This document shows positions 1 through 32,085 of a DNA stretch of 32,085 bases, piece by piece. How positions within the stretch are numbered: the stretch's first letter is position 1; the number at the start of each line of letters is the position of its first letter. The notes beneath the pieces are model-generated. The model did no database searches, was not told where the DNA came from, and was given only the letters and a program-made list of their open reading frames with translations. Source of the DNA: Terriglobia bacterium. GTDB taxonomy: Bacteria; Acidobacteriota; Terriglobia; Acidiferrales; UBA7541. Both the position numbers and the translations under genes were made by a program. The DNA is taken from assembly GCA_020073485.1 (NCBI GenBank), contig JAIQFB010000039.1, positions 1 through 32,085 on the forward strand, in the 5' to 3' direction.

Positions 1-28
1 TAGCCCGTCCGCCGCGGCGGACGGGCTA
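1..28. repeat. Family C palindrome (GC-rich hairpin), copy C1
   Basis: This is a perfect 28-bp palindrome: the 14-base left arm is the exact reverse complement of the right arm. The core GTCCGCCGCGGCGGAC recurs at 29891-29920 and, degenerate, at 11727-11747. It begins with TAG at the window edge, so it could start at the stop codon of an upstream gene that lies outside the window. It has no T-run, so it is a repeat hairpin that may also act as a terminator or mRNA 3' end. Confidence 0.8.
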
Positions 29-65
29 TAGCAATCCGCCAAGCTTGAATTCTTAGCGGGACTGA

Positions 66-128
66 TTTTCACGAATCACAAATCACGAGTCACGTTTCAC
101 CAGTCACCAATCACTAGTCACCAGTCAC
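66..128 (+). repeat. Nine tandem heptads NNNTCAC
   Basis: Nine consecutive 7-nt units, each ending in TCAC, fill 66-128 without a break. The first three bases of each unit vary (ttt, gaa, aaa, gag, gtt, cag, caa, tag, cag). The array ends 8 nt before the GGAGG ribosome binding site of ilvD. It could be a simple-sequence expansion or a protein-binding array; the function is unknown. Confidence 0.85.
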
Positions 129-145
129 TTTCTCCCGGAGGCCCC

Positions 146-1828
146 ATGGATTCGCGTTTCAGAGAACACAGCCGCATCATCGTCGACGGCCCGTCGCGCG
201 CCCCCGCGCGTTCCTACTTCCGCGCCGTGGGCATGACCGATGACGATCTCTCCAAGCCGCTGGTCGGCATTGCCAACACCTGGATTGAGATCATGCCCTG
301 CAATTCCCACCTGCGCCAGCTGGCCGAAAAAGTGAAGGAGGGCGTGCGCGCCGCCGGCGGCACTCCCATGGAATTCAATACCATCGCCATCAGCGACGGC
401 GAATCGATGGGCACGGAAGGAATGAAGTCCTCGCTGGTCAGCCGCGAGGTGATCGCCGATTCGATTGAACTGGTCGGCCGCGGCTATATGTTTGACGCCA
501 TGATTGCCCTGGCAGGCTGCGACAAAACCATCCCCGCAACGGCCATGGGCCTGACGCGCCTCAATCTGCCAAGCCTCGTCTTGTATGGAGGATCGATCCA
601 GCCCGGCCGGTTTCAAGGACACGACGTCACGATTCAGGATGTGTTTGAAGCGGTCGGCGCTCACTCCGCCGGAAAAATGAGCGACGCGGACTTGAAGGAA
701 ATTGAAAGCGTCGCGTGTCCAGGAGCGGGCGCGTGCGGCGGCCAGTTCACGGCCAACACCATGGCCATGGCGCTGGAATTCATCGGCCTCACGCCGTTTG
801 GCCTAGGCAATGTCCCGGCCACCGATGCGCGCAAGGGCGACGCCGCGTATCGTTGCGGCACGCTCGTCATGGATCTGCTCCACAAAGGCATTACGCCCAG
901 CAAGATTCTTACGCGCAAGGCGTTTGAAAATGCGATCACCGCCGTGGTCACCACCGGCGGCTCGACCAATTCTGTCCTGCATCTTCTGGCGATGGCCAAA
1001 GAGGCCGACATTGACCTGCGCATCGAGGAGTTCGACGAAATCAGCTCGAAGACTCCCCTGCTGGCCGACATGAAACCCTGGGGCCGGTTCACCGCAGTCG
1101 ATCTCTACAATGCGGGCGGCATGGCGCTGCTTGCAAAACGCCTTCTGGACGCCGGCCTGCTGCATCGCGGCCAAATCACCGCCAGCTTGAAGACGCTGGA
1201 CGAAGAAGCGCTCACGGCCAAGGAACGTCCCGGACAGGAAGTCGTCCGCCCGCTCTCGAATCCGCTGAAGACCACCGGCGGGCTCATGATCCTGAAAGGT
1301 AATCTCACACCCGAAGGATGCGTGCTGAAAACTTCCGGGCATGAGAAGCCGCACTTTCGAGGGCCAGCGCGCGTGTTTGACCGCGAGGAAGACGCCATGG
1401 ACGCTGCTACCAAAGGCCAGATCAAGAAAGGCGACGTGGTCGTGGTTCGGTACGAAGGCCCGCGCGGAGGTCCCGGCATGAGGGAAATGCTCGGCCTCAC
1501 CGCGGCTCTGGTGGGCCAGGGATTGGGCGAGGATGTTGCGCTGTTAACGGACGGACGATTCAGCGGCGCGACGCGCGGCTTGATGGCGGGCCACGCCGCG
1601 CCGGAAGCCGCGCGCGGCGGCCCGATCGCCATCGTCGCCGAGGGCGACGAAATTACGTTTGATCTGGCGAAGAAAACGCTGCGCCTGGAATTGAGCGACG
1701 TCGAAATCAAATCGCGCCTGGCCAGGTGGAAGGCGCCTGCGCCGCGCTACAAGACCGGAGTCTTCGCCAAGTATGCAGCGCTGGTGAGTTCGGCGTCTCT
1801 GGGGGCGATCACCACTGCTGATATCTAG
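146..1828 (+). CDS. ilvD: Dihydroxy-acid dehydratase
   Basis: Cytosolic Fe-S dehydratase that converts 2,3-dihydroxy-isovalerate and 2,3-dihydroxy-3-methylvalerate to the 2-oxo acids in valine, isoleucine and leucine synthesis. The 560-residue product has the normal family length. Cluster ligand candidates are Cys52 (MPCNSH), Cys125 in GCDKT and Cys197 in CPGAGACGGQ. Asp84 (ISDGE) and Asp126/Lys127 match the metal-binding and carbamylated-lysine region. The C-terminal GRFSGATRGLMAGH block is also typical. The start is fixed by GGAGG at 137-141, four bases before the ATG. The gene is monocistronic here: family A and B repeats follow it, and no other branched-chain gene is in the window. A nine-unit NNNTCAC array lies directly upstream. 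No T-box or leader peptide was recognised. Confidence 0.97.
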   Translation: MDSRFREHSRIIVDGPSRAPARSYFRAVGMTDDDLSKPLVGIANTWIEIMPCNSHLRQLAEKVKEGVRAAGGTPMEFNTIAISDGESMGTEGMKSSLVSREVIADSIELVGRGYMFDAMIALAGCDKTIPATAMGLTRLNLPSLVLYGGSIQPGRFQGHDVTIQDVFEAVGAHSAGKMSDADLKEIESVACPGAGACGGQFTANTMAMALEFIGLTPFGLGNVPATDARKGDAAYRCGTLVMDLLHKGITPSKILTRKAFENAITAVVTTGGSTNSVLHLLAMAKEADIDLRIEEFDEISSKTPLLADMKPWGRFTAVDLYNAGGMALLAKRLLDAGLLHRGQITASLKTLDEEALTAKERPGQEVVRPLSNPLKTTGGLMILKGNLTPEGCVLKTSGHEKPHFRGPARVFDREEDAMDAATKGQIKKGDVVVVRYEGPRGGPGMREMLGLTAALVGQGLGEDVALLTDGRFSGATRGLMAGHAAPEAARGGPIAIVAEGDEITFDLAKKTLRLELSDVEIKSRLARWKAPAPRYKTGVFAKYAALVSSASLGAITTADI

Positions 1829-1854
1829 CAGGTTGCGGTCGTAAATAAAAAGCC

Positions 1855-1933
1855 GTCATTCCGAGCGAAGCGAGGAAGCCCTCTTCGATTGAGCCACGAG
1901 AACAGAGGGATTCCTCGCTTCGCTCGGAATGAC
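1855..1933. repeat. Family A inverted repeat (SERSEES type), copy A1
   Basis: The element is bounded by GTCATTCCGAG and its exact inverse CTCGGAATGAC, and the arms continue with GCGAAGCGAGGAA against TTCCTCGCTTCGC. Read in one frame the ends translate as SERSEES. Related copies lie at 13755, 17141 and 19666. It sits directly 3' of ilvD. Confidence 0.85.
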
Positions 1934-1976
1934 AACTTTCTAAATATTTTGCGGCCACCTTGCGTTCCGAAATCCG

Positions 1977-2053
1977 AGTAGGACAGACTTCAGCCTGTCG
2001 CTTTTGATTTTTCCGGCCGGTGCAAAACCCGACAGGCTGAAGCCTGTCGGGTT
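1977..2053. repeat. Family B double-hairpin repeat, copy B1
   Basis: The left arm AGTAGGACAGACTTCAGCCT and the right arm GACAGGCTGAAGCCTGTCGG are inverted copies separated by about 38 nt. Each arm is itself a near-palindrome (AGGCT-TCA-GCCT). This is the layout of REP doublets (REPIN-like). It ends about 30 nt before the start of the secreted hydrolase. Confidence 0.8.
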
Positions 2054-2080
2054 GGCGAGAGACCTCGAGAGGAGACCCTC

Positions 2081-3181
2081 GTGAGAAACTCGAATCGATT
2101 TGCAAAACCAATTCGCCGCTTCGCTTTCCTCGTATGCCTGTTCGCGTTGTCGATGGCCGCCGCCGGCGTGACCACGGCCGATTCCCTGCTGCTCAAGGAG
2201 CAAGGCAGCTTTTTCGTCGGGGGCCGTACCATCTACACAGACGCGCTTACCGGAAACCCCGATGGATTCCTGGGCACAGGCGTCAACAACGGACACATCA
2301 CGGTCGAGCAAATGTACGTGCAGTACCAGATTCCCGAGGGCGCCGGCGCGCATGTTCCCGTGGTTATGCTGCACGGTTGCTGCCTTAGCTCGAAGAGCTA
2401 CGAAACCACTCCCGACGGTCGCATGGGATGGAACGAATATTTCCTGCGCAAGCACCGCTCGGTGTATCTGCCCGACCAGGTTTCCCGCGCGCGCTCCGGA
2501 TTCGACGCGACCCTTTACAACGAAATCAAGCTGGGAAAACGGCCCGCCTCCGACATGCCCGAGATTCGCACCGCGACCCATGAACTTGCCTGGGTCGTCT
2601 TCCGGTTCGGGCCCGAGATGGGCAAGCCGTTCGCGAACGAACAATTCCCCGTCGAGGCCTACGACGAATTCGGCAAACAGGTAATTCCCGACCTCAATGC
2701 GGAGTTGCCATCGCCCAATCCCACGTGGACCAATCTCTCGGGCCTCGCCATTAAATTGAAAGGCGCAATCTTGATGGGCCACTCGGAATCCGGATTCTTT
2801 CCGGAACAGGCGGCGCTCCTCAATCCCGAGGAAATCAAGGGATTGATCACTATTGAAAGCGTATGCCCCGCGCTCAGCGCGGAACAGATTTCCAGCCTGG
2901 CGAAAATTCCGACGCTGGTCGTCTTTGGCGATCACATCGACGACGTCACCGCCTACCCCAACATGTGGAAAGAGAGATTTGCCGGCTGCGCCAAATTCGT
3001 CGAGCAAGTGAAGGCCGCGGGCGGCGACGCCACCATGATGCACCTCCCCAAGTACGGTCTATTTGGGAACAGCCATATGCTCATGCAGGACAAAAATAAT
3101 TTGCAGGTCGCGGACTTGATTTTGAAATGGATCGACGAGCACGTGGACAACAAGCAGAAACACGCCAACGGACATTCCTGA
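2081..3181 (+). CDS. Secreted alpha/beta-hydrolase (esterase-like)
   Basis: The 366-residue product has a basic N-terminus and a hydrophobic stretch at residues 13-32, consistent with a signal peptide and periplasmic location. The fold is indicated by VVMLHGCC (95-101, oxyanion region), the nucleophile elbow GHSESG with Ser235, the late strand TLVVFGDH (278-285) and a candidate catalytic His332 in GNSHML. The block ETTPDGRMGWNEYFL resembles a family of bacterial esterases of unknown substrate. Cys100, Cys101 and Cys262 could form a disulphide. The start is GTG, supported by GAGAGGAG seven to eight bases upstream; the next gene is convergent, only 16 nt beyond the stop. The substrate cannot be predicted. 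Esterase or lactonase activity is inference. Confidence 0.8.
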   Translation: MRNSNRFAKPIRRFAFLVCLFALSMAAAGVTTADSLLLKEQGSFFVGGRTIYTDALTGNPDGFLGTGVNNGHITVEQMYVQYQIPEGAGAHVPVVMLHGCCLSSKSYETTPDGRMGWNEYFLRKHRSVYLPDQVSRARSGFDATLYNEIKLGKRPASDMPEIRTATHELAWVVFRFGPEMGKPFANEQFPVEAYDEFGKQVIPDLNAELPSPNPTWTNLSGLAIKLKGAILMGHSESGFFPEQAALLNPEEIKGLITIESVCPALSAEQISSLAKIPTLVVFGDHIDDVTAYPNMWKERFAGCAKFVEQVKAAGGDATMMHLPKYGLFGNSHMLMQDKNNLQVADLILKWIDEHVDNKQKHANGHS

Positions 3182-3197
3182 CGGAAAGACGGGAAGA

Positions 3198-3998
3198 CTA
3201 TTTTGAAAGAGGATCGGCCATCGTCTTCTTATATTCTTCCGCCTCGCTTGGAGCGCAGATCATCTCCGCAATGTCTGTTGTAGCCGGCATCAGCTTGAGA
3301 CGAAATTTTTCCCGGGCAATCCACGGCTCCGTATAGGCCTTGGGATCGTCGATCTTCACGGTCAGTTCCACGGTGTCGCGGTTAACGCGGTGGTACCGCT
3401 CTTCGACGCGCATCTCGCCGCTGTGCGGGTCCCCGGCATTATCCAGCCAGGTCCTTTCATCCATTCCCACCGTCTGCACAACAAACGTGTAATCGTCCTC
3501 CCACTTCCCGACCGAGTAGCCGTACCACCTCGGATCCGGATCCTTCGGAAGTTCGCGCCCATCGGTCCAGATGACTCGCCATACACGCTGGTATTGATAC
3601 ATCATGAGCACCTGCTTGGGAGTTTGGACCACCTGAAACGGCCGCAACTCAAACAGCAGATTGCGCGGGAACCCCGCGGGATCGCAACCGTCGAGCGGAT
3701 CATTGACCAGCCCGACGGAAACTCGGCGCGGCCCGTCCCCGGGCTTGTACACGTTGTTGGCGAGGTCCTCCCCCCACTTCGTGAAGGGAGCATGCGAGGC
3801 CACACCCCGCGGGGAGATTCCCTCCATCGTATTTTCCGCGTCCCAGATTCCGGACAGGTCGCGGCGAGGGGCGGGCGCCGCCTGTTGAGTTTTCGGTGCT
3901 ATTGGTTTTTTGGGCGGAGAAGTCTGCGCGCACATTCCAACCGAAAGCGCCAGCAGCGCAACGCCTGCAAGGATCGGGTTTGTACGCTGCCTTAGCAT
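3198..3998 (-). CDS. Secreted protein of unknown function, partner of DUF6152 gene
   Basis: I chose the ATG at 3998 (266 residues) over an upstream GTG at 4019 because GGTGAGGA lies about nine bases before it. Residues 1-25 (MLRQRTNPILAGVALLALS and following) form a signal peptide ending near CAQT, possibly a lipoprotein or a plain Sec signal. A Pro/Ala/Lys-rich linker then leads to RRDLSGIWDAEN. Conserved-looking blocks follow: NDPLDGCDPAGFPRN, WRVIWTDGRELPKDPDPRWY, GYSVGKWEDD and VGMDERTWLDN. From memory this protein is common in Acidobacteriota beside DUF6152 genes, but its function is unknown. It follows the DUF6152 gene by about 21 nt, so the two are probably co-transcribed. The many Trp, Asp and Tyr residues suggest a beta-rich extracytoplasmic fold. 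Confidence 0.8.
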   Translation of the reverse strand: MLRQRTNPILAGVALLALSVGMCAQTSPPKKPIAPKTQQAAPAPRRDLSGIWDAENTMEGISPRGVASHAPFTKWGEDLANNVYKPGDGPRRVSVGLVNDPLDGCDPAGFPRNLLFELRPFQVVQTPKQVLMMYQYQRVWRVIWTDGRELPKDPDPRWYGYSVGKWEDDYTFVVQTVGMDERTWLDNAGDPHSGEMRVEERYHRVNRDTVELTVKIDDPKAYTEPWIAREKFRLKLMPATTDIAEMICAPSEAEEYKKTMADPLSK

Positions 3999-4019
3999 TG
4001 TAGAATCCTCACCGCCCAC

Positions 4020-4412
4020 TCAGCGCACTAAGGGGGTCCACCCTATCAGTTCTTTGCCGTCCGGCAGGACGACCTTCATAAGTTGTCCGACCGGCGCGCC
4101 ATTCTTGGCCGGCCGCACGGTAACGGTAACTTGATCCCCAACATTCAGAGTAGTCCTGGCCCAGCCGCGCCGGGTCATGTCGATCGGGTTGCTGACTTCC
4201 GCCGCCCAATGCACGACCACGCCCTTGTCGTCGGTCGTATCGTACTTCAGGAAGCAATGGGGATTGGCCCACAGCCATTGCGTCACGGTTCCCTTCATGG
4301 TCAGTTCCTTGTCCAGATCGTAGCCCGCTGATCCATGATGAGCCGGCAACGGTGCGGCAACGACCAGCAAGGAAATGCCCGCTGCGAAAATTCCAAGCGC
4401 CTTATTTTTCAC
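4020..4412 (-). CDS. DUF6152-family exported protein
   Basis: The product has 130 residues. The signal peptide is residues 1-24, with a likely cleavage after LPA just before HHGSAGYD. The mature part, with LTMKGTVTQWLWANPHCFLK, a VVHWAAEVSNP block, GDQVTVTVRPAKNG and a final LPDGKELIGW, matches my recollection of DUF6152 proteins, small beta-rich periplasmic proteins of unknown role. The start is GTG at 4412, supported by GGAGG six bases upstream. The adjacent His pair at the mature N-terminus could bind metal; that is inference. It lies in a minus-strand block with the metallo-beta-lactamase-like gene upstream and the secreted unknown protein downstream. Confidence 0.8.
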   Translation of the reverse strand: MKNKALGIFAAGISLLVVAAPLPAHHGSAGYDLDKELTMKGTVTQWLWANPHCFLKYDTTDDKGVVVHWAAEVSNPIDMTRRGWARTTLNVGDQVTVTVRPAKNGAPVGQLMKVVLPDGKELIGWTPLVR

Positions 4413-4478
4413 GAGCTACCTCCGATATTCTTCGCACGGTACCACCGCTGGTAAAGCATTGCGTCCGAATCCAGGTTT

Positions 4479-5342
4479 TTATTCCCGCCCAGCTTTCTGG
4501 TTTGCAAGTTCCGTGAGGAACTCCTGCTCCTTGTCGGCCACATACTTCTTGTAGCCCTCCGGATCGATAAACGGGTTGGCGCCGCCCTCTTTCAATTTCG
4601 CGTACTTCGCTTCCATTCCATAGTAATTCCCGTGCGCGCCCAGAAACACATCCGCGGGCAGCGATTTTAGAACGCGGAACATTCGTGCGTAATCGTCGGC
4701 AATTTGCGGGTAGAGCGCGTTATTCACCAGCTTGTATCCGGCGTTCACGTTCGGGCTGCCGATGATCACGACGTTGTAGGTCTTGTCTCCCTCCTTGGCT
4801 TTCATCGTCCAGGTTGTCGTCCCCTTTGTATGTCCCGGCGTGAGATGAGCCACCAGCACGGTGTCGCCCAACTTCACTTCATCGCCATCGTGCAGAATTC
4901 GGTCCACCTTGGTGGGCTGATACCGGGAACCCGGGTTATCGCCGTACTGAAAATTGCCTTTTCCGCCGGCCTCGATTTCCGGAACGTCAGCGTCCATCAC
5001 CATATATTTCGCGCCGGTCAACTCCTTGACCGCCGCGCTGCCCGCGCAATGATCCCAGTGCGCGTGGCTGATGAGCAGAATCTTCGTATCGCGAAAATGA
5101 AAGCCCAGCTTCTCGATGCTATCCCGGATCAGCGGCACGGAGCTTTCCAGGCTGCTATTGATCAGGATATTTCCCTGCGGAGTGGTGATCAGGTACGAAG
5201 CCAGCCCCTGGCTCCCCACGTAATAGATATTGCCAATGATGCGATGCGGCGGAAACGGCTGCGTCCAGTCGGGACTTTGCTGGGCGCGCAATACGCCGGC
5301 AAACAGCATCGTCAAAAACACCGCGAAGAAGAGACGCTTCAT
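4479..5342 (-). CDS. Subclass B3-like metallo-beta-lactamase fold hydrolase
   Basis: The 287-residue product, from the ATG at 5342 with AGGTG eight bases upstream, starts with a signal peptide (cleavage near VLRA-QQ, residue 20) and is therefore periplasmic. The zinc ligands are all visible: His93, His95, Asp97 and His98 in SHAHWDH, His171 in TPGHTKG and His237 in LGAHGNYYG. The TTTWTM segment after TPGHTKG and the length are typical of subclass B3 rather than B1 or of glyoxalase II. The expected reaction is zinc-dependent hydrolysis of a beta-lactam ring, but many environmental B3 relatives have unproven substrates. It is upstream of the DUF6152 gene with a 66-nt gap, so co-transcription is possible. 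There are no mobile-element genes nearby, which suggests a chromosomal, intrinsic gene. Confidence 0.88.
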   Translation of the reverse strand: MKRLFFAVFLTMLFAGVLRAQQSPDWTQPFPPHRIIGNIYYVGSQGLASYLITTPQGNILINSSLESSVPLIRDSIEKLGFHFRDTKILLISHAHWDHCAGSAAVKELTGAKYMVMDADVPEIEAGGKGNFQYGDNPGSRYQPTKVDRILHDGDEVKLGDTVLVAHLTPGHTKGTTTWTMKAKEGDKTYNVVIIGSPNVNAGYKLVNNALYPQIADDYARMFRVLKSLPADVFLGAHGNYYGMEAKYAKLKEGGANPFIDPEGYKKYVADKEQEFLTELANQKAGRE

Positions 5343-5496
5343 TTTCAATTCACCTGCACTTTGGGATCAGATCTTATGACGCGCAGTCTACTCCAGATAG
5401 GCTCGGAATGGTTAGTATCCACCGCTGCTGACGGTTGTGGCACGTCCTCAAACTGCGGCGATGGCTTCCGCAAGCGCTCTCCAGTAGCATCGTTTC

Positions 5497-7464
5497 ATGT
5501 CCCTTCGAGCATCCCTGCGGCGAGAGCCCTCGGCGGAAAACCGCCGCGAAGTGGCCATATTTTTCTCCCTGTTTCTGCTCGGCTTATTGCCGTACGTGAA
5601 CACGCTTCTGTCCGGTTTTGTCTACGACGATAATTTCCAGGTCGTGGCAAACCCCTACGTCCATTCTTTCCGGCATTTGCGGGAAATTTTCACGACCACA
5701 GTGTGGTCGTTCGAGGGCGCCGCCGGGGTCACCAATTATTTTCGCCCGATGATGACGCTGGGATATCTACTAACCTACCAGATCGCCGGCCTGGTGCCGT
5801 TCAGCTTTCACCTGGTCAATCTCGTACTGAATTGCGTGGCTGTGTGGCTGGTGTTCGTGCTGCTCCGTCGATTCAGCGGCGAGCGCGTAGCGCTGGTCGC
5901 CGCCGGGTTATTCGCGCTGCACCCCATTCACACGGAACCGGTCGCCTGGATTGCCGCCGTCACCGATCTCCAGCTCACCGTCTTTTACCTCGGTGCGTTT
6001 CTACTGTATCTGCGGCTAGCGGAGACCGATCGCCGACTGCGCGCGCGTATAATCCTGTGCGTTGTTTTTCTTCTGGCGTTGCTCTCGAAAGAACAAGCCA
6101 TGACGCTGCCGGTCATGGCCACGATTTTTGAATATTTCTACCGCGATGACCGGTCCACGACCACGGCCTGGGAAAAACTTTCGCGCATCGGCCCCCTCTG
6201 GGCCATGGCCGCTTTCTACTTGACCATCCGCACGCTGATCTTAGGCGGCGTTGCCAGCGTCCTGATGCGCCCTAACCTTTCCTGGCATGACACGCTGCTT
6301 TCCTCGGTTTCCCTGCTCGGCGGATACATCGCCAAGCTGATCTGGCCCGCGCATTTCGCCGCGTTTTATGTGTTTCATCCGAGCCGGCATTTCATCGATG
6401 CCGCTGTTTTGCTCGGCGCGGCCGGCCTCGTGGCCTGCGCGATTTTGTTCCTCTTGCTCTGGAAGCGCGCACACCTTCTCTCCTTCGCATTCTTGCTGAT
6501 CTTCTTGCCGCTGGGTCCCGTCCTCAACGCGCGCTGGATGCCCGCGAGCGTGTTTGCGGAGCGCTACCTATATCTGCCCTCGGTGGGATTCTGCTGGCTG
6601 CTCGGATGGGCCGCGGTAAAACTTTGGAATGCCGAAGGGCCAGCTCTGCTGCGCCCACTGGCACGCGCCGTGCCGGTGCTCGTCGCCGTCGTGGCGCTAC
6701 TGTACGCCGTGCGAACCGTCACGCGAAACCGCGATTGGACGTCGGATGAAGTTCTGTTCCGGCAGGCGCTGCAGTCGCAGAGCGATGCCAGCCTGGTCCG
6801 CTCCGATCTGGGCGCGGTGTATTACAACCACGGCAACCTGGCCCAGGCCGAACGCGAGTGGCAGGAGGCGCTCTCGAACGGTCCGAGCAACGTCTTTGCG
6901 ATAGACAACATGGCGCTTCTGCGCCAGCAGCAGCATCGCTACCTCGAGTCGCTAGATTATTCCTGGAGGGCGCTACGCGGCCGGCCCGCCTACACCATGG
7001 CGCACGTCAATCTCGCCGAAACGCTGGCCGCCGTGGGTCGCGACGCCGAAGCCGAATGGCAATTCCGCATCTCCACGACGCTCACTCCGCTGTCGACGCG
7101 CGCGCACAACGGCTACGGCAAATTCCTGTTTCAGAGAGGCCGTCTGGAAGACGCCCGCAACGAATACGAGCGCTCAGTCGAGGCGGACTCCACCACGGAT
7201 GCTTACAACCAGTTGGGGAAAATTTATTTCACCTGGAAGGATCTTCCGAGGGCCGAACGGGCCTATCGACACGCGCTGGGCGTGGACAATTTCGATATCG
7301 ATGCCCATGTGGGCATGGGACAAGTCCTGGAAGCGACCGGCCACCCGGCTGAGGCACTTCGTGAATTCGAGAAGGGCCTGGAAATGGACCCTTCCGACGC
7401 GGTGGCCAAAGCGGCTGCCGTTCGGCTTCGGGCAAACTCATCCGCGAAACCAATAACACAGTGA
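5497..7464 (+). CDS. GT-C-like polytopic membrane protein with C-terminal TPRs
   Basis: The 655-residue product has two parts. Residues 1 to about 410 carry about ten hydrophobic segments, beginning with VAIFFSLFLLGLLPYVNTLL, followed by a loop with VYDDNFQVVANPYV. A conserved Asp pair after the first membrane segment, with a nearby NP, is typical of GT-C lipid-linked sugar transferases such as eukaryotic TMTC O-mannosyltransferases. The EPVAW and LLSKEQAMTLP blocks also fit TMTC-like proteins. Residues 420-650 are tetratricopeptide repeats (for example DLGAVYYNHGNLAQAEREWQ and the following helices). Protein glycosylation at the membrane is inference. The start ATG has no strong ribosome site. 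A small ORF follows 43 nt downstream. Confidence 0.85.
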   Translation: MSLRASLRREPSAENRREVAIFFSLFLLGLLPYVNTLLSGFVYDDNFQVVANPYVHSFRHLREIFTTTVWSFEGAAGVTNYFRPMMTLGYLLTYQIAGLVPFSFHLVNLVLNCVAVWLVFVLLRRFSGERVALVAAGLFALHPIHTEPVAWIAAVTDLQLTVFYLGAFLLYLRLAETDRRLRARIILCVVFLLALLSKEQAMTLPVMATIFEYFYRDDRSTTTAWEKLSRIGPLWAMAAFYLTIRTLILGGVASVLMRPNLSWHDTLLSSVSLLGGYIAKLIWPAHFAAFYVFHPSRHFIDAAVLLGAAGLVACAILFLLLWKRAHLLSFAFLLIFLPLGPVLNARWMPASVFAERYLYLPSVGFCWLLGWAAVKLWNAEGPALLRPLARAVPVLVAVVALLYAVRTVTRNRDWTSDEVLFRQALQSQSDASLVRSDLGAVYYNHGNLAQAEREWQEALSNGPSNVFAIDNMALLRQQQHRYLESLDYSWRALRGRPAYTMAHVNLAETLAAVGRDAEAEWQFRISTTLTPLSTRAHNGYGKFLFQRGRLEDARNEYERSVEADSTTDAYNQLGKIYFTWKDLPRAERAYRHALGVDNFDIDAHVGMGQVLEATGHPAEALREFEKGLEMDPSDAVAKAAAVRLRANSSAKPITQ

Positions 7465-7507
7465 AGTATCCCCCAGCGCGACTCGCTTCCTGGAATAAGA
7501 TAGACGT

Positions 7508-7756
7508 ATGGAAGATGAACTCAAGATCTTGCGTTGGCTGTGCGATGAGGCCGTGTCCCGCGAAGAGCGGTCAAGGCTGATCGAGTCCCATTCCAGCCAC
7601 GCATTCCTCGAAGCGGAACACCAGGTCGTCTTCGAATCCATACAGGCACTATTTCCGCGCGGCCCAATCTCCGCCGCGCGCCTGATCGGACACCTGACCA
7701 ATCGCGGCTTTCCTGACGTGGATGCGGCCAAATATCTGCCGGGGCCGCGCGCGTAG
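7508..7756 (+). CDS. Small protein resembling a DnaB N-terminal domain
   Basis: The product has 82 residues. The pattern F-x3-EHQVVFESIQALFPRGP, then ISAARLIGHLTNRGFPDVDAAKYL, resembles the helical N-terminal domain of replicative DnaB helicase, where H..IF.AI..L precedes a .L...L...G..YL segment. No ATPase domain follows, so it is not a helicase. It could be a stand-alone adaptor or a diverged DnaG/DnaB-interaction module; this is inference from pattern alone. The ribosome site is weak. It follows the TPR gene on the same strand, and its stop codon TAG is part of the hairpin repeat at 7753-7778. Confidence 0.55.
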   Translation: MEDELKILRWLCDEAVSREERSRLIESHSSHAFLEAEHQVVFESIQALFPRGPISAARLIGHLTNRGFPDVDAAKYLPGPRA

Positions 7757-7778
7757 CGTAGACTTCAGTCTGCGCTAC
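7753..7778. repeat. Short family B hairpin, copy B10
   Basis: GTAGCGTAGAC, loop TTCA, then GTCTGCGCTAC forms an 11-bp stem with one mismatch. The stop codon of the 82-residue ORF (7754-7756) is inside the left arm. It lies in a convergent junction and may end transcription from both sides. Confidence 0.75.
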
Positions 7779-7850
7779 TAAAACAACCCCGAACAAAATT
7801 GCGCAAACAGTCAGCCAAAATCGAAAATCACTACGCCGGGTTAAGGGGTG

Positions 7851-8972
7851 TTACAAATTGAGGGCGTCGTACTTGCGCGCGGCTTTTTCCGCCTCCTGAA
7901 TCGCCGCCGTATTCCTCGCGGTTTGAGGATACGTCCACCTGCCGGGAATCATGAGGCCGCAGGAAGGGCACGCTCCATCGCGGATCGCGTTTTCCAGCAC
8001 ATCGTGCCATGTCCGACGCACAAGAATGCGGCCGCACCCGGGACAATATGTGTGCGCCGCGTCGCTGCGAATATTGCCCTCGTACACGTAATGAAGTCCC
8101 GCAGCAAGCGCAATTTTCCGAGCGGCGTGCAGTGTCTCGGGCGGCGTCCCGGGCTTGTCCTGCAATTTAAAATCCGGATGAAACGCGGTGAAATGCAGAG
8201 GAACATCCGGACCGAGATGTTCCAGAATCCAGTCGCAGAGCCGCCGGATTTCGCCGGGATCGTCATTGAGCGTGGGGATCAGAAGATTGGTGATCTCAAA
8301 CCAGACATTAGTCTCTTGTTTCAGCCAGGTCAGCACATCGAGCACTGGCTGCAGATGGGTGAGTGTCACGCGACCGTAAAAATTCTCGGTAAACGCCTTC
8401 AGGTCCACGTTGGCGGCGTCCACATGGTCGTAAATGTCATGGAACGCTTCTCGCGTGATGTAGCCGTTGGTCACCATCACGGTGCGAATCCCGGCTTCCC
8501 GCGCGGCCTGGCAGATATCGATCACATATTCGCCCCAGATTGTCGGCTCGTTATACGTGAATGCGATGGAGGGGCAGCCGTAGCGGATCGCAAGCGCCAC
8601 AACGTCTTCCGGCGGCATATGCGTGGAATGGACTTGATCCGATTTCGATTTCGAGATGTCCCAATTCTGGCAGAAGAAGCAGCCCATGTTGCAGCCCGCC
8701 GTGCCCAGTGAAAAAACGCGCGTGCCGGGCAGAAAATGGTTGAGGGGTTTCTTCTCGATCGGATCGATCTGCAGCGCGGCCGGCGAGGCGTATCCCAGGC
8801 TGTAAAGTTTTCCGCCCTGATTTACGCGAATGTAACAAAAACCGGCCTGGCCTTCGCCGATGTGGCAGTGGCGCGGACACAGAAAGCAGTGTATGCGGCC
8901 GTCGGGCAGGGTCTCCCACCAGCGCGCCTCGTGAAGAGATTCCGTTTTCTGGAATATTTTAAGTTCCTGCAT
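7851..8972 (-). CDS. amrS: AmmeMemoRadiSam-system radical SAM enzyme
   Basis: A 373-residue cytosolic radical SAM protein. The N-terminal Cys set CFLCPRHC (Cys29, 32, 36) and Cys46 precedes the SAM-cluster motif CNMGCFFC (Cys94, 98, 101), followed by QNWDIS. FTYNEPTIWGEY is the expected conserved strand of this family. The C-terminus has a zinc-ribbon-like CPGCG...CPSCG set. The family is named for fusion or clustering with Memo and AMMECR1 proteins; neither is found in this window, so the gene is an orphan here. The reaction is not established to my knowledge. The start ATG has AGGA five bases upstream. The gene is convergent with the small DnaB-N-like ORF. Confidence 0.92.
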   Translation of the reverse strand: MQELKIFQKTESLHEARWWETLPDGRIHCFLCPRHCHIGEGQAGFCYIRVNQGGKLYSLGYASPAALQIDPIEKKPLNHFLPGTRVFSLGTAGCNMGCFFCQNWDISKSKSDQVHSTHMPPEDVVALAIRYGCPSIAFTYNEPTIWGEYVIDICQAAREAGIRTVMVTNGYITREAFHDIYDHVDAANVDLKAFTENFYGRVTLTHLQPVLDVLTWLKQETNVWFEITNLLIPTLNDDPGEIRRLCDWILEHLGPDVPLHFTAFHPDFKLQDKPGTPPETLHAARKIALAAGLHYVYEGNIRSDAAHTYCPGCGRILVRRTWHDVLENAIRDGACPSCGLMIPGRWTYPQTARNTAAIQEAEKAARKYDALNL

Positions 8973-9007
8973 GGCGTCCTACGGGGGCGCAATTCGCGGC
9001 TGTTCCT

Positions 9008-9084
9008 GGTGGCACAGGCATCAGCCTGTGCGTTTTTCGGAGCTGCCGAAAATCAAGACCGGACAGGCTGAAGGATGCGCCACT
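9008..9084. repeat. Family B double-hairpin repeat, copy B2
   Basis: The left arm GGTGGCACAGGCATCAGCCT and the right arm GGACAGGCTGAAGGATGCGC are diverged inverted copies flanked by GGTGG and CCAC. It sits upstream of the amrS start, in the 172-nt gap before the small minus-strand ORF. The rest of that gap shows nothing recognisable. Confidence 0.75.
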
Positions 9085-9144
9085 GAATCTTGCCCGCGCG
9101 CTCCTTCCTTTATTCCCACTATACACCTGTGAAAGGAATCGGAA

Positions 9145-9375
9145 TCAGGAACGGCGCTCGCGTTGTACGCGCCACCGTTCAGCCAGCCACGAGAAGAATT
9201 GCCCAGAGCGCGCGCGTTCGCGCCACAGCAAACGGATAAATTCCCCAGGCCCGAGTGCGTGCATGTCCCCGCCAAAAAATGTTTCCAGGCGCCAACGAAT
9301 GTAGGGGCTCGCCCAGGGACGCAGGCGGTAGCCCTTGGCCGTGATCCAGTAGTAGCGCAGCGCGGTAAAGAGCAA
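9145..9375 (-). CDS. Small basic conserved-looking protein downstream of the YfiT-like gene
   Basis: The likely product starts at a TTG (9375), five nt after the stop of the YfiT-like gene, with GGAAA as a weak ribosome site, giving 76 residues. The sequence LLFTALRYYWITAKGYRLRP followed by WASPYIRWRLETFFG is rich in Arg, Trp and Tyr. I recall similar short proteins in Acidobacteriota genomes, with no known function. The tight spacing suggests translational coupling. An in-frame ATG exists only at 9483, inside the upstream gene, which would make a 112-residue form overlapping it. No membrane segment or signal peptide is evident. Confidence 0.5.
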   Translation of the reverse strand: MLFTALRYYWITAKGYRLRPWASPYIRWRLETFFGGDMHALGPGEFIRLLWRERARSGQFFSWLAERWRVQRERRS

Positions 9376-9379
9376 GCGT

Positions 9380-9904
9380 CTATTTCCAGCCTTCGCGTTC
9401 GCGCAGAGCTGTAATGTGCGCGACGTGGTGGCGCCCGTGCCAGGCGTAGATACCCAACAGGTTATCGACCGACATCGCGCCAAGCACCGGATGGCGCAGC
9501 GTCCGCGAGAAATCCTCCGCCCGCATCGAGCGCAGCAGAATTACCCAGCGCTGGTGCAGCGATTCGAGCAGCGTGAGCGAAACTTCGACGGGCGTATCGC
9601 GCGAGTCCGCAAGCTCGGCCCAGAGTTGTTCTTCATACGCCTTGATCGTAGGCTCATTTTCGGTCAGCGCGAGTTTCAAACGGACGTAGGAGTTCATGTG
9701 GCTATCCGGCAAATGGTGGACGACCTGGCGGACGGTCCAGCCGCCCGGGCGATACGGCGTATCGAATTGCTCGCGGGAAAGTCCGGCGACCGCGTCGCGC
9801 AAATTTTTAGGCGTGGCCGCGATTTGCGCGATGGCCTCGGAGCGCTGCTCCGGGATGAGCGACTCGCATCGCACGTATTTGCCAACCGGATAACGCAGAT
9901 CCAT
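9380..9904 (-). CDS. YfiT/DinB-family putative metal-dependent thiol transferase
   Basis: I chose the ATG at 9904 (174 residues) because GGGAGG lies about eight bases upstream; the longer upstream extension has no support. The sequence matches the YfiT branch of the DinB/BstA four-helix family: RYPVGKY at the N-terminus, GGWTVRQVVHHLPDSHMNSY with His63/64, and AWHGRHHVAHI with His156, 159/160 and 163 as metal ligands. Relatives bind Ni or Zn, and some act as bacillithiol S-transferases or hydrolases; the substrate here is unknown. A small ORF follows five bases after its stop. The aldehyde dehydrogenase gene is divergent. Confidence 0.88.
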   Translation of the reverse strand: MDLRYPVGKYVRCESLIPEQRSEAIAQIAATPKNLRDAVAGLSREQFDTPYRPGGWTVRQVVHHLPDSHMNSYVRLKLALTENEPTIKAYEEQLWAELADSRDTPVEVSLTLLESLHQRWVILLRSMRAEDFSRTLRHPVLGAMSVDNLLGIYAWHGRHHVAHITALREREGWK

Positions 9905-10141
9905 CGGAATCAACCTCCCGTCTTTGGAGACGCGACTATAGTGTATCGCAACTTGGCTTGGACCGGTTTTTCGGCTGCGCATCCGTGTAAATTTTCGATG
10001 AAAGGAATATTGGGCGCTTGAATTTCCCGCCCCAGGGGAGTAATTTGATTTTCGCCCCACCTACCCGTCAGGTTACTCGAGGTACTGAGAGGCGCCGCAC
10101 CCACGCGCCTCGCACCGCAACGCAGACAAGGAGAACAGAAA

Positions 10142-11647
10142 ATGGCAACCACAGCATCCGCACCTCTGCTGCATCAAAATGTATCCGCGTTTGTAGGCAG
10201 GACTCAAAAACTTTTGATCAATGGCAAGTGGACCGAGGCGGCTTCGGGCAAGACGTTTTCCACCTTCAATCCCGCCACCGGCGAAGTGCTGTCCCGTGTG
10301 GCCGAGGGCGACAAGGAAGACATCGATCGCGCTGTAAAAGCGGCCCGGGCCGCGTTTGAGACCGGCCCGTGGTCGAAGCTCACGCCATCCGAGCGCGGCC
10401 GCATGATCTGGAAGCTTGGCGATCTAATTGAAAAACACCTGGAAGAATTCGCGCAACTGGAATCGCTCGATAACGGCAAGCCCCTGACGGTCGCACGCGT
10501 TGCCGATGTGCCGCTGGCCGCGGATATGTTCCGCTACATGGCCGGATGGGCCACCAAGATCGAAGGCAACACGATTCCGATTTCCTCGGGCGGCGGGAAA
10601 ACGCAATTTCTGGCCTACACCTTGCGCGAACCGGTCGGCGTCGTCGGTCAAATCATTCCCTGGAATTTCCCCCTGCTGATGGCGGCGTGGAAACTGGGTC
10701 CGGCGCTGGCGACCGGCTGCACCGTGGTATTGAAGCCAGCCGAACAAACCCCGCTCAGCGTGCTCCTGTTGGGCGAGCTGATTCAGCAAGCGGGCATTCC
10801 CGACGGCGTGGTAAATATCGTGCCCGGCTTTGGTGAGACGGCCGGTGCAGCCTTAGCGGCGCATCCGGACGTCGACAAAGTCGCCTTCACCGGCTCAACC
10901 GAAGTAGGCAAGCTGATCCTGCAGGCCGCCGCCGGCAACCTGAAGAAAGTTTCCCTCGAGCTTGGCGGGAAATCGCCCAACGTCGTTCTCCAGGATGCCG
11001 AAGTCGATTCCGCGATTGACGGCGCCGCGATGGCCATTTTCTTCAATCACGGCCAGTGCTGCTGCGCGGGCTCCCGCCTGTTCGTCGAAAACGAAATTTT
11101 CGACAAAGTCGTCGACGGCGTCGCGAAACACGCCAACAACATTCGCGTTGGACCTGGCATGGACCCGTCGAGCGACATGGGACCGCTGGTTTCCGAGGAA
11201 CAGCTGAACCGCGTTTGCGGCTACCTAGAATCGGGCAAAGCGGAAGGCGCAAAAGCAATCACCGGAGGATCGCGGCATGGCGAGAAAGGCTATTTCGTCA
11301 AGCCCACGGTCCTGGTGAACACCACTGACAAAATGAAAGTGGTGCAGGAAGAGATCTTCGGCCCCGTGGTTACCGTCATTCCCTTCCGCAGCGTCGAGGA
11401 AATTGCCGCGAAGGCCAACGACTCCGTCTACGGACTGGCAGCGGGCGTCTGGACGCGGGATATCAAGAAAGCCCACCGCATCGCCAGCCTACTTCGCGCC
11501 GGAACCGTCTGGATCAATTGCTACAACGTGTTCGACGCCGCGCTTCCCTTCGGCGGCTACAAACAGTCCGGCTGGGGCCGCGAAATGGGCCACGAAGTCC
11601 TCGAGGCATACACCGAGGTCAAGGCTGTTTGCACGCCGATTTCGTAG
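10142..11647 (+). CDS. NAD(P)-dependent aldehyde dehydrogenase
   Basis: A 501-residue cytosolic enzyme of the ALDH superfamily that oxidises aldehydes to carboxylic acids. Catalytic residues are visible: Asn175 in PWNFPL, Glu273 in SLELGGKSPN and the nucleophile Cys307 in GQCCCAGSR. The FTGSTEVGK block is the Rossmann-type cofactor loop. The GQCCCAGSR motif and the length are close to mitochondrial ALDH2/ALDH1-like enzymes, so a broad or retinal/acetaldehyde-like specificity is plausible but unproven. AAGGAG lies eight bases before the ATG. The gene appears monocistronic, ending in the strong terminator at 11681-11712. Confidence 0.95.
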   Translation: MATTASAPLLHQNVSAFVGRTQKLLINGKWTEAASGKTFSTFNPATGEVLSRVAEGDKEDIDRAVKAARAAFETGPWSKLTPSERGRMIWKLGDLIEKHLEEFAQLESLDNGKPLTVARVADVPLAADMFRYMAGWATKIEGNTIPISSGGGKTQFLAYTLREPVGVVGQIIPWNFPLLMAAWKLGPALATGCTVVLKPAEQTPLSVLLLGELIQQAGIPDGVVNIVPGFGETAGAALAAHPDVDKVAFTGSTEVGKLILQAAAGNLKKVSLELGGKSPNVVLQDAEVDSAIDGAAMAIFFNHGQCCCAGSRLFVENEIFDKVVDGVAKHANNIRVGPGMDPSSDMGPLVSEEQLNRVCGYLESGKAEGAKAITGGSRHGEKGYFVKPTVLVNTTDKMKVVQEEIFGPVVTVIPFRSVEEIAAKANDSVYGLAAGVWTRDIKKAHRIASLLRAGTVWINCYNVFDAALPFGGYKQSGWGREMGHEVLEAYTEVKAVCTPIS

Positions 11648-11680
11648 GGCAGCGGCACAGAACGAACAATTGAAAAGGGG

Positions 11681-11712
11681 AAAAGGGCCGAAGAAGTTCT
11701 TCGGCCCTTTTT
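11681..11712 (+). terminator. Intrinsic terminator of the aldehyde dehydrogenase gene
   Basis: AAAAGGGCCGAAGAA and TTCTTCGGCCCTTTT are exact inverted arms around one base (in practice the loop opens to about five), followed by TTTTCTTTT. The A-rich left side gives a U-run on the other strand, so it may work in both directions between two convergent genes. Confidence 0.9.
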
Positions 11713-11726
11713 CTTTTCACGAGAAT

Positions 11727-11747
11727 GGGCATCCGCCGCAGCGGACG
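11727..11747. repeat. Degenerate family C repeat, copy C3
   Basis: GGGCATCCGCCGCAGCGGAC matches the left arm and core of the palindrome at 29891-29920 but lacks the matching right arm, so it looks like a decayed or truncated copy. It lies between the terminator and the end of the DtxR-family gene. Confidence 0.6.
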
Positions 11748-11780
11748 ACAAAAGCGATCTAATTGGAACAGTTAATTACT

Positions 11781-12452
11781 TTACTGCGGCAGCGGTCGAA
11801 CCCAGATACGGCTGGTGGCAGGCTTGCCGAGGTGGATGGTGCGCTGTCCGACCGCTAGCGTCATGGTCTCGTCATACTCGCGTTTGCGGATGCGGGCGCG
11901 CGCTCCTGGATGGATCGCCAGCCCGGAAAGAAATTTCAGAAATTCCGGGTCTTTCTCGTAGACACAAAGAATTTCCACGGATTGCCCGGCAGGCAGATCG
12001 GAAAGCGGGACGGCGCCGTGCTTGCGCCGCAATTTCGCGAGGCCGCCCTGCAGCGGCACGCCATGCGGGCAGAATCCCTCCGCGCCAAATCGCGCCAGCA
12101 ATAATTTTTCGACTTCGGGAGAAATTCCGTGTTCCAGGCGCTCGGCTTCATCGTGCGCGCGTGTCCAGTCCAGGCCAATGACCTCGGTGAGCAGCTTTTC
12201 CGCAAGCTGGTGGCGCATGGCCAGGCGATCGGCGATGCCGCTGCCCTTGCGCGTCAGAGTGATGCGGCCGTCGCGGCCCACCACCAGCAGTCCGTCGCGC
12301 GTCAGGCGCTTGAGCGCGGCCGTCACCGCAGGCGGCGTGACGCCCAACTCCTCCGCAAGCCGCGCGCTGATCGGCTCCTGCTCTTCCTGGACGATGTCCC
12401 AAATCGCCTTCAGGTAATCCTCACGGGAGACGCTGGTTTTTTCGCGTGGCAT
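11781..12452 (-). CDS. DtxR/MntR-family metal-dependent regulator (MntR-like ligands)
   Basis: The 223-residue protein has an N-terminal winged helix (residues 1-70, EDYLKAIWDI and LAEELGVTPPAVTAALKRL), a dimer and metal domain (71-140) and a C-terminal FeoA/SH3-like domain (about 145-220). Metal-ligand positions are visible in RHQLAEKLL (His81, Glu85), AHDEAERLEHG (His100, Glu104, Glu107, His108) and CPHG (128-131). Position 12 is Asp and position 104 is Glu, as in MntR; DtxR and IdeR have Met and Cys there. I infer manganese sensing. The start ATG overlaps the stop of the upstream phosphatase gene (TGATG), so the two are translationally coupled. No transporter gene is adjacent to show the regulon. 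Confidence 0.9.
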   Translation of the reverse strand: MPREKTSVSREDYLKAIWDIVQEEQEPISARLAEELGVTPPAVTAALKRLTRDGLLVVGRDGRITLTRKGSGIADRLAMRHQLAEKLLTEVIGLDWTRAHDEAERLEHGISPEVEKLLLARFGAEGFCPHGVPLQGGLAKLRRKHGAVPLSDLPAGQSVEILCVYEKDPEFLKFLSGLAIHPGARARIRKREYDETMTLAVGQRTIHLGKPATSRIWVRPLPQ

Positions 12453-12904
12453 CAGTCGGCTCTCGTGCTTTCGAGCGGCGCTCCCGGCGAGTCTACCTGT
12501 TCGCGCAGCCGCCGAGCCAGATCTTCGACGCGCTTTTCAATCAGATCGCGGATCCCGCGGTACACGGCAAGATTGAATCCGAAGGGATCGCCGACGTCCC
12601 AATCCTCGACCGGCGGCGTCGGCTCGGTGAAAATCGCCGATCCCAAGCGCCCCGTCATATTCACGACCAAATCAGCGGCATGCAATTCTTCCGGCACTAA
12701 CGGCTTGGAGTACTGGCCGTCGGCGGAAAACCCGTGCTCGACAAGGACTGTAAGAGTGGGCCCGGTGATTTCACCGAACGGAACGAGTCCCGCACTGGCG
12801 GGTTCGATCACGTCCGCCGCCACGTGTTTGGCGATGGCCTCGGCCATCTGGCTCCGGCAGGCGTTGCCGACACACAGGAACAGAACTTTGGTGCGCACAA
12901 TCAC
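12452..12904 (-). CDS. Low-molecular-weight phosphatase / arsenate reductase-like protein
   Basis: The 150-residue product has the P-loop CVGNACRSQMAEA near its N-terminus (Cys11 nucleophile, Arg17), and GDPFG with Asp106 as candidate general acid. The RSQMAE extension is typical of the ArsC-type branch. The redox Cys pair of thioredoxin-linked ArsC near residues 80-90 is absent, since only Cys11 and Cys16 occur, so a phosphatase or low-molecular-weight-thiol-dependent arsenate reductase is more likely. The start is a GTG at 12904 (another GTG follows two codons later), with GGGGG upstream. Its stop overlaps the DtxR-family start by one base. The nearest upstream sequence, about 80 nt, shows no clear operator. 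Confidence 0.85.
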   Translation of the reverse strand: MIVRTKVLFLCVGNACRSQMAEAIAKHVAADVIEPASAGLVPFGEITGPTLTVLVEHGFSADGQYSKPLVPEELHAADLVVNMTGRLGSAIFTEPTPPVEDWDVGDPFGFNLAVYRGIRDLIEKRVEDLARRLREQVDSPGAPLESTRAD

Positions 12905-12985
12905 TCGATATCCCCCGGACCATTTCCCAACTCAGAGAGAATGACATGGATTTAATTGCGGCTCAAGGTGGGCAGTGCGAATCCA

Positions 12986-13084
12986 GTAGGACAGGCTTTT
13001 TACCTTGAGAACTGCGAAGGGCTGCCTGTTTGGATTTGAACTTGGTACGATCAGAAAAGCAAACAGGCTGAAGCCTGTTCTACC
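12986..13084. repeat. Family B repeat with expanded left arm, copy B3
   Basis: It runs from GTAGGACAGGCTTTTTACC to AAACAGGCTGAAGCCTGTTC and ends in CTACC. The left arm is expanded: between ACAGGCT and the inverse GCCTGTTTGG lies an insert containing CTGCGAAGGGCTGCC, closely matching the inverted copy B5 at 18148. It sits just 3' of pdxT. Confidence 0.8.
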
Positions 13085-13090
13085 AGAAAA

Positions 13091-13705
13091 TCAATCCCGG
13101 GCAAGGACTTTGTCCGCGGAATCGAGCTTTCCGGATGCGATGCGCAGAAAATACTCGTGCACGGTGGTGTCGCTGGTGAGTTCGGGATGGAATGTCGCGA
13201 TCAAGGTGCGGCCCTGGCGCACGAGGACCGGCTGGCCTTGGGAGGTCGCTAGGACTTCCACATTTGGTCCCATACGGTCAATGATTGGCGCGCGAATGAA
13301 CACCATTTCGATGGGTTCCGGCGAGAGCGACGTCAATCCGCTGCGAACTTCGCTGGCGAGCTGGCGTCCATAGGCATTGCGAATTACGGTGATGTCGGCA
13401 AGGCCCAGCGAGGCCTGGTCCGGATGATGCACTTCGCGGGCCAGCAGGATGGCTCCGGCGCAGGTGCCGAAGATCGCGCCGCCGCGCGCGGCAAATTCGC
13501 GGAGACTCCTATCGAGTCCCTCCTCGACAAGGAATTTCCACTGCGTGGTGCTTTCGCCACCGGGCAAGATCATGGCGTCCACACCTTCAAGGTCGCGCGG
13601 CGTGCGCACGAAGACATGTTCCACACCAAGGCGCGCGAGCGTCGCGGCATGTGCTTCAAAGTCGCCTTGCACGGCGAGGATTCCGACTTTTGGTAATTTT
13701 TCCAT
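13091..13705 (-). CDS. pdxT: Pyridoxal 5'-phosphate synthase glutaminase subunit
   Basis: A 204-residue class I glutaminase that supplies ammonia to PdxS in the DXP-independent pyridoxal phosphate pathway. Key residues: oxyanion and signature GGESTT (49-54), nucleophile Cys82 in GTCAGAI, and His173 and Glu175 in TFHPEL. The N-terminal KVGILAVQGDFEAH is the family hallmark. It is in the same direction as pdxS, 184 nt after it, the gap being filled by family A repeat A2. The two subunits therefore may be co-transcribed despite the gap. Confidence 0.96.
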   Translation of the reverse strand: MEKLPKVGILAVQGDFEAHAATLARLGVEHVFVRTPRDLEGVDAMILPGGESTTQWKFLVEEGLDRSLREFAARGGAIFGTCAGAILLAREVHHPDQASLGLADITVIRNAYGRQLASEVRSGLTSLSPEPIEMVFIRAPIIDRMGPNVEVLATSQGQPVLVRQGRTLIATFHPELTSDTTVHEYFLRIASGKLDSADKVLARD

Positions 13706-13754
13706 ACGTCTCTAAACCAACCACGCCTTCCAATTGAAAAACAACATGGAAACA

Positions 13755-13854
13755 TCATTCCGAGTCCCGGAAGGGACCGGGATAAACTTCGTGAGGAATC
13801 CCTCTTGGGTCGATGGGAAAAGAAGGAGGCATTCCTCACTTCGCTCGGAATGAC
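13755..13854. repeat. Family A inverted repeat, copy A2
   Basis: Bounded by TCATTCCGAG and CTCGGAATGA. The interior shares GTCCCGGAAGGGACCG and AGGAATCCCTC with copy A3 at 17141. It lies between pdxT and pdxS on the same transcription path, so it would form a stem-loop in a pdxS-pdxT mRNA. Confidence 0.85.
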
Positions 13855-13889
13855 GACGAATGAATTAATTTCGAGTTTTCAATCTTCCA

Positions 13890-14801
13890 CTACCATCCGC
13901 GCGTCTGCAGCAAATCTTTCTCTTCGATCTGCCGGATGTCGAGGCCCTTCATCGCCTCGCCCAACACTTCCGAGGCTTCGAGGACAACCTTGGCGTCCTG
14001 ATAATGCGTGGTGGCTTTCACGATGGCCTTGGCTCGCGCTTCGGGATCGCTGGACTTGAAAATTCCCGACCCGACAAAGACCGATTCCGCGCCGAGATGC
14101 CGCACCAGCGCCGCGTCGGCGGGTGTGGCAATGCCTCCGGCGGAAAAATTCGGCACGGGAAGCTTTCCGGTGCGCGCGATTTCCCGGACCAGGTCCAGCG
14201 GCGCGCCCATCTCTTTCGCCACGTGCATCAATTCATCGCCGCGCAGCGTGGTGAGCCTCCGCATTTCGCCGGTGATGGTCCGCATGTGGCGCACGGCCTC
14301 GACCACGTTGCCAGATCCCGCTTCGCCCTTGGTGCGGATCATGGCCGCGCCCTCGGCGATGCGCCGCAGCGCTTCGCCCAGGTTGCGCGCGCCGCACACA
14401 AACGGAACTTTAAAGTCGTGCTTCCATACGTGGTTCTCTTCGTCGGCGGGCGTGAGCACTTCGCTCTCGTCGATGAAATCGACTTCCAGCGCCTCGAGCA
14501 CCGCCGCTTCGGCAAAGTGGCCGATGCGTACCTTGGCCATCACCGGAATGCTCACGGTGTCCATGATTTCGCGGATGATTTTCGGCGCGGCCATGCGCGC
14601 CACGCCGCCCTCTTTGCGAATGTCCGAAGGCACGCGCTCCAGCGCCATCACGGCGCAGGCACCGGCGTCCTCCGCGATGCGCGCCTGCTCGGCGTTGGTG
14701 ACGTCCATGATGACGCCGCCCTTGAGCATTTCGGCCAGGCCTACTTTTACGCGCCAGGCGTCGTTCAAATAGCTTCCGTTGCTTCCTTGCGTTGCTGTCA
14801 T
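13890..14801 (-). CDS. pdxS: Pyridoxal 5'-phosphate synthase, synthase subunit
   Basis: A 303-residue cytosolic TIM-barrel enzyme that makes pyridoxal phosphate from ribose 5-phosphate, glyceraldehyde 3-phosphate and ammonia. Recognisable landmarks are Asp33 (VIMDVTN), Lys90 in MAKVRIGH (the first Schiff-base lysine), Lys158 in [10 protein letters not shown] (the second) and [17 protein letters not shown] near the C-terminus. Starting at 14801 rather than at the upstream ATG (14819) is preferred because GAGGAG lies six bases before it. The hotdog thioesterase gene ends 58 nt upstream on the same strand, with a MocR-type regulator beyond it; pdxT is downstream. Confidence 0.97.
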
Positions 14802-14859
14802 TTCCGTCTCCTCATTCAAATCCTGCTTGGCTGCGCCACAAATTGAAATTCCGGCGCGC

Positions 14860-15288
14860 TTACGGCTGCGCCGCGTATTTCTTCCGGTCGATGATCACGA
14901 ACCGGCCTTCGCCACGCGCGAGCAAATCTCCTGCGGCATTCCGTATCTCCCCTTCATGATACAACTGACGCCCCTCGCGGCGGGTGACAAATCCCTCCAC
15001 GACAATATCCGTGTTCACGCGGATGGGGCGCTTGTACTCGACGAGCAGGTCCGCGGTGACCGCGGACTGCCCGTCGAAGCGGCAGGCCTTGCTCATGACT
15101 TCATCGAGCAGCAAGGCAATGATTCCGCCGTGAAGAAACCCAGAGCCTCCCTGATATTCCTCACCCAGGCGGAAGCGGCCCACGATGCGCTTGCGCTCGT
15201 CGTCCTGTTCAAACGAAAGTTGCATTCCGCGAGCGTTCGCGCCGCCACAACCGAAGCAATGATTCCCAGGTTTGGGATCGATTTTCAT
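14860..15288 (-). CDS. PaaI-type hotdog thioesterase
   Basis: The 142-residue product has the hotdog signature [19 protein letters not shown], with the conserved HGG after the first strand, preceded by [14 protein letters not shown]. Such proteins hydrolyse acyl-CoA or acyl-ACP thioesters; the substrate is unknown here. The Cys-rich CFGCG leader is common in a subset of the family. It lies between the regulator and pdxS, with 58 nt to pdxS, so it may be co-transcribed with pyridoxal phosphate genes. A metabolic link to vitamin B6 is not obvious and may be incidental. Confidence 0.85.
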
Positions 15289-15369
15289 TTTGGCCTTTTG
15301 GTCCTCAGTTTCTCACGATCATTTCCCGGTCTGGGTTTGACGATGCGCCGCAAAACGCGCATCCACCCC

Positions 15370-15445
15370 GGTGGCACAGGCTTCAGCCTGTGCGAATTTA
15401 TGATACAGGAAAACCAAAACCGCACAGGCTGAAGCCTGTCCCACC
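15370..15445. repeat. Family B double-hairpin repeat, copy B4
   Basis: GGTGGCACAGGCTTCAGCCT and CACAGGCTGAAGCCTGTCCC are inverted arms, flanked by GGTGG and CCACC, with about 34 nt between them. It is one of the best preserved copies. It lies in the 204-nt gap between the regulator gene and the thioesterase gene; the rest of that gap is unremarkable. Confidence 0.85.
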
Positions 15446-15492
15446 AAAACCTCTCCGCGCGGGTCCATCCCAAGGTTCGTGGCTAATTCCGG

Positions 15493-17034
15493 TTACACGA
15501 GCGCCACGCGCGGCACTTCGGCGCGGCGAGCGCCGCGCTGGCGCTTGCGCATTTCGCTGCGCAGCACGTCAGCCAGCGTGGCGACGCCGCGGGCGATATC
15601 GCGTTCGCTGAGCCCGGTGAATCCAAGGCGCAGCGTGTTCGGCTGCGGATTCTGGAAATAGAAATAGCGTCCCGGAGCGAACAGCACGCCCCGCTCGCGC
15701 GCGTGAATCAGCAACTCGTTCGAATCGAATCCGGCGGGCAACTCAAGCCAAACGCACATGCCGCCCTCAGGACGCGTCCATTGTGTTCCAGGTGGCATAT
15801 GAGCCACGAGCGCGTGCTCCAGCGCGGCCAGTCGCCCGCTGTAGGCCTTGCGCATGCGTTCCAGGTGGCGAACTAACTTCCCGCGCCGCATGTATTCCGC
15901 CAGGATGGATTGCGCCAGATGGCCGGTGTGCAAATCGGTCGATTGCTTCACCAGACGCAGCCGGTCGATGACGTTCGCCGGCGCCAGAACCCATCCGACA
16001 CGCAGTCCCGGAAATGCAATTTTCGAAAAGCTGTCGATTTGCACAACCAGATTCGAACGATCCAGCTGCTTGAGAGACGGAACCAGCTCGCCCCGGGCCC
16101 GCAGCCGCGCATAAATGTGATCCTCAATCACAGGCACCTGGAAGCGCGCCGCTATTTCCAGCAGACGGCGCCGCTCGGGCACCGGAAGCGTGGTGCCGGT
16201 GGGGTTATGAAAATCCGGCGTGAGGACGATCATTTTCACGCGGTTCTGCAGCAGCACGGACTCAATCGCCGAAACGTCCACCCCGGGCACCTTGCCGGGA
16301 CCGGTCTCGGTCTTCATCGGCACGCCCAGTATTCGAACGCGCGCCCCGGAAAAAATCGCCAGCGCGCCCGGGTAGGTGGGATTTTCGATGACGATGGTGT
16401 CGCCGGGCCGCAAAAATGCCTTGCACAGCAGATCGAGGCCCTGCTGGCCGCCGTCGGTGATCAGTATGTTTTCATCCGTGACACCGTAGCCTTCCTCGCA
16501 GAGCATTTCGATCAACGCCTGCTTCAGCGGAGGGTAGCCATCGGACGAGCCGAATTGCAGAATGTCCGGTCCTTCCCGCCGCCAGACGGTGTTGGTGCAA
16601 TTCCGAAGCTCCTCGATGGGAAAAAATTCGGACGCGGGCCGGGCCATCAGAAACGAGATGGCCCCGCGCGGTGCAGCCTGGGTCAGACGGCTCAGCATTT
16701 CCTCGCCGCGCTCGTCGGCAAACAGGGCTTCCCATCGCAGTCCGCCGTGCACGGGCGTGGCCGGAGGAGGAGCATGAATTTCCTTGACCTCACCATCGCT
16801 GCAAATAAAAGTGCCGCGGCCCACGTGCCCGCTGATCAGGCCTTCGGATTCGAGTTCGGCGTAGGCGTTGGCGACCGTGGTGCGGTGGACACCAAGTTGC
16901 ACGGCCAGTTCGCGGCTGGCGGGAATGCGGTCTCCGGCGCGGAGGTCGCCGGCATGAACCAGGGCGCGCAGCTGGTCGCGCAGCTGAATATAGAGCGGCA
17001 CGTGGCTTTCGGGCTGTAGATGAAGAGGAATCAT
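15493..17034 (-). CDS. MocR/PdxR-like GntR-family regulator with aminotransferase domain
   Basis: The 513-residue protein fuses an N-terminal GntR winged helix (residues about 10-78, PLYIQLRDQLRALV, SRELAVQLGVHRTTVANAYAE, GHVGRGTFI) to a fold type I aminotransferase domain. The PLP site is intact: Asn277 in FHNPTG, Asp305 and Tyr308 in IEDHIYAR, Lys338 in SFSKIAFPG and Arg345. MocR-family members sense PLP or amino compounds; PdxR members control pdxST. Being directly upstream of the thioesterase, pdxS and pdxT on one strand makes PdxR likely, but a different MocR target is possible. A promoter with repeated TTGG half-sites lies just upstream (17034-17088). Confidence 0.9.
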   Translation of the reverse strand: MIPLHLQPESHVPLYIQLRDQLRALVHAGDLRAGDRIPASRELAVQLGVHRTTVANAYAELESEGLISGHVGRGTFICSDGEVKEIHAPPPATPVHGGLRWEALFADERGEEMLSRLTQAAPRGAISFLMARPASEFFPIEELRNCTNTVWRREGPDILQFGSSDGYPPLKQALIEMLCEEGYGVTDENILITDGGQQGLDLLCKAFLRPGDTIVIENPTYPGALAIFSGARVRILGVPMKTETGPGKVPGVDVSAIESVLLQNRVKMIVLTPDFHNPTGTTLPVPERRRLLEIAARFQVPVIEDHIYARLRARGELVPSLKQLDRSNLVVQIDSFSKIAFPGLRVGWVLAPANVIDRLRLVKQSTDLHTGHLAQSILAEYMRRGKLVRHLERMRKAYSGRLAALEHALVAHMPPGTQWTRPEGGMCVWLELPAGFDSNELLIHARERGVLFAPGRYFYFQNPQPNTLRLGFTGLSERDIARGVATLADVLRSEMRKRQRGARRAEVPRVALV

Positions 17035-17088
17035 TGGCTCTCTCTATTAGTCCAATATATAGCATAAGTGAAGCTCGTATAGAGCCAA
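17034..17088 (-). promoter_or_regulatory. Candidate promoter and operator of the MocR/PdxR-like gene
   Basis: On the minus strand, TTGGCT (17088-17083) and TATGCT (17066-17061), 16 nt apart, form a sigma70-like promoter. TTGGCTCTATA (17088-17078) and TTGGACTAATA (17055-17045) are similar direct repeats starting 33 nt apart, about three helical turns, one covering the -35 and the other the expected start point. TTGGCTCT also recurs inverted, with AGAGCCAA, at 17034-17041 against 17081-17088. The rest of the 315-nt gap to the SDR gene holds repeat A3 at 17141-17241 and nothing else recognised. Confidence 0.5.
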
Positions 17089-17140
17089 ATTGTCTCCCGG
17101 GCTCCAGGCCTGTCTTACAAATGAAAACGCACCCTACGCC

Positions 17141-17241
17141 GTCATTGCGAGTCCCGGAAGGGACCGCGACAAACTTCGCGAGGAATCCCTCCCGGATCGA
17201 TGGAAAAAGAAAGAGGGACTCCTCGCTTCGCTCGGAAAGAC
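17141..17241. repeat. Family A inverted repeat, copy A3
   Basis: Bounded by GTCATTGCGAGT and CTCGGAAAGAC, with interior GTCCCGGAAGGGACCGCG and GAGGAATCCCTC as in copy A2. It lies in the divergent region between the regulator and the SDR gene, and a run of it is read as SERSEES in one frame. Confidence 0.85.
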
Positions 17242-17349
17242 GACGCATTTCTTGGTGTTTGCCTGGGCCGGCTTGCGGGTTACAATTCCCCTCCCTATCG
17301 ACTTGAAAATCATGAAGGGCCGATTCCTGAAACGGAGGAAGTGAGCAGA

Positions 17350-18138
17350 ATGGCGAATGCTAAACCCTTGGAAGGAAAAATTACGATTGTGACGGGCGCG
17401 AGCCGCGGTATCGGCCGGGCCATCGCGCTGCGACTGGCGCGGGACGGGGCCACGATCGTGCTGGCCGCGCGCACGGCGGAAGATTTGTCCAAAGTAGCCG
17501 CGGAGATCAAGGCCGGTGGAGGCGCGGCGACATGCGTCGCGATGGACCTGCGCAATGCCGACGCTCCGGCCGCGCTGGTGAAGGCCGCCATTGACGCGCA
17601 CGGGGCGATCGATATCGTGGTGAACAACGCCGGCGCGACCAAGCGCGGCGATTTTTTTGAGCTGACCGACGCCGATTTTCTGGATGGCTTCGCGCTGAAA
17701 TTTTTCGGCGCGGTACGGTTGACGCGCGCGGCTTGGCCGTACCTGAAGGCGCGGCGCGGCTCCGTGTTGAGCATCATCGGCATCGGCGGGCGCACGCCCG
17801 GCGCGGAATTTGCCATCGGCGGCTCGGTGAACGGCGCCTGCCTGTCATTTGCGAAGGCCCTGGCCGATATCGGCATTCGTGACGGCGTGCAGGTGAACGC
17901 AATCAATCCGGGGCGAATCCGCACCGGCAGGTTCCAGAAAATGGTAGAGGCACAGGCGGCACGCGAGGGAATAAGTCTGGAAGCGGCAATGCAGGAAATT
18001 ATCGGCAAGGCCAGTATTGCGCGAGTGGGAGAACCCGAGGACGTCGCGAATCTGGCGGCGTTTGTATTGTCTCCTGAGTCCCGGTTCCTGCAGGGCGCGC
18101 TGATCGACCTTGACGGGGGGCAGACGAAAACGGTTTGA
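17350..18138 (+). CDS. SDR-family protein lacking the catalytic tetrad
   Basis: The 262-residue protein, from the ATG at 17350 with GGAGG about 11 nt upstream, has the short-chain dehydrogenase Rossmann motif TGASRGIG (15-22) and the NNAG motif (92-95), and the C-terminal DLDGGQ. However the catalytic positions are changed: aligning SIIGIGGRTPGAEFAIGGSV puts Gly144 at the Ser position and Gly157 and Asn161 at YxxxK, and the conserved Asn appears as Lys117. I recall an SDR subgroup with the same substitutions (PRK06125-like), so it is probably a real variant rather than a decayed gene. It may bind NAD(P) without classical chemistry. The in-frame upstream extension across the repeat is unlikely. 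Confidence 0.88.
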   Translation: MANAKPLEGKITIVTGASRGIGRAIALRLARDGATIVLAARTAEDLSKVAAEIKAGGGAATCVAMDLRNADAPAALVKAAIDAHGAIDIVVNNAGATKRGDFFELTDADFLDGFALKFFGAVRLTRAAWPYLKARRGSVLSIIGIGGRTPGAEFAIGGSVNGACLSFAKALADIGIRDGVQVNAINPGRIRTGRFQKMVEAQAAREGISLEAAMQEIIGKASIARVGEPEDVANLAAFVLSPESRFLQGALIDLDGGQTKTV

Positions 18139-18147
18139 GAGGATTGG

Positions 18148-18246
18148 TTAGGACAGCCTTCAGCCTGTCCGGTCTTGAGGCGGGATGTCAACCGGAAAAC
18201 CAAACAGGCTGCCCTTCGCGATCCTCAGGATTAAAAGCCTGTTTCC
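18148..18246. repeat. Family B repeat with expanded arm, copy B5
   Basis: Inverted relative to B3. From GGTTAGGACAGCCTTCAGCC to AAACAGGCTGCCCTTCGCGA and on to TAAAAGCCTGTTTCCC. The expanded arm holds ATCCTCAGGAT, a small palindrome, inside CAAACAGGCT...AGCCTGTTT. It lies in the convergent junction between the SDR and a two-TM protein. Confidence 0.8.
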
Positions 18247-18264
18247 CTTGATCCGGACCGGTCG

Positions 18265-18549
18265 TTACGACTTGTAGAGCCGGATCCAGGCCCAGAAGCC
18301 CGCAGTTCCCAGCAAAGAAATGCCGGTCACGATGGCCACGATAACAATGACGCGCGCGAGGCGGTTCATCCGGCCAACCAGCGCCGGCTGGTCGCCCGCC
18401 ATCACTTCCTGTTCCTTCTGGTTGAGATAGAGCTCGGTGTCCTCTCGTGAGTCCAGGGCATTCCCGTAGATCACGAGGACCACCAGGAACGCCGAAATTG
18501 CGCCGCAAAATCCCAATAGATAATCGAGAATGCTCATCAGGCTGCCCAT
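18265..18549 (-). CDS. Small two-transmembrane protein
   Basis: The 94-residue product starts at the ATG at 18549, with GGGAGG six bases upstream. Two hydrophobic helices are apparent, one near residues 9-28 (LLGFCGAISAFLVVLVIYGN) and one near 64-86 (VIVIVAIVTGISLLGTAGFW). Between them is an acidic loop, DSREDTELYLNQKEQEVMAG. Function unknown; the fold is similar in look to DUF-type small membrane proteins, not recognised by name. Convergent with the SDR gene. Confidence 0.7.
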   Translation of the reverse strand: MGSLMSILDYLLGFCGAISAFLVVLVIYGNALDSREDTELYLNQKEQEVMAGDQPALVGRMNRLARVIVIVAIVTGISLLGTAGFWAWIRLYKS

Positions 18550-18754
18550 AAATTCCTCCCGACACTTGCTACAAAATCCTTCGCGTTTACAAAAATCAGC
18601 TTGGCTCTTTTTCCGGCCCTCTTCAGTGCACGGCGTCACCCGGCCACGTGACACAAATCACGCGCGAAAATTGATACGACGCCACCCCAATTGGCAACGC
18701 GCGATTACCAGTTGGCGGGCACGTGCAGCGCAAGCCTCGAAGTGGTAAGCTCGC

Positions 18755-19618
18755 GTGGAACCCATGCGATCTCTGACAAGATTCGCCGAAGTCGCGCTGG
18801 CTGCGGCATTGCTCCTAATGACAGGAGCAGTCGCGCGGGCGCAATCCTCCGAACAAGCGGCGGCCAGGAAGAAAGTGATCGCCGATCTTAAGGAAGTGGG
18901 CTACGCCGGCGACGTCATGGCGCAGGTGCGATTGGGCGTGATCTACCTGACCGGCGATGGCGTGCCGAAAGACGACGTGGAAGCCGTGAAATGGCTGCGA
19001 CTGGCCGCCGATCAGGATAACCCCGTCGCCGAGCGCTACCTGGCCGAAATGTATTTCAAGGGCCGCGGCGTGGCACCAGACAACGAAGAGGCCGCGAAAT
19101 GGCTGCGCATGGCCGCCGATCAGGGCGACGCGCAGAGCCAGTACAATCTTGCCGTGCTCTACTCACAGGGCCAGGGCGTTCCCAGAAATTTGAAGGAATC
19201 GCTGAACTGGATGACCAAGGCGGCGGAGCAAAACCTGGCGGCCGGACAGATGGGCCTGGGCGTGGCTTACGGGAACGGCGACGGAGTGCTTGCGAATCCG
19301 GCCCTGGCCGCAGCGTGGTATCAAAAAGCAGTAGATCAGAACTACGTGCCGGCCATCAATAATCTCGCCATGCTGATGGCGACCACCACGAATGCGCAGG
19401 TGCGAAACCCCAAGCAGGCGATCGCCCTGGCGACGCGAGCGGTCGGCGGCGGGAGCAATCCCGATTACCTCAATACGCTGGCGGCAGCGTATTTCGCCGA
19501 CGGTCAGACCGACCAGGCCGTGGCGACGGAAGAAAAGGCGCTGGCGCGCGACCCGGAAAACGATTCGTACAAGAAAGCGTACGAGAAATACCAGGCCACC
19601 GCGCACGCGAGCCGCTGA
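18755..19618 (+). CDS. Secreted Sel1/TPR-repeat protein
   Basis: The 287-residue product begins with a signal peptide ending near ARAQS (the ATG at 18764 is an alternative start to the GTG at 18755). Sel1-like repeats of about 36 residues follow: AQVRLGVIYLTGDGVPKDDV, PVAERYLAEMYFKGRGVAPD, AQSQYNLAVLYSQGQGVPRN and AAGQMGLGVAYGNGDGV, then a less regular one and a final TPR. Such solenoids mediate protein interactions in the periplasm; partner unknown. No strong ribosome site is visible. Confidence 0.88.
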   Translation: MEPMRSLTRFAEVALAAALLLMTGAVARAQSSEQAAARKKVIADLKEVGYAGDVMAQVRLGVIYLTGDGVPKDDVEAVKWLRLAADQDNPVAERYLAEMYFKGRGVAPDNEEAAKWLRMAADQGDAQSQYNLAVLYSQGQGVPRNLKESLNWMTKAAEQNLAAGQMGLGVAYGNGDGVLANPALAAAWYQKAVDQNYVPAINNLAMLMATTTNAQVRNPKQAIALATRAVGGGSNPDYLNTLAAAYFADGQTDQAVATEEKALARDPENDSYKKAYEKYQATAHASR

Positions 19619-19665
19619 ATGGACAATTTTTCTGGAAAAACAATCTGCAACAAAAACAAAGTATC

Positions 19666-19754
19666 GTCATTTCGAAGCCGCTCCTGCGGGTGAGGAATCT
19701 CTCTTTCTTTTAACAATTAAAGCCCGGAGAGATTCCTCACTCGTTCGGAATGAC
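19666..19754. repeat. Family A inverted repeat, copy A4
   Basis: Ends are GTCATTTCGAAG and TTCGGAATGAC, and both arms include GTGAGGAATCTCTC against GAGAGATTCCTCAC. It lies between the Sel1 protein and the deacetylase gene, whose ribosome site follows closely. Confidence 0.85.
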
Positions 19755-19803
19755 GACGATTTTTTATATTAGCCAGAGCATGGACGCCTCCAAGGAGAAA
19801 CGA

Positions 19804-20676
19804 ATGAAGCTTTGGGACCGTGTGGAATACAGCGCGATTGTGGACCGCAAACCGCTGCGCCTTCCGGACAATAAGACCGTGGCCGTCTGGCCGCTGGTGA
19901 CGTTCGAGGTGTGGGATCCGGACGGGCCGCTGCCCCGTACCATATTGACGCCGCCGCAAGGCGTGCTGTTCATTCCCGACGTGCCCAACTGGAGCTGGTC
20001 GGAATACGGCGCGCGCGTGGGGTTCTGGCGCATGAAGGCGGCGCTCGATAAGCGAGACATGAAAGCGGTGTTCTGCATCAACGCTTCGGTGATCGAACGG
20101 TACCCGCGCATCTGCGAAGCCGCACTCGAATCTGGATGGGAATTCATGGGCCACAACCTGATTCAGAAACCCATGCATGCCATGCCCAACGAGGAAGAAG
20201 CGATTTTGAAGAGCGTCGAGATGATTCAGAAGTTCACGGGAGCGAAGCCGCGCGGCTGGATGGGGCCCGGACTCACCGAGACGCATCACACACCCGAGCT
20301 GCTGGTGAAGGCGGGCGTGGAATACACCGTGGATTGGGTGCTGGACGATCAGCCTTGCGTCATCAAGACCGCAGAGGGACCGCTGTACAGCGTGCCGTAT
20401 TCGGTGGAAGTAAACGACGTGGTGCTTATGGCCATCGAAAAGCATAGCTCGTCCGAACTTTTTGAGCGTGCCTTGGCGACCTGCGACCGCTATCTTTCCG
20501 AAGGGCCCGAGCAGGCGCGCGTGCTTTCCCTCGCCTGCCATCCATATCTGCACGGAGTGCCGCACCGCATCGGATATTTCGAGAAATGCCTGGACGAGCT
20601 TTCAGCCAAGAGCGGCGTGATGTTTACCACCGGCGGGAAGATCCTGGATTGGTATAAGGCGGCGCGTGGAATGTGA
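19804..20676 (+). CDS. Polysaccharide deacetylase-family protein (PuuE-like)
   Basis: I prefer the ATG at 19804 (290 residues) because AAGGAG lies about seven to eight bases upstream, over in-frame ATGs at 19780 and 19750. The sequence matches the NodB/CE4-like barrel of the PuuE subgroup: VWPLVTFEVWDPDGPLPRTI, ESGWEFMGHNLIQKPM, GWMGPGLTETHHTPELLVKA, LACHPYLHG and the C-terminal FTTGGKILDWY. The NodB TFDDG motif is replaced by TFEVW. PuuE is a metal-independent allantoinase; an amide or ureide hydrolase role is inferred, but the substrate is unknown. Convergent with the NHL gene. Confidence 0.85.
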   Translation: MKLWDRVEYSAIVDRKPLRLPDNKTVAVWPLVTFEVWDPDGPLPRTILTPPQGVLFIPDVPNWSWSEYGARVGFWRMKAALDKRDMKAVFCINASVIERYPRICEAALESGWEFMGHNLIQKPMHAMPNEEEAILKSVEMIQKFTGAKPRGWMGPGLTETHHTPELLVKAGVEYTVDWVLDDQPCVIKTAEGPLYSVPYSVEVNDVVLMAIEKHSSSELFERALATCDRYLSEGPEQARVLSLACHPYLHGVPHRIGYFEKCLDELSAKSGVMFTTGGKILDWYKAARGM

Positions 20677-20683
20677 TTCCAGC

Positions 20684-20707
20684 AGCACAGCCAGAAGTGG
20701 CTGCGCT
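20684..20707. repeat. Short hairpin repeat between convergent genes, copy B11
   Basis: AGCACAGCCA, loop GAAG, TGGCTGCGCT: a 10-bp stem with one mismatch. It resembles other short copies in layout and lies in the convergent gap, where it could end both messages. Confidence 0.65.
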
Positions 20708-20734
20708 ACTTAAACCCGCTCGCGGAATCGTTTT

Positions 20735-21922
20735 TTACTTGCTGACCAATTTAAATTTCTGAACGCGGCGGCCGTCCACCGACTCACCCACATACAGATT
20801 GCCCTTGGAGTCCAGCGCCATGGTGTGCGCGTGCATGAATTCGCCCACCTGGTGGCCGGGTCGCCCGAAGCTGCCCACCACGCGGCCGCCCGCGCGTTCC
20901 ACGATATCGATTTCCTCGTCGATTTCGTTGATCACGTACATGTACTTCTGAGCGGGATCGAGAGAGAACTCAACCGAGGAAGCCGATCCGACTTGCGCCG
21001 CATCCTTGCTGGCGCCGCTGGCCGATGGCGGAAGCGGGGTCCAGATCTTGTAGCTGAAGGGCATGTCCTTAATAAAATTGCCCTTGGTGTCGAAGACCTG
21101 CAGGCGATTCATCCAGCGGTCGCAGGCATAGACTAGCTCGTCGTTGCTGACGCGCACGCAGTGAATGGTGGGGCGGGCCGCGGTCGCGGCCTCTTCCGGC
21201 GATCGGTGCAGGTTCCACTGGCGCAAATATTTCCCGGTCTTGTCGAACACGACGATCCGGAAATTATTGTTGCCCTTCCCTTTCGCGTGTCCGTCGGCGA
21301 CGTAGACGTCGCCATTGTGCGGATCGAATCCGATTTCCGAAACGCGGAAAAATTGCGATGTGCTCTTGTTCAGGGGCGTGCCCATCACGGTGCCGTCAGA
21401 GGAATCGAAAACGCCCTTCTTCCCGATTTGCAGCAGGAGTTCCTTGCCGTCGTGCGAATACTCCTGCACGATGCCGTCCTCGGATCCGTCGATCCACACG
21501 TGGCCTTCTTTATCGACCGCGCAGCCGTGAAGATCCTTCGGCAGAAGTTTCGGATCGCCCCAGGAGTTGACCACCTTGCCGTCGGCGTCAAACTCAATCA
21601 CCGGCGGCGCGGGCTGCCCGGCGTTCAACTCGTCGTTGGTCAAGCCCTCCTGGTGGCCGTCCATTCCGCCGACGTCGCTCACACGCTGGGCGATGAACAC
21701 GTGATCCTGGGAGTCCACGCACACGCCGCCCATCTCGCCGGTCACCCAGCGGTTGGGCAAAGGTTTTGGCCAAGAAGGATCCACTTCAAACTTGGGCACG
21801 CCCAACTGCGCCCGTATGGGCAAAGGAGAAAAAATCATGACCGCGAAAAGCAGGCTCCCGCTGGCCAAAGTCATCAAGCGAAAATTAAGATTCCGATTCA
21901 CGAGCACCTCTGCCTCCTCCAA
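20735..21922 (-). CDS. Secreted NHL-repeat six-bladed propeller protein
   Basis: The 395-residue product has a signal peptide within residues 16-38 (MTLASGSLLFAVMIF, cleavage near IRAQ). The mature part has NHL/propeller blades: MGGVCVDSQDHVFIAQR, DLHGCAVDKEGHVWIDGS, VSEIGFDPHNGDVYVADG, a blade with FDTKGNFIKD and a last one with HTMALDSKGNLYVGE. It resembles the lyase-type propellers (peptidyl-alpha-hydroxyglycine amidating-lyase-like) but activity is uncertain. The start codon among three candidates (ATG 21922 or later GTGs) is not settled. Divergent from the MFS gene over a 187-nt gap in which no clear operator was seen. Confidence 0.85.
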   Translation of the reverse strand: MEEAEVLVNRNLNFRLMTLASGSLLFAVMIFSPLPIRAQLGVPKFEVDPSWPKPLPNRWVTGEMGGVCVDSQDHVFIAQRVSDVGGMDGHQEGLTNDELNAGQPAPPVIEFDADGKVVNSWGDPKLLPKDLHGCAVDKEGHVWIDGSEDGIVQEYSHDGKELLLQIGKKGVFDSSDGTVMGTPLNKSTSQFFRVSEIGFDPHNGDVYVADGHAKGKGNNNFRIVVFDKTGKYLRQWNLHRSPEEAATAARPTIHCVRVSNDELVYACDRWMNRLQVFDTKGNFIKDMPFSYKIWTPLPPSASGASKDAAQVGSASSVEFSLDPAQKYMYVINEIDEEIDIVERAGGRVVGSFGRPGHQVGEFMHAHTMALDSKGNLYVGESVDGRRVQKFKLVSK

Positions 21923-22109
21923 CCCAATCCGTTCGCAGTATAAATGAGAACTTTCGAGCAGAGAGTTTATCAGGTGCTATGGTACTGTTCGAGAACAATT
22001 CACTGCCTGTATTTCTTTTTTCATTCGGACGCAGCGGGGCGCGCGGTACAATATGCGGCACGGTTTTCAAACGGGGATTCGGAGTTAACTCAACTTCCGG
22101 GAAACAAGA

Positions 22110-23345
22110 ATGACGGCAACGCAAGTCGAGATTCCGCTCGAGGTAGGCACCAGGCCCGTCTTCAAGATCCTGACGGCGATCAGCTTTTGCCACCTCTTGA
22201 ACGATCTGCTTTCATCCCTGCTGCCCTCGATCTACCCGCTCCTGGCAAGCAACTTCCATTTGAATTACATGAAGGTGGGGCTTATTACGCTTACCTACCA
22301 GACGACCGCTTCCCTGCTCCAGCCGCTGATCGGGCTGCGCACGGATCGGAAGCCGATCCCGTATTCCCTGCCCTTTGGAATGGGATCCACGCTGATCGGG
22401 CTGCTGCTGCTGTCGATCGCTGGAAGCTTTGCGACGATCCTCATCGCTTCGGCAATCGTGGGCACGGGGTCGTCGGTCTTTCATCCGGAGTCGTCGCGGG
22501 TCGCGCGAATGGCGTCGGGAGGACAGCATGGCCTGGCGCAATCGCTGTTTCAGGTGGGCGGAAACATGGGACTGGCGCTGGGGCCTTTGATGGCGGCATT
22601 GATTGTTCTGCCGCGAGGGCAAATCAGCATTGCCTGGTTTTCGGGCGCGGCTTTGATGGGCATTCTCATGCTGACCAGCGTCAGCGGCTGGGCCAAGCAT
22701 CACCGCGCGATCAAAAAGAGATTCACAGCAGCGGATACCGGAGAGCACGTGAATCTTTCCCGGAAAAGGATCGGATGGTCCATTGCCATCCTGATGGCGC
22801 TTTTGTTTTCAAAATTCGTTTATCTGGCCAGCCTGACCAGCTACTACACGTTTTACCTGATGAATAAATTCCAGGTGTCTATTCAGAGCGCGCAGATTCA
22901 CTTGTTTGTCTTTCTGGGCGCCGTGGCCATGGGCACGATCGCCGGAGGCCCGATCGGCGACCGCATCGGGCGCAAGCGCGTCATCTGGTGCTCGATTCTC
23001 GGGGTCCTGCCGTTCACGCTGGCTTTGCCATACGCGAATCTTTTCTGGACAGAAATTCTGAGCGTGTTGATCGGCCTGATTCTGGCCTCGGCGTTTTCCG
23101 TGATTGTCGTGTACGCCCAGGAACTCGTCCCTGGAAGAGTGGGAATGATTTCGGGCCTGTGTTTCGGGTTCGCCTTCGGGATGGCCGGCCTCGGCGCGGC
23201 GATTCTGGGCGAGTTGGCCGATTTGACCAGCATCAATTTTGTGTATTTGGTTTGCTCCTTCCTGCCGGCGGTGGGTCTGCTCACCGCGTTCCTGCCGGAT
23301 ATAGAGCGCGGGAAATTGCGGACGGCAGAAGCGGAGGCCGTGTGA
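22110..23345 (+). CDS. MFS transporter, Fsr (fosmidomycin-resistance)-like
   Basis: The 411-residue protein has about 12 hydrophobic helices. ISFCHLLNDLLSSLLPSIYP in the first helix, GIGS-like loop GTGSSVFHPESSRVARM and QSLFQVGGNMG match the Fsr branch of the major facilitator superfamily, which exports fosmidomycin in E. coli. The motif GDRIGRKRV (286-294 region) is the internal MFS loop signature in the second half. The real substrate is unknown. It starts at ATG 22110 with a weak GGGAAA upstream. It ends just before a short hairpin. Confidence 0.9.
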   Translation: MTATQVEIPLEVGTRPVFKILTAISFCHLLNDLLSSLLPSIYPLLASNFHLNYMKVGLITLTYQTTASLLQPLIGLRTDRKPIPYSLPFGMGSTLIGLLLLSIAGSFATILIASAIVGTGSSVFHPESSRVARMASGGQHGLAQSLFQVGGNMGLALGPLMAALIVLPRGQISIAWFSGAALMGILMLTSVSGWAKHHRAIKKRFTAADTGEHVNLSRKRIGWSIAILMALLFSKFVYLASLTSYYTFYLMNKFQVSIQSAQIHLFVFLGAVAMGTIAGGPIGDRIGRKRVIWCSILGVLPFTLALPYANLFWTEILSVLIGLILASAFSVIVVYAQELVPGRVGMISGLCFGFAFGMAGLGAAILGELADLTSINFVYLVCSFLPAVGLLTAFLPDIERGKLRTAEAEAV

Positions 23346-23358
23346 AAACGCGGTGCGT

Positions 23359-23386
23359 GTAGCGCCCGCCCGAATGCGGGCGCTAC
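23359..23386. repeat. Perfect hairpin repeat GTAGCGCCCGC
   Basis: GTAGCGCCCGC, loop CCGAAT, GCGGGCGCTAC: an exact 11-bp stem. It sits 14 nt after the MFS stop. It shares the GTAG...CTAC ends with the other short hairpins (7753) although the core differs. Without a T-run it is a hairpin repeat that may act as a terminator. Confidence 0.8.
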
Positions 23387-23456
23387 AAAGACCTGCCAAT
23401 GTTGTTCCCTTGGCTAGCCCCCGAAGCCCCGCACGTCCAAAACCCACTGTGCCAAA

Positions 23457-23912
23457 ATGGCAGTATCCGATTGGTGTCCGCCCCTCAACAACCCGATGAC
23501 GGCGCTTTCGCAGAGGCGTATTTTCAAATTGTTGGAGGCAAGAAAACCCGGTCCAGAAATTGAGAGACGCATGATCTTCGTTCCCTTGATGATTGCTGCT
23601 GTCGTCGGTTTAGCTATCTTGCTGCGCCCCTGGCCCCTTTTCCGAGCGGAAGAGGATTCGTGTGCGGCGCACGAATCGCCGGCCTATCGAAACGTTGCTT
23701 TGGATTTCGGCAAATGGGTGGAACGGCAGGCGCGCGCTCGCGGCCTCAGCGTTCGTGGCGTGGCCCGTCCGGTACCGCTGGAATGTCCGAAATGTCATAA
23801 GGCTTCCAATTATTTTGTTTACCCCGATGAGTTGTGCGAGCGCTGCTGGCGCGCCACGCTGAAGCCGGAATCGACGCCCGCGAACAGCAACGGCGCGCAG
23901 TCCCAACCGTGA
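23457..23912 (+). CDS. Membrane-anchored zinc-ribbon protein of unknown function
   Basis: As listed the product has 151 residues, but the ATG at 23571 (MIFVPLMIAAVVGLAILL) is a possible start because it is preceded by GAGAG; ATG 23496 is another. One transmembrane helix (residues about 40-60) is followed by a soluble domain with CPKCHKASNYFVYPDELCER and a second Cys pair of the CxxC...CxxC type, suggesting a zinc ribbon. Pro- and Ser-rich tail. Not recognised by name. No partner is evident, since it is separate from the genes on either side by repeats. Confidence 0.55.
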   Translation: MAVSDWCPPLNNPMTALSQRRIFKLLEARKPGPEIERRMIFVPLMIAAVVGLAILLRPWPLFRAEEDSCAAHESPAYRNVALDFGKWVERQARARGLSVRGVARPVPLECPKCHKASNYFVYPDELCERCWRATLKPESTPANSNGAQSQP

Positions 23913-23943
23913 AATCCCTCACCCACCGAATTCGGAAATTCGA

Positions 23944-24019
23944 GTAGGACAGGCTTCAGCCTGTCAGGTTCGTTCTGCGATGGAGAGCAGAAACGCGGCA
24001 GGCCGAAGTCTGCCCCACT
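23944..24019. repeat. Family B double-hairpin repeat, copy B6
   Basis: AGTAGGACAGGCTTCAGCCT, then the diverged inverse ACGCGGCAGGCCGAAGTCTG ending CCCCACT. Upstream of the small-subunit gene at 24119. Confidence 0.8.
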
Positions 24020-24118
24020 TAGACCCATGACATTCCTCAACGAAATTGTTATTGTTCAGGGAAATCTCAGAGCCATCCAGTGAGTGGAAGTTTGTGAAGT
24101 TGCGTCAAGGAGAAGACC

Positions 24119-24844
24119 ATGAACAAGCATGATGCAGCGCGCCGCGCGTTTTTGGTTCGAGCGGCAGCCGGCGCGGGCGCCGTGGCAGGGGCGGGACTTG
24201 TGCCTGGGGCCTTCGCCGAAACTCAGGAGCAAGCCAAGGAAGCGGTTCCATCCTCCGCTGCCCCAATGCACGCAAACGTGCACGCGAATCGCGAAATTCA
24301 GGGCGCGTTCTTCAATCACGCCGACGCCGCCACGATGGCCGCGTTTGTCGAACGCATCATGCCTGGCGCTCCCGGCAAGCCGGGCGCGCGCGACGCCGAT
24401 GTGCTCAATTACATCGATCTGGCGCTCTCCGGCGCGTATTCCGATCTTCAGGAATTCTACCGCCAGGGACTTGCGCAGCTCGGCGTCTACTGCGGGGCAA
24501 AATATAAAAAGCAGTTCGCGCAGCTTAGCGCCGCGCAGCAGGATGAGGTCCTGACGGCGCTCGATGAAGGCAAGGCCACGGGATTCGCGTGGCCCACGGC
24601 GCAGGCGTTTTTCAACACCGTGCGCACGCACACGATGGAAGGCATGTTCGCCGACCCGATATATGGCGGGAACAAGGATTTCGCGGGTTGGGAACTGGTG
24701 GGATTTCCGGGCGCGCAGATGTTTTATTCGCCGAAGGATATGGAGAGCAAAGAGGCGTTCTCGCGCGCGCCGATTATGGGGCTACAAACGGGGCTGACCA
24801 AAATCTCCATGGGGCCTTCCAATGGCCCAGCGCGGAAGGGATAA
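24119..24844 (+). CDS. Tat-exported gluconate 2-dehydrogenase subunit 3-like protein
   Basis: The 241-residue protein begins with a twin-arginine signal, ARRAFLVRAAAGAGAVAGAG (RR at residues 8-9), so it is exported folded to the periplasm. The mature part includes TMAAFVERIMPGAPGKPGAR, DVLNYIDLALSG and a C-terminal FADPIYGGNKDFAGWELVGF, as in the small subunit of FAD-dependent gluconate/sugar dehydrogenases. Such subunits act as chaperone and export carriers for the flavoprotein, which lacks its own signal. AAGGAGA lies upstream of the ATG. The GMC gene starts three nt after the stop, so the two are an operon. Confidence 0.9.
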   Translation: MNKHDAARRAFLVRAAAGAGAVAGAGLVPGAFAETQEQAKEAVPSSAAPMHANVHANREIQGAFFNHADAATMAAFVERIMPGAPGKPGARDADVLNYIDLALSGAYSDLQEFYRQGLAQLGVYCGAKYKKQFAQLSAAQQDEVLTALDEGKATGFAWPTAQAFFNTVRTHTMEGMFADPIYGGNKDFAGWELVGFPGAQMFYSPKDMESKEAFSRAPIMGLQTGLTKISMGPSNGPARKG

Positions 24845-24847
24845 GCC

Positions 24848-26569
24848 ATGGCCACTGAAAAAACGGATGTAGTCATCGTAGGAGTGGGCGCGGCCGGAGG
24901 AATCCTGGCGGCGGAGTTGGGGAAAGCCGGAATGAAGGTCATTGGCCTCGAGCGCGGCCCGCGCCTGACGACCGCGGACTTCGCGCCGCACGATGAGCTG
25001 CGTTATTTCCAGCGGATGGATCTACGCCCCAGCAACAAACGCCAGCCCATCACCTGGCGGCAGAACGCAAACGTGCGTGCGACCCCTATGTCCATTTTAA
25101 ATTACGGCAATCAGGCGGGCGGCGGCACGGTCCACTACGGCGCGTTGTCGTGGCGCTTTCACGAGGACGACTTCCGCGTGCGGTCGCACACCATCGAGCG
25201 TTATGGAGCGAAGGCGATCCCTGCGGATTCCTCGGTCGCCGACTGGCCGCTGACCTACGCCGACCTCGAGCCGTATTACGATCGCGCGGAATACGAACTC
25301 GGCGTTTCCGGCAAGGCGGGCAATCTGCAAGGGCGCAAGATCGACGGCGGAAATATCTTCGAGGCCCCGCGGCGGCGCGAATATCCCCTGCCGGCGCTGC
25401 ACCCGGATCAATGCGGCGTGCTTTTTAATGAGGGAGCGAGCAAGCTGGGGTATCACCCGTTTTCCTCGCCGCGCGCGATTCTTTCGCAGCCGTATCAGGA
25501 CCGGCCGAGCTGCACGTACTGCGGCTATTGCCAGTCGTTCGGCTGCCACGTGGGAGCGAAATCGAGCATCCTGGTAACGAAACTGCCGGAAGCCGACGCC
25601 ACCGGCAATTTTAAACTGCTTACCGGCACGATGGTCTATCACGTGAACACGGACAACAGCGGCCGCGCCACCGGCGTGTCGTATTACGGCCCGGACGGGT
25701 CGGACAACACCATCGAAGCGGAGCTCGTGATCCTTGCGCCGTTCATCTATGACAATGTGCGACTGCTTCTGCTCTCGAAAACGGAAAAATTCCCAAATGG
25801 CCTGGCAAATTCCAGCGGGCAATTGGGAAAACACATGACCGCGCACATTATGGCCAAGGTTTTCGCCGCTTTTGACGACCGGTACGTGAACGTGTACATG
25901 GGGCCCAGCGCGCAGAAGCATGCGCTCGACGATTTCAACGCCGACAATTTCGATCACAGCGGCCTGGACTTCATTCGCGGCGCGCAGATTTGCATCGGCC
26001 CCGCGGACCTGGAAGCCGGCCCGATCGGAACGGCGATGAGTCTCGAGCCGCCGCCGGGAACGCCGCGCTGGGGCGCCGCGTATCGCGACTTCGCCGCGAA
26101 ATATTTTAATCGCTATGCGGCAATCGTCGCGCAGACCGAGAACCTGCCGTACGCCGACCAGGCCATCGACCTCGATCCCTACGTGCGCGACCAGTGGGGC
26201 CTGCCCGCGCCGCGCATCACCTACAACTGGAAGCGCCCGAACGAATTGGCGCGCGTCGAATTCCTGATGCAAAAAATGGAAGGGATTGGCCGCGCGATGG
26301 GCGCGAGCAAAGTGTGGCGCGGCGGGCTTGGGCCCGGCGCTCCCGGCGCGCACCACGAAGGCGGCGCGCGCATGGGCCGTGATCCGAAAACTTCCGTGGT
26401 CAACCGCTACAGCCAGTCGTGGGACATCCCGAACCTTTTCTTGATGGGCAGCGCGACGCATCCGACCATGGCCGGGTTCAATCCGACGTTGACGATTCAG
26501 GCGCTGGCGTATCTGACAGCCGATGCGATTGTGAATCGGTATAAGAAAAACCCCGGGCCGCTGCTGTAG
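24848..26569 (+). CDS. GMC-family FAD dehydrogenase, large subunit
   Basis: The 573-residue flavoprotein has the FAD-binding motif GVGAAGGILAAELGKAG (12-28), the substrate-domain cluster CTYCGYCQSFGC (Cys222, 225, 228, 233), which may hold an Fe-S centre as in related FAD-glucose dehydrogenases, and the C-terminal catalytic HHEGGARMG and GFNPTLTIQALAY segments. It probably oxidises a sugar or alcohol in the periplasm, carried by the Tat small subunit just upstream. No cytochrome c subunit gene is in the window, so its electron acceptor is unknown. It follows the small subunit with a three-nt gap, using GGAAGGG in the upstream gene's end as ribosome site. The substrate (gluconate, glucose, other polyol) cannot be fixed. 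Confidence 0.92.
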   Translation: MATEKTDVVIVGVGAAGGILAAELGKAGMKVIGLERGPRLTTADFAPHDELRYFQRMDLRPSNKRQPITWRQNANVRATPMSILNYGNQAGGGTVHYGALSWRFHEDDFRVRSHTIERYGAKAIPADSSVADWPLTYADLEPYYDRAEYELGVSGKAGNLQGRKIDGGNIFEAPRRREYPLPALHPDQCGVLFNEGASKLGYHPFSSPRAILSQPYQDRPSCTYCGYCQSFGCHVGAKSSILVTKLPEADATGNFKLLTGTMVYHVNTDNSGRATGVSYYGPDGSDNTIEAELVILAPFIYDNVRLLLLSKTEKFPNGLANSSGQLGKHMTAHIMAKVFAAFDDRYVNVYMGPSAQKHALDDFNADNFDHSGLDFIRGAQICIGPADLEAGPIGTAMSLEPPPGTPRWGAAYRDFAAKYFNRYAAIVAQTENLPYADQAIDLDPYVRDQWGLPAPRITYNWKRPNELARVEFLMQKMEGIGRAMGASKVWRGGLGPGAPGAHHEGGARMGRDPKTSVVNRYSQSWDIPNLFLMGSATHPTMAGFNPTLTIQALAYLTADAIVNRYKKNPGPLL

Positions 26570-26654
26570 GGCGCGCAAAGACGAGGCTCAACTCGAATTT
26601 CCAACCGTTTCACAAGGATTGTTTTTCGTTTCCCGGACTGTCTAGATATCAGAC

Positions 26655-27245
26655 ATGACTTCGGTCAAAGATTACGAACATTTACTGATAGCGCGCTTTG
26701 TAGCCAGCTTCGAGAAGTTGGATGAGTTGACTGCGACCGAAGGCATCTATCCGATTGCCTGGCAATTGGCCGTTGGTGATCCTGACGAATATGGGCAGAA
26801 GCGTTGGCGCCCGATAAAAGTGATCTCCAAGGCTGAGAACCTCGAGCCCATCTATTCAAACTTACCTGCCCGGTTTCCACGTCTCTATGAACAGCTCGTG
26901 CTGTCTTACCGCTGGGCGGACGTGGATTTGCAGTCCTTCACCCTTTTGGCAAACCCGCCTGGGACAGACCTGGGTGGTTTACTCCACGAGATATCAAAGG
27001 ATAAGGCTCTTTGGAATTGCCTCCGAAAAGCGGGTTACGTCCAATTCGGGAAGGGACCCGACCTAGATTACGATCCAGTATGCTTTGACATGAGTTCTCG
27101 CAAGAACAAAGGTAGGGACAGTCGAATCGTAAAGATCGATCACGAACAGATTCTGTGCCATGACCGAGTGAAAATTGTGGGGGAACTCGCTCCCAGTTTT
27201 GAAAAATTAGTCTTGGCCACGATTGAAAAGGCCGGCATTTATTGA
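26655..27245 (+). CDS. SUKH (SMI1/KNR4)-like protein, AT-rich orphan
   Basis: The 196-residue product has LPARFPRLYEQLVLSYRWAD followed by a strand-rich section and the ending DHEQILCHDRVKIVGELAPS then FEKLV, which resembles the SUKH/SMI1 superfamily. Many SUKH proteins are immunity proteins against secreted nuclease toxins. Two 60-base lines inside the gene contain 31 and 27 G+C, below the neighbouring GC-rich genes, which may indicate transfer. No toxin gene is next to it. It has no clear ribosome site at the ATG at 26655. Alternatively it is a SUKH-fold regulator with no toxin link. No signal peptide. Confidence 0.65.
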   Translation: MTSVKDYEHLLIARFVASFEKLDELTATEGIYPIAWQLAVGDPDEYGQKRWRPIKVISKAENLEPIYSNLPARFPRLYEQLVLSYRWADVDLQSFTLLANPPGTDLGGLLHEISKDKALWNCLRKAGYVQFGKGPDLDYDPVCFDMSSRKNKGRDSRIVKIDHEQILCHDRVKIVGELAPSFEKLVLATIEKAGIY

Positions 27246-27421
27246 TTGGCCTTTCTTATCAAAACATATCTAGCCAAGATCGCGGGAAAAATACGTCAAG
27301 CCGTTAATATACGATAAGATGATGAAAAATCGTCTCCGATCCCGCGACGGATGTGGGGCCGTCTTTTGAATCCAGATCGGCCGGAATCGTTTCATCGGCC
27401 GATTGAAAGAGAAGAGACACG

Positions 27422-28561
27422 ATGCCGACATCTTCCGGCCTGCTCGCGCACAGCGCCATGGTTTCTCCCGCGCCGCAAACTCCCTCCGCCTCCAACGGCA
27501 AAAAGAAAGTAATTTACGACCAGGACCACCGCGGGCCGCTTTCCACCGACACGACCGCGACCCTGATGCTGCTGCAGGCGGATAACATCGATCTGCTGGG
27601 GATTTGCACCGTGACCTGCGATATGTGGGCCAAGCAGGAAACCGCCTACGCGCTCCGGTTGCTGGAACTCATGAGCCGCGCGGAAGTGCCGGTGTTCATG
27701 GGCGCCGAGGAGCCTCTGCTCAATACAAAGGCCGAGGCGCAGATGCGTTACCAGATGTTTGGTTCGCGCACGCTTGGAAACGAAGGATACCTGGGGTGCT
27801 TTGCGAAAGATGCCGGAAATCGTGACGACCTCACGCCGCTGCCGCCGCCCTACGGCCGGTTTGCCCGGATCAAAGCGCAGCCCGAACCCGCCGCCGACTT
27901 CATCATCCGCACGATTCGCGCCAATCCGAACGAAGTGACGATGTATTGCGGCGGGCCGATGACGAATCTGGCGCTGGCGGCCATGCTCGCTCCGGACATT
28001 GTGCCGATCACCAAGGAAGTGATTTTCATGGGAGGAGGCATTCATCATTCCAGCAGCTCGGTGAACGTGTATTTCGACGCGGAAGCCGCCAAAATTGGAT
28101 TCCGCGCGGGGTGGCCGAAATTTACGCTGGTCACCACGGATCTCGCCGAACAAGTTCACCTGGGCGACGACGGCAAAGTGGACGCGATCGTGGACCGCGC
28201 GCACGCGCCCATCGCCGATCTGTTCCGCCTCTACGAGCAGGCGCCGCAGCGGGCCAATCCGAAACGGCAGTCGTTCCGCATGCCGGATGAAATGATGGCC
28301 GCGCACGTGATCGATCCCACGATTTTCGGCGGATACGACGATATGTACATCGATATCGTGACGCACAATGACGGGCACTACGGCGATACGTCGTTCTGGG
28401 ATGCGAGCTGGAAAGGCATTGGCGGGGATACCGCCGGGCTGGGACAGAACAATCCTTCCATCAAGGCGGGCCGCGTTCAGATGCTGAAGGATATTAATAA
28501 GGCGCGCTTTCGCGATCTGTTCGTCGATTTAATGACGCGGCCGATTAATGGGTTTAAGTAG
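27422..28561 (+). CDS. Nucleoside hydrolase-like protein, cytosolic form
   Basis: The 379-residue product has the inosine-uridine nucleoside hydrolase fold: VIYDQDHRGPLSTDTTATLM at residues 30-49, CGGPMTNLALAAMLAPDIVP in the middle, EVIFMGGGIHH, and MPDEMMAAHVIDPTIFGG near the end. The usual DTDxxxDD site is DQDxxxxxxTD: the calcium-type Asp residues (Asp33, Asp35, Asp43 positions) look kept, while the second Asp of the DD pair is replaced by Thr42. The catalytic-His position before the C-terminal Asp (MPDEM) appears to be Pro. It likely cleaves N-glycosidic bonds in nucleosides, but the substitutions make the substrate uncertain. No signal peptide, unlike the downstream paralogue. A family B repeat starts at its stop codon. 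Confidence 0.85.
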   Translation: MPTSSGLLAHSAMVSPAPQTPSASNGKKKVIYDQDHRGPLSTDTTATLMLLQADNIDLLGICTVTCDMWAKQETAYALRLLELMSRAEVPVFMGAEEPLLNTKAEAQMRYQMFGSRTLGNEGYLGCFAKDAGNRDDLTPLPPPYGRFARIKAQPEPAADFIIRTIRANPNEVTMYCGGPMTNLALAAMLAPDIVPITKEVIFMGGGIHHSSSSVNVYFDAEAAKIGFRAGWPKFTLVTTDLAEQVHLGDDGKVDAIVDRAHAPIADLFRLYEQAPQRANPKRQSFRMPDEMMAAHVIDPTIFGGYDDMYIDIVTHNDGHYGDTSFWDASWKGIGGDTAGLGQNNPSIKAGRVQMLKDINKARFRDLFVDLMTRPINGFK

Positions 28562-28632
28562 AACAGGCTTCAGCCTGTTGGTTTTTGTTTCACACGCGCA
28601 ATAAAACAAACAGGCTGGAGCCTGTTCCACTA
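28558..28632. repeat. Family B double-hairpin repeat, copy B7
   Basis: GTAGAACAGGCTTCAGCCTG, 33 nt, AAACAGGCTGGAGCCTGTTC, then CAC. It begins at the nucleoside hydrolase stop codon (TAG, 28559-28561) and ends 14 nt before the next gene's ATG, so it fills the whole intergenic gap. Confidence 0.9.
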
Positions 28633-28645
28633 AAGGCGAAAACAA

Positions 28646-29893
28646 ATGTCACCAACACGCCGTGAATTTATTAAGACAGTGGGAGCCGCGATTGCCTCCA
28701 CGCAGATTCCCCCCGAAACCGCGGCGATGAGCGCGGAGCCTGCTCCGATCGCAGCGCCCTCCCCTGCGCCGCCGCAGGCGGGCGGCAAGCGAAAAGTGAT
28801 TTACGACCAGGACAATTCCGGGCCGTTCGGCACCGACATCCTGGGGACGCTGATGATGCTGCAGGCCGGCAACATCGACCTGCTCGGGATTACGATGGTC
28901 ACCGGAGACGCCTGGATGAAGCAGGAGATGGCCTACACGCTGCGCCTGCTGGAACTGATGGGGCGCACGGAAATTCCGGTGTATCCAGGCGCGGAATTTC
29001 CGATGCTCAACACGAAGGAAGAATGGCTGCTGCGCCTGCAACTCTATGGCGGGCATCGCCTGGACCCCTGGCTCGGTGCGTTTAACAAAAATAACGGCGG
29101 GCCCGATGAGATCAAGCCGCTGCCGGCGCCCTACGATCGCTTCGCCGACCTCAAGGGCCAGCAGGACCACGCCGCGCGGTTCATTGTCAAGACAGTTCGC
29201 GAAAATCCGGGCCAGGTGACGATCTATGCGGGAGGGCCGCTCACGAACGTGGCGCTGGCCATTGCGCTCGCTCCCGACATCGTTCCGCTGGTGCCCGAAA
29301 TCGTGGTCATGGGAACCGGGTTTCACGTGTTCACGAACGCATTCAATATTTTCTTCGATCCCGAGGCTGGGCGAAAAGTGCTGCGCGCTGCGTGGCCGAA
29401 ATTAACGATCGTCACCGTGGACCTCGCCGAGGAATTGCACGAGAGCGATGAAATCGCGCCCGGCCGCAGGATGGTCGACGAAATCGCGCGACGTGCCGTG
29501 TCCCCCATTTCCGACCTGTTCCAAAGGTACGCCGTGGAGCCATTGCAACAGAATCCCGGCAGGAAATTGTTCCGAATGGCGGATGAAATGATCGCCGCGC
29601 AGATCATCGACCCAAGTATTTTTACAAAATCCGAACAGATGTACGTGGATATCTGCACCACGCCGGGGCCGCGCTACGGGGATTCCATGTTCTGGGCGAA
29701 AGATTGGGAGGGGACAGCTGACGCGGGAAGATCCCGAGTGACCGCATCCGACAGCCGCGTGTTCGTGAACCCGCGGCAGTTTTATCTGGGGCCGCCACCT
29801 TCAGCAGGACTGGTGAACGTGCTGCTGGAGGCCGATCACGACCGGTTCAAGAAACTCTTTGTCGATCTGATGACCAAGCCTCTAAAGAAGTAG
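28646..29893 (+). CDS. Tat-exported nucleoside hydrolase-like protein
   Basis: The 415-residue product is a paralogue of the previous gene (shared VIYDQD, GTLMMLQAGNIDLLGI, GGPLTNVALAIALAPDIVP, MADEMIAAQIIDPSIF). It has a twin-arginine leader TRREFIKTVGAAIAS at residues 4-18, then a Pro/Ala-rich spacer up to GGKRKVIYDQ, suggesting periplasmic or membrane-tethered location. The site is DQDNSGPFGTD: again Thr replaces the first Asp of the DD pair, and MADEM has Ala where a catalytic His would be. A tandem duplication with different localisation is inferred. Its stop TAG is the first base triplet of the family C palindrome at 29891. Confidence 0.88.
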   Translation: MSPTRREFIKTVGAAIASTQIPPETAAMSAEPAPIAAPSPAPPQAGGKRKVIYDQDNSGPFGTDILGTLMMLQAGNIDLLGITMVTGDAWMKQEMAYTLRLLELMGRTEIPVYPGAEFPMLNTKEEWLLRLQLYGGHRLDPWLGAFNKNNGGPDEIKPLPAPYDRFADLKGQQDHAARFIVKTVRENPGQVTIYAGGPLTNVALAIALAPDIVPLVPEIVVMGTGFHVFTNAFNIFFDPEAGRKVLRAAWPKLTIVTVDLAEELHESDEIAPGRRMVDEIARRAVSPISDLFQRYAVEPLQQNPGRKLFRMADEMIAAQIIDPSIFTKSEQMYVDICTTPGPRYGDSMFWAKDWEGTADAGRSRVTASDSRVFVNPRQFYLGPPPSAGLVNVLLEADHDRFKKLFVDLMTKPLKK

Positions 29894-29920
29894 GGGCATC
29901 CGCCGCGGCGGACGCCCCTA
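29891..29920. repeat. Family C palindrome, copy C2
   Basis: TAGGGGCATCCGCCG and CGGCGGACGCCCCTA are inverted arms with one mismatch and no loop. The first triplet is the stop codon of the exported nucleoside hydrolase. The core is shared with copy C1 at the window start. The following 119 nt up to the next gene show nothing recognisable. Confidence 0.85.
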
Positions 29921-30039
29921 TAACCAATCCGTGGTCCAGCGGCACACTGAGCGGCATTTCGACTAATCCGTGCTCCACGCCACTCGCCTGTGAAGTCGGT
30001 TCAGGCTGTCGCGGCCTTGCCATAGCTTTTCACGGCTCG

Positions 30040-30327
30040 TTAGATTCCCGGACCAGCGGCCGCCAGATCCTGCAAAGTCATGGCCGGCCGTACAGTGATC
30101 TTCGCGTTGAAGGCCAGGAAAAACGGCTCGGCAATCGCCGGCAGCTGTGACGACTCCTTCATGTCGAAGAAAATGTATCCGGTGCGTTCGCCGTTATCCT
30201 CGGCAAAGTACGCCGCTTCGGGCTTGAGGTCCGCAAGGATGCTGGAAATCGTGGTCCCCAGCGTTCCATTGCTGGCTGCCGCGTTGCCCGATTCCACTGG
30301 GATGGAAACCTTGAGTAACATACGCAT
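30040..30327 (-). CDS. Small conserved protein, GYD/DUF3303-like
   Basis: The 95-residue product starts at the ATG at 30327, supported by CAGGAGGG eight bases upstream. It opens with [17 protein letters not shown] and has [40 protein letters not shown] and a C-terminal PAMTLQDL. I recall short proteins of this type in many bacteria, resembling dimeric alpha-beta barrel proteins, but function is unknown. Convergent with the exported nucleoside hydrolase. The 224-nt stretch to the next minus-strand gene holds no recognised feature. Confidence 0.7.
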
Positions 30328-30551
30328 CGTTAGTGCCCTCCTGAGGCGAGCGAATTATACATATCGGAGTGCATAGTGCCAGGAAAAGATTTTTGCGCCG
30401 GGCCAATCGCTCCAGAGCGACCGCGCGCGCAAATTTTTCGCTGGAGGAAATGGGAATTGCGTGAAATTGGAAATCGGATGGAATTGCCGACAGCGAAGGA
30501 AATCCTGACGATCCGGCTCCTGCAAACTGGACCGGATAGCCGCCGCTCTTC

Positions 30552-31112
30552 TTACTTGCTGGACGCGCTCTGCCCCAGTTTGCGCAAACGCTCCTGCAAT
30601 TTGCGGCGCAGGACGGCGGGGGTATTGGGGTTGAAGGCCACCAGATACCAGAGCGGCTGGCTGCGATCGCGGGCGAGCCACGCCAGGGTGACGGGATCGG
30701 CATTGGGATGGCGCGCGACGTTTTCGCGGATGGCGGCGTAAGGATGCTTGGCCAGGCGCGCGAGCGTCTTGGAATTCACTTTGGGATGCTCGCTGATCAG
30801 GCGCAGCAGGTAGTAGTCGGATTCAGGGGCCTCGCGCGACAACTTATCGAGCATTTCCGCTTTGGAGTCCGCGTTCAGGACCACTCCCACTTTCTCGTCC
30901 CAGGAAGCGTTGATGTGATTGAGTTCGCGGGTACGTTCGTGGATAAGTTCCTCGAGCACGCGGCGCTCTTCGCCCAACCGCACTTGCGGCACGGCCGTCG
31001 TTTCCAGGGAATCCAGCACGCGAAGCAGGTGCTGGCGCTCGCCGAATACGATTTGCGTCGTGCGGGGAGTGGCGCCCTTGGTGGGCGTCTGCACCAGATC
31101 AGAGCGTCTCAT
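30552..31112 (-). CDS. Leucine-rich-variant-like repeat protein
   Basis: I prefer the ATG at 31112 (186 residues) because GAGGT lies close upstream, over in-frame ATGs at 31163. The first half, RTTQIVFGERQHLLRVLDSL and on, looks helical and possibly coiled (EERRVLEELIHERTRELNHI). The second half has three degenerate repeats of the type HPxxxxxTLARLAKHPYAAI, RENVARHPNADPVTLAWLAR and PLWYLVAFNPNTPAVLRRKL, like the leucine-rich-variant or DUF2336 helical repeats. Function unknown, possibly protein binding. It follows the 113-residue gene by seven nt. Confidence 0.7.
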   Translation of the reverse strand: MRRSDLVQTPTKGATPRTTQIVFGERQHLLRVLDSLETTAVPQVRLGEERRVLEELIHERTRELNHINASWDEKVGVVLNADSKAEMLDKLSREAPESDYYLLRLISEHPKVNSKTLARLAKHPYAAIRENVARHPNADPVTLAWLARDRSQPLWYLVAFNPNTPAVLRRKLQERLRKLGQSASSK

Positions 31113-31119
31113 CGCTACC

Positions 31120-31461
31120 TCACTGAGTAAAATCGAGTTCGTTTGCCAGATATGCCAGCTCATCGTCTTGGATGTACAAGCTCCGAGAATCGAGTGGCAA
31201 CCCGGCTTCCATCTGCCGTTTCAACCACCGTCCGGCCACGTCAATTTTTTGTTCGCGCGTCAGGCGCGGCCGCCCGCTCTCAAATCGAGCCAGGCTGCCG
31301 CCGGAAATGCCAATCACGGTTTCTTCTCCGTTCACCCGAAAGAAGAAAAGTTCAGGCCGGTCCCCCTGCGCCAAAAAACCCGCACGTACAAATTCTGCTT
31401 CGCGGCGCACGCCGTCAGACCCCACGGTTGCAAACCGCGCGTAGATGGGTTCGTAAGTCAT
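31120..31461 (-). CDS. Uncharacterised 113-residue protein upstream of the repeat protein
   Basis: The product begins MTYEPIYARFATVGSDGVRR and has a strand-rich part LFFFRVNGEETVIGISGGSL followed by an amphipathic helical part with LTREQKIDVAGRWLKRQMEAG and an acidic end YIQDDELAYLANELDFTQ. Not recognised. The start at 31461 has no strong ribosome site. Its stop is seven nt before the next gene's start, so both are probably one transcription unit. No signal peptide or membrane segment is visible. Confidence 0.65.
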   Translation of the reverse strand: MTYEPIYARFATVGSDGVRREAEFVRAGFLAQGDRPELFFFRVNGEETVIGISGGSLARFESGRPRLTREQKIDVAGRWLKRQMEAGLPLDSRSLYIQDDELAYLANELDFTQ

Positions 31462-31537
31462 CTCGAATTATCCGACCAGTCACTGCCGCTGTAAAGATTG
31501 CGGCCCCCGCGAGGTTCCAGACGCGCAACAGGATTGC

Positions 31538-31660
31538 GTAGGACAGGCACTCTTGCCTGTCCCCGCGGGCATGGAAGGGCTACGCCGGAATAGCGGAAAA
31601 TTAGCATTACGCGGGATTGGCCCACTTTGGCACAGCGGACAGACAGGAGCGTCTGCCCTA
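31538..31660. repeat. Diverged family B element, two spaced hairpins, copy B8
   Basis: GGACAGGCA, loop CTCT, TGCCTGTCC (31541-31562) is a perfect 9-bp stem. About 74 nt later GGACAGAC, AGGAGC, GTCTGCCC (31637-31658) is a second stem with one mismatch. The order and inverted layout fit a family B element with a longer spacer. It lies in the 287-nt divergent gap between the 113- and 91-residue genes, which otherwise holds nothing recognised. Confidence 0.7.
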
Positions 31661-31748
31661 TAACGGCCCGAGGGAATTGCCATACCGAACAATGTCGCGT
31701 ACCTTGGAATGCAGAACATTGGTGGAAGATTGCACGCAGGAGAATTCC

Positions 31749-32024
31749 ATGTCCGCATTTGACGACCATAAGGACGAGATCGAGCATTACGAACAGATGC
31801 TGGGCGCGCATCGCGGACGCTTGGCCGTTACGCTCGACCGCGTAACCAACGCCATGGTCCTCGTCGGGCAGCACGGCGTCTATTGCCACAGCCACCGCGA
31901 TCCCTCCAAACCCACCATGGACATCCAAATCATCACCGAAGAATTGCGCAAGGCGAAGGAACTGATTCAGAGCGTGATGGAAGATCTGCGGGCCGAACGA
32001 GAGAACCGTCTGCGAACGAATTAG
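31749..32024 (+). CDS. Small helical protein of unknown function
   Basis: The 91-residue product starts at ATG 31749, with AGGAG seven bases upstream; the in-frame extension upstream has no support. It reads MSAFDDHKDEIEHYEQMLGA then HRGRLAVTLDRVTNAMVLVG, a short His-rich section HGVYCHSHRDPS, and a helical end with ITEELRKAKELIQSVMEDLR. The ends may form a coiled coil. Not recognised. A partial family B repeat follows at the window edge (32071). Confidence 0.7.
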   Translation: MSAFDDHKDEIEHYEQMLGAHRGRLAVTLDRVTNAMVLVGQHGVYCHSHRDPSKPTMDIQIITEELRKAKELIQSVMEDLRAERENRLRTN

Positions 32025-32070
32025 CCGGCATTTTCCGGAAGAATGGCGAGTTCGCGATTGGTGCACGGCC

Positions 32071-32085
32071 GGTGGCACAGGCTTC
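32071..32085. repeat. Family B repeat cut by the window edge, copy B9
   Basis: GGTGGCACAGGCTTC matches the left arm of copy B4 exactly and stops at the window end, so the rest of the element lies outside. Confidence 0.6.

Follow-up and report, generated by a model that had tools for sequence, protein, structure and literature searches.

Whether an SDR is judged active or dead depends in practice on its Asn-Ser-Tyr-Lys tetrad. According to passages of one paper (PMC4988501), the Lys of a classical SDR hydrogen-bonds the nicotinamide ribose and lowers the pKa of the Tyr, and the Asn interacts with that Lys through water. Passages of the same paper also state that replacement of the catalytic Tyr by Glu goes with ene reduction and that flavin-free ene reductases are of practical interest.

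Two SDRs of solved structure are the closest described systems. AerF (PDB 6jh7, 6jha, and 6jhb) belongs to the aeruginosin pathway of Microcystis aeruginosa and is a double bond reductase by its title. BacG, or YwfH (PDB 3u49, 3u4c, and 3u4d), belongs to the bacilysin pathway of Bacillus. We number the AerF residues (K119, Y123, S160, and N164) along the chain sequence and the BacG residues (K113, Y117, N154, S155, and N158) from a 259-residue reading, taken from a genome locus that is 100% identical to the 129-residue 3u49 stretch. K113, Y117, S155, and N158 are what we take to be site residues of BacG, and we checked their place in the alignment. As excerpted from a review (PMC9147277), BacG converts epoxy-3E-H2HPP to epoxy-4S-H4HPP, and the names of substrate and product imply reduction of a C=C bond.

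The gene and its reading frame

The SDR gene considered here (the query) lies in a stretch of 32,085 nucleotides, the whole of which we call the window. It has these features:

17334..17339 (+ strand): GGAGGA, a likely ribosome-binding site (by eye), 10 bases 5' of the ATG at 17350
17350..18138 (+ strand): SDR-fold protein of 262 aa with K117, G144, G157, and N161 (from translation, Pfam, alignment, and AlphaFold2 model)
17392..17415 (+ strand): cofactor motif TGASRGIG, residues 15-22, intact and fitting the classical-SDR TGxxxGxG (from translation)

An earlier note on this DNA had described the gene as full length and open, with its cofactor motif intact, and both statements hold: translation gives 262 residues and then a stop, with no interruption, and TGASRGIG is in place. 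(The frame is also open further upstream, to an ATG at 17200.) The NNAG motif is intact as well. Pfam places the protein in the SDR superfamily (PF13561, 144.9 bits against a cut-off of 27; PF00106, 143.4 bits against 26.6). The AlphaFold2 model, built from 19 aligned sequences, has a mean pLDDT of 92.2 and a pTM of 0.91; it is weaker at residues 141-160 (pLDDT 76 and 81 per ten-residue block), within which two of the four tetrad positions fall.

Taken alone, the disappearance of all four catalytic residues would suggest a decaying pseudogene. Against this, the frame is open, the model is confident, and the identical four letters occur in records titled as three phyla. Furthermore, comparison with a 91% orthologue (L001) gave a dN of 0.047 and a dS of 0.484 (dN/dS about 0.10; Nei-Gojobori, own script), so the replacement of the tetrad is not decay. 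(Synonymous sites were saturated for L002, which gave no ratio.) We rejected the pseudogene explanation, which has practically no chance of being right.

Exchange of the tetrad asparagine and lysine

We aligned 145 SDRs: 80 loci that resemble the query (the top 80 of 559 matches), 9 from the query genome, 7 from plasmids, 29 from a phylum sample, 17 from other genomes, AerF, BacG, and the query itself. AerF and BacG entered by a separate route, a PDB sequence search. The phylum sample had 199 genomes, 39 of them with a match at 1e-60, and its loci are the best 30 of 40 matches minus the window's own. Two further genome samples gave a match at 1e-75 in 9 of 190 and 2 of 185 genomes. The 145 rows exclude two copies of the query (L081 and L098), two repeats (L128 and L129), and nine further BacG loci (L137-L145). 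Twelve rows were added later, of which two repeat earlier ones (L159 = L002 and L161 = L001, judged partly by identity).

We call a row K-N if it has Lys at position 117 with Asn at 161; the set is defined by this Lys. Similarly, “canonical” rows are those that read N/H-S-Y-K; their tetrad letters follow from the definition and are not a result. The relevant codons of the query are as follows:

17698..17700 (+ strand): Lys117, which replaces the tetrad Asn (alignment; all 47 Lys117 rows have Asn161)
17779..17781 (+ strand): Gly144, which replaces the tetrad Ser (Gly in 47 of 47 K-N rows)
17818..17820 (+ strand): Gly157, which replaces the tetrad Tyr (Gly in 31 of 47 K-N rows, Tyr in 0)
17830..17832 (+ strand): Asn161, which replaces the tetrad Lys (Asn in 47 of 47 K-N rows and in 0 others of the 145)
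17929..17931 (+ strand): Arg194, typical of non-classical rows (Arg in 46 of 47 K-N rows)

The alignment bore out the claim that the query reads Lys117, Gly144, Gly157, and Asn161 where a classical SDR has Asn, Ser, Tyr, and Lys. The commonest pair at positions 117 and 161 is Asn/Lys (63 rows), followed by Lys/Asn (47 rows); in another 27 rows Arg161 goes with Leu, Thr, or Asn, and the remaining 8 have His/Lys. In other words, Lys117 is present if and only if Asn161 is, without a single mixed row among the 145. G144 and N161 are invariant across the 47 K-N rows, as are the cofactor glycines G16, G20, and G22. Residue 157 is more variable (Val, Pro, Asn, Ala, Ser, or Ile in the K-N rows without Gly) and is never Tyr, and residue 194 is Met in 55 of 69 canonical rows versus Arg in 46 of 47 K-N rows. 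The four letters K-G-G-N are found in 31 of the 145 rows, query included, and are therefore neither a sequencing artefact nor decay. Since most K-N rows were picked by likeness to the query and are mutually related, the K-N count measures conservation, not independent events. Nine other SDRs of the query genome (nine of its 14 other matches) read N/H-S-Y-K.

In the alignment, then, the tetrad Asn and Lys of the K-N group have exchanged places, with Ser and Tyr lost. The query has Lys at the Asn position and Asn at the Lys position, the pattern by which we drew the BacG/AerF-type swapped group in this analysis.

A quick tree, built without the active-site columns, split 61 non-classical rows from 13 classical rows (SH-aLRT 95); L057 (N-G-A-K) and L121 (N-S-S-K) grouped on the non-classical side. 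The K-N rows require 2 changes on this tree. A tree that holds all 47 of them together was 14.3 log units better (p-AU 0.822), and a single origin of the swap is compatible with these comparisons, not proven. The quick tree gives AerF and BacG no settled place, and the BacG branch is among the long ones.

A second non-classical group lies near the query. All 28 of its rows combine the pattern x-Ser144-Ser157-Arg161 with Pro150 and Arg194, and it too is without the catalytic Tyr and Lys. Its members are L105-L120, L122-L127, L018, L021, L023, L130, L131, and L166. Among the 29 phylum loci, 22 belong to this Arg161 group, 6 are K-N, and 1 is N-S-S-K. PDB 2z1n may share the Arg161 pattern (by eye in the alignment).

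The earlier note pointed to a PRK06125-like group with the same changes, and called its chemistry not established. PRK06125 (NF004779) is indeed the best NCBIfam match of the query, which at 190.3 bits against a curated cut-off of 261 is not itself a member. The pointer to the group is sound, because three proteins above the cut-off (L173, L174, and L175, from 3 of 229 genomes) carry the swap. These three read K-G-G-N, as does the query, but have Tyr at 121 where the query has Ala; K-G-G-N as a PRK06125 trait is what is seen in these three members rather than a published definition. No match above the cut-off occurs in any of the 41 relatives' genomes. All 26 rows of our profile alignment match NF004779, but they also match many other SDR families. 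Eight further swapped proteins all scored below the cut-off, seven of them matching at 1e-55 and one (L103) not, and we found no mention of PRK06125 in the literature searched. On chemistry, we correct the note: it is not a blank, because the Asn/Lys swap is also in AerF and BacG, which the available descriptions present as reductases.

The missing tyrosine and a proposed chemistry

How the query compares with solved structures depends in part on the method. For a profile of 26 sequences, AerF (6jh7) is the best PDB match at 236 bits; a sorbose reductase comes next at 205 bits, and BacG is sixth at 185 bits. A PDB search with the query sequence only puts the two-domain protein 2et6 first and AerF second, while residues 114-262 only give AerF first and BacG second. 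With the query model, Foldseek ranks AerF first (6jhb, a co-crystal with NADPH and 4-hydroxyphenylpyruvic acid), whereas the top VIA-align hit is a classical sorbose reductase (Z 37.2), with no AerF among the 50 VIA-align rows listed. Because Foldseek puts AerF first and VIA-align does not separate the query from classical SDRs, the fold alone decides nothing. Overall, the comparisons show a protein of the SDR fold with its cofactor motif, a reciprocal swap that is strictly conserved in the sampled rows, a likeness to AerF and BacG, and the lack of any Tyr fit for the role.

AerF and BacG differ from the query at one more site:

17710..17712 (+ strand): Ala121, where AerF Tyr123 and BacG Tyr117 stand (alignment)

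Tyr at 121, one helix turn from the Lys, is found in 16 of the 47 K-N rows (AerF, BacG, and 14 others), and is therefore not defining for the swapped group as drawn. The remaining K-N rows have Ala (21), Thr, His, Ser, or Gly, and the 13-row subclade of the query has Ala except for Ser in L008. The earlier note had asked whether a Tyr-Lys pair from another position occupies the site. This may apply to AerF and BacG, whose Lys-x3-Tyr lies on one helix. It fails for the query, in which residue 121 is Ala and the sole Tyr is Tyr131. L001 has His at the place of Tyr131 and, aligned over all 262 residues, has no Tyr anywhere, so a relocated Tyr cannot be general to the query's branch. We rejected a Tyr from elsewhere filling the site. 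Altogether, 8 of the 47 K-N rows, L001 among them, are without Tyr in the query-aligned columns, and comparing K-N rows with Tyr121 to those with a small residue there turned up no obvious stand-in.

Our preferred reading, which we regard as evenly poised, is that the query is a working NADPH-dependent reductase of the BacG/AerF type, whose target would most likely be a carbonyl-conjugated C=C bond of a small and probably acidic substrate. Arginines of the Arg19/Arg41 type go, as a rule of thumb, with a preference for NADPH, and we infer this preference because both are present in the query (R41 in 46 of 47 K-N rows). With NADPH bound in the usual SDR manner, the conjugated system would accept hydride at its far (beta) carbon. 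The developing enolate would be stabilised by Lys117, which stands where classical SDRs have Asn and may donate a proton; Asn161, standing where they have Lys, would take over the hydrogen bonds to the cofactor ribose. Because the classical Lys bonds the ribose and the Asn is water-linked to that Lys, the exchange keeps a matched pair, in which Asn161 could sit on the ribose with Lys117 turned to the substrate. Arg194 would probably hold the acidic group of the substrate, a role we infer because the AerF ligand and the BacG substrate are keto acids. The query is without the Lys-x3-Tyr of AerF and BacG; if that Tyr is the acid, then the chemistry of the query must differ. We suggest, tentatively and with some doubt, a tyrosine-free SDR branch: a lysine-centred double-bond reductase in which Lys117 or the substrate is the acid, with some members Tyr-free throughout. 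Our literature search, which had most subscription papers outside its scope, found no report of such a branch.

The query might instead reduce a carbonyl (or oxidise an alcohol) without Tyr, with Lys117 as the acid or with a proton supplied by the substrate, as may happen in SimC7. For that SDR without the Ser-Tyr-Lys triad, substrate-assisted ketone reduction has been proposed (passages of PMC5039031), and classical carbonyl reductases are near AerF in the profile search (205 vs 236 bits) and lead in VIA-align. As described there, however, SimC7 belongs to the extended SDRs and has another triad, Ser-Ile-His, which makes it a precedent and no demonstrated relative; and the relatives with the same swap act on double bonds, AerF by its title and BacG by our reading of its conversion. 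We therefore consider carbonyl chemistry unlikely.

That the query merely binds NADP(H) or another ligand, for example as a redox sensor, would fit a protein that retains its cofactor motif with all four classical catalytic residues gone. Yet G144 and N161, present in all 47 K-N rows, are as conserved as the cofactor glycines, and what is available on AerF and BacG describes both of these swapped proteins as enzymes, which makes a non-catalytic role quite improbable. A different reaction on the SDR scaffold (cofactor-assisted isomerisation, dehydration, or epimerisation) would suit a site in which no acid comparable to Tyr remains, and the annotated plasmid homologues have diverse neighbourhoods; but no relative with such a reaction turned up and it has no specific support, and we think it very improbable.

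Genomic setting and comparison with described reductases

The query is divergent to a set of genes on the minus strand:

15493..17034 (- strand): pdxR-type regulator, divergent neighbour (NF052282, 334.5 bits, cut-off 320)
14860..15288 (- strand): 4HBT/PaaI-like thioesterase (PF03061; no NCBIfam match at 1e-10)
13890..14819 (- strand): pdxS (NF003215, 511 bits, cut-off 395)
13091..13705 (- strand): pdxT (PF01174 SNO)

Downstream are a 129-aa frame (no Pfam match), a Sel1-repeat protein, a polysaccharide-deacetylase-like protein, and an NHL protein. The SDR is divergent to PaaI-pdxS-pdxT in four genomes of the genus (the window, L167/G656, L168/G658, and L170/G660), and pdxR lies in between only in the window and L170. 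In a fifth genome (G659, L169), the contig stops 67 bases upstream of the SDR match, and the sixth (G657) has a weaker SDR match only. Of the 12 window genes, only the SDR was found in L171 and L172 (both from a single other genus of the family, one genome each) or in L003, L004, L006, L013, L016, and L020 (some with short flanks). Four genomes of the genus thus share the link between the SDR, the thioesterase, pdxS, and pdxT, and none of the eight loci compared outside the genus showed it. Among plasmids, 76 records match the query, all at <60% identity. Seven plasmid loci were fetched among 20 listed of the 76; six have annotated and varied surroundings, and the other (L096) has none annotated. 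The window neighbours, by Pfam and NCBIfam, and the loci compared name no substrate.

We also noticed several other features. The third gene after the SDR in the window (19750-20676) and the second after the SDR in an Aminobacter plasmid (L092:8493-9359) are both of the polysaccharide-deacetylase family and cluster by blastp; the window gene has a weak match to the PuuE allantoinase domain (95.8 bits, cut-off 424.6). Two related loci have a second SDR-like frame after the K-N gene on the same strand (L005:6768-7514 and L016:7573-8328). Two neighbouring frames of the window, 27422-28561 and 28646-29893, resemble each other and by eye look like nucleoside-hydrolase paralogues in tandem. The stretch 24119-26569 codes for a small protein whose start looks Tat-like (by eye) and then for a GMC oxidoreductase (Pfam), the two presumably resembling a sugar dehydrogenase pair.

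AerF shares with the query the SDR fold, the swap (K119/N164), Gly at the Ser position, and Arg at 194. It differs in overall sequence (32% identity) and at two single positions: Ser160 stands at the Tyr position (Gly in the query), and Tyr123 follows the Lys (Ala in the query). It also serves a peptide biosynthesis pathway, whereas a Pfam search of ten window neighbours revealed no cluster of this kind. BacG likewise has the swap (K113/N158), Gly at the Ser position, and Arg at 194, but it is 28% identical, with Asn154 at the Tyr position and Tyr117 after the Lys. Identities of 32% and 28% are too low to transfer a substrate to the query. Isopiperitenone reductase of Mentha resembles the query in another way, as an SDR ene reductase with its catalytic Tyr replaced (passages of PMC4988501). 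There the change is Tyr to Glu only; Asn, Ser, and Lys are kept, and the enzyme belongs to the salutaridine/menthone reductase-like subfamily.

The Asn/Lys exchange, kept in all sampled K-N rows, is the mark of a group in which both proteins of solved structure are, by description or by our reading, C=C reducers. If an assay agrees, K117/N161 would be a simple sequence mark for ene-reductase-type SDRs that are annotated “SDR family oxidoreductase,” and the tyrosine-free branch tests the need for any Tyr. An ordinary-looking SDR carries a conserved, rearranged active site of a type that is known from BacG and AerF and little studied.
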